DNA from: a virus
Virus record (IMG/VR): IMGVR_UViG_3300022536_000073
Coordinates: 1-63,545 of that record
Reading direction: 5' to 3' (one strand)
DNA: 63,545 nucleotides
Below are positions 1 through 63,545 of this stretch, piece after piece; position 1 is the first letter of the stretch; every line of letters starts with the position of its first letter. Below the pieces are notes generated by a model. The model made no database searches. It was not told where the DNA came from and saw only the letters and a list, made by a program, of their open reading frames with translations. The translations under genes were made by a program, and so were the position numbers.

Positions 1-2
1 CC

Positions 3-1763
3 ATATCGTGGTGTTTGTACGGAAAAATCCCAAAAGAAGCTAAGATGGACGATGTGATATCTCATGGGGACAGATCCTGTGACGTCGAAGTAGTATTCGA
101 GGACGGAACTATTGTTAAGAGAACTCGAGGACCCAACACCCTAGATATTATGCAACCGACTCTGAACTACGACGATAATTTCACCAGCATTAAAGGTAAA
201 GATGCTCGCGAGACTCAGACTATAATAGAGAAGTATGTCGGAGTATCCTTTGAGACCTTTTGTCAGACTGTTTACTTCGCGCAAAACTACACTAAGAAAT
301 TCATCACCTCTAACCAAGAGGACAAAGCTAAGATCTTGTCGGAAGTCCAAGATTTAAAGATTTTCGATCGCGCTCGAAAAGAGGTAGTAACTCTACTTAA
401 AGCCAACGAAAAGCAACTCCAAGATCTTAAGCACAGTTTAGCGTTGCAAACCAAAGAACTAGAGTTAAATAAGCGAGATATAGAGGCCGAACGGACAAAG
501 TTAACTCATGCCAAAGAACAGTATGAACAAAAAATAAAAGCAGTTCAAGACCGTATTGCCGCAGAGGAAAAAGAACTAAATCCAGCTGAGGCTTCCTATG
601 AGGAACTTTTAAAAACAGTAGTCGGTTTTACACATGATCAAGAACTAGAGGAAACATTAATCGCACAACAAGATTCGTTGAGTCGGGAAGGCGCTGTACT
701 CGAAGCCCAGAAGGCTGACTACCAGACGATGCTCCAACGCAGGGAAATGAATGAACTTCACGCTAAAAGTATAGCGGGCCGATACAAGGAAGCTGAGGCG
801 AGGGCAGCAGAACTCAGTAAATCAATTCAGAATCCAACCAAGACCTGCCATTATTGTGGCTCCGAGATGAGCAATACAGACACTAGTCATGCGGAGGCTG
901 AACTACTAAAAGTGATCAATATGAAAAACGGACTTCGTGAGGAGTTGGTAAGTTTGGGGAAAGATCTCCAGACTCCTTTGCAGTCTAAAGAGAACTTGAC
1001 TCAACTATTAAAAGATAATTCTGAAAAACAAGTAGATGTTCGAAACCAATTAAACGAGATTCGAATAAAAAAAGAGAGCATGGTGAAAACAGAAGCACAT
1101 CTCCAAGCATTACGTCGAACTATAGATCTAAAAAAATCTAATCTTCAGGAACTTAAAAATGCTTTGACCATGATCCCAGCTCCCGACGTTGACGACACTA
1201 AGTTATCGGGATTAACGAGTCAGCGGAGGGTGATTAAAGATTCTATAAGGGATGTTTCCGTTCTTATAGAGGACAAAACTAATCATGAGGGTCGTCTAGA
1301 ACTATTAAAGGAAGGGTTCAAGAATATTAAATCTTACGTCTTTAATACGATCTTAAATGAGATTAATGCCCGGGTGCATGCGCACCTTTCGCACTTATTC
1401 GAAGTTCCAGTAACTGTACGGTTCAGAAACGACAACATGAAGATCGCCACCGATGTTACTTTTAATGGTGCTGAGCGAGGTCTGGGCCTTCTAAGTGGGG
1501 GGCAATTTCGCCGGGTAAGTCTGGCGGTAGATCTGGCATTGTCAGACGTCACCACGGCCCGTAAGGACGCAAAGATTGGAATGTTAATTCTAGATGAGTA
1601 TTTCAAAGATTTAAGTGAGACGAGTATGGAAAAATGCTTAACTTTGTTAGAGAGCCGGAGGCAGCCCGTATTGCTAATTGAGCATAATTCAATTTTTAAG
1701 AATATCGTCACTAATACGGTAACTGTGCGATTAGAAAACGGAGTATCGCGTGTCGAAACTTAA
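3..1763 (+). CDS. Rad50/SbcC-like (T4 gp46-like) recombination ATPase, 5' end outside window
   Basis: ABC-type SMC-like ATPase, expected to pair with an Mre11/SbcD-type nuclease in DNA end processing. The frame is already open at base 3, so the start and the Walker A loop lie upstream of the window. Visible parts are a long charged coiled coil, a zinc-hook CxxC (Cys-His-Tyr-Cys near 846-857), a second coil, an ABC signature (LSGGQFRR near 1492-1515) and Walker B with catalytic glutamate (LILDEYF near 1585-1605). The C-terminal H-loop is LLIEHN near 1672-1689. It overlaps the next gene by 14 nt. Length and motif order fit gp46/SbcC rather than a structural SMC protein. Confidence 0.9.
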   Translation: MSWCLYGKIPKEAKMDDVISHGDRSCDVEVVFEDGTIVKRTRGPNTLDIMQPTLNYDDNFTSIKGKDARETQTIIEKYVGVSFETFCQTVYFAQNYTKKFITSNQEDKAKILSEVQDLKIFDRARKEVVTLLKANEKQLQDLKHSLALQTKELELNKRDIEAERTKLTHAKEQYEQKIKAVQDRIAAEEKELNPAEASYEELLKTVVGFTHDQELEETLIAQQDSLSREGAVLEAQKADYQTMLQRREMNELHAKSIAGRYKEAEARAAELSKSIQNPTKTCHYCGSEMSNTDTSHAEAELLKVINMKNGLREELVSLGKDLQTPLQSKENLTQLLKDNSEKQVDVRNQLNEIRIKKESMVKTEAHLQALRRTIDLKKSNLQELKNALTMIPAPDVDDTKLSGLTSQRRVIKDSIRDVSVLIEDKTNHEGRLELLKEGFKNIKSYVFNTILNEINARVHAHLSHLFEVPVTVRFRNDNMKIATDVTFNGAERGLGLLSGGQFRRVSLAVDLALSDVTTARKDAKIGMLILDEYFKDLSETSMEKCLTLLESRRQPVLLIEHNSIFKNIVTNTVTVRLENGVSRVET

Positions 1764-2172
1764 AGTAGTGAGCTCTTCTAATGTGAGGGTCCTTTCGTCT
1801 AGAGCAATGGAGATTATGGAGTTAGAGGGGTTAATAAAACTAAAGGCTAATCCCACAAACCGGGATCGCATTGTTTTTGCGTATCATTTTTGTAGACTGG
1901 GAAACCCTTTAAAGGCCCAGGTACAGTTAAACCTACTTTCTGAGGACTATTTTGAAAACGAAATCTTTAGAGACCTTTGGAAAGCTATGTTAGCTTTCTC
2001 TTTCAGAACTACCTCACCACAAGCTTTTACGGGAAATATGGGCAGGGCTTTTGAATATTTCTTGATTATCAGAAAAGTGGAAAAAGTGTTTTTGGATCTC
2101 AATTTCAAACTTAAGTCGAATTTTTTGAAGTTTATTGCTGAGTTTAATAAAGATTGCTTTTTTACAGAGTAG
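1750..2172 (+). CDS. hypothetical protein, 140 aa
   Basis: Starts at a GTG inside the 3' end of the Rad50-like gene, so the two are probably translationally coupled. The protein looks soluble, helical and basic with many Phe residues in its second half, and has no recognised motif. Its position suggests a recombination or replication accessory factor, but nothing in the sequence proves that. Confidence 0.65.
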   Translation: MSKLKVVSSSNVRVLSSRAMEIMELEGLIKLKANPTNRDRIVFAYHFCRLGNPLKAQVQLNLLSEDYFENEIFRDLWKAMLAFSFRTTSPQAFTGNMGRAFEYFLIIRKVEKVFLDLNFKLKSNFLKFIAEFNKDCFFTE

Positions 2173-2183
2173 CTTTAATTAGG

Positions 2184-2189
2184 TACAAT
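2184..2189 (+). promoter_or_regulatory. possible -10 (TACAAT) 8 nt before a start codon
   Basis: TACAAT lies in the 25-nt gap after the preceding gene. The spacing to the ATG at 2198 is 8 nt and contains GAGGG, which may act as a Shine-Dalgarno. It resembles the near-leaderless starts elsewhere in the window. Confidence 0.35.
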
Positions 2190-2197
2190 AAGAGGGT

Positions 2198-2512
2198 ATG
2201 CCCCTAAAATACTTTAAAAATAAGGATACAGGTGAGATCCGAAGAAGTTTAAAAAGTCTAGACCCAGAACTCTGGGAAGAGGTTATTTGCGCCCCTAACC
2301 AAAAATTCATGGTTTCTGCAAACAAGGCTACCGGAAAGTCTAAACTAAAAGATGCTACCAAAGTCTTAACTGAACGAGCCCGGAACCACTCCAGAGAACA
2401 CGATCTGGATGAGGTTATCCAACTTAACCGGGCTAACGGTCTAAAAGCGCAAGTTAAGCAATCTTTTCTAAATGAAAAAGGGGAACGAAGAAAAAAGGTG
2501 GACGATATCTAA
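2198..2512 (+). CDS. hypothetical basic protein, 104 aa
   Basis: Small, Lys/Arg-rich and without cysteines or membrane segments. The N-terminus (KYFKNKDTGEIRRSLK) looks like a small beta-hairpin module. The stop overlaps the next start as TAATG, so it is coupled to the phosphoesterase. No function assigned. Confidence 0.6.
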   Translation: MPLKYFKNKDTGEIRRSLKSLDPELWEEVICAPNQKFMVSANKATGKSKLKDATKVLTERARNHSREHDLDEVIQLNRANGLKAQVKQSFLNEKGERRKKVDDI

Positions 2513-3144
2513 TGAAACGACGTCCAATTTTTTTCACTAGCGATCTACACATAGGGCACAAGACCGTACTGAACCCCACTTTCGATAATCGACCTTTTAC
2601 TGATCTAGACCACATGCACAGGGTCTTAGTTAATAACTTTAACGCAACGGTCCCGGAAGACGGAATAACCTATTTTTTAGGGGATGTAGGTCTTTGTAAA
2701 AAAGCCACGGTAAAGGACATAGTGAAGTCTTTGAACGGGACAAAGATATTGGTAACGGGTAACCATGATAGAGGGGCTAACTCCATGTTGGACGTTGGCT
2801 TCGATTTGGTAACTCATGGGGTTAAGTTGGTGATTGCCAATCGAATAGTCACTCTCTCACACTGCCCTCTTCAAGGGGTCTGGCGGGAAGATACTAGAGG
2901 GATGCTGGGGACTGATGGGACAGAAAACTGGCACGGGGAAAAACGCCACAAAAGATTCAGCTTCTCAGATGAGGGCCAGTTCCACCTCCACGGCCACATC
3001 CACTCCCCCAATCGAGGCAAGTCACAAAAAACTCTCGGAAAACAGTATGACGTGGGGGTAACTGCAAATAATTATAGGCCCGTATCAATCTCCCAAATCG
3101 AGGCTTGGATTTCCGCATATGAAAAAAACTCTACTAAGCCTTGA
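2512..3144 (+). CDS. calcineurin-like metallophosphoesterase
   Basis: Metallophosphatase of the YfcE/MPE type. The metal-ligand motifs run in the family order: SDLHIGH near the N-terminus, GDVG, GNHD, a later histidine (SHCPL) and HGHIH near the C-terminus. At 210 aa it is a single-domain enzyme that could act on a phosphodiester or phosphomonoester; the substrate cannot be read. It is unlike Mre11, being too short and lacking a capping domain, though it sits near the Rad50-like gene. It overlaps the RuvC-like gene by 26 nt. A second, unrelated phosphoesterase is at 60009-60761. Confidence 0.88.
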   Translation: MKRRPIFFTSDLHIGHKTVLNPTFDNRPFTDLDHMHRVLVNNFNATVPEDGITYFLGDVGLCKKATVKDIVKSLNGTKILVTGNHDRGANSMLDVGFDLVTHGVKLVIANRIVTLSHCPLQGVWREDTRGMLGTDGTENWHGEKRHKRFSFSDEGQFHLHGHIHSPNRGKSQKTLGKQYDVGVTANNYRPVSISQIEAWISAYEKNSTKP

Positions 3145-3727
3145 TATGAGCACGACCTGTACGGGTTGGGCTCTTTTCGACATAGAGTCAAAAGAACTCC
3201 TTGCTTATGATAAACTTAAACCTTCCGTAAAAGGGGGGTCAAAGATGACATACCCCCGAGCACAGCTAGAACGCATGAAAAGTATTGCCGAGCAGATCTT
3301 GGGCTTAGTAGAGTCCTACAAGCCCCACGGCATTGTGATAGAAGAGATTACGGGCTCTAAACAACGATTGGGACAAAAAACTCTCGACGGCCTTCACTTC
3401 ATTGTGGCCTATTATTTGCAAGAATATTTAGATATAGTGTCCTATTATGACGTCACGGGACTCAATGGTTGGAGAACCCATTTAAATCTGAGACTTAGTG
3501 ATGCGGATAAAGCCTCAAATAAAGAGAGTAAAAAACTTAACAAAAAGCTGCCTCCTAGACAAAAACTACCCATCATAGGTCCGAAACACTTAGCATGCAG
3601 GCACGCAAACAGACGTTTTGGCATGAATCTTGATGTAGAGGTCACAAAAACAGATGCCGATATAGCTGACGCTCTTTGCCTGGGGGACGCTTTTTTGAAA
3701 TTTAGGTTTACAGAGTTAATATTCTAA
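3119..3727 (+). CDS. RuvC-like Holliday junction resolvase
   Basis: RNase H-fold resolvase. Asp9 lies in LLSLDMSTTCTGWALF, a central acidic pair Glu75-Glu76 follows IVIEE, and a C-terminal acidic cluster TDADIADAL contains Asp181 and Asp184. This is the standard RuvC arrangement. At 202 aa it fits phage and bacterial RuvC, with an insertion of Lys-rich residues around 130-150. In this phage it would resolve branched DNA before packaging, which suits its place beside the Rad50-like gene and upstream of the terminase. Confidence 0.82.
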   Translation: MKKTLLSLDMSTTCTGWALFDIESKELLAYDKLKPSVKGGSKMTYPRAQLERMKSIAEQILGLVESYKPHGIVIEEITGSKQRLGQKTLDGLHFIVAYYLQEYLDIVSYYDVTGLNGWRTHLNLRLSDADKASNKESKKLNKKLPPRQKLPIIGPKHLACRHANRRFGMNLDVEVTKTDADIADALCLGDAFLKFRFTELIF

Positions 3728-3742
3728 CGTAGGATTTATATT

Positions 3743-4150
3743 ATGGACGATAAGACATCAATGCAAGCTCAGGGTCTAAAGTGGCTGTACGAAATGCAGC
3801 TAGTAGGGGACACTCAGCTGATAAATAACTTAAAGTTAAATATTTTAAGTATCTCTAAAAATATCAAAGAGATAGAAATCCTAACGTCGTCTTCCCATAA
3901 AGCTATGTTGGTGTATCTAGAATTATCCTTTTTGGGAAAGCTTTTTTACAAAAAACGCTTAACAATCGAGGTCTTAGATCTCTTAAAAAATTCTTTATCA
4001 CAGTACCGATTTAGGGTTACTTGTGATAAGCTAGTATTTAACCAGGCTGTTAGTAACGTAAAGAGAGCTTTATCTAATCTACCTAGCGGAGGGGAAAATG
4101 AAAACACTACTGACGATCCTAGCGATCTTCCCGACAACAGTTCTAGCTAA
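3743..4150 (+). CDS. hypothetical protein, 135 aa
   Basis: Helical N-terminal two-thirds followed by an Asp/Ser/Pro-rich acidic tail. AGGA about 8 nt upstream serves as ribosome binding site. Its 3' end overlaps the transglycosylase gene by 53 nt. No motif recognised. Confidence 0.6.
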   Translation: MDDKTSMQAQGLKWLYEMQLVGDTQLINNLKLNILSISKNIKEIEILTSSSHKAMLVYLELSFLGKLFYKKRLTIEVLDLLKNSLSQYRFRVTCDKLVFNQAVSNVKRALSNLPSGGENENTTDDPSDLPDNSSS

Positions 4151-4709
4151 ACCACAAACCACAATAAGTTGCGAAAAACATCCGATCTTCTGTGATATTT
4201 TGACAGTAAAACCATCCATAAACCGAAGTTATGCGATGGAACTTTCTAACTATATTAATAAGTGGTCCTCTTATTACGGTACCAATCCCAAACACTCCGT
4301 GGCTATTGCTATGCAAGAGTCAAGTCTTATTAACCAAGACCGCAAAGGGACCGTTATCACAAAAGAGGGGAAAAAGGTTAGAGGGGTGACGGATGTCGGG
4401 GTTTTTCAAATTCACATAGAAACCATAGCTAATATGAATGAGCGTCTTAATTGGGAGATTGATTTCCAGAGACTGCGGTCTGATATCGAATATCAAACCC
4501 AAATCCACACAAGAGTGCTTCGGCGGAAAATTAAGATCTGCAGTTCTGCGAAATACAAAAAGAAGTTAAAAGTTAAGTCAGGGCGGGAATGGGCGTGTTA
4601 TCACTCTTTCACTCCCAAAAAGCGGGCAATCTATTTCAAGGATGTTAGTGAGCACTTGAATAAGATCTCGAACCCGATTCTGTTCGCGAGAGCCCCCAAC
4701 TCTCTATAG
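4098..4709 (+). CDS. secreted lytic transglycosylase (SLT-type), candidate endolysin
   Basis: Peptidoglycan lytic transglycosylase directed to the periplasm. A signal peptide (MKTLLTILAIFPTTVLA then KPQ) is followed by an SLT-like core with the catalytic glutamate in IAMQESSL (Glu74) and the downstream GVFQIH motif. The paired cysteines Cys25/Cys32 could form a disulphide in the periplasm. A cleavable signal suggests Sec-dependent release rather than classical holin-gated lysis. A virion-associated or entry role is the alternative. AGCGGAGGGG just before ATG is a strong ribosome binding site. Confidence 0.82.
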   Translation: MKTLLTILAIFPTTVLAKPQTTISCEKHPIFCDILTVKPSINRSYAMELSNYINKWSSYYGTNPKHSVAIAMQESSLINQDRKGTVITKEGKKVRGVTDVGVFQIHIETIANMNERLNWEIDFQRLRSDIEYQTQIHTRVLRRKIKICSSAKYKKKLKVKSGREWACYHSFTPKKRAIYFKDVSEHLNKISNPILFARAPNSL

Positions 4710-4730
4710 ACCCTCGATTCCCCTTATTTT

Positions 4731-4739
4731 TGGTATAAT
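4731..4739 (+). promoter_or_regulatory. extended -10 promoter (TGGTATAAT) for packaging operon
   Basis: T-rich tract followed by TGG and TATAAT, with no TTGACA-like element 16-18 nt upstream. It precedes the terminase small subunit and belongs to the repeated TTTTGRTATAATT class in this window. Confidence 0.75.
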
Positions 4740-4743
4740 TTAC

Positions 4744-4762
4744 CTAGAATAGGAGGTTCTAG
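4744..4762 (+). promoter_or_regulatory. hairpin presenting the terS Shine-Dalgarno in its loop
   Basis: Perfect 6-bp arms CTAGAA and TTCTAG enclose a 7-nt loop, TAGGAGG, that is itself the Shine-Dalgarno. The last base of the right arm is the first base of the GTG start codon. Folding could expose or restrict ribosome access to terS. Confidence 0.5.
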
Positions 4763-5382
4763 TGTCAGAAGATCGGGATAGCGATAAAAAATACTACTTA
4801 GTCCCCCAAAAAGAGTCCGGAAAAGCTAGACATCCCGTTTCTGTGGATGTCGTGAAAAGTGCCTTTATTGCGGAAGGCCTGACCGTTGAAGAAATCTCTA
4901 GCCGATATTTCCTCTCCCAAGAAATTGTTCAAAAGGTAGTAGCAGACCATAAGCTGCAAGAACTCCGGAATGCTTATATAAGACAAGGCATCGCCAAAAT
5001 ACAAAACGTGCAGTTGGGGCAAGCCCAAGAGTTACTAGACGTAGAGCTTGGATTCAAAAAGATGCGGTTAGTTCAACTACAGTCCAAGCTACAGGACTAT
5101 ATGGCCTACTACGCTCGTCATAACGATTTTTATAAAAGACATCCGGTAACTGGAGATATCCTAAAGGATACTGATGGGATACCCATGCAGCTGAACATCC
5201 CAAATGTTGCGAGAGAGATTAACCAACTCAAGGAAAGTGTAACCCTCTCCGAAGGTCTCAAAAAATTGATGTCAGACCTGGACTCACTCATAAACAGTAA
5301 GCCAGAACCTGAATCGATTGATGGCGACGGGGACGTAATCGACATGGAAGAAGTCGATAAGTATTTTCGAAAGAAAGTTTAA
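4762..5382 (+). CDS. terS: terminase small subunit (probable)
   Basis: DNA-recognition subunit of the packaging motor. A predicted helix-turn-helix lies in LTVEEISSRYFLSQEIVQKV (about residues 40-60), followed by long helices suited to ring oligomerisation and an acidic C-terminal tail. It is separated from the large subunit only by an inserted HNH gene. The start is GTG with AGGAGG 5 nt upstream. The call rests on the HTH, size and position rather than on a diagnostic signature. Confidence 0.72.
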   Translation: MSEDRDSDKKYYLVPQKESGKARHPVSVDVVKSAFIAEGLTVEEISSRYFLSQEIVQKVVADHKLQELRNAYIRQGIAKIQNVQLGQAQELLDVELGFKKMRLVQLQSKLQDYMAYYARHNDFYKRHPVTGDILKDTDGIPMQLNIPNVAREINQLKESVTLSEGLKKLMSDLDSLINSKPEPESIDGDGDVIDMEEVDKYFRKKV

Positions 5383-6041
5383 TGGATTACCGACAACACT
5401 ATAACAACCTGATAGAAAAAAGAAAAATAAGTATCCCAGAGGGTTATGGGGAGGTGCATCATATCGTACCTAAATGTATGGGAGGCTCAAATAAAAAATC
5501 TAATTTAATAAAACTAACCCCTCGAGAACATTTTTTCGCCCATTTGCTATTAGCGAAAGTTTATAAGGGAAAGCTTTGGGCAGCCGTTAACAGAATGATG
5601 AACTCTAATGTTCACAATAGTAGGGAATATGCCTGGGCTAGAAAAAACTTTTCTAAAAGTATTCAAGGCCCTGGAAATGGGCGGTATGGGAAGTTAGTGA
5701 CTGAAGAGACTAGACAAAAAATTTCTAAAAAAAATAAAGGAAAACCTTGTCCAAAACACGTAAAAGAAATAGCGTCCAAGACCCACCTAGGGAGAAAACA
5801 ACCTTATAAAGAGCGGTCTAATAAAGCGAGGGCAAGAGGTGGTCGACCCTTCAAAGTGTACAGAGCAACCGTTGTGGGAAGTAACCCAAGATGGCAGAGA
5901 GTCTATAAAGAAGAATTAGTAGGAATTTGGGAGATCCAAAGAGAGTGTTCTAAGGACCTAGGCATTCCCCACCAACCTATCAATAAATGTCTTAGAGGGA
6001 TAGGGAAACACGTTAAAGGGTTTGTTTTCGAATGGATATAG
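5382..6041 (+). CDS. free-standing HNH homing endonuclease
   Basis: HNH nuclease with an EVHHIVPKCMGG motif (His26-His27), NLIKLTPREHFFAH completing the HNH fold, and a NUMOD3-type DNA-binding segment (residues 108-145) followed by a modular C-terminus ending in KGFVFEW. It sits precisely between the terminase subunits, overlapping terS by 1 nt (TAATG) and terL by 10 nt, so it intrudes without breaking either gene. Homing enzymes in terminase loci normally cut the intron-less or gene-less allele of a co-infecting relative. Confidence 0.9.
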   Translation: MDYRQHYNNLIEKRKISIPEGYGEVHHIVPKCMGGSNKKSNLIKLTPREHFFAHLLLAKVYKGKLWAAVNRMMNSNVHNSREYAWARKNFSKSIQGPGNGRYGKLVTEETRQKISKKNKGKPCPKHVKEIASKTHLGRKQPYKERSNKARARGGRPFKVYRATVVGSNPRWQRVYKEELVGIWEIQRECSKDLGIPHQPINKCLRGIGKHVKGFVFEWI

Positions 6042-7867
6042 GGAAGTTACCAGATAAACAGTTTGCGGCTTTGTATAGTAAAATTATACAAAAGATTAAG
6101 GCAGACCCTATAGAAAATTTCGTGAAGGCCGGGGGTTTTATCGACCTAGAACCCACTGCCGCTCAAGAGGTGATCCTTAAAGTAGTCTTTCAAAAAAAGC
6201 TAGATCCTATAACAAAAAAACAAGTCCGAATTGAATCAGAGACAGAGGATGGGAGTTTTTTACTTCTAGATACCCTAATGACTGAGGTCGAGCTTTACGA
6301 GTTCATGACCGAGAAGGCGTACGACCCTAAAAAAATCGAAGAAGTCAAGGTTAATAAAATCAACTTAATCTGTGGTCGACGTTCTGGTAAAACACTTTTA
6401 TCCGCTATTATTGCTATCTATTGTTCGATTTCCAATAACTGGAAGCCTTTTTTGAAAAAGACACCATTTGCGACAGTTCTAGTGATGTCACACTCTCGAG
6501 AGTTTTCTGATGAGATTTTAGATGTTATCAAAAGTTTAGTAGAAAACTCCCCCATCCTAACGAGGTTGATTAATAAGAAAGCGAAGCAAACATCATCAAC
6601 TTTTAATCTAAGAGTTCCTTGGATAGAAAAAAATAAAATTATTTATTCCAGAGTTCAGATTAAGGTCGGAGCGGCCTCAAGTAAGACAACTCGGGGTGTT
6701 GCGGCATGTACGGTCCTGTTGGATGAGATCGCATATTTTAACTTAGATGAAAATATGAAAGAAACTGACGTCAAAATTCTAAAAGCTGTTAGACCCGCCC
6801 TAAAACAGTTCGGTTCCTTGGCGATGTTGATTAAACTCTCTTCCCCCGGCATTAAGCAGGGGGTTTTGTATAGCGAATATGAGATGAACAAAAAGGGAAC
6901 TCTCCCACAATCCTACGCTGTGTTTAAGGCCCCAAGCTGGATGATGAATAATATCCTACCTAAAGAAGAGTTTTATGAAGAGGAGAAACTCGATCCAGAC
7001 GGGTTCGATACTGAGTACCGTTCAAATTTCGCGGACTCCTTAAGTAACTTCATCATGCCTCAGTACATCGATTTAGCTAAGCAAAATGGGCTAAAATTCC
7101 TACCCCCCAAAGACGAGGAAAAAGACATTAAATACTTCGCATCCATCGATGCGGCGTTTAAAAAGGATAAGTTCACTTTCAGTCTCGTGTCGGTATCGGA
7201 AAACCGAGTCACTCAACACGTGATTATGGGTTGGGAGGGTAGCAGAAAACAGCCCGTAAAAGCACATACTGTGGCCCAATGGGTTAGAAACGTTATTAGA
7301 ACCTTTCCTGTAGACTATGTAGCTGCCGACCAGTTCGCCTTCCAACCCCTAAAAGAGATTTTTGATCAATATGGAGTAACTCTTAGGGAGTATACTTTTA
7401 GCGCCAAATTCAAGAAACAAATTTACTTTAACTTGAAAAAGTTAATCCATTCCCAACAACTCGACCTCTTAGACCACGAATTGCAGGCGAAAGAGCTCAA
7501 AGAGTTAATCGTAGAGCAGTCTGCAACGGGTAATATCAAGATCGGACATCCTGCAGCAGGCTCAGACGACTTCGCGGATTCCTTGGCGGTTTCGACCTTC
7601 CTTGCTACGGAGGGGCAATCTAAAGGGAAATTCGAGTTTGAAGCACTGGGTGGAGGCAAAGACTACGGAATTCAGACAGACGCTAACGGGGTTGCGTTTA
7701 AGGCCCCCTCGGCTGATATGTTGGTCTCTTCGGGACATTTGGCAGAGAATATCATGGATAACTCCGCTCTTTACGGTAAGGACCCTGTAGACGGTAAACT
7801 GAAGCGTCGGGAGGACTTTATTGGGGGAGACGACGATGACGACAGTGCTCATTTTAGTTTCGGCTAG
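6032..7867 (+). CDS. terL: terminase large subunit (ATPase-nuclease)
   Basis: Packaging motor. Walker A is CGRRSGKT (114-121), with Walker B and catalytic acid LLDE (229-232). The C-terminal RNase H-like nuclease has Asp373 (SIDAAF), Asp433 (AADQF) and an acidic group near 512-516 (SDDFAD). At 611 aa it is full length. The acidic Gly/Asp C-terminus may dock on the portal. Upstream AAAGGG at moderate spacing supports ATG 6032, which lies within the end of the HNH gene. Confidence 0.95.
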   Translation: MDIGKLPDKQFAALYSKIIQKIKADPIENFVKAGGFIDLEPTAAQEVILKVVFQKKLDPITKKQVRIESETEDGSFLLLDTLMTEVELYEFMTEKAYDPKKIEEVKVNKINLICGRRSGKTLLSAIIAIYCSISNNWKPFLKKTPFATVLVMSHSREFSDEILDVIKSLVENSPILTRLINKKAKQTSSTFNLRVPWIEKNKIIYSRVQIKVGAASSKTTRGVAACTVLLDEIAYFNLDENMKETDVKILKAVRPALKQFGSLAMLIKLSSPGIKQGVLYSEYEMNKKGTLPQSYAVFKAPSWMMNNILPKEEFYEEEKLDPDGFDTEYRSNFADSLSNFIMPQYIDLAKQNGLKFLPPKDEEKDIKYFASIDAAFKKDKFTFSLVSVSENRVTQHVIMGWEGSRKQPVKAHTVAQWVRNVIRTFPVDYVAADQFAFQPLKEIFDQYGVTLREYTFSAKFKKQIYFNLKKLIHSQQLDLLDHELQAKELKELIVEQSATGNIKIGHPAAGSDDFADSLAVSTFLATEGQSKGKFEFEALGGGKDYGIQTDANGVAFKAPSADMLVSSGHLAENIMDNSALYGKDPVDGKLKRREDFIGGDDDDDSAHFSFG

Positions 7868-7876
7868 GTCTTTTTT

Positions 7877-7884
7877 GATATAAT
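7877..7884 (+). promoter_or_regulatory. extended -10 promoter (TGATATAAT) before portal
   Basis: TTTTTTGATATAATTT immediately after the terL stop. It gives a short leader with an AGGA ribosome binding site before the portal ATG. Confidence 0.75.
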
Positions 7885-7924
7885 TTAAAAAGTATAGTCC
7901 CATAGTTATAGGAAAATTAATATA

Positions 7925-9904
7925 ATGTCAGACCAAGGTTCGGATAACAAAAAACCCTCTATTTTTCAAAAAGCCTTAGAAATGGGATCCGTTTGGATGG
8001 ATACTCAAATTCTCAAGGCCAAAAGCGAGGTTATGAACCAGATCGATAACTCCGATTTTGACTTTGGTAAGGCCGTCACTGAGGACCCCAGTTACGCTAT
8101 CAATGCCTCGGGATGGAAAGATAAGCCACACAGACTCCAAAACGGACATTTGAAGCAGATGTCTCTGAAGAGTTCTCCGGTTTCAGCTGTTATCCAAACC
8201 CGTCAAAATCAAGTCGCAAATCACTCAAAATTAGTTAAGTCAGAAAAAGAACGGGGTTGGATGCTTTGTCTGCGGGACGAAGAACAACTTTTAGAAAAAA
8301 TTAAAGAAGAGCTAAAAGCTGAAATGGACTCTCAGAATACCCCCGCAGGTAGCGAAATACTACCCGATGAGGTAGAAAAGTCGACCATTCTCAGAAAATC
8401 GGATGAAATTGAGACCGACGGGGAAATAGAGACGGATCCTTCCAAAGACGGTAAGTCGGACGACGCCGTAGAGGCATACAACTGGGAGCTCGAGCGCAAG
8501 GCCCGGGAGAAGCTAGAAGAGCAGTTCTCAAAGGACCGCAAAAGAGCTCAAGACTACATCCTTAATTGTGGTGAAGACGTTTCTAAGAAACCTTTTGAGT
8601 ATCGAAAGTGGAATTTTGACTCAATTCTCCGTGCTTGGGTACGAGATACCCTAACTTACGATCTCTATGCCACGGAGGTGGTTCCCAATAAACTAAACAA
8701 ACCCAGTTATTTTTTCCCTGTAGATGGGGCCACGGTTAAGTTTGCTTCAAATCGACTAAAGGACTACAAAGAAGTAGCTGAAAATTTCCTAAATTTAGAC
8801 ATTCTTTATCCAGAAAAAAAGACCGAAGCTATTGAAAAGCAAAAGGTCCTAGACTTAGATCAGAAGCTACTGGCAGAAGACCTGTATAAGTATGTTCAAG
8901 TAATCCGTGGGAAGATTGAGCGCGCATATACCGATGACGAGCTCAAGGTGGGGATTAGAAACCAAACCACGGATATCTACAACAACGGTTACGGGATTTC
9001 AGAGCTAGAACTGGTAGTAAGTCTCGTCACCGGACACCTAAACGCAGAGTTCTATAACCAAGCCTATTTCACTCAAGGTTTTTCCGCTAAAGGTATTCTC
9101 CACGTTAAAGCTGACCTCAACCCACGTAAATTGGAGACTTTGAGACAAAAGTGGCAGCACATGGTCCGGGGAGCACGTAACTCTTTTCAGACCCCTATTC
9201 TGGCAGGACTAGAGGGTGTGGAGTGGATCCCTCTAACCCAAAACCACGCTGATATCGGTTTTGAGAGTTGGATGCGCTATTTGATTAAAATGATTTGTGC
9301 TATTTATCAAATCGAGCCACATGAGATTGGGCTTGGTTTTAAAGATGAGGGTAGCGGGGGTATGTCGGGAGACAATACCAAAGAAAAGATGAACCAATCG
9401 AAAGATAAAGGTCTATACCCACTTCTCAGACACATTGAGAACTACATAAACGAGGAAATCCTAAAGCCTTATGATGACCGGTTCATCTTAAAGTTTACTG
9501 GAGTTACCTCCGAATCCCAGGCAGAAGCTTTGGATCGTCAAGAGCGCGAAAGTAAGTTTAAAAAGACCCTAAATGAAGTCCGTTCTGAGGACGGTTTACC
9601 CCCTATCCCAGGAGGGGACGAGATCATTTTGGGAACGGAATACATGCAGTGGTATCTACAAATGAGCCCTAAAGCCTTAGAACAACAAGAAGCCTCCCAA
9701 CAAGATGCTATGGGGGGAACTCTCGGAGATATGCCAGAATACGATGATCCGTTTTCGGATATTACCGAAGACTCGCTAATGCGAGAGGAGGATCTGGAAA
9801 ACGGGATCCTATCCCCAGAAGTAGAAGACTCTATGGAAAAGTCTACAAAGGGCAAGAAAACCCCAAAAAAAGTTAAAATCGAATACTACAAACTGGAGGA
9901 CTAA
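7925..9904 (+). CDS. portal protein
   Basis: Dodecameric head-tail portal, 659 aa, directly after terL. The phage-portal core includes the conserved turn SAVIQTRQNQVANHS early on, a central segment with YNNGYGISELE, and IYQIEPHEIGLGFKDEGSGG typical of the stem and wing region. A Glu/Asp-rich insertion (about residues 115-185) and an acidic to basic C-terminal tail flank the core. Position and these portal-like elements make the call secure. Confidence 0.9.
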   Translation: MSDQGSDNKKPSIFQKALEMGSVWMDTQILKAKSEVMNQIDNSDFDFGKAVTEDPSYAINASGWKDKPHRLQNGHLKQMSLKSSPVSAVIQTRQNQVANHSKLVKSEKERGWMLCLRDEEQLLEKIKEELKAEMDSQNTPAGSEILPDEVEKSTILRKSDEIETDGEIETDPSKDGKSDDAVEAYNWELERKAREKLEEQFSKDRKRAQDYILNCGEDVSKKPFEYRKWNFDSILRAWVRDTLTYDLYATEVVPNKLNKPSYFFPVDGATVKFASNRLKDYKEVAENFLNLDILYPEKKTEAIEKQKVLDLDQKLLAEDLYKYVQVIRGKIERAYTDDELKVGIRNQTTDIYNNGYGISELELVVSLVTGHLNAEFYNQAYFTQGFSAKGILHVKADLNPRKLETLRQKWQHMVRGARNSFQTPILAGLEGVEWIPLTQNHADIGFESWMRYLIKMICAIYQIEPHEIGLGFKDEGSGGMSGDNTKEKMNQSKDKGLYPLLRHIENYINEEILKPYDDRFILKFTGVTSESQAEALDRQERESKFKKTLNEVRSEDGLPPIPGGDEIILGTEYMQWYLQMSPKALEQQEASQQDAMGGTLGDMPEYDDPFSDITEDSLMREEDLENGILSPEVEDSMEKSTKGKKTPKKVKIEYYKLED

Positions 9905-9909
9905 AAACT

Positions 9910-10134
9910 ATGGCGAAAGTTAAAGTCTTTTTAGAAAAAGGTGAAACGGAATTAGACGCTCAGATAGCCATAGAAAAAGCCCTCCAACTGCACTCAAGCG
10001 GGGACATTCACACCGAGTCCTTTGAGGACCCCGCTATGATTCATGCCCAACAACGCTTTGAGGAAATCCACGATCGGATCTATAAGGAAATGTTAGATGA
10101 GATCATGGATGAGTTGGATAAGGAGTATTCCTAA
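9910..10134 (+). CDS. hypothetical acidic protein, 74 aa
   Basis: Small acidic helical protein encoded between portal and MuF-like genes, with a 5-nt gap after the portal. Possibly a head-assembly accessory protein. No motif recognised. Confidence 0.6.
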   Translation: MAKVKVFLEKGETELDAQIAIEKALQLHSSGDIHTESFEDPAMIHAQQRFEEIHDRIYKEMLDEIMDELDKEYS

Positions 10135-10137
10135 GCC

Positions 10138-11046
10138 ATGGTCATCTCCAGAGAACGTTTAGAAAAAATCAGGGAAATTATCGAAAAGAACTACTCTAAG
10201 CTAGTGATATCTACCCTAGGCCGCGGAGTGTTTTCTCAAAAAGAACTCAGACAGTTGAAAGAAGAGGGGGTAGATGTTTCAAACGATACCTCTCTTTTGT
10301 CTCTTATTTATAATCATAATTTTATTAACTCTCCCATTGACTCCCGCTCTCCTACATCCGTAGAAGAGATGAAGGGTCAGCAATCCCAGCCCGGCATCAC
10401 CCCTTCGGGAGAGGCCCACGACTATACTTTAGAAAACCTAAACGACAAAACGAGACAATTGATCGATAAGTTGCGGGGAGATGTTCAGACCCGCTTAGAG
10501 GGGATTATCAGAGATAACAATGATTCCTATAAACTCGAAGCCTTACAGAACTTGGATAGGTCCGAGATCGCTGACCAGTTAGTTAAGGAGTCCACATTAG
10601 GAAGAGTTAAGCAACGGCTCCGAGACACGACAAAAGACGGTACTCGAGACTGGATGCGGGTAGCTCTAACCGAGATGAGCAACGCCATCGGTACGGGATC
10701 CGTGGATCGAATTGTATCAGACAACAGGGATAATGATCTAGAAGATGTATACGTTTACAGGGTAATTGTGGGAGATGACTTAACTTGTAAATGGTGTAGA
10801 AAGTTTTACGGAGACGTGGGAGAGGCCCCAAAAGTATATAAACTTTCCACTCTTTTAGCCAACGGGTCTAATTACGGTAAAAAATCGGATACCTGGGGAC
10901 CCGTAATAGGAGCCACTCACCCAAATACTCGAACTTCCCAAATTATCGAACTTCGGCCCGGCTTTGCTGTACAAGCCGGAGGCTCCGTCACATATATCGG
11001 AATGGATAAGTGGCCAGAGTATATTCACGAAGTTTTAGTTGCCTAA
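10138..11046 (+). CDS. MuF/SPP1 gp7-like minor head protein
   Basis: Minor head morphogenesis protein, usually a few copies bound to the portal and sometimes ejected with DNA. The C-terminal third has the MuF-type pattern: VIVGDDLTCKWCRKFYGD with a CxxC pair, then IGATHPNTR with the conserved His and Arg. The N-terminal half is a helical adaptor. At 302 aa it is shorter than MuF proteins carrying toxin domains, and no effector domain is seen. Confidence 0.82.
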   Translation: MVISRERLEKIREIIEKNYSKLVISTLGRGVFSQKELRQLKEEGVDVSNDTSLLSLIYNHNFINSPIDSRSPTSVEEMKGQQSQPGITPSGEAHDYTLENLNDKTRQLIDKLRGDVQTRLEGIIRDNNDSYKLEALQNLDRSEIADQLVKESTLGRVKQRLRDTTKDGTRDWMRVALTEMSNAIGTGSVDRIVSDNRDNDLEDVYVYRVIVGDDLTCKWCRKFYGDVGEAPKVYKLSTLLANGSNYGKKSDTWGPVIGATHPNTRTSQIIELRPGFAVQAGGSVTYIGMDKWPEYIHEVLVA

Positions 11047-11080
11047 AAGTTTTTAGGTATACTTATCCCGCCCCATAAAA

Positions 11081-11086
11081 TATAAT
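11081..11086 (+). promoter_or_regulatory. -10 hexamer 6 nt before ATG (leaderless class)
   Basis: TATAAT followed by CAAAAC and then ATG at 11093. There is no Shine-Dalgarno before this ATG, so transcription would begin at or next to the start codon. Confidence 0.6.
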
Positions 11087-11092
11087 CAAAAC

Positions 11093-11299
11093 ATGATCAC
11101 TTCTTTTTTAGAGGGAGAAACTTACCGACACAAAGACTACGGGGAGGTAGTTATGGTGTTGGGCATTGGGGAGGAGACCCCTGATGAGGTTGTGCTTGCT
11201 ATCCTGAGAATCGATCCAGATACCATGGAAAGTATTGGGGGCGGGGAGCTAACCGTTGCCAAAGACGAGTTTCAAAATTGGGAAATGCTGGCCCTATGA
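11093..11299 (+). CDS. hypothetical protein, 68 aa
   Basis: Short beta-rich protein ([16 protein letters not shown]) resembling a small SH3-like barrel. Its predicted mRNA is leaderless. The stop overlaps the next ATG as ATGA. Function unknown. Confidence 0.6.
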
Positions 11300-11808
11300 G
11301 TAAGATCGAACAAAGAATCAAAGCCCTAAAAGCGCAAGAAGAGAAGTTAATCTTGGAAGGCATCAAGATTGAGTTCCTTCAGTACATCATGGACCAGGCC
11401 ACGGGTTGTGAAGAACCTCATTTCCAAAACGTTAAAGAACCCGTAGTCTCACTACTCCAAACATTTGTAAAGAAGGCTATACAATCCATTGAGGCCGAAA
11501 CTCCTTTAGATATTAAACTGAAATCAGAAGTTAAGCCTGTTCCTAAACAAAAAAAGAAAACTCAACCAGAAGACCTCCCCAAAGAAGAAGAGAAAACTGA
11601 GATTAACCAAAGTGGTGACCCTAACGATAAGCTAAGCTTTGCTTTAGCCAATCGACACCTCTCGGGCAAGAAGGTTAAGTTAGCTAATCCCGAAGATCCT
11701 AACCTCCCCTTTACTGGAGAGGTGGTGGGACTAGACGCCCCCTATGTGATCGTTAGAACCGATAACGGGCCTGTAATTAAGGCTCCCGTAGATAAGGTAG
11801 TGTTATGA
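11296..11808 (+). CDS. hypothetical protein with C-terminal SH3/KOW-like barrel
   Basis: The ATG at 11296 is preferred over an in-frame TTG at 11278 because it forms a 4-nt ATGA overlap with the preceding gene. A helical N-terminus and a Lys/Glu/Pro linker are followed by a C-terminal beta module (GKKVKLA to VDKVVL) like a small ligand-binding barrel. Within a head operon this could be a structural accessory protein. No firm function. Confidence 0.65.
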
Positions 11809-12251
11809 TCCAAGGCCTTAATCTTCTAAGTCCCGAGAAACAGAAAACTGCACTAAAGACAAAAGAGTCCCTAGATCATATTTTTAACGAGATTTCAGAG
11901 GATCTCACGGGAGGTGCCTCTTATGCTGCAGACCAAAGGACAAAAGAGTTCCTAAAAAGGTTTGTCGGACCCGGAATTTCTTTTGATGATGTTGAGGCTT
12001 TTCACGCAGCAGCAAACTCCCATAAAAACGGAGTATTTACTTATAGTGGAGTGTTTTTCATAAAAACTCCTCTCGGTAACGTCCTGCCCGTAACGGAATA
12101 CACTACTTATCTAGAGAAGTGTGTGCTTGCTAACGAGGAGTTAGTTTCCGGGGCTATCGAGCAACAAAACTACTTTAATTCTTTATCGTTTTTTGGTTTA
12201 ATGAAACTAGCATTCAAAAATCTTTTCAAAAGGAGTGAATTAGATGGGTAA
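11805..12251 (+). CDS. hypothetical protein, 148 aa
   Basis: Alpha/beta protein without transmembrane signal or known motif. It overlaps both neighbours by 4-8 nt and belongs to the head operon. Confidence 0.65.
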
Positions 12252-12789
12252 GAAGAAACGTCAACAACCACAGCAATCTTTCCAACAAATGGTGTCGGAT
12301 GCCACGTTAGCGAAGTTCAAGCCGTATATCGATTCACAAATTCAGGGGGTAGCTGCTGCCCTGGCTCAACAACAACGACAACAGATGGAAAATGTTTTTC
12401 TTAGATTGACGGTCTTGGAACAGGTCGTAGAGGAGAAACTTGACATCTCTAAAGACGAGTTAGCTGGCCGAGTGGCGGATGTTGAGGACCAAGCCCAAGG
12501 TTTTCTCCCTGTAAAAACCGTAGAAGAGGGAGACCGGGTACGAATGGAAATCCGCACTAAAGCTGCGGATCAAGACGAGTATCAAGGCGAGTCTCGTCTA
12601 ATGGTAGACAACGTCGGTTCTGGCCAAACTCTGGGTCCTGAGATCGAAAAACCAGTTGTAGGAATGGCTACAGGGGAAGTAAAAGAAATCAAATTTGGCA
12701 AAGACCAAAGCATGACGGCTCAAGTGACAATCAACCGAGTATCTCGTGCACCTAAACAGGAGGAATCCGATGATTCAAATGAGGGGTAA
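12244..12789 (+). CDS. hypothetical protein, coiled-coil N-terminus
   Basis: Gln-rich basic N-terminus and a coiled coil (about residues 20-90), then a beta-rich C-terminal half with regularly spaced Gly and Val (VDNVGSGQTLGPEIEKP), like a small trimeric head-fibre or chaperone-like stalk. This is inferred from composition only. Its end overlaps the co-chaperonin gene by 20 nt. Confidence 0.6.
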   Translation: MGKKKRQQPQQSFQQMVSDATLAKFKPYIDSQIQGVAAALAQQQRQQMENVFLRLTVLEQVVEEKLDISKDELAGRVADVEDQAQGFLPVKTVEEGDRVRMEIRTKAADQDEYQGESRLMVDNVGSGQTLGPEIEKPVVGMATGEVKEIKFGKDQSMTAQVTINRVSRAPKQEESDDSNEG

Positions 12790-13078
12790 AAACGTAGGTG
12801 TCGTTAAAGTAAAGGAAACTAAAAAGTCTGCAGGAACTTTTGATTCTATAATTGCTTTGCCTGATGACGACAATTCAGCGGGGATCATTAAGTACCTAGG
12901 CAAGGAAATGTCTGAGAATTCAGACCTTAAGGTGGGTACCAAGGTTTATTTTGGGGGCAAACGGTATACTGTGGTCATCGGGGGTGAGGAGATCCTGATT
13001 ATGGACGAAGATAATATCGTTGCGGTCTCTGAGGAGCCTATCACAAAGGACGCTAGAAATGTCCAAGCAGAAGGCTAA
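12770..13078 (+). CDS. GroES-like co-chaperonin (gp31-like)
   Basis: Ten-kDa co-chaperonin predicted to cap GroEL for capsid protein folding. It has the GroES pattern of a mobile-loop region with acidic residues (ALPDDDNSAGII), then LKVGTKVYFGGKRYTVV, and the C-terminal strand EEILIMDEDNIVAV, which matches the GroES YLIMRESDILAV strand. ATG 12770 is chosen because AGGAGG lies 6 nt upstream; an upstream in-frame GTG at 12746 lacks that. Position in the head operon suggests a role in capsid folding, as for T4 gp31. Confidence 0.78.
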   Translation: MIQMRGKNVGVVKVKETKKSAGTFDSIIALPDDDNSAGIIKYLGKEMSENSDLKVGTKVYFGGKRYTVVIGGEEILIMDEDNIVAVSEEPITKDARNVQAEG

Positions 13079-13685
13079 AGCTAGTCGAGGCTCACAAAAA
13101 AATCTATCCAATATTGGTAGAACGACGGTAGATAACAAACTCACACACTCCGCAATGATGCTCAACTATCAATTTGAGTGGGGAGTGGACTTCACTAATC
13201 GGATAATCAATCTAGTTGGCGAAATCGACGAAAAAGCGTTTGAGAAGGTAGATCAGGCCCTGACTACCATGGAAGCTGATAACCGACAAAAAATCACTAT
13301 AAAAATTAACTCTCCGGGGGGAGATACCTACCAAGCTTTAGCAATCGTTGGTAGGATGCGGGAGAGCCCGTGTTATATCCATACTAAGGGATATGGCCAC
13401 ATCATGTCTGCGGCCGCCCTAATCCTAGCCGCGGGAAATAAACGACGCATGTCAGACGTCGCCTTTTTTATGTGGCACGAAGCATCTTACGGGATTGAGG
13501 GCCGTCACTCGGAAAATAAAGCCGTAGTAAAGCAGATGGAAAAAGAAGAGAGACTTTGGGCACAGCAAATGGCGGAGTGTTCCAATAAATCCGAAACATA
13601 TTGGTCAGAAAACGGCATTCACATCGACGCTTACTATACGGCAGAACAATTACTAAAAATGGAGGTTGTTGATGAGCTCTTCTAG
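13059..13685 (+). CDS. ClpP-like serine protease (cytoplasmic, S14 type)
   Basis: ClpP-fold peptidase of 208 aa. INSPGGDTYQAL is the oxyanion-strand motif, GHIMSAAALILAAG carries the nucleophile Ser117, and FFMWHEASYG carries His140. The ATG at 13059 is favoured over the longer frame because AAGGA precedes it. Many phages use ClpP-like enzymes for head maturation, but this genome also has a herpes-type prohead protease at 16393, so this one may process another substrate or act with the capsid. Confidence 0.82.
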   Translation: MSKQKAKASRGSQKNLSNIGRTTVDNKLTHSAMMLNYQFEWGVDFTNRIINLVGEIDEKAFEKVDQALTTMEADNRQKITIKINSPGGDTYQALAIVGRMRESPCYIHTKGYGHIMSAAALILAAGNKRRMSDVAFFMWHEASYGIEGRHSENKAVVKQMEKEERLWAQQMAECSNKSETYWSENGIHIDAYYTAEQLLKMEVVDELF

Positions 13686-13950
13686 CATTACGGACAGAAT
13701 CGTAAATGCCAAGCGTTTTTGCACTAGCCACTCCCGGAGAGTTAAGGACTTGAGGGTAAACCCAAAATTTTTAGATAAGTGGAGCAAAGAGTTTTGGACT
13801 GGTTCAAAATTTGAAGGAAAAAAGCTGAAACTGTTTTTTGTGGATGATGTTGAAATTCCGGTAATTGAGGATGATAAGGTTAAAGAGTTTTATTTAAGGT
13901 TCGATAGTCCATTGACTGTTTATGGGGTGTGGAGCAATGGATTCTTCTAA
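13672..13950 (+). CDS. hypothetical basic protein, 92 aa
   Basis: ATG 13672 has GGAGG 6 nt upstream, within the end of the ClpP-like gene. The product is basic and helical, ends in aromatic residues and has no known motif. It overlaps the next gene by about 14 nt. Confidence 0.6.
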   Translation: MSSSSITDRIVNAKRFCTSHSRRVKDLRVNPKFLDKWSKEFWTGSKFEGKKLKLFFVDDVEIPVIEDDKVKEFYLRFDSPLTVYGVWSNGFF

Positions 13951-14704
13951 AAAAGACCTCATCACCATATACAATAAGTCGGTCGACCGTCCCAGAAAAA
14001 AATCAAAGACTAAGTCTACCCCCTCAATTAAACCTTCTATGCTAGGCTCCCCATGCATGAGGAAGAACTTCTATTCATATAATAAGGTAGAAGAGGACAT
14101 CAAATTTCCTCTTAAAAATGCGCGCATAGTGAAGTTGGGGGACGCAATTGGGAATATGTTGTTCGAAGCTTTTGAAAAAGAAGGCGTAGCTATTAGATGT
14201 AGAAAACCCGATGGGTCATATTATACAGGCTTTGACGGCAAACCTGATTACGAGTTTAGATTAACGTACCCCGAACTAGGAGTTAAGCTTGGGAAAATCG
14301 ATTTAGTCGCAGTTTTGGATAGTCGTTTATGGTTGGGAGAGTTTAAGTCGATCAATGAAAGAGGCTTCAGAACCCTCAACGGCCCCAAACCCGCTCACTT
14401 AGTACAGGGGGTTTTGTATCTATATTTATTTAATAAAGCTTTGTCTGAGGGGATGTTTGACCACATTGAGGAGCTAGAGCCTTTCACCAAGGCCGAAGGC
14501 ATGAAGTTTTTGTATTACCAAAAAGATGGCTCAAATCTTAAAGAATTTTCTGTTACACAAGCTGATGACACCTTCAAAAGTATAGTCCAAAAAATTCAGC
14601 AAATCAAGTGGCATGCTGAAGAGGACGTTCTCCCCCCTAAAACCCCCGATTTCTGCGGAACATGCCCGTGGAAAAATAAATGTGCACAAAATAAAAAGAA
14701 ATAA
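13937..14704 (+). CDS. Cas4/RecB-like PD-(D/E)XK nuclease with Fe-S cysteines
   Basis: PD-(D/E)XK nuclease with Cas4-like architecture: Cys40 near the start (MLGSPCMRKNFYSY), a GKIDLVAVL motif with Asp122, WLGEFKS with Glu135 and Lys137, a QxxxY-like helix (QGVLYLYLFNK, Gln157), and a C-terminal triplet Cys240/Cys243/Cys249 (CGTCPWKNKC). Four cysteines in this order usually hold a 4Fe-4S cluster in Cas4, AddB and Dna2-type nucleases. The start is uncertain (ATG 13922 or 13937). No CRISPR locus is present, so a role in phage recombination or end processing is inferred. Confidence 0.82.
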   Translation: MDSSKKDLITIYNKSVDRPRKKSKTKSTPSIKPSMLGSPCMRKNFYSYNKVEEDIKFPLKNARIVKLGDAIGNMLFEAFEKEGVAIRCRKPDGSYYTGFDGKPDYEFRLTYPELGVKLGKIDLVAVLDSRLWLGEFKSINERGFRTLNGPKPAHLVQGVLYLYLFNKALSEGMFDHIEELEPFTKAEGMKFLYYQKDGSNLKEFSVTQADDTFKSIVQKIQQIKWHAEEDVLPPKTPDFCGTCPWKNKCAQNKKK

Positions 14705-14728
14705 CCCCCTACCCCCTCTTTTTTTAGA

Positions 14729-14734
14729 TACAAT
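14729..14734 (+). promoter_or_regulatory. -10 hexamer (TACAAT) 6 nt before ATG, leaderless class
   Basis: TAGATACAAT then TAACTT then ATG 14741, preceded by a C-rich stretch and T-run. There is no Shine-Dalgarno. Confidence 0.55.
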
Positions 14735-14740
14735 TAACTT

Positions 14741-14926
14741 ATGGAAGCGTTGGAACTTAACTTAATTGCTAAAAAACAAGAGCTAGAGGATGTACTTACC
14801 TATGCCCTCAACCATGCTCCTGTTTATTTAACAGTAGTCAAGAAGCTCAAGGAAGATATAGAGTTTTGTGATCTAGCGCTAAAAGAACTACGCTCTAAGA
14901 AGGCTTTTTCCGCTCTTCTGGGCTAA
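14741..14926 (+). CDS. hypothetical protein, 61 aa
   Basis: Small, mostly helical protein (LNLIAKKQELEDVLTYALNH), probably dimerising through a helical hairpin. It is the first gene of an operon with a predicted leaderless transcript. Confidence 0.6.
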   Translation: MEALELNLIAKKQELEDVLTYALNHAPVYLTVVKKLKEDIEFCDLALKELRSKKAFSALLG

Positions 14927-14958
14927 AAATAAAAAATACCGAAGGATTGGTGTATTAA

Positions 14959-15915
14959 ATGAAAACCGCTCTAATTGTTTTTGGGTCATTCCTAGCATTG
15001 TTGGTAGCCCCTACTGTTCATAAATCAGTTCCGGGCAAACTCGAGAAGACCTCCGAAGTTGTGAACGTAGGTACTTACGCTCCGGAAATTCTCCCACAAC
15101 TAAACTCTGACCTTAGAGAAAATAAACCTATTAAAATTTTCCCCGTTAGAAAGATCATCACCCTCGAGGCGTCTAATACCGTAGTTTTCCGAGGACCTGT
15201 TACCGCAGAGTCTGTTGGCAAGGCCATGGCGGAGCTCAAGGCGATTAGCTCTAAAGTGTCTCACAAAACCCCAATCTATCTAGTTCTCGATACTCCAGGC
15301 GGGTCGGTCTTTGACGGTTTGGATTTTATTGATTTCACTAAGGCCCTTCCTCAAGAAGTTCACACCGTTACGCTTTTCGCCGCTTCTATGGGGTTTCAAA
15401 TTGCCCAAAACCTAAATCGCCGCTACATCACACGAAACGGCATCCTTATGAGCCACCGTGCGTCTTTGTCCGGCTTAACAGGACAAATTGACGGGGAGTT
15501 CGAGACCCGCTATAGAATGATTAAACGGGCAGTCGATTATCTAGACGTTCGAGCAGCGTCTAGAATGAAGCTAAGCGTGAAAACCTACAAATCTATGATC
15601 TATAATGAGTATTGGGTACGTGGTTTTGATGCTCCGAGGGAAAATGCCGCTGACCAACAGATCATGTTAAGGTGTGGAAAAAGTCTCGACGGAGAGAGCA
15701 TTGAATACGTACAGTCCTTCTTCGGCATGGTGCGCTTAACTTTTTCGAATTGCCCCATGATCAGAGCTCCTTTAAAAGTGGACTTTTCAGGCCTTGTATC
15801 TGGAATAGAGGATCCCCAGAATTTTAAAAATAACTTCATGATGGCTTTTACAAACCAATCCCGATTCGTAGAGAGGTTTGTTGTCAATAACGAGTTTAGA
15901 AAGATTTTCCCATAG
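14959..15915 (+). CDS. exported ClpP/SDH-like serine protease
   Basis: Second ClpP-fold protein, with an N-terminal signal or anchor (MKTALIVFGSFLALLVAP). VLDTPGGSVFDG (PGG 113-115), LFAASMGFQIAQ with Ser143 and ILMSHRASLSG with His166 match the catalytic core of ClpP and serine-dehydrogenase-type proteases. The following helix (FETRYRMIKRAVDYL) is also typical. An unusual C-terminal extension of about 110 residues carries two cysteines. The location is predicted to be periplasmic or membrane-facing, unlike the head-protease-like copy at 13059. Confidence 0.75.
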   Translation: MKTALIVFGSFLALLVAPTVHKSVPGKLEKTSEVVNVGTYAPEILPQLNSDLRENKPIKIFPVRKIITLEASNTVVFRGPVTAESVGKAMAELKAISSKVSHKTPIYLVLDTPGGSVFDGLDFIDFTKALPQEVHTVTLFAASMGFQIAQNLNRRYITRNGILMSHRASLSGLTGQIDGEFETRYRMIKRAVDYLDVRAASRMKLSVKTYKSMIYNEYWVRGFDAPRENAADQQIMLRCGKSLDGESIEYVQSFFGMVRLTFSNCPMIRAPLKVDFSGLVSGIEDPQNFKNNFMMAFTNQSRFVERFVVNNEFRKIFP

Positions 15916-15949
15916 AGCGTAGTCGGGGATAGTTTTAGGAGTTCACGGA

Positions 15950-16360
15950 ATGAACGACAAGCCAAAACTAAAGCTTATCAAGCCCGATCCAGGTCCTAAG
16001 AGATCTTGTAGGAAGGGTGGGGCGTGCGGTTCTAACGCTTCGGAAGATTGCGCCACTTCCTGCGAATGGTGGTTAAACCACAAAGAGTCTCATTATTGTT
16101 TTTGGACATATGTTCTGAATAAATCGGACGAAAATGGTATGATGAAAGAATTGGTGCAATCCGAGTTAGCTCAACTTTTTGGGTGGTCAGACACCAAAAC
16201 TCATTTCGTCCTAAAACAGGCTATTGAGGAACTGACCGTAGCCTTGCGGAAAAATGGGGCAGAGGAACTACTAACGGCTCTAGAAGAGGGTTCAGACGAG
16301 TCCTCAGACCCTACGACCCGCACTACCTCCCCGCCCCAAGACGACGATTTTAGCGAATAA
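15950..16360 (+). CDS. Cys-rich HTH protein (sigma region 4-like fold)
   Basis: The N-terminal segment has five to six cysteines (SCRKGGAC, DCATSC, HYCFW), a likely zinc or Fe-S site. It is followed by a helix-turn-helix-like segment (MKELVQSELAQLFGWSDTKT then HFVLKQAIEELT) that resembles region 4 of sigma factors. An acidic low-complexity tail ends the protein. It could be a transcription regulator acting with the phage sigma. Family assignment is from pattern memory only. Confidence 0.55.
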   Translation: MNDKPKLKLIKPDPGPKRSCRKGGACGSNASEDCATSCEWWLNHKESHYCFWTYVLNKSDENGMMKELVQSELAQLFGWSDTKTHFVLKQAIEELTVALRKNGAEELLTALEEGSDESSDPTTRTTSPPQDDDFSE

Positions 16361-16380
16361 TTGAAAACTTAATTTTTTAG

Positions 16381-16386
16381 TAAAAT
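16381..16386 (+). promoter_or_regulatory. -10 hexamer (TAAAAT) 6 nt before ATG, leaderless class
   Basis: TAAAAT then ATAATT then ATG 16393 with no Shine-Dalgarno. The same 15-nt arrangement recurs at 53046-53060. Confidence 0.5.
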
Positions 16387-16392
16387 ATAATT

Positions 16393-17502
16393 ATGGAAAA
16401 ATTTAATTTCACTATGCCCGCTGAGATTGTTAAGTCAAAGGATGGCGAATATAAGATCGCAGGGCTAGCCTCTACCGAAGACGTTGACCAACAACAAGAA
16501 GTGATTATCCAAAAGGGGATTGACTTAACTCCGGTAGACGAGGGTAAGGGATTTTTCAATTTTGACCACTCTAACCGCCCCGAGGACCTGATCGGTACCG
16601 TGGATGGCTATCACCGCGATGCTAAGGGCCTGTACGTCCATGGGAAGCTTTTCAAGGGTCATGAGCGTGCCGAGGCCGTTTATGCCATTATGAAGGGCTT
16701 GGGGGAGCGAAAGCGCGGAGCCGTGGGTCTCTCGGTTGAGGGGCAAATCCTAGAGCGGGACACCTCCAATCCTAAAGTAATCAAAAAATGCCGAATTAAG
16801 AACGTTGCCGTCACTTTTAGCCCCGTTAACAAAAACACCTACGCCGACCTCATGAAATCTATGTCAGCTGACGCGGAAGTAGAGTTTGAGGCTACTAAAG
16901 AGAACCTCGAAACTAACGGAGATGAGCAAGATCCACAAGCTACCTTCACCGCTAACCAGGTCATGGCTATTGTTCAAAAAGCACTGGGTGTGGGGGCTGG
17001 TTATACCCAGGCTCCGGTTGATCGATCGGGTGGGGACGCCATGGCTACTTCAGATATGAAGGCGGAAGAGAAAAAGAAGAAAAAGGAAGAGCCCGAGGTC
17101 CAAGGTGAGCAAAAAGCCTACAAAATGAAGAAAATGGCTAAATCAGAGTTCGCCAAAAGCCTTACTTCAATTCTAGATAAACTTCAGGTTCTATATCCCG
17201 AAAATAGCCGCTCTGAGCTTTGGGAAGCTGTCAAAGACCGTTTGGACACTAAATTCCCAGCAATTCACAAAGGTCTCCGACTAAAACAGACCACGGCTAA
17301 AGAGCGAGAGCATAAACTATATGAGGATGCTCGCCAACGTTCCGATTATGAAGACAATAAGGATAAATCTCGTCAACAACTAGCGGAAACGGCCCGAGAA
17401 TCAGGAGCCCCAGCTAAAGAGAGGGCTCAAATCCGAGCTCAAGCAGACGCAGCTAAACAAGTTGGTGACCGGGACCATGTACGTCCCGGTGTACGTGGCT
17501 AA
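16393..17502 (+). CDS. prohead maturation protease with scaffold-like C-terminus
   Basis: Herpesvirus-type serine protease (HK97 gp4/U35 class). An N-terminal beta region (KIAGLASTEDVDQQQEVI) precedes His59 in FFNFDHSNRP, nucleophile Ser114 in GAVGLSVEGQIL, and CRIKNVAVTFSPVNKNTYADL closing the core by residue 155. The remaining 210 residues are Lys/Glu-rich and helical, like a scaffold tail. It lies directly upstream of scaffold and capsid genes. A perfect 8-bp hairpin (ACCGGGAC/GTCCCGGT, 17468-17490) lies in its last codons but has no U tract. Confidence 0.88.
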   Translation: MEKFNFTMPAEIVKSKDGEYKIAGLASTEDVDQQQEVIIQKGIDLTPVDEGKGFFNFDHSNRPEDLIGTVDGYHRDAKGLYVHGKLFKGHERAEAVYAIMKGLGERKRGAVGLSVEGQILERDTSNPKVIKKCRIKNVAVTFSPVNKNTYADLMKSMSADAEVEFEATKENLETNGDEQDPQATFTANQVMAIVQKALGVGAGYTQAPVDRSGGDAMATSDMKAEEKKKKKEEPEVQGEQKAYKMKKMAKSEFAKSLTSILDKLQVLYPENSRSELWEAVKDRLDTKFPAIHKGLRLKQTTAKEREHKLYEDARQRSDYEDNKDKSRQQLAETARESGAPAKERAQIRAQADAAKQVGDRDHVRPGVRG

Positions 17503-17520
17503 AAAAGTAAAAAAATAAGT

Positions 17521-17532
17521 TTTGGATATAAT
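17521..17532 (+). promoter_or_regulatory. promoter (TTTGGATATAAT) before scaffold gene
   Basis: TATAAT at 17527 with TTTGGA before it, a one-base variant of the extended -10 class. The leader carries TAGGAG before ATG 17571. Confidence 0.6.
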
Positions 17533-17570
17533 TGGACTATAACGTTTTTAATTTTTAGGAGTTATTTATA

Positions 17571-18413
17571 ATGAACGAAGAACAACTTACTAAGTCAATT
17601 GACGCTTTGATCGACGATCTCTTCACTGCTGAACCAGAAGAAGTTGAAAAATCGATTGAAATCGCAAAAGACGCAGACACTACCGCTGATAAAGCCGTTG
17701 GAAAAGCTCCTAAGGCGCAAAAAGACGAAGCACGCGGGGCGGGTCGTCCTAAACAAATCTCTGACATTCCTCAAGAGGATATGGACGGAGACCGGGCCAA
17801 TGAGTATGACGACGAAATCTCTGAAAACGACGATAAAGAGACTCAACCAGAAGAAACTCAACAATCTCCATCTATCGACCAGGCCTGCGAGGGCAAAGGT
17901 CGTCTGAAGTCATCTCCTAAAGCTCCCGCTATACGACCTTTCAAAAAGTCTGAAACTGGTGAGTCAGAAGAAATCTCTGATGAAGACTGGGCTGCTTTCC
18001 AAGAGTTCAAGAAATCTCAAGCTGAAGCCGAAGAGCTCAAAAAAGCTGAAGAAGCTAAAAAAGAGCAAGAAGAGCTAGTGAAAAGCGCCGTAGCTGCCGC
18101 TATTGCCGACGTGAGAAAAGAGAACGAAGAACTCCGCAAGTCGGTATCTGAGTCTCAAGAGCTTCTTAAGGCTATGGCCTCTACACCAGCTAAACCGAAG
18201 TCAATCACTAATGTCCAAGCTTTGGAAAAATCAGAATCTCCCGAAGAAAAAGGTCCAGAGACCTTTACTAAATCAGAAATCCTTGACGGGATGGAAGAGC
18301 TAGTTAAAGCCGGTAAGCTTTCTGATCAAGTAGTATACGAATACGAGATGACGGACCGAGTAACCGATCCCGAAACTCGTAAAGCCGTAGAAGACTACAT
18401 GTCGAAGCGATAA
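17571..18413 (+). CDS. capsid scaffolding protein (probable)
   Basis: Very acidic, Lys/Glu/Asp-rich, 280 aa, largely disordered then helical. A coiled coil at about residues 125-215 (EEAKKEQEELVKSAVAAAIA) is followed by a short folded C-terminus (DRVTDPETRKAVEDYMSKR) that could bind capsid protein. Position between prohead protease and major capsid protein is the standard scaffold place. It would be cleaved and expelled on maturation. Confidence 0.75.
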   Translation: MNEEQLTKSIDALIDDLFTAEPEEVEKSIEIAKDADTTADKAVGKAPKAQKDEARGAGRPKQISDIPQEDMDGDRANEYDDEISENDDKETQPEETQQSPSIDQACEGKGRLKSSPKAPAIRPFKKSETGESEEISDEDWAAFQEFKKSQAEAEELKKAEEAKKEQEELVKSAVAAAIADVRKENEELRKSVSESQELLKAMASTPAKPKSITNVQALEKSESPEEKGPETFTKSEILDGMEELVKAGKLSDQVVYEYEMTDRVTDPETRKAVEDYMSKR

Positions 18414-18441
18414 AAAAGTTTAGTTTTTAACAAATCAAAAC

Positions 18442-18447
18442 TACAAT
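18442..18447 (+). promoter_or_regulatory. possible -10 (TACAAT) before major capsid gene
   Basis: AAACTACAATTAACC in the 86-nt gap, without a clear TG extension or -35. The leader has AAGGAG before ATG 18500. Confidence 0.4.
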
Positions 18448-18499
18448 TAACCAATAACAAAAATAACTTAAACATCAACCTTGTAAGGAGACATTTATT

Positions 18500-19909
18500 A
18501 TGTCTAATGTAATCGACCAGGTTGCTAATGATCCATCTCTAACTGGATTTGGTTCTCATTCAGCAGCTCAAATTGAGCAACTTCAAAAGGCTCTATCGAT
18601 TTCTCAAAACTATGGTACGACTGCTCCCCAGGATCTAGCTGGTGGATCTGCTCTTGCTGTTGAGGACCTCGATCGCACTTTGAAGCTTGTTACCCATGGT
18701 TTGGAACACTTGAAGTTGTGGAAAGACATCCTCAAGGAAAAAGTTCCTCAAACCGTTCATGAATATAACGTTCAAAACTCTTACGGTCAAGAAGTTTCTC
18801 CATTCTTCTCAATGGGCGGAACTCCAGTCAACACTGACGCTAACTATGACCGTGAAGTTGTCCAAGTTAAGTATCTTGGAACCCAAGGACAAGTTCAACA
18901 CAACTTGACTTTGATCCAAGCTGCTCACGGACCCGTGATTGCACGAGAAGTTAAGAACAAAACTATCGAACTTTTGGCTCGAAACGAGCGCTCAATGTTC
19001 GAAGCTGACGAAGACATCAACGCTCTTGAGTACGATGGAATCGAAAAGCAAATCCGCGAAAAAGAAGCTCTCGCTCAGTACAAATCTACGGCTTTCGCTG
19101 GTTACGAGTCTGCTGGTGCAGATGAGTCTGTAATCCTCGATATTCGTGGTGCGTTCTCTGACGAAGTTGCTGAAGACATGGCGCTTAAAAACGTCAATAA
19201 CTTTGGTATGGCTATGGACTGTTACCTCGGTACCGATGTCCACTCTGCCTTCTCGAAGGACTTCTTCAACAAGCAACGTACGCTTCCAGGTGAGACCCTC
19301 ACTTCTGGTAACCGTGTAAAAGAGCACACTGGAACTATCGATTTCCGATTCAAGCCTAGCTTGTTCAATCGTCCTCGTAAAGCTCCTTTGGCTGCTACGG
19401 TTTCTGGATCTGCGGCTCCTGTTACAGCGAACGGTGACTCTCCGGTAGATGCGAATTCAGAATTCGCAGCTGGCGATGCTGGTACTTACAGCTACAAAAT
19501 CTCAGCTGTATACAGCGACGGTGAGACTTTGCCTTCAGCTAACGAAGAAATCGTAGTTACTGCAGGCGATAAAGTAACGACTGAGATCACTTATGTAGGT
19601 GCTCCTCTTTACTTTAACGTTTTCCGAGCTCCAGTTGATACAGCTGCTGGTTGGGAAATGATCGGACGGGTAGCTCCTGCTGGAACTGGTAACGCCCACG
19701 ACATCGATCTCAACTCAACGCTTCCTGGTTCTGCTAAAGCGTTCTTGTTGATGCACGATAGCGATGCTCTTTGCTGGAAACAGCTTGGTAGCATGATCAA
19801 ATACGATCTCGCTGTTACCGACACCAGCTACAAGTGGTTGCAACTCCTTTATGGAACGCCGCTTGTTACTGCTGCTCGTAAGCAGACTATCGCGAAGAAC
19901 TTGACCTAA
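18500..19909 (+). CDS. major capsid protein with Ig/FN3-like insertion
   Basis: HK97-fold-type major capsid protein, 469 aa. An N-terminal arm (to about residue 60) may be trimmed by the prohead protease. The core includes MGGTPVNTDANYDREVVQVK and a long E-loop/A-domain region. Residues about 300-415 form an inserted beta-rich domain (YSYKISAVYSDGETLPSANE, then YFNVFRAP) like bacterial Ig or fibronectin modules on capsid surfaces. Codon choice is more uniform than in neighbours, fitting high expression. A strong terminator follows. Confidence 0.9.
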   Translation: MSNVIDQVANDPSLTGFGSHSAAQIEQLQKALSISQNYGTTAPQDLAGGSALAVEDLDRTLKLVTHGLEHLKLWKDILKEKVPQTVHEYNVQNSYGQEVSPFFSMGGTPVNTDANYDREVVQVKYLGTQGQVQHNLTLIQAAHGPVIAREVKNKTIELLARNERSMFEADEDINALEYDGIEKQIREKEALAQYKSTAFAGYESAGADESVILDIRGAFSDEVAEDMALKNVNNFGMAMDCYLGTDVHSAFSKDFFNKQRTLPGETLTSGNRVKEHTGTIDFRFKPSLFNRPRKAPLAATVSGSAAPVTANGDSPVDANSEFAAGDAGTYSYKISAVYSDGETLPSANEEIVVTAGDKVTTEITYVGAPLYFNVFRAPVDTAAGWEMIGRVAPAGTGNAHDIDLNSTLPGSAKAFLLMHDSDALCWKQLGSMIKYDLAVTDTSYKWLQLLYGTPLVTAARKQTIAKNLT

Positions 19910-19936
19910 GTTTTTCCGTTAGCCGCAATGGCTTAT

Positions 19937-19972
19937 AAGGCCCGGGAGTTAACGCTTCCGGGCCTTTTTTTA
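19937..19972 (+). terminator. rho-independent terminator after major capsid gene
   Basis: GC-rich stem with arms AAGGCCCGGGA and TTCCGGGCCTT and an 8-nt loop, followed by a T-run. It separates the head operon from the minus-strand cluster. Confidence 0.9.
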
Positions 19973-19978
19973 TTTCAT

Positions 19979-20194
19979 TTATTCTTCCATTAATGTGTCA
20001 TATACCAAATCTGAGATACGATTTTCTAGCTCACTATCTAGAAACCACTCCCCTTGTACTCTATTGCCATCAATAACCACTTCACCAACAGTGTAATCGA
20101 ATTCAGGGGGGTAATTATATGTTGCTGGTAGATAATAAGGGTTAATTATCTCAATATTGTAATATTTATTTTTATATTCAAAATCCAGATTCAC
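19979..20194 (-). CDS. hypothetical protein, 71 aa
   Basis: Tyr/Pro/Asn-rich N-terminus and acidic C-terminus, no known motif. It starts with GTG in a GTGA overlap with the small membrane gene upstream. Confidence 0.55.
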   Translation of the reverse strand: MNLDFEYKNKYYNIEIINPYYLPATYNYPPEFDYTVGEVVIDGNRVQGEWFLDSELENRISDLVYDTLMEE

Positions 20195-20346
20195 TTTAGA
20201 AACCTCAGGTAAACAAAAGGTGCCAGTACAGTATAGGTCAAACCAATAATTAAATCAACAGTATGTTGAGTTACAAAAAAGAAGGTAGATAAGAAACCCA
20301 AACCACCGGCTAATAAAGCCACAAATAAAACCCACATTTTATTCAT
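20191..20346 (-). CDS. small membrane protein, 51 aa
   Basis: Two predicted hydrophobic helices, one near the N-terminus (WVLFVALLAGGLGFL) and one in the middle to C-terminal half (LIIGLTYTVLAPFVYL). It starts at ATG on the minus strand with a GGAGGCG ribosome site, and its stop overlaps the next gene by 4 nt (GTGA). Function unknown. Confidence 0.65.
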   Translation of the reverse strand: MNKMWVLFVALLAGGLGFLSTFFFVTQHTVDLIIGLTYTVLAPFVYLRFLK

Positions 20347-20356
20347 CGCTCGCCTC

Positions 20357-20836
20357 CTAATTCAAAGGTACCAAATACCTCAAATACAAATAATCCCTAC
20401 CAACGTTAGGAAGTTCTATTCCAGCGTTACTGAAATGTTTGATGCCAAATTGCCATTGCTTATAGCCCACATTCACTTCTTCTGTAAACTGAAACGGGGT
20501 GGACAACAAAGCATCCGGTGCAGTCATAACAACCACACCCACCATAAAAGTAGCGTTTAGTCCCGTATAGTCTCCTAACCTGCGTCCGAGCAGCAAGGAT
20601 CCATAAAAAGCACCAGAATGACCCTTCTGGTTATCTGACCAGAACCCAGCTTCTAGTTTGTGGGTGTAGTGTTTTTGGAAATAAGTCTCCACGCCTGCAT
20701 TAAAGAACCCCGAATCTAGATTATTGGTGAATCCCTGACCCGCGGATAACGTCAAAACAGTCTCATTAGCTGTGGAAGGGGTTGAATATAGTAGAGATAG
20801 GGATAGCAATCCAAGGGCTAGGTTTTTAAGATTCAT
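20357..20836 (-). CDS. PagL-like lipid A 3-O-deacylase (outer membrane)
   Basis: Predicted outer-membrane beta-barrel deacylase removing a 3-O-linked acyl chain from lipid A. ATG 20836 is chosen because GGAG lies 7-8 nt upstream and it gives a clean signal peptide (LALGLLSLSLLYSTPSTA then NETVL). The mature part alternates beta strands and carries the PagL signature near its end: KHFSNAG with His134, Ser136 and Asn137, then LPNVG (Pro143-Asn144), and a C-terminal strand YLYLRYLVPLN. Size (159 aa) fits PagL. It overlaps the upstream gene by 11 nt. Confidence 0.78.
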   Translation of the reverse strand: MNLKNLALGLLSLSLLYSTPSTANETVLTLSAGQGFTNNLDSGFFNAGVETYFQKHYTHKLEAGFWSDNQKGHSGAFYGSLLLGRRLGDYTGLNATFMVGVVVMTAPDALLSTPFQFTEEVNVGYKQWQFGIKHFSNAGIELPNVGRDYLYLRYLVPLN

Positions 20837-21143
20837 TAGAATTCTCCGATGGTTGCGCGAGAAAACCAACATGCACGTAGTCAGAAGGGTCTGCTCCTAT
20901 GTTTTGACGGTACACTGAATGTGACCCCTCCGATTTTGATTTAAATTCTTCGGGAGGTTCGGCATCCCTGTTGACCACAGCTTCCTCTTCTTTAGGCTCT
21001 TCTTTCGGAAGCTGACTTTCTAACTCTTCGATCTTTTTCAGATATTGCTCTTCTAATTGAATTAGGATCTCAAACACCTTTTTGGTGTGGGGGTGCACGG
21101 GGTGCGTATATAGTAATTGATCGATTACGTCGGCGATTTTCAT
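20826..21143 (-). CDS. hypothetical coiled-coil protein, 105 aa
   Basis: An N-terminal helix and coiled coil (EILIQLEEQYLKKIEELESQ) is followed by an acidic linker and a short C-terminal segment. It is encoded just upstream of the PagL-like gene and overlaps it. Role unknown. Confidence 0.6.
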   Translation of the reverse strand: MKIADVIDQLLYTHPVHPHTKKVFEILIQLEEQYLKKIEELESQLPKEEPKEEEAVVNRDAEPPEEFKSKSEGSHSVYRQNIGADPSDYVHVGFLAQPSENSNES

Positions 21144-21146
21144 AAA

Positions 21147-21299
21147 CTACTCCAATCTAACCGTTTTCCCCAAAAGAGTCACGAAAGATAATTCTTTTTC
21201 GGCTTCTGGGGACGTCCCAGCATCCTTTTTATCTGGGATCATAATAACTGCAAACGGGTCCAGACCCTGCAACTCAAGCATTAGTTGTTGAACTGTCAT
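21147..21299 (-). CDS. hypothetical protein, 50 aa
   Basis: Starts MTVQQLMLELQGLDPFAVIM and ends LLGKTVRLE. Its start overlaps the preceding gene by 26 nt and SD-like AAGGAG is upstream. It resembles short phage proteins with an LxxLxGLDPxxxV opening whose function is not known. Confidence 0.6.
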   Translation of the reverse strand: MTVQQLMLELQGLDPFAVIMIPDKKDAGTSPEAEKELSFVTLLGKTVRLE

Positions 21300-21480
21300 T
21301 TTTTGTCACTCCTTCTCGGTTTTCCACGGCTTTCAATAAAGCTGAAATATCCACTCCCGAACCGTCACACAAGGTGAGTAGACGGGTCACAAAACGCACG
21401 TCAGACATATGTGGCTCTCCCATTAACTGCTTAAGGAAGTTAATTTGGAAGTTAGTTACGTCGTTTTCTCGAATTCTCAT
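21274..21480 (-). CDS. hypothetical protein, 68 aa
   Basis: ATG 21480 overlaps the upstream stop as ATGA and so is preferred to the longer frame. Small, helical and charged, with no motif recognised. Confidence 0.55.
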   Translation of the reverse strand: MRIRENDVTNFQINFLKQLMGEPHMSDVRFVTRLLTLCDGSGVDISALLKAVENREGVTKNDSSTTNA

Positions 21481-21620
21481 TCCATCTCCAATCCGATACA
21501 CTCAGACAAAGCATCTTGAAGTCGGGTATTCATTGTTTCGTAGGAACCAATTAGATAATGCTGGAAACCTACAAAGATCGAAAGCGACAAAACCATAAAA
21601 ATCAAAACTCGATCTCTCAC
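21477..21620 (-). CDS. small membrane protein, 47 aa
   Basis: GTG start with GAGGTGG upstream. One N-terminal membrane helix (VLIFMVLSLSIFVGF) is followed by a short helical tail, a type I or II single-pass peptide. It ends in an ATGA overlap with the next gene. Confidence 0.6.
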   Translation of the reverse strand: MRDRVLIFMVLSLSIFVGFQHYLIGSYETMNTRLQDALSECIGLEME

Positions 21621-21724
21621 TGAACCACCTCTAAATACTTCAAGACCCCAATCACCGCTACCGCAGTCAAAACTCCTAACAAGGAACCCTCACTAGCGAT
21701 GGCTAGACTTGAGCGTCCATTAAT
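21617..21724 (-). CDS. possible small membrane protein, 35 aa
   Basis: Open frame between the pyrophosphatase stop and the next gene, with one hydrophobic helix (LLGVLTAVAVIGVLKYL) and a GTGA overlap downstream. The only full-length start would be a rare ATT; an internal TTG is an alternative. Reported because the gap is otherwise empty and small membrane genes are common in this cluster. Confidence 0.3.
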   Translation of the reverse strand: MNGRSSLAIASEGSLLGVLTAVAVIGVLKYLEVVQ

Positions 21725-22172
21725 AGATCTTTTTGTACTCTGCTCTAGCTTTGCGAATATACTTTTTAATTTCTTCAACATCTGTAATTACTCCTCTCAA
21801 TTCAGTACCTTTTTTATAAGTTCTGAGAAATCCGTCAACAATATCATGGTAGTAGTCATAGTCCTCGTCTTGAGTACCGCAGACCAGCTTCCAATCAGAC
21901 TCCCCTTGATCATACATTTTGATCAAAGCTTTAGGAGTAACCATGAGCTCTACCCCAGGATGAAGCGAATATTGTCCAATCACAATCACATCCAGAGGAT
22001 CACCATCGTCCCAAAGGGTCTTATTCAAATAACCGTAATTGAAGGGAATGTTAACCTTCATAATACGGTCTACTTCCATGACGTCACGATCTTTGTTATA
22101 CTCGTACTTCACGTTAGACCCTTTGGGAATTTCAATCTTTACACGAACTTGATACGGATTCTCATTACTCAT
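21720..22172 (-). CDS. ppa: inorganic pyrophosphatase, family I
   Basis: Soluble pyrophosphatase, hydrolysing PPi to two phosphates and so pulling nucleic-acid synthesis forward. The full active site is visible: EIPKGSN start, Lys23 and Glu25 (VKYEY), Arg36, NYGYLN, signature DDGDPLDV (Asp56, Asp58, Asp61), Asp88/Asp93/Lys95 in YDQGESDWK, and TYKKG near the end. At 150 aa it is slightly shorter than bacterial enzymes (about 175). Spacing of Asp88, Asp93 and Lys95 matches that of the E. coli enzyme. Confidence 0.93.
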   Translation of the reverse strand: MSNENPYQVRVKIEIPKGSNVKYEYNKDRDVMEVDRIMKVNIPFNYGYLNKTLWDDGDPLDVIVIGQYSLHPGVELMVTPKALIKMYDQGESDWKLVCGTQDEDYDYYHDIVDGFLRTYKKGTELRGVITDVEEIKKYIRKARAEYKKIY

Positions 22173-22407
22173 CTGCTTTTACCACCATACCTTTAATGTA
22201 TTTGCGTAAGGAGAGTAGTTCAAAACTCCTCAAAACCCCTACACCCTCTACTGCGTGATCTAGGGCGTCCAGAATCCTTCTACGAGCTGTGAAAAAGCCC
22301 TGAATACGAGCCTCGTTTACAACGGTATTGAGATCCCCCACAAGTTTATCCCAAGTGTGGTGCTCGTAATAATATTCGTTCAAAATTTGTTCTACCGTTT
22401 TTTCCAT
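22165..22407 (-). CDS. hypothetical protein, 80 aa
   Basis: Helical protein (ARRRILDALDHAVEGVGVL) similar in layout to its 79-aa neighbour. It overlaps the pyrophosphatase start by 8 nt. No motif known. Confidence 0.6.
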   Translation of the reverse strand: MEKTVEQILNEYYYEHHTWDKLVGDLNTVVNEARIQGFFTARRRILDALDHAVEGVGVLRSFELLSLRKYIKGMVVKADE

Positions 22408-22452
22408 AAGCTATCTTAACCCCGTGCACAGAAGGTTGTCAACCCCCCCATC

Positions 22453-22692
22453 TTATTGATTAGCGTTCCCATCGTCTTCGTCAAATTCTTTCAACGTTTT
22501 TAGTAGACTTTCCCTCTCCCGAGCCGCTCCTAGCTTATCGGCGTATTTCAAGGCCTCCAGAAGGCTTCGCTCTAAACTGAAATAAAGATCAGGGCTCTTG
22601 CCCGTTTCTATGGTTTTCACGACGTTGTCGGTGAGTTTTTTAACCAAACTTCTAGCTAGGTCTCGATAGAGGTGTGCGGGGTTCGTGGACAT
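22453..22692 (-). CDS. hypothetical protein, 79 aa
   Basis: Helical (DLARSLVKKLTDNVVKTIE) with an acidic C-terminus. TAATG overlap with the gene upstream. Function unknown. Confidence 0.6.
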   Translation of the reverse strand: MSTNPAHLYRDLARSLVKKLTDNVVKTIETGKSPDLYFSLERSLLEALKYADKLGAARERESLLKTLKEFDEDDGNANQ

Positions 22693-22928
22693 TAAGCTGC
22701 TCTCTTATATCGGGGTAGGGTTTGCGCTCTGCGTTGATCAATACCCTCTAGTTCGGTGAGGGCGTTTTTTAGGTCCGTCACATCGATCAAGGCATACAAG
22801 CTGACCAAACGCTCGAGAATCTTATTGGCCTCTATATTAGCACCACCTTGTTCTGAGTGGTTTTTGAGCTCCGCTCGAACGGCCTCGACAGCTTCTAGGA
22901 TCATTTTGTGGTTATTGTAGTCTCTCAT
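22692..22928 (-). CDS. hypothetical protein, 78 aa
   Basis: First gene of the minus-strand accessory cluster, preceded by AGGAGG. Predicted helical bundle with a basic C-terminus. No motif recognised. Confidence 0.6.
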   Translation of the reverse strand: MRDYNNHKMILEAVEAVRAELKNHSEQGGANIEANKILERLVSLYALIDVTDLKNALTELEGIDQRRAQTLPRYKRAA

Positions 22929-22964
22929 ACGTGCCTCCTATATCCCTTTTTTGAGGATATGTTT

Positions 22965-22970
22965 ATATTG
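22965..22970 (-). promoter_or_regulatory. -10-like TACAAT driving the minus cluster
   Basis: On the minus strand TACAAT lies about 35 nt before the first gene of the cluster. A weak -35 candidate (TTGCTT) sits 16 nt further upstream, suggesting host-type recognition rather than the extended -10 class. Confidence 0.4.
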
Positions 22971-23113
22971 TATAGGAATTTTTTGGAAAAGCAAACCAAA
23001 AAATGAGTCAAAAAACTCAATGATTTCGGCTGTTTGTCATTTTTTCGATCTAGTCTCCAAAAACCTAGGTACTATGAGAGGTGTAAGAACAGTCTATAGG
23101 AGGACCCACACAA

Positions 23114-23416
23114 ATGAACGAAATCACTTTAGAGAAAGAAGTCACCAAATTAGAAAAGTTCCTAAAAAATGAGGGTAGACAAGATTTTATCGACGAGATG
23201 CGTACGGTAGACTTGGAGGCTCTAGATGCCAAAATCCTGAATCTAGCCAAGCATCGTCAGGAGATCCTGAATACCCGAGCCAATGACGCGGAGCTAGAAC
23301 GGGCAAAAGAGGTAAAAAAAGACCTCGAAGCCCCCTACAAAGAACAGCTTAAAATGAATGAGAAGCTTACCCGATTCGTGTCCCTAGTAATGAAAGATCG
23401 AAACCTGGAGTCCTAG
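23114..23416 (+). CDS. hypothetical coiled-coil protein, 100 aa
   Basis: Charged helical protein (LEKEVTKLEKFLKNEGRQ and later KEVKKDLEAPYKEQLK), probably a coiled coil. AGGAGG precedes the ATG. Function unknown. Confidence 0.65.
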   Translation: MNEITLEKEVTKLEKFLKNEGRQDFIDEMRTVDLEALDAKILNLAKHRQEILNTRANDAELERAKEVKKDLEAPYKEQLKMNEKLTRFVSLVMKDRNLES

Positions 23417-23456
23417 AATTAGTTAAGTTTTGTTAACTCTTCTAGCCGTCTTTTTT
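23413..23456 (+). terminator. hairpin terminator
   Basis: Nested arms CTAGAA/TTCTAG and AGTTAA/TTAACT with a 6-nt loop, followed by CCGTCTTTTTT. It overlaps the last codons of the upstream gene. Confidence 0.7.
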
Positions 23457-23466
23457 ATGTCAGACT

Positions 23467-23475
23467 TGATATAAT
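23467..23475 (+). promoter_or_regulatory. extended -10 promoter (TGATATAAT)
   Basis: CTTGATATAATTTG directly after the terminator; leader with TTAGGAG before ATG 23497. Confidence 0.75.
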
Positions 23476-23496
23476 TTGAGTAGGTTAGGAGATTTT

Positions 23497-23781
23497 ATGT
23501 TTACTAAGACCTGTGAATGCGGGAAAACTCAAAAAAACTTCAAATTTGACATTGGAGGCCCCTTCCGCACAACTTGCTGCGACGAAGCAGATGCCGCTAA
23601 GGCCAAGGAAATCGTAGTCGAGTCTAAAAGTACATTAGTGGTCGAAGACAAGCCCGAATTCAGTAAAAAAGCTCTAAAAGGCATGAAAGTTGCAGAACTT
23701 CGAGGACTTGCCGAAGAGCGAGGTATTGAGGGTTGTTCTGAGATGAAGAAAAAGGACTTGATTAAAGTCTTGGTAGGCTAG
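23497..23781 (+). CDS. zinc-ribbon protein with Rho-N/SAP-like C-terminus
   Basis: ATG 23497 with TTAGGAG upstream is preferred to a TTG further out. The N-terminus has a cysteine cluster (CECGKTQ and TTCCDE), a likely zinc ribbon. The C-terminal 30 residues (MKVAELRGLAEERGIEGCSE then KKKDLIKVL) match the helix-extended-loop-helix of Rho N-terminal/SAP domains, which bind nucleic acid. It may be a small nucleic-acid-binding factor. The order of domains is clear; the role is inferred. Confidence 0.7.
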   Translation: MFTKTCECGKTQKNFKFDIGGPFRTTCCDEADAAKAKEIVVESKSTLVVEDKPEFSKKALKGMKVAELRGLAEERGIEGCSEMKKKDLIKVLVG

Positions 23782-23790
23782 GTGGTTAAT

Positions 23791-24042
23791 ATGGCAAAGG
23801 ATGATGCCGTATTTCGAACCCAAAATGTTGATCTAGCTACCTTTTTAATGTTAGAAGGGATCGAATTTTTGGGGTGTCAACGGAGTGACAAAAACGGAAA
23901 AGTTGTTATTTTGAGTTTCGCTGACCCCTTGGGGAAGTGCAGAGATCTCGAGAGGATCTACATCAGCAGCGACTTCAAAAGATACCGGGATTTCCATAAA
24001 TGGCTTCTTAGTAAGATCCATGAAACGCTAAGGGAGACGTAA
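23791..24042 (+). CDS. hypothetical protein, DUF5659-like, 83 aa
   Basis: The pattern FRTQNVDLATFLMLEGIEFL, then VVILSFADP and a C-terminal YRDFHKWLLSKI helix is reminiscent of small phage proteins grouped as DUF5659. That label is from memory and untested. ATG 23791 is taken over GTG 23782 for its AGGTGG spacing. Confidence 0.55.
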   Translation: MAKDDAVFRTQNVDLATFLMLEGIEFLGCQRSDKNGKVVILSFADPLGKCRDLERIYISSDFKRYRDFHKWLLSKIHETLRET

Positions 24043-24054
24043 AAGAGGGTTTAT

Positions 24055-24363
24055 ATGGGCTCGAGACGTATTAGCGAATTATTAGACCGGGACTGGTTTG
24101 GAACCAACAGAGTCATGTGTAACGTCCTAGAAGACATTCGGTCCCTCGACAAGACTAAGAACTACGGGCCACTTCTCGGGTTAGTGGAGGAGTTACAGGT
24201 CATGGGTAATCGGATGGAGTCGGCGTTAGCGGATCAAAAAGATTTAATCAAACTCCAGCAAAGGACTTCGGAACTTCGCCGGGAGTACAAAAACCTCAAA
24301 AAAGAGGTTGAGGAACTTCTGAAGAAAAAAGAAGAATTAGAACCAAAAGAAGTTAAGGAATAA
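24055..24363 (+). CDS. hypothetical coiled-coil protein, 102 aa
   Basis: Short N-terminal domain followed by a long Lys/Glu-rich coiled coil (YKNLKKEVEELLKKKEELEP). GAGGG ribosome site before ATG. It is the last small gene before the fibre block. Confidence 0.6.
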   Translation: MGSRRISELLDRDWFGTNRVMCNVLEDIRSLDKTKNYGPLLGLVEELQVMGNRMESALADQKDLIKLQQRTSELRREYKNLKKEVEELLKKKEELEPKEVKE

Positions 24364-24421
24364 AAGCCTACTTTTATAAAACCCGCCTCACGGGAGGACT
24401 AAACGGGTTGGGAACGGGAAA

Positions 24422-25114
24422 ATGGCTATTGAAAGAAAATGGGAAGCAGTAGCTTCTCAAAATTTAACAGCAGACGGCACCACCGATGGGGTTTTGACCA
24501 TCGCCAATGCAGGTGCATTCAAAGTGGGTCAAATTATTCAATTAGGCTCTGCTGCCCAGCCCACCGTTAGCTTCAAAGTAAAAAGAATCCCCAACGGAAC
24601 TACTCTACAGGTAGGACCCGATAAAACCAACATTAATGAGCGCTCGGACGTCAGCGCCTATCTGGCAGCTGACGCGGCCTTCGTAAGAGCCTTAGAACAA
24701 AATCGCCCCAATATTGCCCCAGACGACGTAGACCGCGCTACTTATGAGGAGGAGCCTACAGTAGCGCGTAGGATTATTCCCGTAGATATCTTAGGACGCC
24801 CGGTCACCGAGGATAACCCACTACCCGTTACGGGTGACTTCGCCGCCAACTTCGAAGCTGGTCCCAAAGAACAATTAAACGCTTTTTTGGGTAATTTAGA
24901 CTCTTTTGAGAAAGTTGAACAAGAAACAATCTCAGGAACCGTCTATTACAACGTATACCAAGCTGGGGCGAGGGTTTTGCGGTTAAAACAAACCACTACG
25001 GCTGGCGGCTTTTGTCTAGAGGTAGAATTTGCAAAAATTCTTCAAGAGAACGATTTTGTTCTTTTGCAGGAAAATGGCGACGCTTTATTAAAGGAGAATC
25101 TTAATGGCGGATAG
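24422..25114 (+). CDS. virion-associated protein, fibre block, 230 aa
   Basis: Beta-rich protein (TADGTTDGVLTIANAGAFKV and later VDILGRPVTEDNPLPVTG) typical of tail or baseplate surface proteins. Its end overlaps the fibre gene by 11 nt. Probably a baseplate or fibre-attachment protein; no enzymatic motif. Confidence 0.65.
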   Translation: MAIERKWEAVASQNLTADGTTDGVLTIANAGAFKVGQIIQLGSAAQPTVSFKVKRIPNGTTLQVGPDKTNINERSDVSAYLAADAAFVRALEQNRPNIAPDDVDRATYEEEPTVARRIIPVDILGRPVTEDNPLPVTGDFAANFEAGPKEQLNAFLGNLDSFEKVEQETISGTVYYNVYQAGARVLRLKQTTTAGGFCLEVEFAKILQENDFVLLQENGDALLKENLNGG

Positions 25115-27848
25115 TAGGATTTCACAATTAAATGAATTAGCTTCTGGTGACCTAGCTTTAGCAGATCTTTTAGCTATTGTAGACTCATCGGCTACTGAAA
25201 CTAAAAAAGTAACTATTCAGAGTTTAGACGCTAGATGGAAAGACGGTACTGAGAATGTAGTGTCAGTTCAAAAAGACCCTAGCGCTGAACAGTTCTCGAC
25301 TATCCAAGCGGCTTTAGATTCAATCACCGATGCGACCGCGATTAACCCATATACCGTAAATGTGGGACCTGGAATTTATGTGGAAAGCATAACTATGAAG
25401 CCTTTTGTCCAAGTTTGTGGTGCAGGACAAGAGACTACTATTATCCAGCCGACTAACTTAAACCAAAGCGCTGTCACAGCCTCTGTGAACTCAAGGATCT
25501 GTAATGTTAAAATCGAAGGCTCAACAGGAGCTTCGGTATCCGGCATAAACATCAACGCAATATCTGGATTATTTATTATCTCAGACATATCCTTTGGTAG
25601 TAACACTACTCAGATTAACGCAGTATCTGGAGGGTTAGATCAAGTAGTTTATATTAAAAATGTAACCATTACACAAGGATCTATCTTCACTACTGGTGTT
25701 AAAATTGACGGTTCCAATGCTGGGGAACATAGGGTTTTCCTGAACTCACTACTATACAATAGGCCCACAACTGTTACCGGAGTGTTTACCGGTATCCATG
25801 TCCTAGGTGCTCAAGCGGAGGCAGAATTAAACAATATCACTATGCTTGATAACAATGAGAGCGTGGGGTTAAAGGTTGAGACCGGGGCTAAGGTAATTTT
25901 AAATGGATTCTCAACTACAAACTTTAATCAAGGGATTTTCCTTCCTAACAACGGTACAGGCACCGTTTTATCTGGTCACGGACTTCACATTTCTTCAGGT
26001 ACTGAAAATGTGCGGATTGCCAGTACTAGCGCTACAGTAACACTTACAGGCTGCTTTGCAAGATCAAAAACTTTTGTAGACACCTCTGCTACCGTTGGAA
26101 TGGCCCATCTAGATGGCGAAACTCAGGATTTTGAAATTATCGGGGAATTGAGGCAAGCTGATCGTTTCGATAGATCTATGAATCTGTCTAAACTAGTACG
26201 ACAAGCTTCTGCTCTCGGTTTAAATGAGGGCGGGACTCTTTCTATAAACGCTGGGCTAAGTATCGACGTGGCAGCGGGATCTGGGTTCTTGAATGATATG
26301 ACCGACAGCTTCATCAAAGAAGTTTTGTGGACTTCGAATACTATCGCTCTCCCAGCTAACAGCACTTCTTATATTTTCATCGACACTAACAGCACAATCC
26401 AAACAAGCGCTTCTCAGCCCGTATTGGAGAATGTGGTTCTTTTAGGTCGGGTAGTTACTCAAGGAGCTAGTGTAGATTTTATTGACCGATCCGCTGTTGT
26501 GATGGTCCACCACGGGAATAATGTTGAGGATGCTTGGAGAAGGTCTCTAGGCCCAGTATACGCATCGGGATCTACCGTAGTAGAAAATGGAGCCAATGAT
26601 AAGAAGCTAGATATTACGGCAGGGGCTTATAATTTCGGAACCGTGGCGTTCTCTCCCTCAGGAGGAACGGAAGTTGAATGGATAGCTCATTACAGAGATG
26701 GGGCTAGCGATTTTATCAAAATCACGCAAGACACCATAACTGCTCAATATGATGATGACTCAGGAACACTACAAAACCTCAGTTCTGGGAATTTCGCTAA
26801 ACATTCTTTGTATGTTGTGGGAGATGGTTCGGACGAAAAGTATCTTTTAGTTTATTCTCAAGCTGAGTATGCGACCGAACAAAACGCAATTGATGCAGAC
26901 ATCCCAACACCCCCCACAGCTTTTATAGATTCTGTTACCTTAATTGCTACAATTATTATTCAAGAGGGGCAAGACAACTTAACTCGTATTAGGGACGAAA
27001 GACCTGTAATCGGGTTTAAAGCTTCCGGAACCAGCCCTGCTTCAAGCCATAGTAGCTTGACAGATTTGACCAATGACGACCACACTCAGTATCTTTTAGT
27101 GTCTGGGGGAAGAGCATTATCGGGCAATTTAGACCTAGGGACTAATAACATCACCAACGTAGGTACGGTCGATGGTGTGGATGTTAGCTCACACCAATCA
27201 AGACACGTCCCCGGTGGTGCAGATGCTTTACCTACAGGCGTTCCTTCTAATGTCGGCACCACAAACCAAGAAGGTACAGAAGCCTCGTTTGCACGTAGAG
27301 ACCATATCCATGCTCACGGAAACCAAGCTGGTGGTTCGTTACACGCAGATGCTACAGGATCAGTAGCAGGCTTCATGTCTGCTACCGACAAAAACAAACT
27401 AGATTCGGTTGAGTCGAATGCTAAGGACGACCAGAACGCTAGTGAAGTTCCTTTTACTCCGGCAGGAGACGTTGCTGCAACAAATGTGCAAGATGCCATT
27501 ACTGAGCTAGACACTGAAAAACTCACGAACACTCGTGCGGACGTTAAGGAAGCGCTAGGGACTAACGCCATCACTATTAACGCGGGTGCGGACGTTACTA
27601 TTAACTGGACTGAAACTATTATCCAGAAAAAGACTATTGCTGCGGGGACTTCTGTGCTTACTTTTACCAATCCGGCACAACCAAGTGACTTAACTTTGAT
27701 TTTGGATAATTCTGGTGGTGGTTCTTTTATTCTACCGGCAATTACTTGGCAGGCGGGGATCGCTCCAGACTTCTCGGTTCAAGATGTCTATATCATAAAC
27801 TTATTATTTGATGGAACAACTTATTTCGGTAGTTTCGGGAGATTTTAA
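25104..27848 (+). CDS. tail fibre/tailspike with beta-helix core
   Basis: 914-aa receptor-binding candidate. The N-terminus (RISQLNELASGDLALADLLA) is the common fibre anchoring repeat. Residues about 60-290 carry a pectate-lyase-like right-handed beta helix (FSTIQAALDSI then repeating Val/Ile/Asn strands), the fold of depolymerase spikes. The C-terminal third has the shaft motifs DDHTQYL, SGNLDLGTNNITNVGTVDG, RHVPGGADALPTG and ATDKNKLDSVESNA seen in many phage fibres. No catalytic residues can be assigned, so polysaccharide cleavage is only possible. Confidence 0.85.
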   Translation: MADSRISQLNELASGDLALADLLAIVDSSATETKKVTIQSLDARWKDGTENVVSVQKDPSAEQFSTIQAALDSITDATAINPYTVNVGPGIYVESITMKPFVQVCGAGQETTIIQPTNLNQSAVTASVNSRICNVKIEGSTGASVSGININAISGLFIISDISFGSNTTQINAVSGGLDQVVYIKNVTITQGSIFTTGVKIDGSNAGEHRVFLNSLLYNRPTTVTGVFTGIHVLGAQAEAELNNITMLDNNESVGLKVETGAKVILNGFSTTNFNQGIFLPNNGTGTVLSGHGLHISSGTENVRIASTSATVTLTGCFARSKTFVDTSATVGMAHLDGETQDFEIIGELRQADRFDRSMNLSKLVRQASALGLNEGGTLSINAGLSIDVAAGSGFLNDMTDSFIKEVLWTSNTIALPANSTSYIFIDTNSTIQTSASQPVLENVVLLGRVVTQGASVDFIDRSAVVMVHHGNNVEDAWRRSLGPVYASGSTVVENGANDKKLDITAGAYNFGTVAFSPSGGTEVEWIAHYRDGASDFIKITQDTITAQYDDDSGTLQNLSSGNFAKHSLYVVGDGSDEKYLLVYSQAEYATEQNAIDADIPTPPTAFIDSVTLIATIIIQEGQDNLTRIRDERPVIGFKASGTSPASSHSSLTDLTNDDHTQYLLVSGGRALSGNLDLGTNNITNVGTVDGVDVSSHQSRHVPGGADALPTGVPSNVGTTNQEGTEASFARRDHIHAHGNQAGGSLHADATGSVAGFMSATDKNKLDSVESNAKDDQNASEVPFTPAGDVAATNVQDAITELDTEKLTNTRADVKEALGTNAITINAGADVTINWTETIIQKKTIAAGTSVLTFTNPAQPSDLTLILDNSGGGSFILPAITWQAGIAPDFSVQDVYIINLLFDGTTYFGSFGRF

Positions 27849-27850
27849 GA

Positions 27851-28897
27851 ATGGGAGCTTTTCCTCACTTTAATCGACAGTTTCGCTATAAATTTACTGT
27901 AAACTCAGTCGAAGTGGACGAAACTCTCACAGATTATCCAGTATACCTAGACCTATCAATACTTCCTTCACAATTTTTTAACAATGTTAACGCGAACGGT
28001 GGTGATATAATTATTACTGATAATTCAGATAATCGACTCCCTGTTGAGGTGGTATTTGTGGATACCGTCGGAAATTTAGGGGAGGTATATTTCAAAGCGG
28101 GAATATCAGACACCATGGACACAGATTTCTTTATCTATTTCGGTAATAGCGGAGCCAACCAACCTGCAGTGACCGACGCTTTTGGAAGAAATGCCGTTTG
28201 GAGCAACGGGTATGGAGCGGTATATCATTTCCAGGATGCAGCTACGAGTATTGTTGATTCTACAGGGAATGGTAATACGGGAACTCCCGCAGGTACTTTA
28301 ACAGTTGATACCAGCGCCGCCACAAACGGCGGAGATGGGTTAATTTTCGACGGTACAACTTCTCGAATTAATATTGGCCAAGACGCGTCTATTAGAGATT
28401 TCACAGATGATGAAATGACTATTTCTGCTTGGTTTAAAACAACAAATGTTACGGATAATAGAATTATTTCTGCATGGAATGGCGGAGCTAACGACGATTG
28501 GTGTCTCAGGACCGGAGAGGGTGGAGATTTCCTTACAAGCAGACTAAACGGGGCCAATCAAGTGGAAAATTCTGCTGCTATTGATGATGGTAATCTCCAC
28601 TTTGGGGTTCTAACTTACGAGTCAGGAGATAGAAGAACTATCCGAGATGGCACTAATATCGCCTCTGCCATGCCAACCGTCACTATAAATAACAATAATG
28701 AAGATGTTTTTATTGGGGATCGTGGTAGCAATAATCGGAAATTTGACGGCACCATCGATGAAGTACGCATTGCTAGTGTGGTTAGAACAAACGGTTGGAT
28801 TTCTACGGAATACAGTAACTTCACCGAAGCTGGGTTTTTTACTGTAGATACGACTTTAGAGACTTACAACTTCATTACTAGGTTTAGGAATGGTTAA
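27851..28897 (+). CDS. DUF2341/LamG-type adhesin
   Basis: The N-terminal half matches a DUF2341-like sandwich (YPVYLDLSILPSQFF, then DIIITDNSDNRLPVEV and FFIYFGN). The second half is a concanavalin/LamG lectin-like jelly roll (AVYHFQDAATSIVDSTGNGN through MTISAWFKT to GTIDEVRIASVVRT). The combination suggests binding to a surface glycan. It follows the fibre by 2 nt and overlaps the next gene by 1 nt. No enzyme motif. Confidence 0.82.
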   Translation: MGAFPHFNRQFRYKFTVNSVEVDETLTDYPVYLDLSILPSQFFNNVNANGGDIIITDNSDNRLPVEVVFVDTVGNLGEVYFKAGISDTMDTDFFIYFGNSGANQPAVTDAFGRNAVWSNGYGAVYHFQDAATSIVDSTGNGNTGTPAGTLTVDTSAATNGGDGLIFDGTTSRINIGQDASIRDFTDDEMTISAWFKTTNVTDNRIISAWNGGANDDWCLRTGEGGDFLTSRLNGANQVENSAAIDDGNLHFGVLTYESGDRRTIRDGTNIASAMPTVTINNNNEDVFIGDRGSNNRKFDGTIDEVRIASVVRTNGWISTEYSNFTEAGFFTVDTTLETYNFITRFRNG

Positions 28898-29595
28898 TGA
28901 ATAAACTAATCGTAAATAACAGCGGTTCTAGTAAGAATTATTTGGGGAAAGACATCCCAGACGGAGCCGTATATCCTGTTTTAGAGACAGAATTGCCTAT
29001 TTTACGAGCTAACAATGATTTTATCAATGATTTGATCAACTCTACCGTAACCATGAAGAACGTACATGCTACAGTAGAATATTCGGGTTTGGATGCTCTG
29101 GCGTATTTATTCGAAGGTTCTGCTATTGAAGTTACTACCCAACACGAAAAAGAAGATAAAATATTAAAGATTTCATCTGCATTAGCTAAGGTAGACCCTA
29201 GGACTGGACTAGCTAACTTAATATTACCGGTTCCCGGCCAGTTTAATGGAGTAAATCCAGTAACTGGAGCAAATGGTCGTTATATAGAGTGGGGAAAGCT
29301 TTGGTTTAGCGATATTCACGAGGGTGACCGAGTACTGAGGGTTAAAATCATGGATATCGATAACGTCTTGGGGTTAGGCCCTTTATACGTCCCGACCACA
29401 TACCATGATGAGGATGCTACGGACGATAACCTAGGTTGGTTCGTGCCCCATAAAGAAGGACATCTAGAGATCTCAGCACTAGGGGGATTTGGCTTTGTAC
29501 CATCTGGGTTATATGTGGTTCTAACGGTGCAAAAATCTAAAGGAAATTATTCAGGTAATGTTTACGCAAATATTAAATGGGGTAAGAGACAATGA
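28897..29595 (+). CDS. fibre-block structural protein, 232 aa
   Basis: Beta-rich protein with a carbohydrate-binding-like second half (YIEWGKLWFSDIHEGDRVL, then VLTVQKSKGNYSGNVY). TAATG overlap with the adhesin and 4-nt overlap with patatin argue for one operon and probable virion location. Specific role unknown. Confidence 0.62.
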   Translation: MNKLIVNNSGSSKNYLGKDIPDGAVYPVLETELPILRANNDFINDLINSTVTMKNVHATVEYSGLDALAYLFEGSAIEVTTQHEKEDKILKISSALAKVDPRTGLANLILPVPGQFNGVNPVTGANGRYIEWGKLWFSDIHEGDRVLRVKIMDIDNVLGLGPLYVPTTYHDEDATDDNLGWFVPHKEGHLEISALGGFGFVPSGLYVVLTVQKSKGNYSGNVYANIKWGKRQ

Positions 29596-30449
29596 AAAAA
29601 ACTGTAGTTGTTATGTCGGGGGGCTCTGCGCTAGGTAGTCGTGAGATAGGGTGTCTTGAAGAGCTAGAACGTCAAGGGAAGCTAAAGGGAGTAAAAGACT
29701 TCTACGGAGTCTCTGTAGGGGCGCTGAATGCTATGGGGATGGCATATCTTGGTATCAAAGGCTTGAGAAAAGTTTGGGACGGGATTGAGAAATTCAGTGA
29801 TATTTTAAAGTTTAATTGGGTTACTTTAGGCCCAGTTCTTGGTTTGGGAGTGTTCAGTACCAAACCTCTTAGAAAGTTAATCGACCAAGTTTTGTCGAGC
29901 AATAAGAACCTAGGACGAGCTACAGCTACTTTTGTAGACGTTGAGACAGGCGGGATAGTTCACGTAAACTCCAAAGATGTGGACGCCATAGACTTTGGCG
30001 ACGCTGTCGAGGCAAGCGCTGCTCAGCCCGTAATTATGACAGCGGTTAAGGGCAAATGGGTAGATGGTGGGGTGCGGGACATTACCCCCCTCAAACAAGC
30101 AATTAAAGACGGTGCTGAAAAGATTATCGTTATTCTTGCATCACCTTGGGGTAAAAATCCCCCTAAATGGGAGATGCCCAAAGTAGTTTGGTATAAGCCT
30201 TGGACTTGGTTTTGTAGAAGTATAGCTCTCCTTAACCGCACAATCGGGATCATGCTCCACGAGATTTTTGTACAAGACATCAAAGCGTGTTTGGTTAAAA
30301 ACGGAGATTCTAGGTACAAAGAGATCGAAATCGAACTCTACGCACCTACTGACAACTCAGTAGAGGCTTTTGGTTTTAACCAAGAAAATATCCAAAAAGG
30401 GATCAAACAAGGTCATGAGATGGCTAAGAACGGTCCCGTTGAGATTTAG
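29592..30449 (+). CDS. patatin-like phospholipase
   Basis: Patatin/RssA-type lipid acyl hydrolase. All key elements are present: oxyanion loop SGGSALGSREIG, nucleophile elbow GVSVGAL with Ser41, the ASAAQP helix and the catalytic Asp158 in VDGGVRD. At 285 aa it is a single-domain enzyme without a signal peptide, so it would act in the cytoplasm, at the inner membrane or as virion cargo. It closes the fibre operon, overlapping the previous gene by 4 nt. Phospholipid deacylation is the family activity; the substrate here is unknown. Confidence 0.88.
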   Translation: MKKTVVVMSGGSALGSREIGCLEELERQGKLKGVKDFYGVSVGALNAMGMAYLGIKGLRKVWDGIEKFSDILKFNWVTLGPVLGLGVFSTKPLRKLIDQVLSSNKNLGRATATFVDVETGGIVHVNSKDVDAIDFGDAVEASAAQPVIMTAVKGKWVDGGVRDITPLKQAIKDGAEKIIVILASPWGKNPPKWEMPKVVWYKPWTWFCRSIALLNRTIGIMLHEIFVQDIKACLVKNGDSRYKEIEIELYAPTDNSVEAFGFNQENIQKGIKQGHEMAKNGPVEI

Positions 30450-30651
30450 ACGTCTTCATTCCGCACCTTTTAGAACACCAAATTTCTCCATGTCCGTGGG
30501 TTATTGAATGGTGCCCCCAAGCGTATCTCGGATCTAATCCCACTTTATCGCATCCCGCGCATTTAGTGGTCTTAAGAATACCCAATAACAGCGGCCTTTT
30601 TCCGTCTTTGGGAGGAACCCACGTATTTAAGTGTACTGGGAACACAGGCAT
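30424..30651 (-). CDS. zinc-finger-like protein, 75 aa
   Basis: Cysteine pairs CAGC and CSKRC with intervening histidines (WGHHSITHGHGE) suggest one zinc site. AGGAGA precedes the ATG. Its 3' end overlaps the convergent patatin gene by 26 nt. Confidence 0.6.
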   Translation of the reverse strand: MPVFPVHLNTWVPPKDGKRPLLLGILKTTKCAGCDKVGLDPRYAWGHHSITHGHGEIWCSKRCGMKTSKSQRDRS

Positions 30652-30704
30652 ATTAAGCTATCTCCTCGTATTTCCAGGGTTTATTCACGGTCTCGCCCCC
30701 ACAA

Positions 30705-31217
30705 TTAAAAACTTAACCCCAACCCACCGCTAAAGGTCTTGTTGGTTTGACCCTGGATCAATAAACGAACTCCCATGCTACGTGAGTTATAAATATCGCG
30801 CTCATATTGAAGGCCCAAGACTAAGCCCTGATCGCTTGTGATCCGGTCATTACCGTGCTCATCCTGAGTGTGGGTGAGTGTTCCCAAAGCTCCGTATCCC
30901 GCTAAAGCTGAGACCCGGTTTTTGTTATACACGGGTCTCACATATCGCTTTTTTACGATCTGTTTCTTTACTTTGTATTTAACTACGGGAACCTTTTTAA
31001 CGATAGTCCGGTACCGAACTACCGGCACTTTTTTGATCACGGTTTTGGTCTTATACACCACTTTAGGCTTAGTGCAAGTCTTAACTACCTTGGGGGCAGC
31101 ATTGCAAACTTGAACTACGGTTTTATTGCCGTCCGAGTTATCTCCCAGTTTAACGAGATCGTCGTTGGCGTATACAGACAGACTGAACATTCCTACAATA
31201 AGTGTCAAAGTTTTCAT
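30705..31217 (-). CDS. exported outer-membrane-like protein with VKKVPVV repeats
   Basis: Signal peptide MKTLTLIVGMFSLSVYA, then a mature N-terminal stalk with alternating Lys/Val repeats (KVPVVRYRTIVKKVPVVKYK) and two cysteines. The C-terminal half alternates hydrophobic residues as membrane beta-strands (VSALAGYGALGTL and GLVLGLQYERDI) and ends in GGLGLSF with a terminal Phe, the usual outer-membrane insertion signal. Predicted to be a small barrel with a basic periplasmic stalk. No family recognised. Confidence 0.65.
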   Translation of the reverse strand: MKTLTLIVGMFSLSVYANDDLVKLGDNSDGNKTVVQVCNAAPKVVKTCTKPKVVYKTKTVIKKVPVVRYRTIVKKVPVVKYKVKKQIVKKRYVRPVYNKNRVSALAGYGALGTLTHTQDEHGNDRITSDQGLVLGLQYERDIYNSRSMGVRLLIQGQTNKTFSGGLGLSF

Positions 31218-31945
31218 TATTTTCTCTCCTTTTGTAAAACTAAAATGGATTTAATTACATTAAGAGTTTGTTCACATTCTTCCTCACTATAACCCTCTTT
31301 TTTCCCTATTTCTTCGTAATTCTTTTCAAACTCTTCTAAACTAGTCCATTCTCTACAACCAACATGAAACCAGTTGGGAGTAATTGTTATATTATGTCTC
31401 AAGTTAGTAATATTGATACATTCTGAGGGTTTAGTTACTTTAGCATATCCAGAAACTACAGCATTTCCAAAAACTTGAGCATTTCCAGAAACTCTAGCAT
31501 TTCCATCAACTACAGCATCTTCATAAACTTTAGCATCTCCATAAACTTTAGCATTTCCAGAAACTACAGCATTTCCAAAAACTGAAGCATCTCCATGAAC
31601 TCTAGCATTTCCAGAAACTGTAGCATATCCAGAAACGCGAGCACGTCCAAAAACTAGAGCATATCCAGAAACTGCAGCATCTCCAGAAACTTTAGCATCT
31701 CCAGAAACTGCAGCATCTCCGTAAACTAAAGCATCTCCAGAAACCCCAGAATTTACAGAAACTCTAGCATTTCCAAAAACTTTAGCATTTCCAGAAACCC
31801 AACAATCACCCTCTTGACTTAGATTATCCTCAGACTCAACCCAACCTCCTAAAGCACCTTTTTTAATGTTGCGTTTAGGGATATCCCGAAGGGCTCTGAT
31901 TTGAGTTAATCCGTCTTTTTTGTTATCAGTTAATTCGTATTTCAT
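31217..31945 (-). CDS. hexapeptide-repeat (left-handed beta-helix) protein A
   Basis: The N-terminal module (MKYELTDNKKDGLTQIRALR and LGGWVESEDNLSQEGDCWV) is nearly the same as in the paralogue at 60761-61435. The middle 110 residues repeat GNAxVxGxAxV every 6 residues, forming a beta-helix like those of hexapeptide acyltransferases and YdcK-type proteins. The C-terminal domain contains the shared segment ITPNWFHVGC and an EEF helix. Acetyl-CoA-binding residues are not evident, so enzyme activity is unproven. Phages often carry such proteins with unknown role. Confidence 0.72.
   Translation of the reverse strand: MKYELTDNKKDGLTQIRALRDIPKRNIKKGALGGWVESEDNLSQEGDCWVSGNAKVFGNARVSVNSGVSGDALVYGDAAVSGDAKVSGDAAVSGYALVFGRARVSGYATVSGNARVHGDASVFGNAVVSGNAKVYGDAKVYEDAVVDGNARVSGNAQVFGNAVVSGYAKVTKPSECINITNLRHNITITPNWFHVGCREWTSLEEFEKNYEEIGKKEGYSEEECEQTLNVIKSILVLQKERK
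31441..31795. repeat. 18-bp periodic coding repeat
   Basis: Degenerate 18-bp units (consensus on plus strand near GCATYTCCAGAAACTNNA) encode the hexapeptide turns of protein A. The period is in phase with codons, so this is not a CRISPR array. Confidence 0.8.
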
Positions 31946-31957
31946 CGTTCTTTTTAT

Positions 31958-32539
31958 CTATTGGAAATCAATTTCATAAAATACGATATCGGAATAAGCA
32001 CCCTCAATCGAAAACTGACGTCGACCTACCCAACAAACCTCGTTAGAGTTCCCACTCTCACCATCACGCATATCGTTGCAGTAATGATCCCGAGGACTAG
32101 GTCCGTGGTCGCACTTATCGTTATTATAGATATCTGCGTGACCCCCTTCGTTCTCAGCCCACACACCGTCTCCTAAATCTACGCACTCACCACGGTTAGG
32201 TAGGGGGTGGACTTTTAGCACTGAGCCCGGGGACCCAGGATCTCCTTTATCACCTTTCGGCCCTTTAGGACCAGGGACGCCAGGTAACCCATGGTCACCT
32301 TTATCACCACGATCTCCCTTTTCGCCTTTTTCTCCGGTCACACCTTTTGGCCCAGGTAGCCCTTGATCACCGTTGTCGCCCTTCGGCCCTTTAGGGCCTC
32401 TAGGCCCCATAACCCCAGGCGTTCCGTCCATACCATCTACCCCATTTTTACCCTTGGTGATGATTTCTTGATTCTCCCAACAACCCGTTATGAGTACCAG
32501 AAAAAGACCAGCTACAATCGTTTGAAATTTAGTGTTCAT
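31958..32539 (-). CDS. collagen-like lipoprotein
   Basis: ATG 32539 gives a lipoprotein signal with lipobox LITGC (cysteine at the end of FLVLITGC), so the protein would be lipid-anchored. Residues about 30-105 form collagen-type Gly-X-Y repeats ([20 protein letters not shown] and following), charged and Pro-rich, predicted to trimerise. A C-terminal domain of about 85 residues has six cysteines and could cap the fibre. An upstream in-frame GTG at 32557 is the alternative start. Confidence 0.78.
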
Positions 32540-32583
32540 AAAGCAATAATAACCCACCTCAAATAGAATGGGAAGCTGTTTTT

Positions 32584-32592
32584 TGGTATAAT
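32584..32592 (+). promoter_or_regulatory. extended -10 promoter (TGGTATAAT)
   Basis: TTTTTTGGTATAATTTAG in the divergent gap before 32662. Leader of about 60 nt. Confidence 0.75.
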
Positions 32593-32661
32593 TTAGTTAA
32601 GATTGTTTAAGATTACCAAAAGTCACAAAGATTAACAATATATACGGGTTACGGGAACAAA

Positions 32662-33036
32662 ATGTCAGAAAACGGTGAAGGCGGCGACGGCCGGGTCCTC
32701 AAAACTTTAGACAAACTCCAGGATCGATTAGACGAAAAATTGGAGAAAATCGACACTCGTTTGGACTCTATTGAGAAAATTCAAATTGAGCACAAAGGGG
32801 TCCTAGATCACCACATTTACCGTACCGACCTCGCCGAAAAGAAATCCGACCTCCTAGAACAAAGCATCGAAAAGAATACCCAAACCCTTGCCAAAGACCT
32901 CAAAGACTTCAAAAAAGAAATGGTTCCAGTAAAACGCCACGTAGACTACATGAACGGAACCCTTAAATCTATCGGCCTCCTAGCCTCCCTAGCAGCTGTA
33001 ATATCAGGTGTCGTAGCTCTCATAACTATACTCTAG
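32662..33036 (+). CDS. coiled-coil protein with C-terminal membrane anchor
   Basis: Long N-terminal coiled coil (LDKLQDRLDEKLEKIDTRLD) and one C-terminal membrane helix (SIGLLASLAAVISGVVALIT). The layout is like XhlA/hemolysin-type lysis proteins or small phage membrane proteins with a cytoplasmic stalk. Lysis function is only inferred. Confidence 0.65.
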   Translation: MSENGEGGDGRVLKTLDKLQDRLDEKLEKIDTRLDSIEKIQIEHKGVLDHHIYRTDLAEKKSDLLEQSIEKNTQTLAKDLKDFKKEMVPVKRHVDYMNGTLKSIGLLASLAAVISGVVALITIL

Positions 33037-33060
33037 CCCCCGTAGTTAAGTCCCTGATTT

Positions 33061-33069
33061 TGGTATAAT
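33061..33069 (+). promoter_or_regulatory. extended -10 promoter (TGGTATAAT)
   Basis: ATTTTGGTATAATTTATC, preceded by CCCCC and no -35 box. Confidence 0.75.
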
Positions 33070-33074
33070 TTATC

Positions 33075-33087
33075 AAGAGGACCTCTT
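33075..33087 (+). promoter_or_regulatory. hairpin covering the Shine-Dalgarno of 33092 gene
   Basis: AAGAGG and CCTCTT flank a single A, allowing a 5-bp stem that buries the AGAGG Shine-Dalgarno just upstream of ATG 33092. Confidence 0.4.
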
Positions 33088-33091
33088 TACC

Positions 33092-33478
33092 ATGATCAAT
33101 GCCCGAATTATCTCACCAGACGCTACCTTGAATAATTTCACAGAGTTAAGCACCGTTAAAATCACCCCAGGAGAGAATGCTGATGTAGCTATTCGTCTTT
33201 TTGACGAAAATAAAGACATCCGGTACGTAACGGCGGCTACAGCACAAGTTAAGTTGAGGTTCACCAATAAAGACGGCACCACCCTAGAAAAGACGGCCAC
33301 CGCAGTGGATGTCGGCGATAGATCCATGTGGCGGATATCCCTCACACAAATGGAGACTGCTAACCTGGGGGGCACCAATATTGAGGTAGAACTTGATCTC
33401 GCTAACGACGATGTGACGGTATGGCTTGCCGCAATTCGAGGCGGGGTTTCTCTAGTCTTAACCTCGGGGAACTGTTAA
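33092..33478 (+). CDS. beta-rich structural protein, 128 aa
   Basis: Ig-like beta pattern (VKITPGENADVAIRLFDENK to VEVELDLANDD region). Comparable to small baseplate or head-decoration domains. Stop and next start overlap as TAATG. No specific family recognised. Confidence 0.6.
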   Translation: MINARIISPDATLNNFTELSTVKITPGENADVAIRLFDENKDIRYVTAATAQVKLRFTNKDGTTLEKTATAVDVGDRSMWRISLTQMETANLGGTNIEVELDLANDDVTVWLAAIRGGVSLVLTSGNC

Positions 33479-34320
33479 TGGGTGTAGTAAATGGCGGAAA
33501 AGACGGTTTAGTCGTCGACAGCACTTTCAATACTAAGTCAGAAGCTTTGGTAGATGTAGACAAGCTCCGGGGGGTGTACCTCTTTGGGCTTGATATCAAA
33601 AACCCAAATACCGGAAAACCCCTCCCAGATGACGTTTATCAACAATATATCGATAACGCCGTATCGATGCTTGAGCACTACCTAGACATCTCAATCACTC
33701 CCGTAAGAGATCACGTAGAGCACAAAGATTATCGTCTAAACGACTATGCTGATTGGGGTTTTTATTATTTAAACAACTTCCCGGCTATCTGCATCCGTAA
33801 AATCGAATTAGTTTACTTTAGAGACGAAAACGGAGACCCCGAAGTAGTTCAGACCATCCCCAATAACTGGGTACGTCTCCAAGCCCATGACGGGATTGTG
33901 CGACTTATTCCAAACGCTAGGTTCCCCGCCAATCTTCAGATCTCTCAAACCGGGTCCTATTTCCCAGAGATTCTAAGAAGCCAATTCGTCCCCCATTTGT
34001 GGCAGATTACCTATGATTACGGTTTTGAGCCCGGTAAGATCCCTGTACTGGTGAATCAGGCTATCTCTATTTTAGCCTCTATCCAAGCCCTTGTCGTAGG
34101 CGGTAACCTCGTTCTGGGGGCAGGTATTGCGGGCTCTAGTATTTCCTTAGACGGGTTAAGTCAATCGATTCAAACCACTCAGTCTGCGGAGAACTCTGCT
34201 TACTCAGCTACTATTAAAGATTACGGGGACCGACTTTTTGGGAAGACAAAAGATGATCCGACAGCAATCCTGACTATTCTCAAGAAGTACTACAAAGGGA
34301 CTAATATTAGTATTATTTAG
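33478..34320 (+). CDS. neck/head-tail connector protein (probable)
   Basis: 280 aa. The pattern of an N-terminal helix binding region (YQQYIDNAVSMLEHYLDISI), beta strands with RIELVYFRDENGD-like turns, and a helical C-terminus with hydrophobic Gly-rich repeats resembles adaptor proteins that attach below the portal. It overlaps its neighbour by 1 nt. Assigned from fold pattern and neighbourhood; direct motif evidence is weak. Confidence 0.5.
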   Translation: MGVVNGGKDGLVVDSTFNTKSEALVDVDKLRGVYLFGLDIKNPNTGKPLPDDVYQQYIDNAVSMLEHYLDISITPVRDHVEHKDYRLNDYADWGFYYLNNFPAICIRKIELVYFRDENGDPEVVQTIPNNWVRLQAHDGIVRLIPNARFPANLQISQTGSYFPEILRSQFVPHLWQITYDYGFEPGKIPVLVNQAISILASIQALVVGGNLVLGAGIAGSSISLDGLSQSIQTTQSAENSAYSATIKDYGDRLFGKTKDDPTAILTILKKYYKGTNISII

Positions 34321-34330
34321 GGAAGATGAT

Positions 34331-35335
34331 ATGAAAGCACAAAACTCAGACAATACGCTCTCTTTATTAGAAAAGCTCTCTAAAGGTGGTGTGGGCTCAG
34401 GAGTCCGTGGCCACAAAACTGCCCGAGACCCCAAAGCTCAAAAAAATAAACTCCAAAATCATCTAGAGATGCTAAAGCAGGGTGGGGTTATCCCAGGAGT
34501 TTCTACTCAATCTGGGAAACCTATCGTAACCAGCATCAAACAAGCCCGTATTCATCAATATAGCTCCCAAGACCATATGGACGCCGTAAATGCCCATTAT
34601 GAGCTAGCAGAGCGCACTCAGAAGACCCTGGATAAACTGACTGCAAGTGGGCTCGACATCCCCAAAGAGGGTAAAGAGATTGCCAAGTTTCATTTAGACA
34701 AGATGAAGGAACACATGGTAGAACGAAACCGTACCGAAGATCAAACGGAACGCAAAAAACGTGCCATGGAGTCTTATGCCAAAAAAGAAAAAGTAGAAAA
34801 AGCCGTAACCATGGTAGGTGAGGGGCAAGAGGGGGCGGACATCGATACCGGCAATTTCGCTACTGCCAGAGCTCATGCTGACCCCGAACTACTACAGAAG
34901 CTGTATGAGACCATGCAGAACTGCGATTTTGGGGATGTTAGGGACCTAGACCTAGATAAAGGTAAGCTACACCTAGCTAAAGTGGACGACGGACTATATA
35001 CGGGCTATTTTACGACTTTAAAGCCTGTTGAAGGTGGGGAGCTTGAGGATAACTCAAAAATCCGCATTGAACGCATCACCGTGCCTGATTTAGCTCAACT
35101 AATCGATGCCAAGGAGTGGAATGGGATCCCTCAAGACGTAGATGCAGAGCCTGAGGTAGAAAAGTTTAATGTAGGGGCTATCCCAGCGGCCTTTTCGGAA
35201 AACGCTCCGGAAGACGCCGATTACGCCGCTTTGACTGAGAAGTTAGCAGGACCCCCCGAGGACACCCCCATAGAAGCCCCAAGTGTGGAACAAAAGATCC
35301 GTTTACTGGAGCTCGTGAATAAGTTAATCTCATAG
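34331..35335 (+). CDS. structural or assembly protein with GGxGSGxxGH motif
   Basis: Starts with the phage-typical KGGVGSGVRGHKT module and a basic helical region, then an acidic beta domain (LDLDKGKLHLAKVDDGLYTG) and an acidic C-terminus. GGxGSGxxGH motifs are often seen in phage structural polyproteins and near cleavage sites. It could be a substrate of the prohead protease. Function not established. Confidence 0.6.
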   Translation: MKAQNSDNTLSLLEKLSKGGVGSGVRGHKTARDPKAQKNKLQNHLEMLKQGGVIPGVSTQSGKPIVTSIKQARIHQYSSQDHMDAVNAHYELAERTQKTLDKLTASGLDIPKEGKEIAKFHLDKMKEHMVERNRTEDQTERKKRAMESYAKKEKVEKAVTMVGEGQEGADIDTGNFATARAHADPELLQKLYETMQNCDFGDVRDLDLDKGKLHLAKVDDGLYTGYFTTLKPVEGGELEDNSKIRIERITVPDLAQLIDAKEWNGIPQDVDAEPEVEKFNVGAIPAAFSENAPEDADYAALTEKLAGPPEDTPIEAPSVEQKIRLLELVNKLIS

Positions 35336-35339
35336 CCTT

Positions 35340-35348
35340 TGATATAAT
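35340..35348 (+). promoter_or_regulatory. extended -10 promoter (TGATATAAT)
   Basis: CCTTTGATATAATTAAG; leader with AATTA/TAATT hairpin and TAGGAG before ATG 35388. Confidence 0.72.
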
Positions 35349-35387
35349 TAAGTTAAGTAATTACTGTAATTTTAGGAGACCCTCAAA

Positions 35388-36476
35388 ATGTCTGACCTCA
35401 ACACCGAAATCGAAGAAATGGCCGAAAAGATGGAAAAATCAACTAAAGAGCCAAAAGAGCTTTTAATTGAAACCCTCCAAGAAATGGGCCCAGATAAACT
35501 TCGTGAGAAAATCCCTACTCTGAATAAGTCCGAAAAAGAAGTTCTTTTTAACGCCCTAGAGGAGATGAAAAAGGCCGTGTCTATGGACGACGCATACGCT
35601 GCTCCCGTTATCGAAGGTGATATTGAGGACACTAAACTTCAAGAAGAAATCGCTAGTGATGATGCTGACGAGAAGCTAGTGAAGCCAGAAGCCGCTAAAC
35701 ACAACCACCAAGGTGACGTGAGTCCTGAGGGTCGTGACGGTCACGTGATCAAAGGTATGTCAGACAAAGAAGAAGACAAAAAGATCGCTGAAAAAGAAGC
35801 TAAAAAAGAAGTCAAAGAACACGAAAAAGAAATGCATGCTAAAAAAGCTTGTATGACTAAATCAGAGGATGAAGAAATGAAAGAAAAGTTAATTGCTCTT
35901 AAAAAGTCTATTGAAGAAGAGGTGGGCGAAAGAGCTACTCCTGAGCTAGTTAAAGCTGAGATGAAAAAGCGTATGCTTAAAGAAGAAGGCCAACTAGGGG
36001 ACGCTCCAGAAATGGAAAAAGAGAAGACTCGTGGCGACAAAGCCCGCCCCGAAGCCATCAAAGTCGAAGAAGAGAATAGAGAGGCTCAAGACAAAGTAGA
36101 CGATAAGAGTCAAGGCCAAGAAAAAAAGATGAAGAAGTCTGTTAACTGGGCCGATGAGAATGAGCTATTTAAGTCATCTAAAGGTGGGCGTAACCACTCG
36201 TTCTCTGTAGGGGCTTACTACGACGAAGCCATTAAAAAGAGCGAAGAAGAGCCAAAAGAAGAAGTTAAAAAATCTGAAGGCGAAGCTAAAGAGGACTTGA
36301 ATGACATCATCGAAAAGGGCGGAGACGCGTCTTGGGACGACGTCACGACCGAGCGTATGATCAAGTCCAACAAAGAAAAGGTTACTGGTAGGTTCTATAA
36401 ATCTTTCGCTACTAACGAGATCGCAGAAGCTTTGGGCCTTACTGAGGAACAAGCTAAAGAGGTTCTCGGAGAGTAA
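35388..36476 (+). CDS. highly charged scaffold-like protein, 362 aa
   Basis: Lys/Glu-rich from end to end, with long helices and few hydrophobic residues (KKIAEKEAKKEVKEHEKEMH). A short folded patch (ENELFKSSKGGRNHSFSVGA) and a C-terminal helix-turn (ALGLTEEQAKEVLGE) stand out. Composition resembles scaffolds or internal core proteins. It sits with neck genes and has its own promoter, then a terminator. Function unknown. Confidence 0.6.
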   Translation: MSDLNTEIEEMAEKMEKSTKEPKELLIETLQEMGPDKLREKIPTLNKSEKEVLFNALEEMKKAVSMDDAYAAPVIEGDIEDTKLQEEIASDDADEKLVKPEAAKHNHQGDVSPEGRDGHVIKGMSDKEEDKKIAEKEAKKEVKEHEKEMHAKKACMTKSEDEEMKEKLIALKKSIEEEVGERATPELVKAEMKKRMLKEEGQLGDAPEMEKEKTRGDKARPEAIKVEEENREAQDKVDDKSQGQEKKMKKSVNWADENELFKSSKGGRNHSFSVGAYYDEAIKKSEEEPKEEVKKSEGEAKEDLNDIIEKGGDASWDDVTTERMIKSNKEKVTGRFYKSFATNEIAEALGLTEEQAKEVLGE

Positions 36477-36523
36477 AGTTTATTCACTCATTTTGTGGCT
36501 AGCGCCTCAATACGGTGGGGTTT

Positions 36524-36560
36524 GGGAGGGGGAGCTGGTTTCAGCCCCCTCCCGTTTTTG
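36524..36560 (+). terminator. rho-independent terminator
   Basis: Stem GGGAGGGGG(A)GCTG with CAGCCCCCTCCC and a GTTT loop, followed by TTTTTG. Confidence 0.88.
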
Positions 36561-36570
36561 TTTTAGGAGT

Positions 36571-36804
36571 ATGAAAATGGCAATGCCTCAATGGTTAAAA
36601 GACGTGATTAGTTTCATCAACGGTTTTCGTAAGTTTACTGTTATGGTATTGCTACTCGTCACAGGGATCTCTTTCCGAGTCACAGACTTCATCACGGGCT
36701 CTGAATTCGTAGAACTCCTCAGATACACGACAGTAGCCTACATGGGCACAAACGCGCTAGAACATATGTCTAAAGCCGTTGTGGAATGGGTTAAAAAGAA
36801 GTAA
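36571..36804 (+). CDS. small holin-like membrane protein, 77 aa
   Basis: ATG 36571 with TAGGAG upstream is preferred. One or two membrane segments (FTVMVLLLVTGISFRV and LLRYTTVAYMGTNAL), a charged C-terminal tail (VVEWVKKK) and small size fit class II or III holins. Sitting after a terminator and close to structural genes, it may time lysis. Holin role is inferred. Confidence 0.55.
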   Translation: MKMAMPQWLKDVISFINGFRKFTVMVLLLVTGISFRVTDFITGSEFVELLRYTTVAYMGTNALEHMSKAVVEWVKKK

Positions 36805-36827
36805 AAGCAACTTAAGAGTGAACTCCG

Positions 36828-36836
36828 TGATATAAT
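36828..36836 (+). promoter_or_regulatory. extended -10 promoter (TGATATAAT)
   Basis: CCGTGATATAATTGATG; about 70 nt before the next credible start at 36906. Confidence 0.7.
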
Positions 36837-36905
36837 TGATGAGTACGGGAGCGAAGACTTCGACTAAGCCGTTCGCATTGACGAGATTAAGAGAGGTTGG
36901 CATCG

Positions 36906-37238
36906 ATGAGCTACCGGAAACGGAACATCGGAAACTGGAACCAAGGCAAAGCCTACAAGGGCACAAGAAAGGCCAAAGAACGTCAATATGGCGTGAAAGA
37001 GGTCAATCAGCAGTTAGCTGAGGATCAAGACCCAAACTTTAGGTATCGACACTACTCTCATACTAAGAATGAGGTAGAGAGTTTGAAAGCTCAGCTCCAG
37101 CGTTACGAGCACTTGTACGAGACCTGCAAAAAAGCCGGCAGAGACATGTGGCGAAATTATTGGTTAGACTGCGCCAAAAAAGCGCGAAAGAAATTAACAA
37201 AGGTTGAGCAAGAGTCTCAGCAACGGAGCGGGAACTAG
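36906..37238 (+). CDS. hypothetical basic coiled-coil protein, 110 aa
   Basis: ATG 36906 with AGAGAGG upstream. Strongly basic N-terminus (SYRKRNIGNWNQGKAYKG) and a helical C-terminal half. A shorter alternative frame starting at 36840 is considered a shadow. TAGTG overlap with the next gene. Confidence 0.6.
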   Translation: MSYRKRNIGNWNQGKAYKGTRKAKERQYGVKEVNQQLAEDQDPNFRYRHYSHTKNEVESLKAQLQRYEHLYETCKKAGRDMWRNYWLDCAKKARKKLTKVEQESQQRSGN

Positions 37239-38053
37239 TGTCAGATAAACACGGCCACAATAGGAAAACTAAAAATGTCCCCTCTTGGAAGGTCAAGGAG
37301 TCTGAACTCCAAGAAGAGACCGCTCCCATTGAGCGTGTTGACCTAGACCCCTTTAAGTTCGAACGTTTAATCGAGCAAAAGGGCGTGAATGTGAAAGTAT
37401 TCCGCACCAGCTACTGTCCTAAAGTTAAGTCCGTAGACGGGGCTGAACATGAGATCGATTGCGTGATTTGCAATGGTTCGGGCTTTGTAGACCTCGACCC
37501 TATCTGCGTCAAAGCCTTCATGCAGACCCAAGAGTTAGAGAAAATGCATAACGTCGAGGGGTTCGTAGACGGTAACCAAGTCCTAATGACCTTCCCTATC
37601 GGAGTAGAACTCCAGTACTTTACTAAAGTGGAATTAGAGGACTTCACAGACATTTTCATGCAACGAGTTTTAAGGTCCCCAGGAACTAATACGGACGTCT
37701 TGAAATACAACGCTTGTCGGGTAAACTTTATCTTGGACTATAATAATGTCCGTTACTACCAAGATCAAGACTTCAAGATCGATCAAAATGGGAATATTGA
37801 GTGGGGGTTAGGCAACACTCCCGCAGACAACCTTCCTTACTCTGTGCATTATGAAGCGGCAGTTCAGTTCCGAGCTACCCGAGCTATGCACGTCAATAGG
37901 TTTAGTCAATATAAGACCGCAGGTAAGATCGAGCACTTGAAGTATCAAGAGCAGTGGCTCATGACCAAGGAATTCTTGGTGAAGCGTCTGGATGAAAACG
38001 GCAACGAACTAGAACAGTCCCCTTACGATAACCACACTATTGTGGAAGAGTAG
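37238..38053 (+). CDS. structural protein with CxxCxG zinc motif, 271 aa
   Basis: GTG start coupled to the preceding stop. Cysteines at CPKVK and CVICNGSGFV suggest a zinc site near residues 57-85. The rest is beta-rich (VELQYFTKVELEDFTDIFMQ). In phages such proteins occur between connector and tail genes; neck or tail-completion is the likely role. Convergent with the next minus-strand gene, 1 nt apart. Confidence 0.55.
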   Translation: MSDKHGHNRKTKNVPSWKVKESELQEETAPIERVDLDPFKFERLIEQKGVNVKVFRTSYCPKVKSVDGAEHEIDCVICNGSGFVDLDPICVKAFMQTQELEKMHNVEGFVDGNQVLMTFPIGVELQYFTKVELEDFTDIFMQRVLRSPGTNTDVLKYNACRVNFILDYNNVRYYQDQDFKIDQNGNIEWGLGNTPADNLPYSVHYEAAVQFRATRAMHVNRFSQYKTAGKIEHLKYQEQWLMTKEFLVKRLDENGNELEQSPYDNHTIVEE

Positions 38054-38212
38054 TTAATCCTTTTCATCTAATTCGGGCATCTTAAAATCGATTTTAGGCA
38101 GTGGGACATAAGTCTCAAACACCGCGACCTCATCATCTACTCTCATGACTACCGGCTTCTTCATGCCTTCGGCAGCCTTTTTAAGGTTCTCAATAAAATC
38201 CTCTATGATCAT
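38054..38212 (-). CDS. hypothetical protein, 52 aa
   Basis: Short alpha-beta protein (MIIEDFIENLKKAAEGMKK start). It lies at the end of a long minus-strand run, overlapping the upstream zinc-ribbon gene by 4 nt. Function unknown. Confidence 0.55.
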   Translation of the reverse strand: MIIEDFIENLKKAAEGMKKPVVMRVDDEVAVFETYVPLPKIDFKMPELDEKD

Positions 38213-38373
38213 GCTTTTTCTTCCTCATATCCAGGCACTTCTTTGCCCTTGCGGACGTAGGCGTAGCACTTCAAACAGTAGTAATCTGAGCATACCTCAT
38301 CATTTTGGAGATAATGACAACCTACTTCCGAAGGCGCACCGCAAATTTTACAAACTTCATCGTTCTCACTCAT
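38209..38373 (-). CDS. zinc-ribbon protein, 54 aa
   Basis: ATG 38373 forms an ATGA overlap with the gene upstream. Two cysteine pairs, CKIC near the start and CLKC later, probably one zinc ribbon. Function unknown. Confidence 0.6.
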   Translation of the reverse strand: MSENDEVCKICGAPSEVGCHYLQNDEVCSDYYCLKCYAYVRKGKEVPGYEEEKA

Positions 38374-38639
38374 GCCGCATCTTTCCATCGGTCTCGATCT
38401 CGGTCGCACCCGCAACACTCAATACAAGCGTCGCAGCTAATACACAACCAGGTCACGTATTTTCCGCATTCAGGGCACCAGGAGTACTCTGTTTTATCCC
38501 TATAGATCCAGTTTAACACAGAAGCAAGCACAATAACACCTAAAAGTATCAAAGCGATCTCTGGACTTTCCGTTTCCGGATCACTTGGGAAACGCCTCAT
38601 AGTGGCGTAGGCTTGAGTTAAAGTAAAAGCGTTTAACAT
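38370..38639 (-). CDS. membrane protein with cysteine-rich C-terminus, 89 aa
   Basis: One transmembrane helix (IALILLGVIVLASVLNWIY), then nine cysteines (CPECG, CISCDAC, CCGC), a double zinc ribbon. Predicted single-pass membrane protein with a cytoplasmic or periplasmic metal domain. Unknown role. Confidence 0.6.
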   Translation of the reverse strand: MLNAFTLTQAYATMRRFPSDPETESPEIALILLGVIVLASVLNWIYRDKTEYSWCPECGKYVTWLCISCDACIECCGCDRDRDRWKDAA

Positions 38640-38950
38640 TTCAAATACTCATCCACACTCACGGTACTAATCTCTAAGTCTGTGTCTTGGGCCTTTTTGA
38701 CGTATCCAGAATAGACCTCTTCACTCAAATTGGTAAATCCTCGGCAGTTTTTGTGACATTTATATACTGAACCCGACACATTCTTCATGAGGTAGAAATC
38801 TCCATCTTCGATCACTTCCCCTAGGCCAGAAGACAATCGCCACGATTCTCCGCTTAAGTACCCACCTAACCATCCAGCGAGGACTTTATAAACCGGATCT
38901 TTATCGCCATCTTTTATTTTAATGATTTCCCATCTATCAGGTGTGGTCAT
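38633..38950 (-). CDS. hypothetical protein, 105 aa
   Basis: Starts TTPDRWEIIKI and contains KVLAGWLGGYLSGESWRLSS and YKCHKNCRG, a pattern I recall from many phage genomes without assigned function. Small alpha-beta fold with a possible zinc site. Confidence 0.62.
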   Translation of the reverse strand: MTTPDRWEIIKIKDGDKDPVYKVLAGWLGGYLSGESWRLSSGLGEVIEDGDFYLMKNVSGSVYKCHKNCRGFTNLSEEVYSGYVKKAQDTDLEISTVSVDEYLKC

Positions 38951-38954
38951 CTTT

Positions 38955-39245
38955 TTACTCCTTGATCCCTAGAAGTTGATTTACTTCTTTTAAAATCTTA
39001 CGAGCTGAAGTCCCATTGTCGGAGTTAACGAGCATTACATCGCAGCCTTCCTTAGCGGCTCCCTCTGAATCCATCGCGTAAAACTTCAAGCCTTCCTTCA
39101 TCTTCAAAACCGCTTTCACTAATGCTTTGACGGTTTCCTCGTTAGCTTGAGCTCTAAAATACTCGTCTGGGAGCGGATTCTTTGATCCTTTTTCTTCCCA
39201 TTCGCAGGCTTCTAGAAGTTTCTCTAAATCAATCGGTCGGGTCAT
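38955..39245 (-). CDS. hypothetical protein, 96 aa
   Basis: Helical, mixed-charge protein with no membrane segment or metal motif. Overlaps the gene upstream by 4 nt. Confidence 0.58.
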   Translation of the reverse strand: MTRPIDLEKLLEACEWEEKGSKNPLPDEYFRAQANEETVKALVKAVLKMKEGLKFYAMDSEGAAKEGCDVMLVNSDNGTSARKILKEVNQLLGIKE

Positions 39246-39454
39246 CGTACCCTCACTTCGTGAGATTTGAGTGGCACCGTGAAGCTTGTGAGATCTTTAG
39301 TTGTGATCTCGGCAAATTTGTTGTCGATGATAACGATATCCAGGACATCAAATTCGACTTTCAAATCTCGTACCTCAACTTCGCTATCTGCCTCCTTTCG
39401 GGTTGAAATATAGCCTTGAAAAATTCCTTGATCAAATTCTAGTGTCTGTTTCAT
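39242..39454 (-). CDS. hypothetical beta-rich protein, 70 aa
   Basis: Repeated short beta strands (VEVRDLKVEFDVLDIVIIDN). AGGAG precedes ATG 39454. No family recognised. Confidence 0.55.
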   Translation of the reverse strand: MKQTLEFDQGIFQGYISTRKEADSEVEVRDLKVEFDVLDIVIIDNKFAEITTKDLTSFTVPLKSHEVRVR

Positions 39455-39777
39455 CTTTCCTCCTTAAAAAATACCTTTCTTCGCTCATAATCCTCGCGAC
39501 TGATCGGGTTAGGGTGGTCTACCACGAGAAATTCTTGACCGTATTCGTCGTAATCAACCGACAAAACATGCGTAGTTTTCCCCGCAGTTCCGTAGTGAGT
39601 AACTGCACCTGAATCTGACCCGCCGATGGTCTTGACCTCACCTTCGCGAACCATGCGCTTGAATTCTTCCTGGCTTTTAAGTTTTACTCTCATCTTCCCT
39701 TCTCTCACGGAGTCAATCCAAGCGTCACAAATTTCCCAATCAGGGTGATACTCTTTGCAGTGATTGCATTTGTTCAT
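39451..39777 (-). CDS. hypothetical protein with N-terminal CxxC, 108 aa
   Basis: MNKCNHCKEYHPDWEIC suggests a zinc site; the remainder is a mixed domain with charged ends. Function unknown. Confidence 0.58.
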   Translation of the reverse strand: MNKCNHCKEYHPDWEICDAWIDSVREGKMRVKLKSQEEFKRMVREGEVKTIGGSDSGAVTHYGTAGKTTHVLSVDYDEYGQEFLVVDHPNPISREDYERRKVFFKEER

Positions 39778-39799
39778 CTTTCATCTTCCCTCCACTCTC

Positions 39800-40615
39800 T
39801 TAAACTCGATTACCCAGACCCATCAATCTTTTGAACGCTTCCCGCGCTTGGAGCGGTACCACTGCATTGCCCAAGGCTTTAATTCGGTCCACTCTAAACT
39901 GTATCCCATTAGCCACTCGACCCACGTCGGGTTCAATGGACCAGGGAGGTGCTCCGAAAGCGGTTTTGCGTTCTTTTTCTTGCCCCTCGAGGAGCTTTTC
40001 CAGTCCCGACTTGTTGGCATAGGCCAAAGATTCTTTCGAGCCATTGTTGAAAGGCTCGGTCTGCTTTTCCCTACTCGACCCGCTCCGCCGCCCCGATTCG
40101 TTCCCGCTTCGCTCGCTGCGGGAGTGGGCCAGTAAGAACCACCTTTTTCTAAGGTGTGGGGCTCCAAGTTCTGCGGCAGAAACACACGTCCATCGACAGT
40201 CATACCCCAAATCGGTAAATGCCCCGATGACTTCCTTAAGTCCGCGAGTTCTAATGGCTGGGACGTTTTCGAGAAACACCCAAGGCGAGTTTGTTTCTTC
40301 GACGAGTCGGATAACTTCGAAGAAAAGTCCGCTTCGCCCTCCTTCCAAGCCCTTTCCATGTCCTGCAACGCTAATGTCCTGGCACGGGAACCCTCCGTAA
40401 ACGATGTCCACTCTGGACGATGGAAGATAACTTCCTTTGAGTGTTCGCACGTCATCCCAGATTGGAGCGACGGGCAGTTTCCCTTCTGACATCCTCGACA
40501 AGAGAACGCCTTGACAGTATCGATCGACCTCACAGTAGGCGACGGGTCTGACCCATGGTGCCAAGGCCATGGTGAGTCCTCCGATGCCACTAAATAAATC
40601 CAAGCCATTTAACAC
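39800..40615 (-). CDS. dcm: C5-cytosine DNA methyltransferase (Dcm-type)
   Basis: All core motifs are visible: I LDLFSGIGGL, IV GGFPCQDIS with the catalytic Cys78, VI ENVP (Glu116), VIII LGAPHLRKRWF and X RIKALGNAVVP. At 271 aa it is compact, with a short target-recognition region (about 170-235). The GTG start has AGGA 10 nt upstream. It would methylate phage DNA against restriction. A long ORF overlaps it almost entirely in another frame of the same strand. Confidence 0.92.
   Translation of the reverse strand: MLNGLDLFSGIGGLTMALAPWVRPVAYCEVDRYCQGVLLSRMSEGKLPVAPIWDDVRTLKGSYLPSSRVDIVYGGFPCQDISVAGHGKGLEGGRSGLFFEVIRLVEETNSPWVFLENVPAIRTRGLKEVIGAFTDLGYDCRWTCVSAAELGAPHLRKRWFLLAHSRSERSGNESGRRSGSSREKQTEPFNNGSKESLAYANKSGLEKLLEGQEKERKTAFGAPPWSIEPDVGRVANGIQFRVDRIKALGNAVVPLQAREAFKRLMGLGNRV
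39823..40608 (-). CDS. overlapping ORF nested in dcm (WPTP/LNPxWVEWLMG family)
   Basis: Same strand as dcm but another frame; 261 codons without a stop. It is not random in sequence: GSYWPTPAAS, NLWPMPTSRDWKSSSRG and GPLNPTWVEWLMGYSLEWTE resemble a phage protein family that I recall from annotated genomes, usually beside Dcm. ATG 40608 has its own GGAGG 8 nt upstream. The C-terminal part is the +1 reading of the Dcm segment WSIEPDVGRVANG. Whether the protein is made is uncertain. Confidence 0.5.
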   Translation of the reverse strand: MAWIYLVASEDSPWPWHHGSDPSPTVRSIDTVKAFSCRGCQKGNCPSLQSGMTCEHSKEVIFHRPEWTSFTEGSRARTLALQDMERAWKEGEADFSSKLSDSSKKQTRLGCFSKTSQPLELADLRKSSGHLPIWGMTVDGRVFLPQNLEPHTLEKGGSYWPTPAASEAGTNRGGGAGRVGKSRPSLSTMARKNLWPMPTSRDWKSSSRGKKKNAKPLSEHLPGPLNPTWVEWLMGYSLEWTELKPWAMQWYRSKRGKRSKD

Positions 40616-40815
40616 CCCTCCCCCTTCCTGATCTGCTCATGCTTCCTCTTGAATCTCGAATCAGAGGCTCTTTTCATAATGGACAAGATCTGAGTGAGCG
40701 CGACAAGGAATTCACCGGAGAAAGGTATCTCGTGATTGTGGCATTCTTCCTCGCCGATAGCGTAGCTGTATGAGACCTTATCCCCTTCGAGCTTTAGCGA
40801 CATTTCCAGTTTCAC
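40609..40815 (-). CDS. hypothetical protein, 68 aa
   Basis: Beta start and helical, basic end. It overlaps dcm by 7 nt at its 3' end; no motif recognised. Confidence 0.55.
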   Translation of the reverse strand: MKLEMSLKLEGDKVSYSYAIGEEECHNHEIPFSGEFLVALTQILSIMKRASDSRFKRKHEQIRKGEGC

Positions 40816-41264
40816 TCACAAGCCCCCTTCCTAATCCGCTCGGCTCGGGCGAGGACTTGGTGGGCCATGGTGCCATCCTCGTATTGAAATTCTGCACCTT
40901 CTGCACCACCACAGAGGATATTAAGTGGCTCTCCGCTAGGGGTTTCAGGTGCATACTCGTCGTCACCACAATACTCAAAATGCGACCCATCTGCGTAATG
41001 GCTTAACCCCTCCCTCAATACCCCATTCTCTCGCTTCAATTTTTCAACTTCCTTTGCCCACTGCTCGGATTGACGAATGAGCCTGGCTTGATTGCGCTCG
41101 TCTTCTTGCTTGAGGGATTTGATTTCTTCTTGCGCTAGCTCCCATGCTTTGTTGAAGCCTTCCTTATATATCCCCTCCCCGACGGTCCAACCACGGTACT
41201 CTGCCAACTTCTCCGCCATCTCGTCCCGCTGCTTTGCAATGTGTTCAGGTAGTTTAGGGGTCAT
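40812..41264 (-). CDS. hypothetical coiled-coil protein, 150 aa
   Basis: Helical coil (EEIKSLKQEDERNQARLIRQ onward) with a C-terminal folded part containing Cys-Gly-rich CGGAEGAEF. Its C-terminal AERIRKG echoes the QIRKGEGC end of the neighbouring gene, hinting at a local duplication. Unknown function. Confidence 0.6.
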   Translation of the reverse strand: MTPKLPEHIAKQRDEMAEKLAEYRGWTVGEGIYKEGFNKAWELAQEEIKSLKQEDERNQARLIRQSEQWAKEVEKLKRENGVLREGLSHYADGSHFEYCGDDEYAPETPSGEPLNILCGGAEGAEFQYEDGTMAHQVLARAERIRKGACE

Positions 41265-41458
41265 TTTGAATCTCCAGTAGTAGAAAAGGTTTTAAAAGAT
41301 CTTGGTTTACCACAGGTATTGCACATGCCCCCTGTGCCAACATCTTCTAAAGGGCATGTACATTCGGAAATTTCTTTACTCGACGGGCAATAAGGGCACT
41401 CAATAACACTAGGTGCAAATACACGACCGCACTCAGAGCATTTCCAGCCTTCACTCAT
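41261..41458 (-). CDS. zinc-ribbon protein, 65 aa
   Basis: Three cysteine pairs, CSEC, CPYC and CNTC, giving one or two rubredoxin-like zinc ribbons. Unknown function. Confidence 0.6.
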   Translation of the reverse strand: MSEGWKCSECGRVFAPSVIECPYCPSSKEISECTCPLEDVGTGGMCNTCGKPRSFKTFSTTGDSK

Positions 41459-41460
41459 TA

Positions 41461-41700
41461 CTACTTCCTTCCATTAAAAATTTTGCACGGGGCCGGGCTT
41501 GCATTCATGTCCGGGTCGCCGGTAAACGTCCAATGAAGAACCAGTCCTACTACAACCAGACCTATCGCTACATACTCCGCTATTTTGGTTTTACCCACCT
41601 TTCTCGAAAGCAAGTACCTCACTACGTCGGTGGTTATCATTATCCCAAGAACACTAAGAACAATCGTGATACCTCTTAATAAAAACTCTTCTATATTCAT
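41461..41700 (-). CDS. membrane protein, 79 aa
   Basis: Two hydrophobic segments (LLRGITIVLSVLGIMIT and YVAIGLVVVGLVLHWTF). Overlaps the next coding sequence by 1 nt. Function unknown. Confidence 0.6.
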   Translation of the reverse strand: MNIEEFLLRGITIVLSVLGIMITTDVVRYLLSRKVGKTKIAEYVAIGLVVVGLVLHWTFTGDPDMNASPAPCKIFNGRK

Positions 41701-42011
41701 TACTCTTCCCCCTCGTCTTCGCGTTTCTTAATACGCTCTTTTAGGTCCGCAACTCTTTCTTCTGCCTCTTCCAAACGTTCTTTAATTTCTTGATCATCAG
41801 GATACTTACGATGAAGTTTCCGGTAGTGGTACATCTCCTCCTCAGCCTCTCGGAGCAGTCTACGGAGCTCCTGAAGTGAGACTCTCTTCTCTAGTTTAGC
41901 CACAGACTTAACCGAGGCGTGTCTGGCATCTAGAAAAAAGAACCCAGCAAACAGCGTGGCACATAGCCCTAGGACCGCTGAAATCTTTTTTGCGATATCA
42001 CTTATGTTCAT
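41700..42011 (-). CDS. membrane-anchored coiled-coil protein, 103 aa (spanin-like layout)
   Basis: N-terminal membrane helix (ISAVLGLCATLFAGFFFL) and long Arg/Glu coiled coil. Layout like an i-spanin or Rz-type protein, but no partner o-spanin is seen next to it, so lysis function is only a guess. Confidence 0.55.
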   Translation of the reverse strand: MNISDIAKKISAVLGLCATLFAGFFFLDARHASVKSVAKLEKRVSLQELRRLLREAEEEMYHYRKLHRKYPDDQEIKERLEEAEERVADLKERIKKREDEGEE

Positions 42012-42307
42012 TATTCTCGACTCCAGTCAAAAGGTCTAATAACCTTATCTATCACAACTCTTACTCTATATATACCACATGCTCCCTCATCTGTACAGCA
42101 TTTTCTTTGCTTAACTAAACTTTTAATGCTGGGATAGACTGGAGTGTCTGGCATCGCATAACCCAGCTCATGATCAAAGTCCGTAGAGCACATATACCCA
42201 TACCGAACCCCTTCCTCATCTTCGGGACGATCGTCGTCTTTTTCCAAAAAGTCTTTTATGTTATCAATAGCTTCTTGCATGAGCCTATCTTTAATGGACT
42301 TACTCAT
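42011..42307 (-). CDS. hypothetical acidic protein, 98 aa
   Basis: Helical N-terminus and a cysteine pair (KCCTDEGACG) in the second half. Unknown function. Confidence 0.55.
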   Translation of the reverse strand: MSKSIKDRLMQEAIDNIKDFLEKDDDRPEDEEGVRYGYMCSTDFDHELGYAMPDTPVYPSIKSLVKQRKCCTDEGACGIYRVRVVIDKVIRPFDWSRE

Positions 42308-42752
42308 TCACGTAGTCCTCTCGCTTAGCCCCACATTTCAAACAATCATAGTATTCGTCCAAATGAAAACCTTTGGTTACGGTCCAAGCCTCATCGCACT
42401 CGGGACAGGCTGTCATTGGGTTGACGTATTTTACCCGCTCACCATTAACGGTTTGCCACTCTAACTGCTCAGCAGGCACCGTGTCTTTAGGTGGGATTAG
42501 GTCTTTATTATCGTACTGGATCCTCACGCGCCCATCGTCTAGCGCCCGAATGACTCTAGCTTTAAATCTTCCGTGATCGCAAACGTGCTCAACGTAGTCT
42601 CCCGTACGGAGTTTCCGATTAACTGTTTTCGTATCAGTATCGTCAAGCATGCGTTCGAACTCTTGTAGGAGATCTGAGTCCTCAGTCATAGAGGTAATCT
42701 CTCGACCCCCGATTTTCAGTTTGAAATCTTCTCCTTTTAAGACTTTACCCAT
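42300..42752 (-). CDS. hypothetical protein with KOW-like barrel and zinc ribbon, 150 aa
   Basis: Middle section RTGDYVEHVCDHGRFKARVI looks like a small beta barrel; the C-terminus CPEC and CLKC form a zinc ribbon. Likely a nucleic-acid or protein-binding adaptor. Confidence 0.58.
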   Translation of the reverse strand: MGKVLKGEDFKLKIGGREITSMTEDSDLLQEFERMLDDTDTKTVNRKLRTGDYVEHVCDHGRFKARVIRALDDGRVRIQYDNKDLIPPKDTVPAEQLEWQTVNGERVKYVNPMTACPECDEAWTVTKGFHLDEYYDCLKCGAKREDYVNE

Positions 42753-42779
42753 GTTTCGCTCGCTTTCTATAACAGAATA

Positions 42780-42791
42780 CTCTAATTAGAG
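42780..42791. promoter_or_regulatory. perfect 12-bp palindrome
   Basis: CTCTAATTAGAG between genes at 42752 and 42803, within a 50-nt gap on the minus strand. Candidate dimeric regulator site. Confidence 0.3.
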
Positions 42792-42802
42792 AATGATGCA
42801 AA

Positions 42803-43348
42803 CTATTTTTTGAGAGCCTCATCTAGAACCTCTCTTTTAGTCTTCCTGCGGCCCGATCCCCCGTAAATATCCACTATAACTTTATCCTCAATAGAAGACT
42901 TTTCAAAGGCTTTTAAAAAATCTAACTGCTCGCCTTCTCTTCGAAAGTAATCCAAACAATCGGGATCCTCGGACCAAGAGGAGTCGATTAGCAAAACCAT
43001 ACGCATATTAGAGGTGTCATATTGACGCTCTAAGTCGAAAATATAGTCCCCAGAATACTCGAAGTATTTGGGGGCGTATGCTACTTCTTTGAGGTGTCCG
43101 CCATCAAGCATTAATCTATAACCCCCTTCAACCATCTCAAAGACTTGTCTGTGGTGTTTAGTAGCGAACATATATTCGTTAGGTGCGACGATTTCCTTAT
43201 TTTTCGCATAATAGTTTAAGTGTTTTGGTCCCATATAGTCTATTTTTGTAAAATACCCCAACTCATCCATCAGGTTATTAGCAAGCGAAGTCTTTCCGAG
43301 ATAGCTAACACCATCTACATACCAGGTTCTGGGAGTTTTATTACTCAT
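42803..43348 (-). CDS. P-loop nucleotide/nucleoside kinase-like protein
   Basis: Walker A variant in VDGVSYLGKTSLANNL (residues 11-26), followed by a kinase-like core (YRLMLDGGHLKEVAYAPKYF) and an Asp-rich C-terminal half. Resembles deoxynucleoside or dNMP kinases in layout, at 181 aa. It is the first gene of the leftward run, divergent from the sigma gene. Substrate not determinable. Confidence 0.65.
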   Translation of the reverse strand: MSNKTPRTWYVDGVSYLGKTSLANNLMDELGYFTKIDYMGPKHLNYYAKNKEIVAPNEYMFATKHHRQVFEMVEGGYRLMLDGGHLKEVAYAPKYFEYSGDYIFDLERQYDTSNMRMVLLIDSSWSEDPDCLDYFRREGEQLDFLKAFEKSSIEDKVIVDIYGGSGRRKTKREVLDEALKK

Positions 43349-43373
43349 ATTCTCTTTTTATCAAAGTTTTCCC

Positions 43374-43402
43374 TAGACGAAATCCTTTTTTTGTTCTATT
43401 AT
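43374..43402 (+). promoter_or_regulatory. host-type -35/-10 promoter of the sigma gene
   Basis: TAGACG (4 of 6 bases of TTGACA) is followed by exactly 17 nt and TATTAT. The other promoters here lack a -35; the sigma gene is therefore predicted to be transcribed first by host sigma-70. Confidence 0.5.
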
Positions 43403-43430
43403 TAGGAAGTCATAGGAGACTTTTTTAAAA

Positions 43431-44816
43431 ATGAGTAAAGTGGATTCTAGTTTAAAAATTTATTTAACGAAGTTGAACAACGAGCCTCTTTTAACTAAAG
43501 CGGAAGAGGACGCCTTATTAGCCAATATCGAGAAATATCAAAACGCGATTTTATGGGAATGCGTCTCATCTACTGTATTTAGAGGGGAGTTATTTGACCT
43601 ACTCACCTCCAAAAAAGTTCAAGACATCGTCAAAATTTCACGAAAGCTGAACGATACATCCTCAAAACAAGACGTTAAGGAAGTTAAAGAGGCTTTAAAA
43701 AGTTTAATCAAAACCTTATCTACCAAATCTGTGAAAGCAGGGATCAAACGAGATCTGAAGAAGATCGGCTTATCGGGAACCTTGGTACACGCCCTGGTCC
43801 TGCGTATTAAAAAGAAGTATGTAAAAATAGATGAGCATGAGTTAGCCTTGAAACGTTTACTCACCTACTTCGAAGCTGAGAACCCTACACAGCTAGAGGA
43901 GATAATTCACAAGATTCAAAACGAGGACCTTGCTAAGAAGTTTTATGCTTTGAAATTTACGACATCCGAGCAGAGGTTGTTAAGTAGGGTGCATGACTAT
44001 AAAGAGTATCTCAAAGAAGAGAAAGCTCTAGCGTCTTTGGAGATAGACGGAGCGAATAAAGAAGACGTTAAAAAACTATACAAATCTATTGTGAGTAATG
44101 AAGAGCGGATGCAGTCTTATAAAGAGGAGCTAGTGCGTCGAAATTTGAGATTAGTAGTTTCAAGAGCCAAAAAGTTTAATAATAGAGGTCTGGAATTTGA
44201 GGACCTAATCCAGGAGGGGAATATCGGGTTAATCAAGGCCATTAATAAACACGATTCCTCACGAGGAACCAAAGTAGCGACCTACGCTACGTGGTGGATT
44301 GACCAAGCTATCCGTAGGGCAATATCTAATAAAGCTAGGACCGTCCGGATCCCTACCCACATTGAGTTCCTACAGACTCAATTAGCAGCAGCAACTACTG
44401 CATTGACTGGGGAACTGGGGAGACCCCCCAAAAAGTGGGAGCTAGCCGATCGGGTTGGGGTTTCTGTAGAGGTCTTGGAAAAACTAGATCAAGCCGCCGT
44501 TCACAAAGTTGGTATGGATGATGAAATGCCAAGCGGGTATACTATGGCAGAGCTGTTAGCTTCTGATCCAGACGACAACCCGTTCCGAATTGCTTCTAAA
44601 AAGATTTTGCGAGACCGTATTAAAACGGTTTTAGGCACTCTATCCCCCCGAACTGAGAAAATCATTCGACTTAGGTTTGGGATCGGGGAGGCTCGAGAGG
44701 GTATGACTTTACAAGAGTTGGCAAATGCTTTAGGCATCACTAAAATGGGCGTTAAGGTCGTCCAAAGTAGTGGGTTGAAGAAAATGAAAAAAAAGGGGAA
44801 CCTAAATGAATTCTGA
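43431..44816 (+). CDS. phage-encoded primary-type sigma-70 factor
   Basis: Full-length sigma-70 family factor of 461 aa, bigger than typical phage sigmas. Region 1.2/non-conserved part covers about residues 1-230; region 2 ([12 protein letters not shown] to [15 protein letters not shown], about 238-298) includes the -10 melting and recognition helices. Region 3 ([12 protein letters not shown]) and region 4 ([20 protein letters not shown] to 454) follow. In region 2.4 Gln292 is kept while the Thr of E. coli is Arg295. The 4.2 recognition helix ([16 protein letters not shown]) replaces the conserved Arg/Glu residues that read TTGACA. This fits recognition of extended -10 promoters without a -35. 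Confidence 0.93.
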
Positions 44817-45393
44817 TTATGAAAAACTTCTACTATTAGACGCAGTCATCACAGGCCTCATGGTTGGGGTTGGTTTTTACGTACTACTGAACGTTATTAT
44901 TATTGCGGTAAAAATCTTTAAAAATGAAAAAATTTATAAAACCCTACCTAGATTAGTCAAATTCTCTGAAGAACGGGCCTGTAAGGGTCCTCATAGTTGG
45001 GAATACGTTACTTTGGCCATGCGAGGATTGGAGCCCGGAAAATACCAAGTATGCAATAAGTGTGGGAAGATCATGGGCTATGATGATAAGATGTTAAGCG
45101 AAGAGGGTGTTGCACAACTCAAGGAAGCCGCAGAAATCAGGGAACGCATAGAAAAAGAGCAAAAAGAATATCAAGATCGAGTTAATGCCCTTGCGGACTC
45201 TTATATCGATCGCTACATTAGTAATACATTCGACAAAAAAGAAGTTTCTTTGGATAAGCTAAAAGCCTTGGTACAGTACGCTTTTGTTGCCCAGGCTCAA
45301 GCTTCCGAGAAAGTAGAGGCCGAATATGCCGCTCAAGAGGATCTTGATCAAAGATACGAAGACTGGCAAAACAACATAAAGGGGAACGCATAA
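44806..45393 (+). CDS. membrane protein with zinc site, 195 aa
   Basis: Overlaps the sigma 3' end by 11 nt. One N-terminal membrane helix ([16 protein letters not shown]), a CxxC pair (QVCNKCG) and a long C-terminal charged helix. Its coupling to the sigma gene may matter; function unknown. Confidence 0.62.
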
Positions 45394-45668
45394 TGCCGTA
45401 TATCAAAGAAGAAAAACGTTTGGAAATCATGTCTATCGAGGAGCCTTCTTCTTGTAGATATGTCTGCCTAGATAACGTTGAGACCGCTGGAGACTTAAAT
45501 TACCTAATCACAGAACTGGTCAAGAACTATTTCCTGACTCGGGGGGCTAACTACCAAGCTATTAACGACGTTGTGGGGGCTTTAGAGAACGCTAAGGTCG
45601 AGTTTCAGAGACGTGTAGTGGCTCCTTACGAGGACCGAAAAATTAAGGAAAATGGGGATGTCTATTAA
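45393..45668 (+). CDS. DUF6899-like protein, 91 aa
   Basis: MPYIKEEKR start, then DLNYLITELVKNYFL and ending FQRRVVAPYEDRKIKENGDV. These are hallmarks, as I recall, of the phage and bacterial DUF6899 group of unknown function. No database check was possible. Confidence 0.6.
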   Translation: MPYIKEEKRLEIMSIEEPSSCRYVCLDNVETAGDLNYLITELVKNYFLTRGANYQAINDVVGALENAKVEFQRRVVAPYEDRKIKENGDVY

Positions 45669-46143
45669 GCGTCGAAAAACTAGAATGATCAATAACCAAA
45701 GACGTAAGAATTCTTGCGGACCCACAGCTTTGGCAAACGTTTTGAAGTGGCTTAAATATCCAACCTCTCACGATCATATGGTGGCTTTTTGTGAAGGAAA
45801 CCAACTATACGATCCAGAGGTTGGGATGTATTCTGCAGAATTATTCCAAATGTTAAAGATATTAACAATGGACTTCTCTTATAGGCAAAGGATTGTGACC
45901 CGGGAACTGGACCAAGCTTTGGACTCGGGTAAGGGTGTGATTTTATTATATAAAACCGAGGAAGCCACGTACCACGCTGTTTTTATTGACGCTAAGACCC
46001 CCAAAAAGTACCGGGTATGGAACTCGGGCCTAAAGGTACCGGGCACTCCTTGGTTGAAGCGTGGGGTGGTCACAAAGGCGATAAAAAGGACCCTGAAAAC
46101 GAACAAAAGGTGTGAGGCATTTATTTTTGGGCCTAATCAATAA
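45652..46143 (+). CDS. C39-like cysteine peptidase, 163 aa
   Basis: Papain-type fold with NSCGPTALANVLKWL (Cys22 nucleophile) and TYHAVFID with His108, and VWNSG as a possible third residue. It resembles C39 peptidases that clip double-glycine leaders, but there is no transporter next to it. No signal peptide. ATG 45652 or 45658 are both possible. The last residues overlap the end of the preceding gene. Confidence 0.68.
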   Translation: MGMSIKRRKTRMINNQRRKNSCGPTALANVLKWLKYPTSHDHMVAFCEGNQLYDPEVGMYSAELFQMLKILTMDFSYRQRIVTRELDQALDSGKGVILLYKTEEATYHAVFIDAKTPKKYRVWNSGLKVPGTPWLKRGVVTKAIKRTLKTNKRCEAFIFGPNQ

Positions 46144-46149
46144 AAGGGC

Positions 46150-46178
46150 TTTACAAACCGAAAAAACTATATTAGTAT
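46150..46178 (+). promoter_or_regulatory. host-type -35/-10 promoter
   Basis: TTTACA, 17 nt, TAGTAT before the 46212 gene. Differs from the extended -10 class. Confidence 0.45.
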
Positions 46179-46211
46179 TTATTTAAGTCGTAGATAAAGG
46201 AGGACTTAAAA

Positions 46212-46529
46212 ATGGAAGCACATACCGTAGAAACAACAGAACAAGTAGTAGCACCGACTACCAGCGAAGTTCTAAAACAAAAAGAAGCGGTTTACCATTT
46301 TGTTAACCAAGCTTTGGAAGGCACTGATGTAACTGTTGCTCAGTTGAAAGACGTATCCGTAAAAACTGCAGCTAAAAAGGCAGTTTTGAAGCAGGTTCGC
46401 GTTAACTTGTTTCACGGATTTCGCAACGGTACCGTTAAGATTTCCAAGCAAAAATCTGACGGAGAGCTAAAGAAATACTGCTCAATCATTACTTGTAATT
46501 GGTTGAGGAAAGATAAACGTTTCTTTTAG
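46212..46529 (+). CDS. hypothetical protein, 105 aa
   Basis: Highly charged with a C-terminal basic helix (CNWLRKDKRFF). AAGGAGGA ribosome site. No motif known; short and near a host-type promoter, so possibly an early protein. Confidence 0.6.
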   Translation: MEAHTVETTEQVVAPTTSEVLKQKEAVYHFVNQALEGTDVTVAQLKDVSVKTAAKKAVLKQVRVNLFHGFRNGTVKISKQKSDGELKKYCSIITCNWLRKDKRFF

Positions 46530-46542
46530 CTCCCTCTTCACG

Positions 46543-46591
46543 AGTAGAGGGTCGACACACCCCCTTACCCCCCCCCCGTCGACCCTCTACT
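46543..46591 (+). repeat. 14-bp inverted repeat with poly-C loop
   Basis: Arms AGTAGAGGGTCGAC (46543-46556) and GTCGACCCTCTACT (46578-46591) are perfect; the loop is 21 nt containing C5 and C10 runs. Located after the 46212 gene and before a promoter. No U tract follows, so it is not a standard terminator. Confidence 0.85.
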
Positions 46592-46611
46592 AATTTACTC
46601 TACTTAACTTT

Positions 46612-46620
46612 TGATATAAT
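46612..46620 (+). promoter_or_regulatory. extended -10 promoter, leaderless class
   Basis: TGATATAAT followed by TTAACC and ATG 46627, no Shine-Dalgarno. Confidence 0.72.
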
Positions 46621-46626
46621 TTAACC

Positions 46627-46932
46627 ATGGAAGACGCCAACGAGTTCGGAGAAAGAGTAAAGTTTAAAGTTGGGGATAAAGTAAAAGTCTGGAAAGTTTT
46701 CAAAAACCCCGTTGGTAGCGTTGAAAAAGTAACCATAGACCCCGAAAAGAAGCCCATATTCTACTCCGTAAAATATACTTACCCAGATACGGGCACCGAA
46801 TACACCGAAGAATTCGAATCGTCTGACTTAACTTTGCACGAAAAAGAGGCTATGCTATACCAAAGAAAATGTGAATGCGGGGGAGAGGCCTCTGGAGGCT
46901 GGCATTCTCATTGGTGCCCCAAAAGAGGTTAA
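46627..46932 (+). CDS. hypothetical protein with beta barrel and cysteine/histidine tail, 101 aa
   Basis: Small barrel N-terminal domain (VKFKVGDKVKVWKVFKNPVG) and a C-terminal CxC...H...H...C zinc site. Unknown function. Confidence 0.58.
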   Translation: MEDANEFGERVKFKVGDKVKVWKVFKNPVGSVEKVTIDPEKKPIFYSVKYTYPDTGTEYTEEFESSDLTLHEKEAMLYQRKCECGGEASGGWHSHWCPKRG

Positions 46933-46934
46933 AT

Positions 46935-47702
46935 GTGTCAGATATAGATATCCAATTAATCGCAGACGAGCTACAAAAAGACCTAGAAAATGCGTTGCCC
47001 CACATCCAAGAAGAGATTGAAAACGCCGTAGAGAATCTAGCAAATGCTACTTACGCCTCGATAATTTCCCAGATTCAGGGGATGTCTCTAAATCCAGAGG
47101 ATCGCCAAGACTACCTGCGTGCTCTGAAATATGATAAACTGGGAAACGCTACGTGGATTATATACCTAGATTCCGTAGAAGCTAAAAAATTAGAGGAAGG
47201 CAGAGATCCTTACTCTATAAAAGACGATTTATTGGCGTCCGAAAAAAAAGTCCAAGTAGGGTCCCGAGCCGGACAGCCTTGGGTACGAACTTCTAAAAAG
47301 GGCAAGAAGTATGCTGCGGTACCTTTCCAACAGAGGCCAATGTCTGGGGAGAGTTTTTATGGAAATCTAGCAGATGACATCAAAAAGCTCTCTGTAATGA
47401 ACCGTAAGACCAAAAAGACTCAACCTATAACTAAACTTTTTAATGATCTAGACGGCGCCCCCATACACGGAAAAGTGGCAACGGCTAAAAAGGTTCCTGG
47501 ACACCCCAACTTAGACGGACTCACAAAGTATCAACACGTTCACGAGTCGGGGGCAGTATCTAGCCTGTATATGACCTTTCGCATCGTGCATGAAGACTCC
47601 ACGGGTTGGCAGCATCCGGGAACCAAGGGATTTCAGCTTTTCGAAAAGGCCGAAAAGGTTGTTGAAGCCGAGTTGAAGAATATCCTAGAGACTTTACTTT
47701 AA
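46935..47702 (+). CDS. tail-completion/neck-type protein (probable)
   Basis: GTG 46935 with AGAGG upstream is preferred to a longer frame. The C-terminus WQHPGTKGFQLFEKAEKVVE has the HPGT pattern of HK97 gp10-type completion proteins, which join head and tail. The N-terminal part is a helical bundle. Assigned from pattern and neighbourhood; moderate certainty. Confidence 0.55.
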   Translation: MSDIDIQLIADELQKDLENALPHIQEEIENAVENLANATYASIISQIQGMSLNPEDRQDYLRALKYDKLGNATWIIYLDSVEAKKLEEGRDPYSIKDDLLASEKKVQVGSRAGQPWVRTSKKGKKYAAVPFQQRPMSGESFYGNLADDIKKLSVMNRKTKKTQPITKLFNDLDGAPIHGKVATAKKVPGHPNLDGLTKYQHVHESGAVSSLYMTFRIVHEDSTGWQHPGTKGFQLFEKAEKVVEAELKNILETLL

Positions 47703-47719
47703 TTTGGACTTATGTTCGG

Positions 47720-47725
47720 TATAAT
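47720..47725 (+). promoter_or_regulatory. -10 TATAAT with CGG extension
   Basis: TTCGGTATAATAAAAG; leader with AAGGAG before ATG 47747. TG of the extended element is replaced by CG. Confidence 0.5.
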
Positions 47726-47746
47726 AAAAGTAAGGAGAAATAAAAG

Positions 47747-47971
47747 ATGATAATCAAGGCTAACACAATAGATGGCAGAAACGCAAAAGTATTCAATGCA
47801 GACGGGACTCAGGTTAATCTGCTTATCTCAGAATACGACACCGAGACTCAGATCGCTAAATACTATCCGATGGGGGAGAATGGAAAACCTGAGGTCAGTG
47901 CCGAGGGACCCGTACTCCAAGAAGTTCACCTGCCCGGATCTTATGCGGAAATTAAAGGAAAGCGATGTTAA
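47747..47971 (+). CDS. hypothetical protein, 74 aa
   Basis: Beta-rich small protein (VNLLISEYDTETQIAKYYPM). Between neck-type genes; could be a structural piece. No family recognised. Confidence 0.55.
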   Translation: MIIKANTIDGRNAKVFNADGTQVNLLISEYDTETQIAKYYPMGENGKPEVSAEGPVLQEVHLPGSYAEIKGKRC

Positions 47972-48075
47972 CAGCTATCTATTTTTTAATTTGTGCTATG
48001 CTCGCCGTCTCTCTTACTCCCACAGAAGCTGACGTGAGGTTGGAGCGTATCAGAAAACGTCGACACGACGATTAG
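47965..48075 (+). CDS. small exported or membrane peptide, 36 aa
   Basis: Overlaps the previous stop by 7 nt. Hydrophobic N-terminus (AIYFLICAMLAVSLTPTEA) as a membrane helix or signal peptide, then a basic tail ending RKRRHDD. Too short for standard gene calls. Confidence 0.5.
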   Translation: MLTAIYFLICAMLAVSLTPTEADVRLERIRKRRHDD

Positions 48076-48081
48076 GGACTT

Positions 48082-48981
48082 ATGGGAATTATCTTACCTG
48101 ACTTAATCATTGAGACAACTATTCGGGATGGTTTAGCCTTTTTGGGAGACAACCCTGACCGAATTGACGAGATCTTCGAGGAGATGTTGGAGGGTTACGC
48201 TTCGCGTAAATACGGACAAGCAGAGATCGACCGCATTAAAACTTTCCTCCAAAAGAAGAATATAGCCGTGGTTCACTCATTTCACGAAGCCGCAGCAAAG
48301 TCCCCTTGTTATTCTATTCAACTCGCTAGCGAGTCCGAGGCCACAAATCGCGCCCATCTAGAGGACTTCGAGGAAGACGTTCAGGTTCAATTAACAGCCC
48401 CCGCAGATCTTGCGGCCCTGATTAGGGTAAATAACCTAGTACCCACAGCATATGACCCCCTCTCTGGGAAGGTTTCGGTACCCGACTCCGCAGACCTAAG
48501 CACTGTGGGAGTTAAGTTTATTTACGAGGACGGCTCGGGGACTGAGTTTGAGCTAAAACCGGGAATTTCGAATGTAGACGGCAATAAGTTCTTCTTCATC
48601 GATAAAAACGCTACCCCAGACATCGTGAATCCAGGCTTTATCAGAACCTTCCTAGACTATACTCAGCACCAAGTAAAGGGCGACACCTCTAGGGCCTCAA
48701 TCCTAATCGGAGCCCATTCCAAAGAAGCCCTCCTCACCAAGTATATGTATGTGGTCTTAAAGCACATCATGAAGTCTCGTAAAGAGGACCTAATTAAGAG
48801 GTGCTTTATAAACTCTACTTTTTCGGGTTCTGATTTCACTCGAGATACGAGGTACCAGGGTGATATGGTATTTACCCGATACTTCACTATTACCGGGGAT
48901 GTGGATGATACTTGGAGGACTGACGATATCGAGCTCATCGATCAGATCGAGATCCAAGCTGAACCCGCCGAGGACTGCTAG
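48082..48981 (+). CDS. neck/tail-associated protein, 299 aa
   Basis: Mixed alpha-beta protein next to the sheath genes. DNPDRIDEIFEEML N-terminal helical part, long beta section (VKFIYEDGSGTEFELKPGIS) and a helical C-terminus. No diagnostic motif; a tail-terminator-like or baseplate role is inferred from position. Confidence 0.55.
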   Translation: MGIILPDLIIETTIRDGLAFLGDNPDRIDEIFEEMLEGYASRKYGQAEIDRIKTFLQKKNIAVVHSFHEAAAKSPCYSIQLASESEATNRAHLEDFEEDVQVQLTAPADLAALIRVNNLVPTAYDPLSGKVSVPDSADLSTVGVKFIYEDGSGTEFELKPGISNVDGNKFFFIDKNATPDIVNPGFIRTFLDYTQHQVKGDTSRASILIGAHSKEALLTKYMYVVLKHIMKSRKEDLIKRCFINSTFSGSDFTRDTRYQGDMVFTRYFTITGDVDDTWRTDDIELIDQIEIQAEPAEDC

Positions 48982-49024
48982 ACACCCCCCCCCCTGCACT
49001 AGAAGTGAAGAACTATAAATTCGG

Positions 49025-49030
49025 TATAAT
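49025..49030 (+). promoter_or_regulatory. -10 TATAAT 6 nt before ATG, leaderless class
   Basis: TTCGGTATAAT then TGTTTT then ATG 49037; no Shine-Dalgarno. Confidence 0.62.
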
Positions 49031-49036
49031 TGTTTT

Positions 49037-49255
49037 ATGGAAAAGAGACGTCGCAAAAAGCGCCGTTCTGGCAACGGTAAACCTAAAAAGTTAAGTCCCG
49101 AGCCCGTTCTAATGCGTCGATTTCTAGAAAAATGCGCTAGAGAGGGTAAAATTCGACCCTGGCAAATCGCTGAACTCGAGTCATTTTTTAGAGATACTAA
49201 ATTAAAAGAAAAAGAAGATCCAAAAGTTTACGAAGAAACACTGAAAAAGTACTAA
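49037..49255 (+). CDS. small basic protein, 72 aa
   Basis: KRRRKKRRSGNGKPKK N-terminus is strongly basic, suited to nucleic acid or membrane binding; the rest is helical. Transcript is predicted leaderless. It precedes the tail sheath. Confidence 0.6.
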   Translation: MEKRRRKKRRSGNGKPKKLSPEPVLMRRFLEKCAREGKIRPWQIAELESFFRDTKLKEKEDPKVYEETLKKY

Positions 49256-49273
49256 TTTAGGGAGAAAGAAGAA

Positions 49274-51133
49274 ATGGCAATTAAAAAATCATTCGGCGGA
49301 GCAACGATTCTAAAACCAGGAGCATACTCCAAGTTTAAGGTCGACAACTCAGCAGGTGGGGACTTGGCATCAAATGATACCTTGTTCCTAATCGGAGAAG
49401 CTGCAAAAGGCGCTCCCGGTTCTACAGAAGGCATCGTAACTTTCAACTCTTCTCGACTTAACTCTTTGATTGAGAAGTATGGATCTGGACCTCTAGTAGA
49501 CGCTGCGGTAGCCGCTGTACGCCCCTCTAAGACCCCTGGAGTTGGTGGTGCGGGCCGTATCATGATTTATAAGACTAATGCCTCTACCCAGGCTCAGACC
49601 ATCCTACAACAATCAGCTACGGACATGATCACAGTTAAGGACTCTGCATGGGGAGAAGACGGTAACCTTCTAACGGTAGTTGTAGCTGCAGGTAGCTCAG
49701 CGGACCAGAAAACTATCTCAGTTGAGCTCCTAGGCGGAACTACTGAAGATCTCGGAGAAAACGCCGCTCAAAGCATTCTCTCGGTTCAGTACACCGGGGA
49801 CGCTACCACAGCTACTATCGAGATTGCGGGAGCCACTCGAAGCGCTTTGACCCTAAGCACCACCCTCGCAGGTGATCAAACGGATGGTTCTGTTGACCTA
49901 AGTCTACCACTAACAGGTAAAACTATGTCCCAAATCCGCGATCAAATCAACGCGGCTACAGGCTACACTTGTTCTTTGGTAACCACTTCTAAAGCTGCTA
50001 CAGCGGCTACAGAGCTTGATCCTGTTGCAGCTACGGACGTGACTTCAGCGGTAAGCCTCAAGAGACTTCAACGTGAGATTCTAGACCTCATCAATGAGTC
50101 AGCTAGGGTTGAAGCTACTGAGGCTACTCAACCTCTCGGGGGGGTTCCAGATAACGCCTCTCAACAAATGACAGGCGGGGCTCAGGGCGCTTCTACGAAC
50201 TCTAACTTCTCTACAGGTCTTTCAGACTCTTTGGCTCAAGACTACAACGTAGTTCTTCCCTGTGTGTCTAGAGACGCTGCTACGGACATCGCAGATGAGG
50301 ACCTAGGGTTCACCGACGGATCTTCCACTTATACGATCTCATCGATCTTGACAGCAACTAACTCTCACTTGATTTTGAGAGGTTCTGTTAAAAACCGCCG
50401 AGAAGCTCAAGGTATGGGTGGGTTCAGAAACTCAGCTAAAGCTACGTGTTTCACTACAATTGCGGGACTAGCTTCTGAGGACATGCAAGTAACTATGCAA
50501 GACGTGGTTTTCTTGGATGCTACAGGGAACCTCAAAGTGGGCCAACCACACATCATGGCAGCTATGGCCGCCGGGATTCGGTTGGGAACTGAGGTGGGAG
50601 AGCCTTTGACTCACAAGTTTATCAACGCCGTTCAGATCGGCCACATCATCGATCCAGACACTCTTCTTGAGTCTGGGGACTTCAATGCCAGTCTTGATGT
50701 AGATGAGGCTATCGAAAACGGAGTTCTTTTCTGTGAGAAGTTCAATAACGGTTTCCGAGTTGTGGTTGATAACACCACCTATGGTGCTGACGACTCTTTC
50801 GTATTTAACCGAGGTTCTGTTGTAGAGGCATCTTACTTTGTATTCAGAACTCTCAGAGAGACTGCCGAAAGCCTTTTCGTAGGTAAGAAGGTCAGTAACG
50901 GTCTAGCACAATCGATCAAAGAAGCTGTACGAAATAAGCTTCGAGAGTTGAATGCCGATGACGTCAACATCATCACCTCAAGTGACGACGCTCCGGAGGG
51001 ATATGTTGAAGAGACTTTTGTTGTTACTGTGTCTGGTAATACGGCCACCGTTCAGGTAGAATTCAAACCGGTTCAAGGATTGGATTTCGTTTTCTTCGAC
51101 TTCACTCTAGGCGATATTCAACAATCAGCCTAA
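49274..51133 (+). CDS. contractile tail sheath protein
   Basis: 619-aa tail sheath. N-terminal FGGATILKPGAYSKFKV and the C-terminal segment VSNGLAQSIKEAVRNKLREL are the usual sheath landmarks, with a domain insertion in the middle (about residues 110-330). It forms the contracting outer tube of a myovirus-type tail and pairs with the tube protein at 53603. A bidirectional terminator follows. Confidence 0.9.
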   Translation: MAIKKSFGGATILKPGAYSKFKVDNSAGGDLASNDTLFLIGEAAKGAPGSTEGIVTFNSSRLNSLIEKYGSGPLVDAAVAAVRPSKTPGVGGAGRIMIYKTNASTQAQTILQQSATDMITVKDSAWGEDGNLLTVVVAAGSSADQKTISVELLGGTTEDLGENAAQSILSVQYTGDATTATIEIAGATRSALTLSTTLAGDQTDGSVDLSLPLTGKTMSQIRDQINAATGYTCSLVTTSKAATAATELDPVAATDVTSAVSLKRLQREILDLINESARVEATEATQPLGGVPDNASQQMTGGAQGASTNSNFSTGLSDSLAQDYNVVLPCVSRDAATDIADEDLGFTDGSSTYTISSILTATNSHLILRGSVKNRREAQGMGGFRNSAKATCFTTIAGLASEDMQVTMQDVVFLDATGNLKVGQPHIMAAMAAGIRLGTEVGEPLTHKFINAVQIGHIIDPDTLLESGDFNASLDVDEAIENGVLFCEKFNNGFRVVVDNTTYGADDSFVFNRGSVVEASYFVFRTLRETAESLFVGKKVSNGLAQSIKEAVRNKLRELNADDVNIITSSDDAPEGYVEETFVVTVSGNTATVQVEFKPVQGLDFVFFDFTLGDIQQSA

Positions 51134-51160
51134 CTTTTTCTCTTTTCTTCATGATGCGCT

Positions 51161-51190
51161 AGGGGGGCTTTACGGCCCCCCTTTCTTTTT
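51161..51190. terminator. bidirectional hairpin terminator
   Basis: AGGGGGGC and GCCCCCCT arms with a short loop, T-run on the plus side. It ends the sheath transcript and lies within the last codons of the convergent endonuclease. Confidence 0.85.
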
Positions 51191-52972
51191 GACCCATTTA
51201 GCTTGCCCCGCATCGTAAATCTTAACCCACCCCAACTCCTCAGCGTGTTCAGCTTCTGTTAACTTACGCTTATCCATGTTAGCCCTACAAGCCCGTCGGT
51301 TAAAGGTCCTTGTGAAATCGGTCCATTGCCACCCCAAAGTCACCCCTTCTAGAACAAACCCTAGAGTTTTTAAAGACTCTCCTGTCCCGTACCTCAGATC
51401 AACAAAAGATTGAATAAACTCAGGGTCCTCAAGACGCTCTATTTGTTTAAGTAGTTTCGATAAACCCCCTACTACCGTAATGTTTAGCTCATTGGCGAAC
51501 CTAACGATATCTACCCCCGTTTTGTGTTTTTTGTAAGTAACCACAGCAAGTAAGACCCCCGTGGACTTATCCCTTAACCCCAGGCCCTTAGCTGTGGGCC
51601 CAGGACCCATTAAATGCGTCCTTTTTAAGAATTCAGAAGACTCCCTAAAACTCAAAGAAACAACTTCGGTTTTCCTAGCATAATACCGCACACTTCGACC
51701 CAATTTACTTTTAACGATGGAAGAGACTATCGGCTCTTTAGTTTCTACCTCATCGGAAAAGAATTGGAGTAAGGTTACTCCCTCTTTTCCAGCAGCTTCG
51801 AATTTCTTTTGATGGTATTTTTTATCCTTGAATTTGGCAGAATGCCAGTACAGAGCTCCGGGATCGATTCCCACCCCATGCTCAGGTAGTAGAATGTCTA
51901 TTTCTTTCCCTTTTAAAGTATTGTAGTCGTGGGTTACGAACTTTAAACCTTCGTCATTTAAGATTTTGTGAAAGACCAGCTCTAATTTAGAGGGGTTAGT
52001 TCGATCCCTATTTTTGAGGGTGTCTTGAGCTTTAGTCTTAATCTCCTCAAGTTTCATGGGATTATCCACCCCATAAGTCGCTAACATGGTTTCCTTAAAT
52101 CTATCTTTAGCCTCTGACGTAGCGGAGTCCTTACCTGAACACATTCGACATCTGGGGGCAGAATTAGGGTAGTTCAAAATGGCTTGGGGCGTCTTTTGGA
52201 TCCCCGCCCCACAATTAGTACACTTGAGGTTTAGTTTTTCGGTGTTTTTATAGTATCGATTTGGGATGTCTTGGTCATGCTCCTTAAGGTATGCGTGGAG
52301 TTTCTTTGTATAGGTCATAGACTTCTCCCCCTTCGTTTTGCCCGTAGAAACACTGCAAGACCCGCACCTAGGAGGCTTGTCGGGATTTCTGCACAAGTTG
52401 TGCGCCTCCACCTTCAGCATTACGTCACAATCCTCAAAACACGGGATATTCACGTATGGGGGAAAGTTATCAAATGCTTGTTCGATAACGTTTTCGTGGT
52501 AGAATTGTCTTAAATACTTTTTGGCTTTTTCTCTGGTCTGGTTTTCTAGTTTCTTATAATACTCTTTGTTTTGTTGATGGTTGAGGCACTTACCACATAG
52601 CGGTGGGTTTCCTTTTTTAACCAGGTTCTTCATACCCCTAACCATTTTGACCCCGCACGCACACGTTAGCTCGAGCCGCGAGTTGGTATTTACAGGGGTT
52701 TCAGGGATTTTTTGATTATACTTTCTCAGATAAGCTATTACCCTATCCGAACTCTTGGGTTTTCTGGGGGCTCGGTTCAGAGCGGCTTTTTTGGAACTAC
52801 ACGAGAAACATTCGTACTTCCCCGAGCGTTTGATCTTTTGGGTGAGATTTGACACCAAGACCACACTGGTTTTAGTGCATGTGGGACAGGTGACCACTAC
52901 TCGATCCCGAGACCTAATGGCCTCTTTTTTTAGCTTAAACTCTTCCGTTAAATACTCGTACCAATCTTTCAC
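51170..52972 (-). CDS. VSR-like EDxHD homing endonuclease with zinc-ribbon repeats
   Basis: 600 aa. N-terminal half has about four zinc-ribbon repeats (CPTC/CFSC, CACG/CGKC, CTNC/CRMC and a CFEDC type). The middle is a VSR-fold nuclease: Glu in PSKLELVFHKIL, Asp in GKEIDILLPEHGVGID, and WHSAKFKDKKYHQKKFEAAG. The C-terminal DNA-binding domain is shared with the protein at 54078. It sits between sheath and tube genes, the typical invasion pattern of a homing endonuclease. An extended -10 promoter drives it. Confidence 0.85.
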   Translation of the reverse strand: MKDWYEYLTEEFKLKKEAIRSRDRVVVTCPTCTKTSVVLVSNLTQKIKRSGKYECFSCSSKKAALNRAPRKPKSSDRVIAYLRKYNQKIPETPVNTNSRLELTCACGVKMVRGMKNLVKKGNPPLCGKCLNHQQNKEYYKKLENQTREKAKKYLRQFYHENVIEQAFDNFPPYVNIPCFEDCDVMLKVEAHNLCRNPDKPPRCGSCSVSTGKTKGEKSMTYTKKLHAYLKEHDQDIPNRYYKNTEKLNLKCTNCGAGIQKTPQAILNYPNSAPRCRMCSGKDSATSEAKDRFKETMLATYGVDNPMKLEEIKTKAQDTLKNRDRTNPSKLELVFHKILNDEGLKFVTHDYNTLKGKEIDILLPEHGVGIDPGALYWHSAKFKDKKYHQKKFEAAGKEGVTLLQFFSDEVETKEPIVSSIVKSKLGRSVRYYARKTEVVSLSFRESSEFLKRTHLMGPGPTAKGLGLRDKSTGVLLAVVTYKKHKTGVDIVRFANELNITVVGGLSKLLKQIERLEDPEFIQSFVDLRYGTGESLKTLGFVLEGVTLGWQWTDFTRTFNRRACRANMDKRKLTEAEHAEELGWVKIYDAGQAKWVKKKGGP

Positions 52973-53004
52973 ACCTTTTGTCTCCTATAGTGTTGCCTTT
53001 TAAC

Positions 53005-53013
53005 ATTATATCA
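53005..53013 (-). promoter_or_regulatory. extended -10 promoter on minus strand
   Basis: TGATATAAT on the minus strand 30-40 nt before the endonuclease gene, same class as the late promoters; leader contains AGGAGA. Confidence 0.7.
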
Positions 53014-53045
53014 CCATATTCGGAAGAAGTATAACCCCCCTTAGA

Positions 53046-53051
53046 TAAAAT
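53046..53051 (+). promoter_or_regulatory. -10 hexamer TAAAAT 6 nt before ATG, leaderless class
   Basis: TAAAAT then ATAATT then ATG 53058, identical in layout to 16381. Preceded by C6 run. No Shine-Dalgarno. Confidence 0.5.
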
Positions 53052-53057
53052 ATAATT

Positions 53058-53600
53058 ATGTCTAAGAAGATCGTTTGGAAAGACACCCCGTATAGCCCTA
53101 AACGAAAAGCCGGGACCTATAGTTCATATCGAGAGTTTTTGGAAAAAGCCAATAAACTTCAAGACGAACAAGAAAAAGCCCGGGAGTACCTAAATAAAGC
53201 CAAACCCGCTATGTCTAAGCTACTCGAGATTCGAATGACTAATGGGGAGCCTTTAACGGTTATGCGACCTTTTAGATATCAGACCACCGTTATGAGGTCT
53301 GAGCTTCTGAAGGGTAGTGAGGACGCCGCTAGTGATGCCGCCTTTTATGGAGGCGCTGCTAACGACCCTAATAACGAGTTCACAAAGGCCAAGAACGCCA
53401 CTTTTGTGGAGGTCACAAAAACGATTAATCCCGGGATGCAGATCATACTAAAGGGTATTGATCCAAATCTCAGGGAGTTTATTTTTCAAGACGCTTTGGG
53501 AGAAGAACACGCAATCCCCTACGATTCTAGGGATGCGTTAATGATGCAAACGAACGTATTTGAAGACGTTCAAAAACTGATGGAAGGTAAGGAAGAGTAA
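53058..53600 (+). CDS. tail-associated protein, 180 aa
   Basis: Helical N-terminal half, beta-rich second half (INPGMQIILKGIDPNLREFI). Encoded between sheath and tube. Likely a tail assembly or tube-cap protein; unknown. Confidence 0.58.
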   Translation: MSKKIVWKDTPYSPKRKAGTYSSYREFLEKANKLQDEQEKAREYLNKAKPAMSKLLEIRMTNGEPLTVMRPFRYQTTVMRSELLKGSEDAASDAAFYGGAANDPNNEFTKAKNATFVEVTKTINPGMQIILKGIDPNLREFIFQDALGEEHAIPYDSRDALMMQTNVFEDVQKLMEGKEE

Positions 53601-53602
53601 TT

Positions 53603-54010
53603 ATGAGTAAAGTATTAACAGGGTCGAAAGCGGCTCTTAAGCTAAACGGAGTAAAGGTAGCATTTGTTGGTAGTGTTAACATCAATGAAGACAATACCCT
53701 AACTGATATTGACGTGATTGATCAGCTAGAAGTAGCTGAGCATGCTGAGACGGGTCACAAAGTAAGTTTCACGTGTAACCTCTTTAAGATCGATGGAAAC
53801 AGTGTTAGCCAACTCGGCATTCGTGCTGATAACATTTCCGATATCTTGACTCAACCAGAACTTACTATGGAGCTTTTTAACTCTGTAGAAGACCGAATTG
53901 AGTACACGATCTCTGGAGTTAAGTTCGAAGGTGGTAGCGGGAGCCTCGATGCCCGGGGAGTTTGGCAAGGGACTTGGAATTTCCGTGGTCGAAAAGGTAG
54001 CGGACTATAA
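53603..54010 (+). CDS. tail tube protein
   Basis: 135-aa tube protein with the classic pattern: a beta barrel with GSKAALKLNGVKVAFVGSV start, VDVIDQLEVAEHAETGHKV-like loop and C-terminal VKFEGGSGSLDARGVWQGTW. It follows the sheath gene after the endonuclease insertion. The stop is 2 nt before a CTAGAA/TTCTAG hairpin. Confidence 0.82.
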   Translation: MSKVLTGSKAALKLNGVKVAFVGSVNINEDNTLTDIDVIDQLEVAEHAETGHKVSFTCNLFKIDGNSVSQLGIRADNISDILTQPELTMELFNSVEDRIEYTISGVKFEGGSGSLDARGVWQGTWNFRGRKGSGL

Positions 54011-54012
54011 TC

Positions 54013-54029
54013 CTAGAATAAACTTCTAG
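54013..54029 (+). promoter_or_regulatory. hairpin CTAGAA/TTCTAG after tube gene
   Basis: Six-bp perfect arms with a 5-nt loop, same arms as at 4744 and 23413. No T-run follows, so a terminator is doubtful. Confidence 0.45.
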
Positions 54030-54059
54030 CTAAAAAATTCTGAAGGTGGTGCGGGTATG

Positions 54060-54068
54060 TGATATAAT
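54060..54068 (+). promoter_or_regulatory. extended -10 promoter before second endonuclease
   Basis: ATGTGATATAATTTTTATATC, ATG at 54078 lies 9 nt after the hexamer, so the mRNA leader is nearly absent. Confidence 0.7.
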
Positions 54069-54077
54069 TTTTATATC

Positions 54078-55391
54078 ATGATTAACCCCACCACCTTTAT
54101 TTTTTTAAACTCTAGGAATAAAACTAGACTAAAAAAATTGGGCTACAACGTTCCTGAAAATTTCAAACGGGGTGCCAAACTAGAGATAGCTGTAGAACAT
54201 TTGAGTAAGGGTTCTCGCACCAAGGTAACCCGCATTTGCGACTCTTGTGGTAAAGTGGACCGGGTATGTTTTCGGGATCTAGGCTCCAAAGAGCTTTGTA
54301 AAAAATGTTCCGCCAAAGCACTAGTGGGAGAGAAGAACCCCTTTTACGGTAAACAGCATACCCAAAAAACCAAAGAAAAGTTAAGCAAGCTTAATAAAAT
54401 AAGTGATCTAGAAGAGTGTGAGATAATAAAGAAGCTTGAGTCTTTGGCAATCTCACCTACATCGGATAAAGCCAGTGAACTACTTGGCTACCACAAAATG
54501 CCCATCTTAAATATACTAAATCGGAATGGTAGGAGGGATCTCCTTTTTCAGAATAAGACTCGTTCGGGGTATGAATTAGAGCTCCTGGAGATACTAAAAA
54601 AGGACTACAAAGGACAAATCGAATTGAACTACAGAGGTCTGCAGGACGTATATGAAGTAGATCTGTTTTTTCCCGAAAAGGGGTTAGCGGTAGAGCTCAA
54701 TGGGCTGTGGTGGCATTCCGAGAAGTATAAAGATAAAAAAGACCACCAAAATAAATACTTAGCCTGCTTGCAGCAGGGAGTTAAGTTGTTAACTATCTGG
54801 GAACATACTTGGCTAAATAGAAAAGATGCGGTTATTAAATTAATCAAAGCACACTTAGGGCTTTCACAAAAAACCTATGCCAGAAAATGTAAACTAAACT
54901 TTGATCAAAAAATGCTTAAAGCCTTTATGGAAGACAACCATATCCAAGGAGCCCATCCAAACCACCGTCTCTTGGGGTTAGAGGATGCAGAAGGTCTGGT
55001 ATTAGCGGTTTCTTGGGGAGCTCACCATAGAGGTGGTACAGAGTCCGAAGTTTTATCTCGGGTATGTTTTTCTGATAAAAGGGTGGTCGGAGGTTTGGAT
55101 AAACTACTTAAACACATACCCGCTCCCACATTAATAACTTGGTCTGACAACTGTTATTCCCCAAACCCCACCCTATACAAAAACTCTGGATTTCGTAAAG
55201 TGGTGGACTTAGCTCCCGATTATTTTTACACCCGAGGATACGGGAAAGCTTTTTCCAAACAATCTCAAGCCAAATCCAGAGTAGACTGCCCTTCAGACAA
55301 AACAGAAGCAACTTGGGCCAAAGAACGTGGATTGTATAGAGTATGGGACTGTGGAAAGGTCAAATGGGAGTTAAAAAGACCCAGGCCTTGA
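54078..55391 (+). CDS. EDxHD homing endonuclease with NUMOD3-like segment
   Basis: 437 aa. N-terminal zinc ribbon (CDSC and CKKC), a NUMOD3-type segment (GEKNPFYGKQHTQKTKEKLS), a VSR-like nuclease (SGYELELLEIL, YEVDLFFPEKGLAVELNGLW, WHSEKYKDKKDHQNKYL) and a C-terminal domain matching the protein at 51170 (VVGGLDKLLKHI and the tyrosine-rich end). It sits directly after the tube gene and before the tRNA. Confidence 0.85.
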   Translation: MINPTTFIFLNSRNKTRLKKLGYNVPENFKRGAKLEIAVEHLSKGSRTKVTRICDSCGKVDRVCFRDLGSKELCKKCSAKALVGEKNPFYGKQHTQKTKEKLSKLNKISDLEECEIIKKLESLAISPTSDKASELLGYHKMPILNILNRNGRRDLLFQNKTRSGYELELLEILKKDYKGQIELNYRGLQDVYEVDLFFPEKGLAVELNGLWWHSEKYKDKKDHQNKYLACLQQGVKLLTIWEHTWLNRKDAVIKLIKAHLGLSQKTYARKCKLNFDQKMLKAFMEDNHIQGAHPNHRLLGLEDAEGLVLAVSWGAHHRGGTESEVLSRVCFSDKRVVGGLDKLLKHIPAPTLITWSDNCYSPNPTLYKNSGFRKVVDLAPDYFYTRGYGKAFSKQSQAKSRVDCPSDKTEATWAKERGLYRVWDCGKVKWELKRPRP

Positions 55392-55421
55392 AAGACCCAG
55401 GTCTCGTTAGAGTTCAATTGG

Positions 55422-55494
55422 CTGGGCAGGTAGGCCTTGAACCTACGACTTCCTGGTTAACAGCCAGGCGTTCTACCAACTGAACTACTGCCCA
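55422..55494 (-). tRNA. tRNA-Asn (GTT anticodon)
   Basis: Full cloverleaf on the minus strand: acceptor TGGGCAG/CTGCCCA, D-arm GTTC/GAAC, anticodon stem CCTGG/CCAGG with loop CTGTTAA (anticodon GTT, Asn), variable AAGTC, T-arm GTAGG/CCTAC. CCA is genome-encoded directly after the discriminator (55419-55421). It follows the minus-strand gene at 55498 by 3 nt. Confidence 0.92.
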
Positions 55495-55497
55495 CTT

Positions 55498-55704
55498 TTA
55501 CAAATCTTCCCCGTCTTCCCAGTTATTTCCCGGTTTTACAATTCTAGCGTCAGTTACTTCAATCCTGACTTCCCAATCTACTTCAAAGATAGCGCCACAA
55601 TCATCGCATTCCATAGCCTGGGTCCCGTAGGGTGGGGATCCGGTAGGAAAGCTAGAACAAGAGTTTCCACATTGTGGGCAATTGGCCCAAATATCGTCAT
55701 TCAT
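55498..55704 (-). CDS. zinc-ribbon protein, 68 aa
   Basis: ATG 55704 with GGAAGAGAG upstream is preferred. CPQCGNSC and CDDCGAIF pairs make one zinc ribbon. Unknown function; the tRNA follows downstream. Confidence 0.58.
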   Translation of the reverse strand: MNDDIWANCPQCGNSCSSFPTGSPPYGTQAMECDDCGAIFEVDWEVRIEVTDARIVKPGNNWEDGEDL

Positions 55705-55753
55705 CGTCTCTCTTCCTCCTAGGCAAGCTAACTTAGAGATTCCGGCCAAAGCT

Positions 55754-55771
55754 TATATACTATAGTATATA
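55754..55771. promoter_or_regulatory. perfect 18-bp palindrome
   Basis: TATATACTATAGTATATA is fully self-complementary, centred in the intergenic gap upstream of the minus-strand gene ending at 55704. It contains -10-like hexamers on both strands and could be a regulator site or promoter. Confidence 0.45.
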
Positions 55772-55792
55772 GTACTTTGCGTTAATCTTCAA

Positions 55793-55921
55793 TTAAAATA
55801 ATTTCTTTTTTAATGCCGAAACTAGCAGGTCGGTCGCGGGGCCAGAAGAGGCTCCCAAACTTGTACCGGCTTGGGGACTGGTGGTTAAAAGAGCGATTAA
55901 ACTTAACGTCAACATTTTCAT
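55793..55921 (-). CDS. small exported peptide, 42 aa
   Basis: Starts 4 nt after the methylase stop with AAAGG upstream. MKMLTLSLIALLTTSPQAG is a signal-like N-terminus, the remainder short and Ser/Ala-rich with basic end KKKLF. A longer overlapping frame (55782-55964) is a shadow of this one. Confidence 0.5.
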   Translation of the reverse strand: MKMLTLSLIALLTTSPQAGTSLGASSGPATDLLVSALKKKLF

Positions 55922-55923
55922 TT

Positions 55924-57234
55924 TTAGGAACCTTTTTTGTCTTTCCGTTCTTTTTCTGAGACATTGCTTGTAACGTTATTTAACCTCGCCCGTGCAATCT
56001 CAACATACTCAGCGTCCTGCTCAATCCCTAGAAACTTAAACCCCTCGCTCGTTGCCGCGACTCCTGTAGAGCCCGAACCTGTAAACGGATCAAGTACGGT
56101 ACCACCTGGCGGGGTGATCATGCGGCATAAGTAGCGCATGAGTTTTTGGGGTTTGACCGTTGGATGGTGATTGCCCGTTTTGTGACTCTGGTCATGGTCA
56201 GGAAACTTGCCTGTCATGTCCGCGCTGTTCGGCCTGGCACCGTTGGCCTTAGTTTCGCCCTGCCCACACCCAGCATTCCGCTCTCTCTTCGACGCCTTCG
56301 CCGCATAGATAAATCGATCAGCGCCGTCGAAGAAGAAACGAGATGCGCCTCCACCTTTGTCGTTTTGGTAGGTCCGATCAGCTTTATTGTCGTATGAAAC
56401 GTGGTACCCACTTGCGGAATAATCGTTTGCGGGTTTGTTCGTTTTATTGCCTGCAGGATGCAAAAACCCACTCTGTTCATCCAATACGTCCCTAGCCTCG
56501 CCTGAGACTATGAAGTTAGCGGGGAAGCGGCCTTGGGTGTATTGTTTGTGGGGCCCATTCTCATAGCCTTTGCCTGCAGCAACCGATCCGCCGGAATGCC
56601 CCTCGCTCTCAACCCTACACTCATTAATATTCAACCCACCGGTCCCGTGCTCTAGAACATTCTTAGCGACGGTGCCCTTGAAAGGCTTACGAACGAGCCA
56701 CCATACCTCATGAGCGGGTTTTAGGGCTGTGCCCCAGCCGTCCCATTGTTTTGTGGCGTCGGTTGCTGGGGCTGTGATTTTGACTTCTGACTGAGGGCGA
56801 TCTGTAGCAAAACTTAGTGTGTTCCCCTTACCAGTCCACCGGTCAGGCTTGCTTCCAACGATATTTTCAACACCCGCCGCCTTATCAATCGCCTTGCTGA
56901 TATTGTGACTCTTAGGAAACCCCGAACCAAACACATGGTGTACTGAATCGCGGACCTCAAACCCCGCTTCTTCCAAAGCCCATGCTGTCCAGTGAGAAGT
57001 ACGAGGCAAGGCCCAGACGAAACCATGAGCGCCAGGCTTCAATACGCGATGACACTCTCGCATCACTTTCGTCATCCACTTGACCCAGGCGTCACGACCG
57101 CCTTTGTCTTTATCCCAGTCCTTACCCATGAATGCGATGCCCGCAGGGGGGTCAGTGACAAGTGAGTCAATTGAATCCGATTCAAGTTTCTTGAGTTCTT
57201 CTAAGCAATCGCCGTGTAAAATAGTTTCTAACAT
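55924..57234 (-). CDS. DNA methyltransferase, beta-class (N6A or N4C)
   Basis: Site-specific amino-methyltransferase. Motif IV is SLVTDPPAGIAFMGKDW (DPP plus A in place of the usual aromatic), motif I is TVLDPFTGSGSTGVAA near the C-terminus, giving beta-class order. The middle carries the target-recognition region. The phage-typical DPPAGI variant is known in many phage methylases. The gene looks richer in G and C than its neighbours, hinting at transfer. A small exported peptide gene follows. Confidence 0.82.
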   Translation of the reverse strand: MLETILHGDCLEELKKLESDSIDSLVTDPPAGIAFMGKDWDKDKGGRDAWVKWMTKVMRECHRVLKPGAHGFVWALPRTSHWTAWALEEAGFEVRDSVHHVFGSGFPKSHNISKAIDKAAGVENIVGSKPDRWTGKGNTLSFATDRPQSEVKITAPATDATKQWDGWGTALKPAHEVWWLVRKPFKGTVAKNVLEHGTGGLNINECRVESEGHSGGSVAAGKGYENGPHKQYTQGRFPANFIVSGEARDVLDEQSGFLHPAGNKTNKPANDYSASGYHVSYDNKADRTYQNDKGGGASRFFFDGADRFIYAAKASKRERNAGCGQGETKANGARPNSADMTGKFPDHDQSHKTGNHHPTVKPQKLMRYLCRMITPPGGTVLDPFTGSGSTGVAATSEGFKFLGIEQDAEYVEIARARLNNVTSNVSEKERKDKKGS

Positions 57235-57235
57235 C

Positions 57236-57610
57236 TTATTTATCTCCTTTTTTGTCTTTACGTTCTTTTGCCAATTCTTCAGTAAATCCTTCGGGAAATC
57301 TTCTTTTTAATTTGGAGATGTTCATCTCCATCACTTCTTCGAAATCGCTACCCAATTCATCCAACAAAACCGCCATGTACCACAAAACGTCCCCGATCTC
57401 TTCCTTTAAATGAACTAGATCGAGTGTTTTCGAGTACATTACGTGCTTTTTCACGATATCAGCTACTTCTCCCGCCTCTCCAGAGACGCCCAGAGCAGCG
57501 TGCATTAATCTAAGGTGTGGAGGCTTTAATTTACGCAAAGACTCTGCATAGCCTGCATCATCCAAGTCAGTTCTAAGAGCTAGTTTCTGGTAATTTGCTT
57601 TTTTACTCAC
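57236..57610 (-). CDS. MazG-like nucleotide pyrophosphohydrolase
   Basis: GTG 57610 with GGGAGAGGGG upstream is the preferred start; the longer frame reads through the upstream gene. ALGVSGEAGEVADIVKKH and LKEEIGDVLWYMAVLLDEL carry the conserved metal-binding Glu/Asp pattern of all-alpha NTP pyrophosphatases. Removes (d)NTPs, possibly ppGpp-related; typical of phages. Confidence 0.85.
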   Translation of the reverse strand: MSKKANYQKLALRTDLDDAGYAESLRKLKPPHLRLMHAALGVSGEAGEVADIVKKHVMYSKTLDLVHLKEEIGDVLWYMAVLLDELGSDFEEVMEMNISKLKRRFPEGFTEELAKERKDKKGDK

Positions 57611-58209
57611 TATACCCCTCTCCCACTCGTACCTACTAAAAACTCGGGACTTGCGATATCTGGGTGATCGAGCCCTAATTCGATAGCAACGTCTCTCGCC
57701 CAACGCCTAGCATCGACCTCCCAAGGAAGGTTAAGGTAGTCTTCGTACGACTCAACTACATACTCTTTCCTAACACCCTTCCATATTACCTCAAAACATC
57801 TTTCGTGGTTAGCTATTTTCGTAATTTTTATAATTTCCAAGTCCCCTATTTGAAACTGCCACCAATGTCGCATTTCGTGAGCCAGGATATGTTGGAGTTT
57901 ATCAAAAGACGGATCATAGACACTCCCAATCGTATTTGTGGAGCCATTGTACAAACCCTCCACGCCGCGTAGAAGAGAAACTTGTACTAGTTTGGGTAGG
58001 GGGTATTTATTGTGAGGATCCAATTTTTTAGCTAAAACTGGCAAAACATCTAGTCTAAGTTTGTTGAAACATTTTCTCTCTTTTTTTATAAGCACTAGAA
58101 CAAGAATCCACAGGTAGGCTGAAAATAAACCTAAGCCCAACACAACATTCTTTAGGGAGATGTACGCAGCTAAACAGGTAAAAAGCAAGGTTAAATAGCG
58201 CTCAATCAT
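57610..58209 (-). CDS. membrane-anchored zinc metalloprotease (HExxH)
   Basis: ATG 58209 (MIERYLTLL) is preferred. Two hydrophobic segments at residues about 5-43, then an HEMRH zinc motif (His111, Glu112, His115) and a downstream PWEVDARRWA with Glu164, a plausible third ligand. Membrane topology places the active site at either face; the fold looks like a minimal gluzincin. Substrate unknown. Confidence 0.7.
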   Translation of the reverse strand: MIERYLTLLFTCLAAYISLKNVVLGLGLFSAYLWILVLVLIKKERKCFNKLRLDVLPVLAKKLDPHNKYPLPKLVQVSLLRGVEGLYNGSTNTIGSVYDPSFDKLQHILAHEMRHWWQFQIGDLEIIKITKIANHERCFEVIWKGVRKEYVVESYEDYLNLPWEVDARRWARDVAIELGLDHPDIASPEFLVGTSGRGV

Positions 58210-58624
58210 AAAAAAGTTCCTCGATATACTCATCTCTCCACAGACTGTAACACCTTCTAGGCAGTACGTGGGGATGCATTATACTTTTTGGACACCCTTG
58301 GACGACCGTATCTACATGGCCCCTATCTAAAATACAGTGAGCGAGTTCGTGGAACATTACACCCTCTCTCCGAAGGTTGTCAGAACGTTCCCAATACTCC
58401 CGGCTAATGATAATTTCCGGAGGTGAGGAAGGCTTACAAAGCCCAACCGTTTTTGGAGAATGTGTGGTAGTATCACCAAATCCCGCTACTAAATCGTCGA
58501 CTTTAAAACCCCCATAATTCTCAAAACTCCTAACATAAGGTTCTAATTCCGGATCAACCTCGTAAGTCTTTGCGCACCCGACCCCTAAGAAGGCTATGAC
58601 GAAAAAAGGAACTAAACTTTTCAT
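58202..58624 (-). CDS. metzincin-like lipoprotein protease
   Basis: ATG 58624 gives a lipoprotein signal with lipobox LGVGC. Then HELAHCILDRGH (His92, Glu93, His96 and a later His103) and a Met-turn-like KSIMHP at about residues 113-118. Together these look like a zinc protease anchored in the periplasm-facing membrane. It overlaps the membrane metalloprotease gene by 8 nt, so the two are made together. Confidence 0.72.
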   Translation of the reverse strand: MKSLVPFFVIAFLGVGCAKTYEVDPELEPYVRSFENYGGFKVDDLVAGFGDTTTHSPKTVGLCKPSSPPEIIISREYWERSDNLRREGVMFHELAHCILDRGHVDTVVQGCPKSIMHPHVLPRRCYSLWRDEYIEELFYD

Positions 58625-59088
58625 TGCAGAAGTTCCTTTAATGCCTCTACATGATGGTTTAATAATCCAGTAGCTTGTGAGGTCTTTACGCAATTAGAAA
58701 CTAGGGAGCCCATATCGCTTATATCGTCATCTACAATAGCAAAGTGGGTGACTTTGGGGTGATCCCCCAACCACATCTTGATCTGGTCCCCCCTGGAACT
58801 CGCAAATATATTCTGCATGGAGTCCGGAGTTCTCCCAATAATGTAGTCTGCGAAATCGGGCAGTAAAAGTTTCAAGTCTTCCAAAGAACGCCCAATACGC
58901 CAAGAGGATGAGACCACCATTTTGGTGTTTGGTAACTCCTTGAATAATGTTTTTAAGGTACGGACTGCTTTAGGGTCTAAGTCGGCCCGATCATCAAACA
59001 TTGAGTATCCCCGCACGCGCTCGGGTTGGGAGGCGAACCATTCCCTAGAATTGAGCACCCCGTCAATGTCTAAAAAAAGCACCCTCAT
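58621..59088 (-). CDS. HAD-family hydrolase
   Basis: LFLDIDGVLN (catalytic Asp pair), VVSSSWRIG (motif II), and FAIVDDDISDMG (motif IV) show a HAD phosphatase/phosphotransferase of 155 aa. Overlaps the lipoprotein gene by 4 nt. Phages often carry such proteins, some for 5'-nucleotide or RNA-end repair; role unknown here. Confidence 0.8.
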   Translation of the reverse strand: MRVLFLDIDGVLNSREWFASQPERVRGYSMFDDRADLDPKAVRTLKTLFKELPNTKMVVSSSWRIGRSLEDLKLLLPDFADYIIGRTPDSMQNIFASSRGDQIKMWLGDHPKVTHFAIVDDDISDMGSLVSNCVKTSQATGLLNHHVEALKELLQ

Positions 59089-59090
59089 TA

Positions 59091-59354
59091 TCAGTCCTCG
59101 TTGCTAGGTTTTCTTTCGGAAAGTCTATCTAAATAGGAGCTATCGGTATAGAAGTTATCTGGTTCCCCCCAGCAATCTGGAAGTTTTGAGGACGACGTCG
59201 TTAGGTCATAGACGGAAGGGAAATGTTTGAGTATCCTACTGGCCTGTTGGCGTACGGCTTTGGGGACTCTGGGGGTGGTCTTTGGAGAACATAAGTCAAT
59301 TAAAAAGTCCCGGGCTCTGAGAACTGCCAAAGTTCGTTCGTTAGGTACTGTCAT
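59091..59354 (-). CDS. BPSL0761-like hypothetical protein, 87 aa
   Basis: Starts MTVPNERTLAVLRARDFL and carries PRVPKAVRQQASRILKHFPS, a pattern I associate with small BPSL0761-type proteins, function not known. Its start overlaps the preceding small membrane gene by 4 nt (ATGA). Confidence 0.55.
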   Translation of the reverse strand: MTVPNERTLAVLRARDFLIDLCSPKTTPRVPKAVRQQASRILKHFPSVYDLTTSSSKLPDCWGEPDNFYTDSSYLDRLSERKPSNED

Positions 59355-59449
59355 TTTAACCTCTCTACCGTGGGGATATTTGTGGTTTCTTTAACCCTAG
59401 CAAGTTTAACATACACGCTAAGTAACGAGGCTAGAACCACCGAAAACAC
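59351..59449 (-). CDS. small membrane protein, 32 aa
   Basis: GTG 59449 or 59440 (GGGAG 8 nt before the latter) start a helix (VLASLLSVYVKLARV) and a short tail, ending in ATGA overlap with the next gene. Fills an otherwise empty gap; modest confidence. Confidence 0.42.
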   Translation of the reverse strand: MFSVVLASLLSVYVKLARVKETTNIPTVERLK

Positions 59450-59457
59450 TCCCAGGA

Positions 59458-59712
59458 TTATTTTTCTTCGCACTCGAGCCCCACCACTTCTAATAGCTTG
59501 TCGGCGAGTTTCCTCGCCGTCTCCGGGGTGAGTCTCAAGCCTATTCCCACTTCTTGCTCTTTGTTGAAATCTAGATAATAGGCACTTTTTGGTCCCGTCG
59601 AGGGTGAGTATAAAACGAAAAGTTTACCCAAATCTGGGTGCGTACCCCCCCTAATCTCCAAAAGATTATTGATCTTACTCACTTTTTTATACTCGGGCTC
59701 TGCTTTATTCAT
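59458..59712 (-). CDS. hypothetical protein, 84 aa
   Basis: Beta strands and a C-terminal helix (TPETARKLADKLLEVVGLE). Overlaps the upstream gene by 8 nt. No motif recognised. Confidence 0.58.
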   Translation of the reverse strand: MNKAEPEYKKVSKINNLLEIRGGTHPDLGKLFVLYSPSTGPKSAYYLDFNKEQEVGIGLRLTPETARKLADKLLEVVGLECEEK

Positions 59713-60007
59713 TAAGTAAACCTTTCAGGCCATTGTAGTATCGATTGGCCTCCTCTCTCCAAGAATTTCTATCTTCAATCATTGTCTGAAGTACGTGTTT
59801 ACTTTTGAATTTTTTACCTTCACGCATTTCTACTTTATAAGGACGTTCCGCGAACTGGTCAGTTTTAGTTATCTTAAGTACATAACCAAGCTCTTTACGT
59901 AGTAAATCGGCATTTTCTTTTGAAACACATATTGGATATCCACCGAACGCGTCGAAATCTGAATGAAAGTGTTGGATGGTACTGAAAATATAAAGCTCAT
60001 TTTGCAT
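59705..60007 (-). CDS. hypothetical protein, 100 aa
   Basis: Mixed fold with a long C-terminal helix; located directly after the phosphoesterase gene on the minus strand (1-nt gap). No motif recognised. Confidence 0.58.
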   Translation of the reverse strand: MQNELYIFSTIQHFHSDFDAFGGYPICVSKENADLLRKELGYVLKITKTDQFAERPYKVEMREGKKFKSKHVLQTMIEDRNSWREEANRYYNGLKGLLNE

Positions 60008-60008
60008 A

Positions 60009-60761
60009 TTACACCTCGAAAATTAAATATTTGGGATCGTTGTAGTCTGACCCACTATTGAGCACTCTACAAGAATCCTCTACATTATCCTTCCTCTGGT
60101 GGTTATGCCCACAACAGAAGTAGTCAAAACGTTCCTTTACTATATCATAGAATTTTGGATTAGCGCAACATTTTTCCCATTTTTTATCGTTCACATAGGG
60201 GTTATGGTGTGTCACGGCTACAGAGGCTCGGTAAGGGGTTAAATCTATTGCTAAAATTTCATCGAATTGCTGCCAAGCTCTGTTTGACATAAATACGTGC
60301 ATTGGGCATCCCTGCACGTCTTGGAACATATTATAAGCGTCGTTTGTTGGGGGGTCTGCGTCCCCATACCACCCGTCCCAACCACAAAAAAGAACGTTGT
60401 CAATTACTTTGGGACCACGTTCTAAATGGTGGATATCGTATTTTTTGAAAAGGTGTTGGTGTAAGTACTCAAGTCTGTGAAAACCTCTATGGCCCGCTTG
60501 CTCATCCTTGCGGTCTAAGACATCCCAAAAATCATGATTGCCACGTACAAGCAGGATTGGAATATCGACGTGCTCCCGGGCTTGCTCGATACTTCTTTTA
60601 AACTGTCTTTGTTTATTGACGGCTACGTCTCCTGCCCAAATCAAGACTTTGATGTCTTGGGTTTCGATTTCTTTTTGGATCTTTTTCCAAAATTTTGAGT
60701 GCTTGGAGTGGGTTTTACCATTTAACCCGTAATGTGTGTCTGAAGTTAATAAAACCTTCAT
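60009..60761 (-). CDS. calcineurin-like metallophosphoesterase
   Basis: TSDTHYGLNG, WAGDVAVN, VRGNHDFWD, VAVTHHNPYV and CCGHNHQ are the five metal-ligand motifs in the right order. At 250 aa it is a single-domain MPE. It is distinct in sequence from the phosphoesterase at 2512. Coupled to the hexapeptide-repeat gene upstream by a 1-nt overlap. Substrate unknown. Confidence 0.85.
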   Translation of the reverse strand: MKVLLTSDTHYGLNGKTHSKHSKFWKKIQKEIETQDIKVLIWAGDVAVNKQRQFKRSIEQAREHVDIPILLVRGNHDFWDVLDRKDEQAGHRGFHRLEYLHQHLFKKYDIHHLERGPKVIDNVLFCGWDGWYGDADPPTNDAYNMFQDVQGCPMHVFMSNRAWQQFDEILAIDLTPYRASVAVTHHNPYVNDKKWEKCCANPKFYDIVKERFDYFCCGHNHQRKDNVEDSCRVLNSGSDYNDPKYLIFEV

Positions 60762-61435
60762 TATTTTGAGATTTCCATAATTTTAAAATGTGTTTTTATT
60801 AAACTAGCCACTAACTCACATTCTTCTCCGCTATAACCTTCTTCTTTACCAACTTCTTTGTAATTCTTTTCAAACTCTTTTAATGATTTCCATGTCTTAC
60901 ACCCTACATGAAACCAGTTTGGTGTAATTGTTATGTTATGTCTTAAGTTAATAATGTTGATACATTCTGAGGATTTAGTTACCTTAGCATCTCCATAAAC
61001 TTTAGCATCTCCAAAAACCCAAGCATCATCAGAAACTACAGCTTTTCCAGAAACTCTAGCATTTCCAGAAACTTGAGCATATCCAGAAACTTGAGCATTT
61101 TCATAAACTCTAGCATCATGAGAAACTCTAGCATTTCCAGAAACTTGAGCGTATCCAGTAACTACAGCATTTCCAGAAACTTGAGCGTATCCAGTAACTA
61201 CAGCATTTCCAGAAACTTGAGCGTATCCAGTAACTACAGCATTTCCCAAAACCCAAGCATCTCCAGAAATCCAAGCATTTCCAGAGATCCAACAATCACC
61301 TTCTTGACTTAGGTTTTTCTCTGATCTAACCCAACCTCCTAAATCACCTTTCTTGATACCGTATAAAGGAATATCTCGAAGTGCTCTGATTTGAGTTAGA
61401 CCGTCTTTTTTGTTGGTAGTTAATTCGTATTTCAT
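60761..61435 (-). CDS. hexapeptide-repeat (left-handed beta-helix) protein B
   Basis: Paralogue of 31217-31945: the N-terminal module, GNAxVxGxAxV repeats and the C-terminal ITPNWFHVGC module are shared, but the repeat region differs. A 12-residue unit (NAVVTGYAQVSG) occurs three times in perfect DNA copies. Predicted beta-helix, no membrane segment. Two diverged copies in one phage suggest a variable binding surface. Confidence 0.75.
   Translation of the reverse strand: MKYELTTNKKDGLTQIRALRDIPLYGIKKGDLGGWVRSEKNLSQEGDCWISGNAWISGDAWVLGNAVVTGYAQVSGNAVVTGYAQVSGNAVVTGYAQVSGNARVSHDARVYENAQVSGYAQVSGNARVSGKAVVSDDAWVFGDAKVYGDAKVTKSSECINIINLRHNITITPNWFHVGCKTWKSLKEFEKNYKEVGKEEGYSGEECELVASLIKTHFKIMEISK
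61131..61238. repeat. three perfect 36-bp direct repeats in protein B gene
   Basis: Copies 61131-61166, 61167-61202 and 61203-61238 are identical. Each encodes two hexapeptide turns. Recent slippage or recombination is likely. Confidence 0.9.
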
Positions 61436-61662
61436 CGTTTTATCTCCCTAAACGCCAACCTCGGTTTAATTAACAAAAAAGCTTCGAGCCTAGTCCCACA
61501 TTTGGGGCACTCTTCTTGCTCCCCTGCGATGTCACAGGCTACTGTTGCGGGAACAGTTTGCTCATCAAATTTATCTAACAAACACTCCCCCGCTTTTGAC
61601 TGAAACTCAATTTCAGTTGTGCAGTTAGGGCACTCAACAACTACGGAATCATATAATCCCAT
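61432..61662 (-). CDS. zinc-ribbon protein, 76 aa
   Basis: CPNCTTEIEF and CPKCGTRLEAF pairs frame a zinc ribbon with an intervening domain; such small proteins are frequent in phages. It overlaps the gene after it by 4 nt (ATGA). Confidence 0.6.
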   Translation of the reverse strand: MGLYDSVVVECPNCTTEIEFQSKAGECLLDKFDEQTVPATVACDIAGEQEECPKCGTRLEAFLLIKPRLAFREIKR

Positions 61663-61665
61663 ACA

Positions 61666-61896
61666 CTAAGCTGCCTTGGAGTCTTTCCCAGTCATGATAA
61701 ACCAACCAAGAATCCCGAAATCAGCATAATCATGGTCGTGATACTCTAATTCAAAAATAGCGATATCAAACTCTTGTGATTTAATGCCCATCCCCACAGC
61801 TTGTGTTTTGATGGCCGTCAAAGTACCTTCAAAAGCTTTGCCAGTCTTACTGTGGATTTGATAAATTCCTGTTTTTAAATCTCTAAGCCTGTACAT
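61666..61896 (-). CDS. hypothetical protein, 76 aa
   Basis: ATG 61896 has GGAGG 5 nt upstream and is preferred to ATG 61929, which overlaps the preceding stop as TAATG. Beta-rich small protein with repeated Asp-His-Asp near the C-terminus. Function unknown. Confidence 0.55.
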   Translation of the reverse strand: MYRLRDLKTGIYQIHSKTGKAFEGTLTAIKTQAVGMGIKSQEFDIAIFELEYHDHDYADFGILGWFIMTGKDSKAA

Positions 61897-61928
61897 AAAA
61901 CCTCCATTATTGTGTTCGTGGTGTACCA

Positions 61929-62090
61929 TTAGAAAGTAACTCTTTTTAATACTTTGCTGTAACCCTTTTTGATCTTACTATGCAGGGATTTGTTTTTCAG
62001 TAAAGAGTGAATCAACAACAATCCGCCCCCAGGAGCTACGACTACCGTAGTCCAAAAAGCAATCTGTTTAAAGGTCTTCTTTTTGCTCAT
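61929..62090 (-). CDS. small membrane protein, 53 aa
   Basis: Basic N-terminus, one membrane helix (FWTTVVVAPGGGLLLIHSLL) and a basic C-terminus. It overlaps the subtilase stop by 4 nt. Unknown function. Confidence 0.55.
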   Translation of the reverse strand: MSKKKTFKQIAFWTTVVVAPGGGLLLIHSLLKNKSLHSKIKKGYSKVLKRVTF

Positions 62091-63016
62091 TTCAAACTCC
62101 TCAAAGCCTTCCCAGCATTAAGTCTACTTTCGGACCTTACCTTACCCTTTAAGTTAGGTGTTGTATCCGCTTCTTTGATTATAATCTCAGATAACTGTTC
62201 GGGGGTCAACTGTGTCTTTTTTGACTTCAATAAAGCGGCCACACCGCTTACAAAGGCGGTGGCCTGTGAGCTACCGCTCAGTGCTGCTCTTCCGTTTTTG
62301 GGGTAAGTACTCGAGATCCTCACTCCAGGAGCCGCTATGTCTACGCTCTTTTTTCCATAGTTAAAACGGGCACCTACAACATCTTTTTCATCTGTCCCCG
62401 TAACACAAAGTACGTTAGAAAGTTCGTAAGCACACGGAAAGAAACGTTTTTCAAGTCTATCATCTATATCTGCTTCATTGTTCCCGGCTGCTGCAACTAC
62501 TAGGATCCCTGCCTGACGGGCCCGTAACAAAGTTAAATACTCCGCCTCTACAAAACGCATACCTCCCGCACTAAAATTAATAATATCTACCCGACGTTTG
62601 ATCGCATAATCCACAGCTTTTATAGCGTAGTGTAGGTTTTGTGGCCCTGTGTTGTTAGAGGAATAGTACTTGATCGGCAAAATAGAGACCCCTGGAGCCA
62701 CTTTCCGCACAATACCTGCTACGTGCGTTCCGTGGCCGTTCACGTCACTATGGTCCCCAAAGGGGGGTGTGAAGCTTTTACCCCACATAACGCCTGGGAG
62801 GTCTGGATGATCTGCTTGCACTCCGGTGTCGATCACCGCCACGACTACGTCTTTATGGCCTCTGGTAACTTCCCATGCCTTGAGTATGTCGATTTTAGCC
62901 AAGCCCCAGTTCTCTGGAGAGTTGATTAGAGCCTTTTTCTGAGTACTTTCGGCATGGTCTCCGTAAGTCAGAATTCCTAAGATAGCCAATATAGCTGCAT
63001 AAAAAGTATAGTTCAT
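62087..63016 (-). CDS. secreted subtilisin-like serine protease (S8)
   Basis: ATG 63016 gives a signal peptide (FYAAILAILGILTYGDHA). The triad is Asp63 in VAVIDTGVQ, His95 in NGHGTHVAGI and Ser250 in SGSSQATAFVSGVAALL, with the oxyanion Asn in AAAGNN. At about 309 aa it is a catalytic domain with short propeptide-like N-terminus. A periplasmic or extracellular protease encoded by a phage is unusual; target unknown. Confidence 0.86.
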   Translation of the reverse strand: MNYTFYAAILAILGILTYGDHAESTQKKALINSPENWGLAKIDILKAWEVTRGHKDVVVAVIDTGVQADHPDLPGVMWGKSFTPPFGDHSDVNGHGTHVAGIVRKVAPGVSILPIKYYSSNNTGPQNLHYAIKAVDYAIKRRVDIINFSAGGMRFVEAEYLTLLRARQAGILVVAAAGNNEADIDDRLEKRFFPCAYELSNVLCVTGTDEKDVVGARFNYGKKSVDIAAPGVRISSTYPKNGRAALSGSSQATAFVSGVAALLKSKKTQLTPEQLSEIIIKEADTTPNLKGKVRSESRLNAGKALRSLK

Positions 63017-63062
63017 AATCCCAACATAACACGTCTTGGGGGGGTTTGGGAACCCCCTATTT

Positions 63063-63071
63063 TGGTATAAT
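63063..63071 (+). promoter_or_regulatory. extended -10 promoter (TGGTATAAT)
   Basis: ATTTTGGTATAATTGG, preceded by a G-run and C5 stretch that can form a hairpin; drives the tail-type gene at 63111. Confidence 0.72.
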
Positions 63072-63096
63072 TGGATTAGATATATAGATTTAGATT

Positions 63097-63106
63097 GGAG
63101 ATCTCC
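63097..63106 (+). promoter_or_regulatory. palindrome covering a Shine-Dalgarno
   Basis: GGAGATCTCC includes the GGAG Shine-Dalgarno of the 63111 gene; folding would bury it. Confidence 0.4.
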
Positions 63107-63110
63107 CAAA

Positions 63111-63545
63111 ATGAGTAAATTCAAGAACTTAGCAAAAGATGTGCCCCCTACAGAGCATACTTTTATTGTGGACGTTGAGGGTCAAGCTACCAAAAAACGG
63201 TATGTAGGTGAGTTTACTTGCAAAATCCCTACCCAAAAAGACCAATGTCTCATTGCTAAACACAGAGCGTTCCTTAATGGAGAGTTTGCTCAATATCTCG
63301 ACCCGATTACTTTAAACACCCACCACATGATTTCTTATCTCAGATTCACTATCCAGACCGACGGCTGCCCTAAGTGGTGGGTAGATTCGGATTTGGGCTA
63401 TGAATTAATCGACGCCAACGTTACCGAAGTCGTGTATAACAGCGTGTTGGAGTTCGAGCGTGACTGGATGAAGCAGATTTGGGGAGAAGAAGAGATACAA
63501 AAGCTAGAGGACCAAGACGGTGACCGAGAGGAAGTCCAAGAAGCA
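63111..63545 (+). CDS. tail-type protein, runs off the window end
   Basis: 145 aa visible. It opens with YVGEFTCKIPTQKDQCLIAK, then HRAFLNGEFAQYLDP and a YLRFTIQTDGCPKWW stretch, a layout like tail-assembly chaperones, followed by an acidic tail. The gene continues beyond 63545, so its 3' end, and any frameshift, are unseen. Confidence 0.55.
   Translation, partial: MSKFKNLAKDVPPTEHTFIVDVEGQATKKRYVGEFTCKIPTQKDQCLIAKHRAFLNGEFAQYLDPITLNTHHMISYLRFTIQTDGCPKWWVDSDLGYELIDANVTEVVYNSVLEFERDWMKQIWGEEEIQKLEDQDGDREEVQEA

Follow-up and report, generated by a model that had tools for sequence, protein, structure and literature searches.

A phage-encoded member of the PagL family with a probable role in lipid A 3-O-deacylation

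PagL and phage-borne outer-membrane proteins

It is known that phages change the O-antigen of their hosts and encode proteins of the outer membrane. Lom and Bor of phage lambda, which we take to be accessory phage genes for outer-membrane proteins, are in this respect like the gene described here; we know of no catalytic function for either, and to our knowledge their sequences differ from that of our protein. The closest described system is PagL (PF09411), an outer-membrane lipid A 3-O-deacylase represented by the Pseudomonas aeruginosa structure 2erv. A gene in the window, by which we mean the whole stretch of 63,545 nucleotides of virus DNA that was analyzed (IMG/VR record IMGVR_UViG_3300022536_000073), encodes a protein sharing with PagL the predicted barrel fold, the size, a putative signal peptide and the H-x-S-N ... 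P-N-x-G spacing as well as equivalents of Phe104, His126, Ser128, Asn129 and Asn136. In contrast to 2erv, to which it is 17% identical, the window protein is phage-encoded, belongs to a separate clade and carries Asp at the position of Glu140, as do many bacterial members. In much of the phage clade, Arg directly precedes this position.

PHROG 15758, a phage protein group with no assigned function, is matched by seven of 25 aligned relatives while the window protein itself matches no PHROG at E 0.01. Part of the phage family is therefore already catalogued without a function. A tblastn search with six family proteins against 50,697 deposited phage genomes yielded no match, and no description of a phage-encoded PagL was found in the open-licence literature. 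Two candidate reports (PMC9004378 and PMC10305713) were rejected as the text match was to author names (e.g. Pagliara). Within open-licence papers, the literature thus agrees with the original prediction that no phage enzyme of this type has been well described. The enzyme family is known while the phage lineage seems to be undescribed.

The window gene encodes a PagL-family protein

The original prediction proposed a PagL-like lipid A deacylase based on an open reading frame with a signal peptide, the motifs HFSNAG and LPNVG, and a beta strand at the C-terminus. The frame is located on the minus strand as given, and its product shows both motifs, the strand and a signal-peptide-like N-terminus (Table 1). 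The assigned ATG is supported by a GGAG sequence seven bases ahead of it and by an 11-base overlap of the pagL start with the upstream ORF. Similar-looking ORFs are located upstream of pagL in L002 and L003. The putative Sec signal peptide was read by eye from the sequence together with a helix in the structural model. HFSNAG corresponds to residues 134-139 and LPNVG to residues 142-146. The last residue of outer-membrane barrels is usually aromatic; the window protein ends in VPLN with a non-aromatic final residue.

Table 1. Features of the pagL-like gene, its product and its surroundings in the window.
Feature	Position	Strand	Details
Major capsid protein gene, ahead of the cassette	18500..19909	+	marks the context as phage
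Cassette of small antisense genes following the capsid gene, contains pagL	19979..22928	-	
Downstream ORF	20191..20346	-	51 aa, two hydrophobic segments (by eye)
pagL-like gene, outer-membrane lipid A 3-O-deacylase family	20357..20836	-	159 aa; Pfam, profile search, AlphaFold2 model
C-terminal beta strand, residues 147-157	20366..20398	-	AlphaFold2 model
Active-site motif H134-F-S136-N137-A-G-x3-P143-N144-x-G146-R-D148	20393..20437	-	alignment to PagL 2erv; conserved in family alignments
F117, equivalent of PagL Phe104	20486..20488	-	invariant in 13 phage relatives; alignment to 2erv
Putative signal peptide, residues ca. 1-23 (cleavage between STA and NE, by eye)	20768..20836	-	sequence; model helix 3-17, first strand from 25
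Upstream ORF	20826..21143	-	105 aa, overlaps the pagL start
Inorganic pyrophosphatase	21720..22172	-	PF00719, 2.4e-28; same antisense cassette as pagL

The window gene is a member of the PagL family. Its product matches PF09411 with 29.7 bits against a curated cut-off of 23 (E 8e-7), two syntenic relatives score 34.1 and 40.0 bits, and all 25 proteins of our family alignment (A4) match at E <= 0.01. When a profile of 13 phage relatives was searched against the PDB, PagL (2erv) was the sole sequence match (E 3.5e-9). One relative (P0003) used as a single query gave a weak match to 2erv, and a single-protein phmmer search of the PDB with the window protein returned no PagL chain and only chance MFS matches.

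AlphaFold2, run only on sequences from the window and the loci of its relatives, predicts an 8-strand barrel for the window protein (pLDDT 90.2). The best PDB match of this model in VIA-align is P. aeruginosa PagL (2erv, Z 18.1, 1.6 Å over 128 residues), followed by the OprF barrel (Z 16.1) with other barrels at Z 16.1 or less. Foldseek likewise ranks 2erv first. OmpA, OprF, PagP and OmpX were considered as better fold matches and rejected because they fit the model less well than 2erv. Comparison of a predicted structure with PagL, the check suggested with the original prediction, thus returned the PagL barrel as the best match. By fold alone, PagL would not be told apart decisively from small barrels of other kinds; in combination with motif and profile, it is.

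For Phe104, His126, Ser128, Asn129, Asn136 and Glu140 of PagL, we follow the numbering and functional roles established in work on 2erv. Aligned with this structure, F117, H134, S136, N137 and N144 of the window protein occupy the first five of these positions. H134 and S136 are invariant across the phage family alignments. Proteins found by the H-x-S-N pattern keep the motif by construction while F117 and residue 148 lie outside the pattern. Asp148 occupies the position of Glu140. Among the sampled Gammaproteobacterial PagL motif matches, this position is Asn in 15, Asp in ten and Glu in one, and among the best profile matches in Pseudomonadota it is Glu in ten, Asn in seven and Asp in five. 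As bacterial PagL proteins often carry Asp or Asn here, Glu is not a defining residue and Asp is within the range of the family. For the same reason, we rejected the idea that Asp in place of Glu points to lost or special catalysis. The best structural match to 2erv, the aligned active-site positions and the location of the gene inside a phage genome support the proposed PagL-like assignment, and lipid A 3-O-deacylation would, judging from sequence and model, be the best-supported function.

A phage lineage of PagL and separate acquisitions by phages

The window, itself a virus record, encodes a terminase, a portal protein, a capsid protein, a resolvase and homing endonucleases. Related capsid proteins are encoded on 27 contigs, many of them fragments, and two of these contigs carry pagL. 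These two carriers possess the closest capsid proteins (82-83%) and have the gene placed alike, antisense behind the capsid gene with a similar-looking upstream gene. Several capsid relatives of 47-121 kb lack pagL, which identifies it as an accessory gene. No clear lysis gene was seen among the window ORFs scanned, the window possibly being a fragment. Elsewhere, the window encodes a sigma-70 family factor with regions 2 and 4 (43431-44816, +), two YdcK-like beta-solenoid proteins (31217-31945 and 60761-61435, both -), a collagen-repeat protein (31958-32557, -) and a subtilase-family protease (62087-63124, -); by eye, a similar-looking protease is located near pagL in L083 (L083:4562-5296). 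Three homing or HNH-type endonuclease genes are found at 5382-6041, 51170-52972 and 54078-55391, and in the relatives L006, L015 and L016 such genes seemingly lie directly behind the capsid gene (by eye).

To gather the wider family, we carried out profile and motif scans of IMG/VR in which counts for the general motif represent lower bounds. Among the matches listed, further PagL-like genes are located in unrelated phage contigs, and ten of the 20 phage-clade contigs searched contain a terminase match. We found the signature HxSNAGxxxPNxG[R/S]D in 12 contigs of IMG/VR compared with one of 84,980 species genomes. This sole genome match, from Cupriavidus (L157), reads GSD, nests in bacterial PagL and was rejected as a clade member. 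A degenerate-peptide search of genome contigs gave no confirmed relatives.

Two trees were calculated, one from phage proteins and 27 Gammaproteobacterial PagL sequences, the other after adding those Pseudomonadota proteins that most resemble the phage profile, with 23 phage sequences. Phage proteins are split from all bacterial ones with support of 99/97 and 100/99, respectively, in trees that are unrooted, are based on a short alignment with long branches and sample bacteria from Pseudomonadota only. In the second tree, a long branch separates the phage clade from bacterial PagL. For this sample, the clade appears to be phage-only relative to Pseudomonadota PagL. Close pairs within the clade show dN/dS values of 0.06-0.09 with dS near saturation; as estimated from these codon comparisons, close members evolve under purifying selection. 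pagL lies beside terminase genes in the clade members L035-L037, L051, L061 and L155. In L147 (L147:11240-14576), the genes after pagL encode small membrane proteins, a lipoprotein-like product and a peptidase resembling M15 (by eye), a neighbourhood that is apparently a lysis cassette.

PagL of the bacterial type is also found in phages. The canonical form (HYSNAGIK[QE]PNDGIES) is present in at least about 90 IMG/VR Pseudomonas contigs (L060, L097, L038 and most of L038-L156). In the contigs inspected, the gene is part of a lambdoid prophage, with ninG-like genes on one side and terminase-side genes on the other. An origin from host flanking sequence was rejected due to the ninG/ninB-like genes (by eye) and nearby terminase in the contigs checked. 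Like the window gene, these are phage-borne members of the PagL family (L060, L038, L059), but they are canonical with Glu and represent a separate acquisition. Another bacterial-type PagL is encoded at L075:8258-8746 (-) in a phage contig of 349,660 bases that also has terminase matches. As both the prophage and the L075 proteins nest among bacterial PagL in the tree, phages acquired PagL on at least two further occasions.

Putative role in outer-membrane remodelling and alternative explanations

We consider it likely that the window gene encodes an exported PagL-family enzyme that deacylates lipid A at position 3 and thereby alters the host surface to the benefit of the phage. The protein would be exported via Sec and is predicted to adopt an 8-strand barrel fold in the outer membrane of the host. 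His134 and Ser136 together with Asp148 would then hydrolyze the position-3 ester of lipid A, freeing one 3-hydroxyacyl chain, and under-acylated LPS may loosen the outer leaflet of the host membrane during infection. As the most likely benefit, the phage would gain an altered surface that is a poorer target for further phages, through superinfection block or a changed receptor, and that, being weakened, releases progeny or membrane more easily. The places of pagL vary among phages (terminase-side, lysis-cassette-like, ninG-like/terminase-side), are mostly those of late or accessory genes and would fit late outer-membrane remodelling, a timing that we infer from gene position. A passage of PMC6369716, citing Elhenawy 2016, states that outer-membrane vesiculation drops in Salmonella Typhimurium on loss of pagL. 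Damping of immune sensing, also suggested originally, is the least supported of the proposed roles because nothing ties the window phage to an animal-associated host.

The protein could instead be a PagL-fold barrel with lost or changed catalysis that acts at the surface, for example as a receptor shield, like lambdoid Lom/Ail-type barrels. Small barrels are frequent among phage proteins and the catalytic Glu is replaced by Asp, but bacterial PagL, too, often has Asp or Asn at this position, and the active-site His, Ser, Asn and Phe are kept in three phage proteins whose retrieval involved no motif search. Combined with the purifying selection on close clade members, this makes a non-catalytic barrel unlikely. 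A PagL-fold hydrolase acting on a different substrate, for example a phospholipid of the outer leaflet or some other acylated lipid in the envelope of a non-model diderm host, would be in line with the distance of the phage clade from bacterial PagL (low identity to 2erv, long branch). Its conserved core is however that of PagL, we know of no family member acting on another lipid, and we judge this explanation to be quite improbable. A host pagL that was acquired recently and serves no purpose for the phage is very improbable: the accessory distribution among capsid relatives favors it and the bacterial-type genes of Pseudomonas prophages and L075 show that such events occur, but the clade that holds the window protein is deep and phage-only, the protein has syntenic relatives, and close clade members have dN/dS values near 0.06.

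Beyond the window, lipid A deacylation by the phage enzyme may be more widespread. We tentatively suggest, as a possibility that we would not call probable, that many unrelated diderm phages have in common an old PagL lineage restricted to phages, whose members deacylate host lipid A during infection, with the resulting outer-membrane remodelling serving progeny release or blocking adsorption. As far as the searched open-licence literature shows, no phage enzyme that edits lipid A has been described. If true, lipid A deacylation would provide a function for a PHROG without annotation. The phage-only PagL clade and the separate acquisitions by Pseudomonas prophages suggest that lipid A acylation matters for phage fitness.
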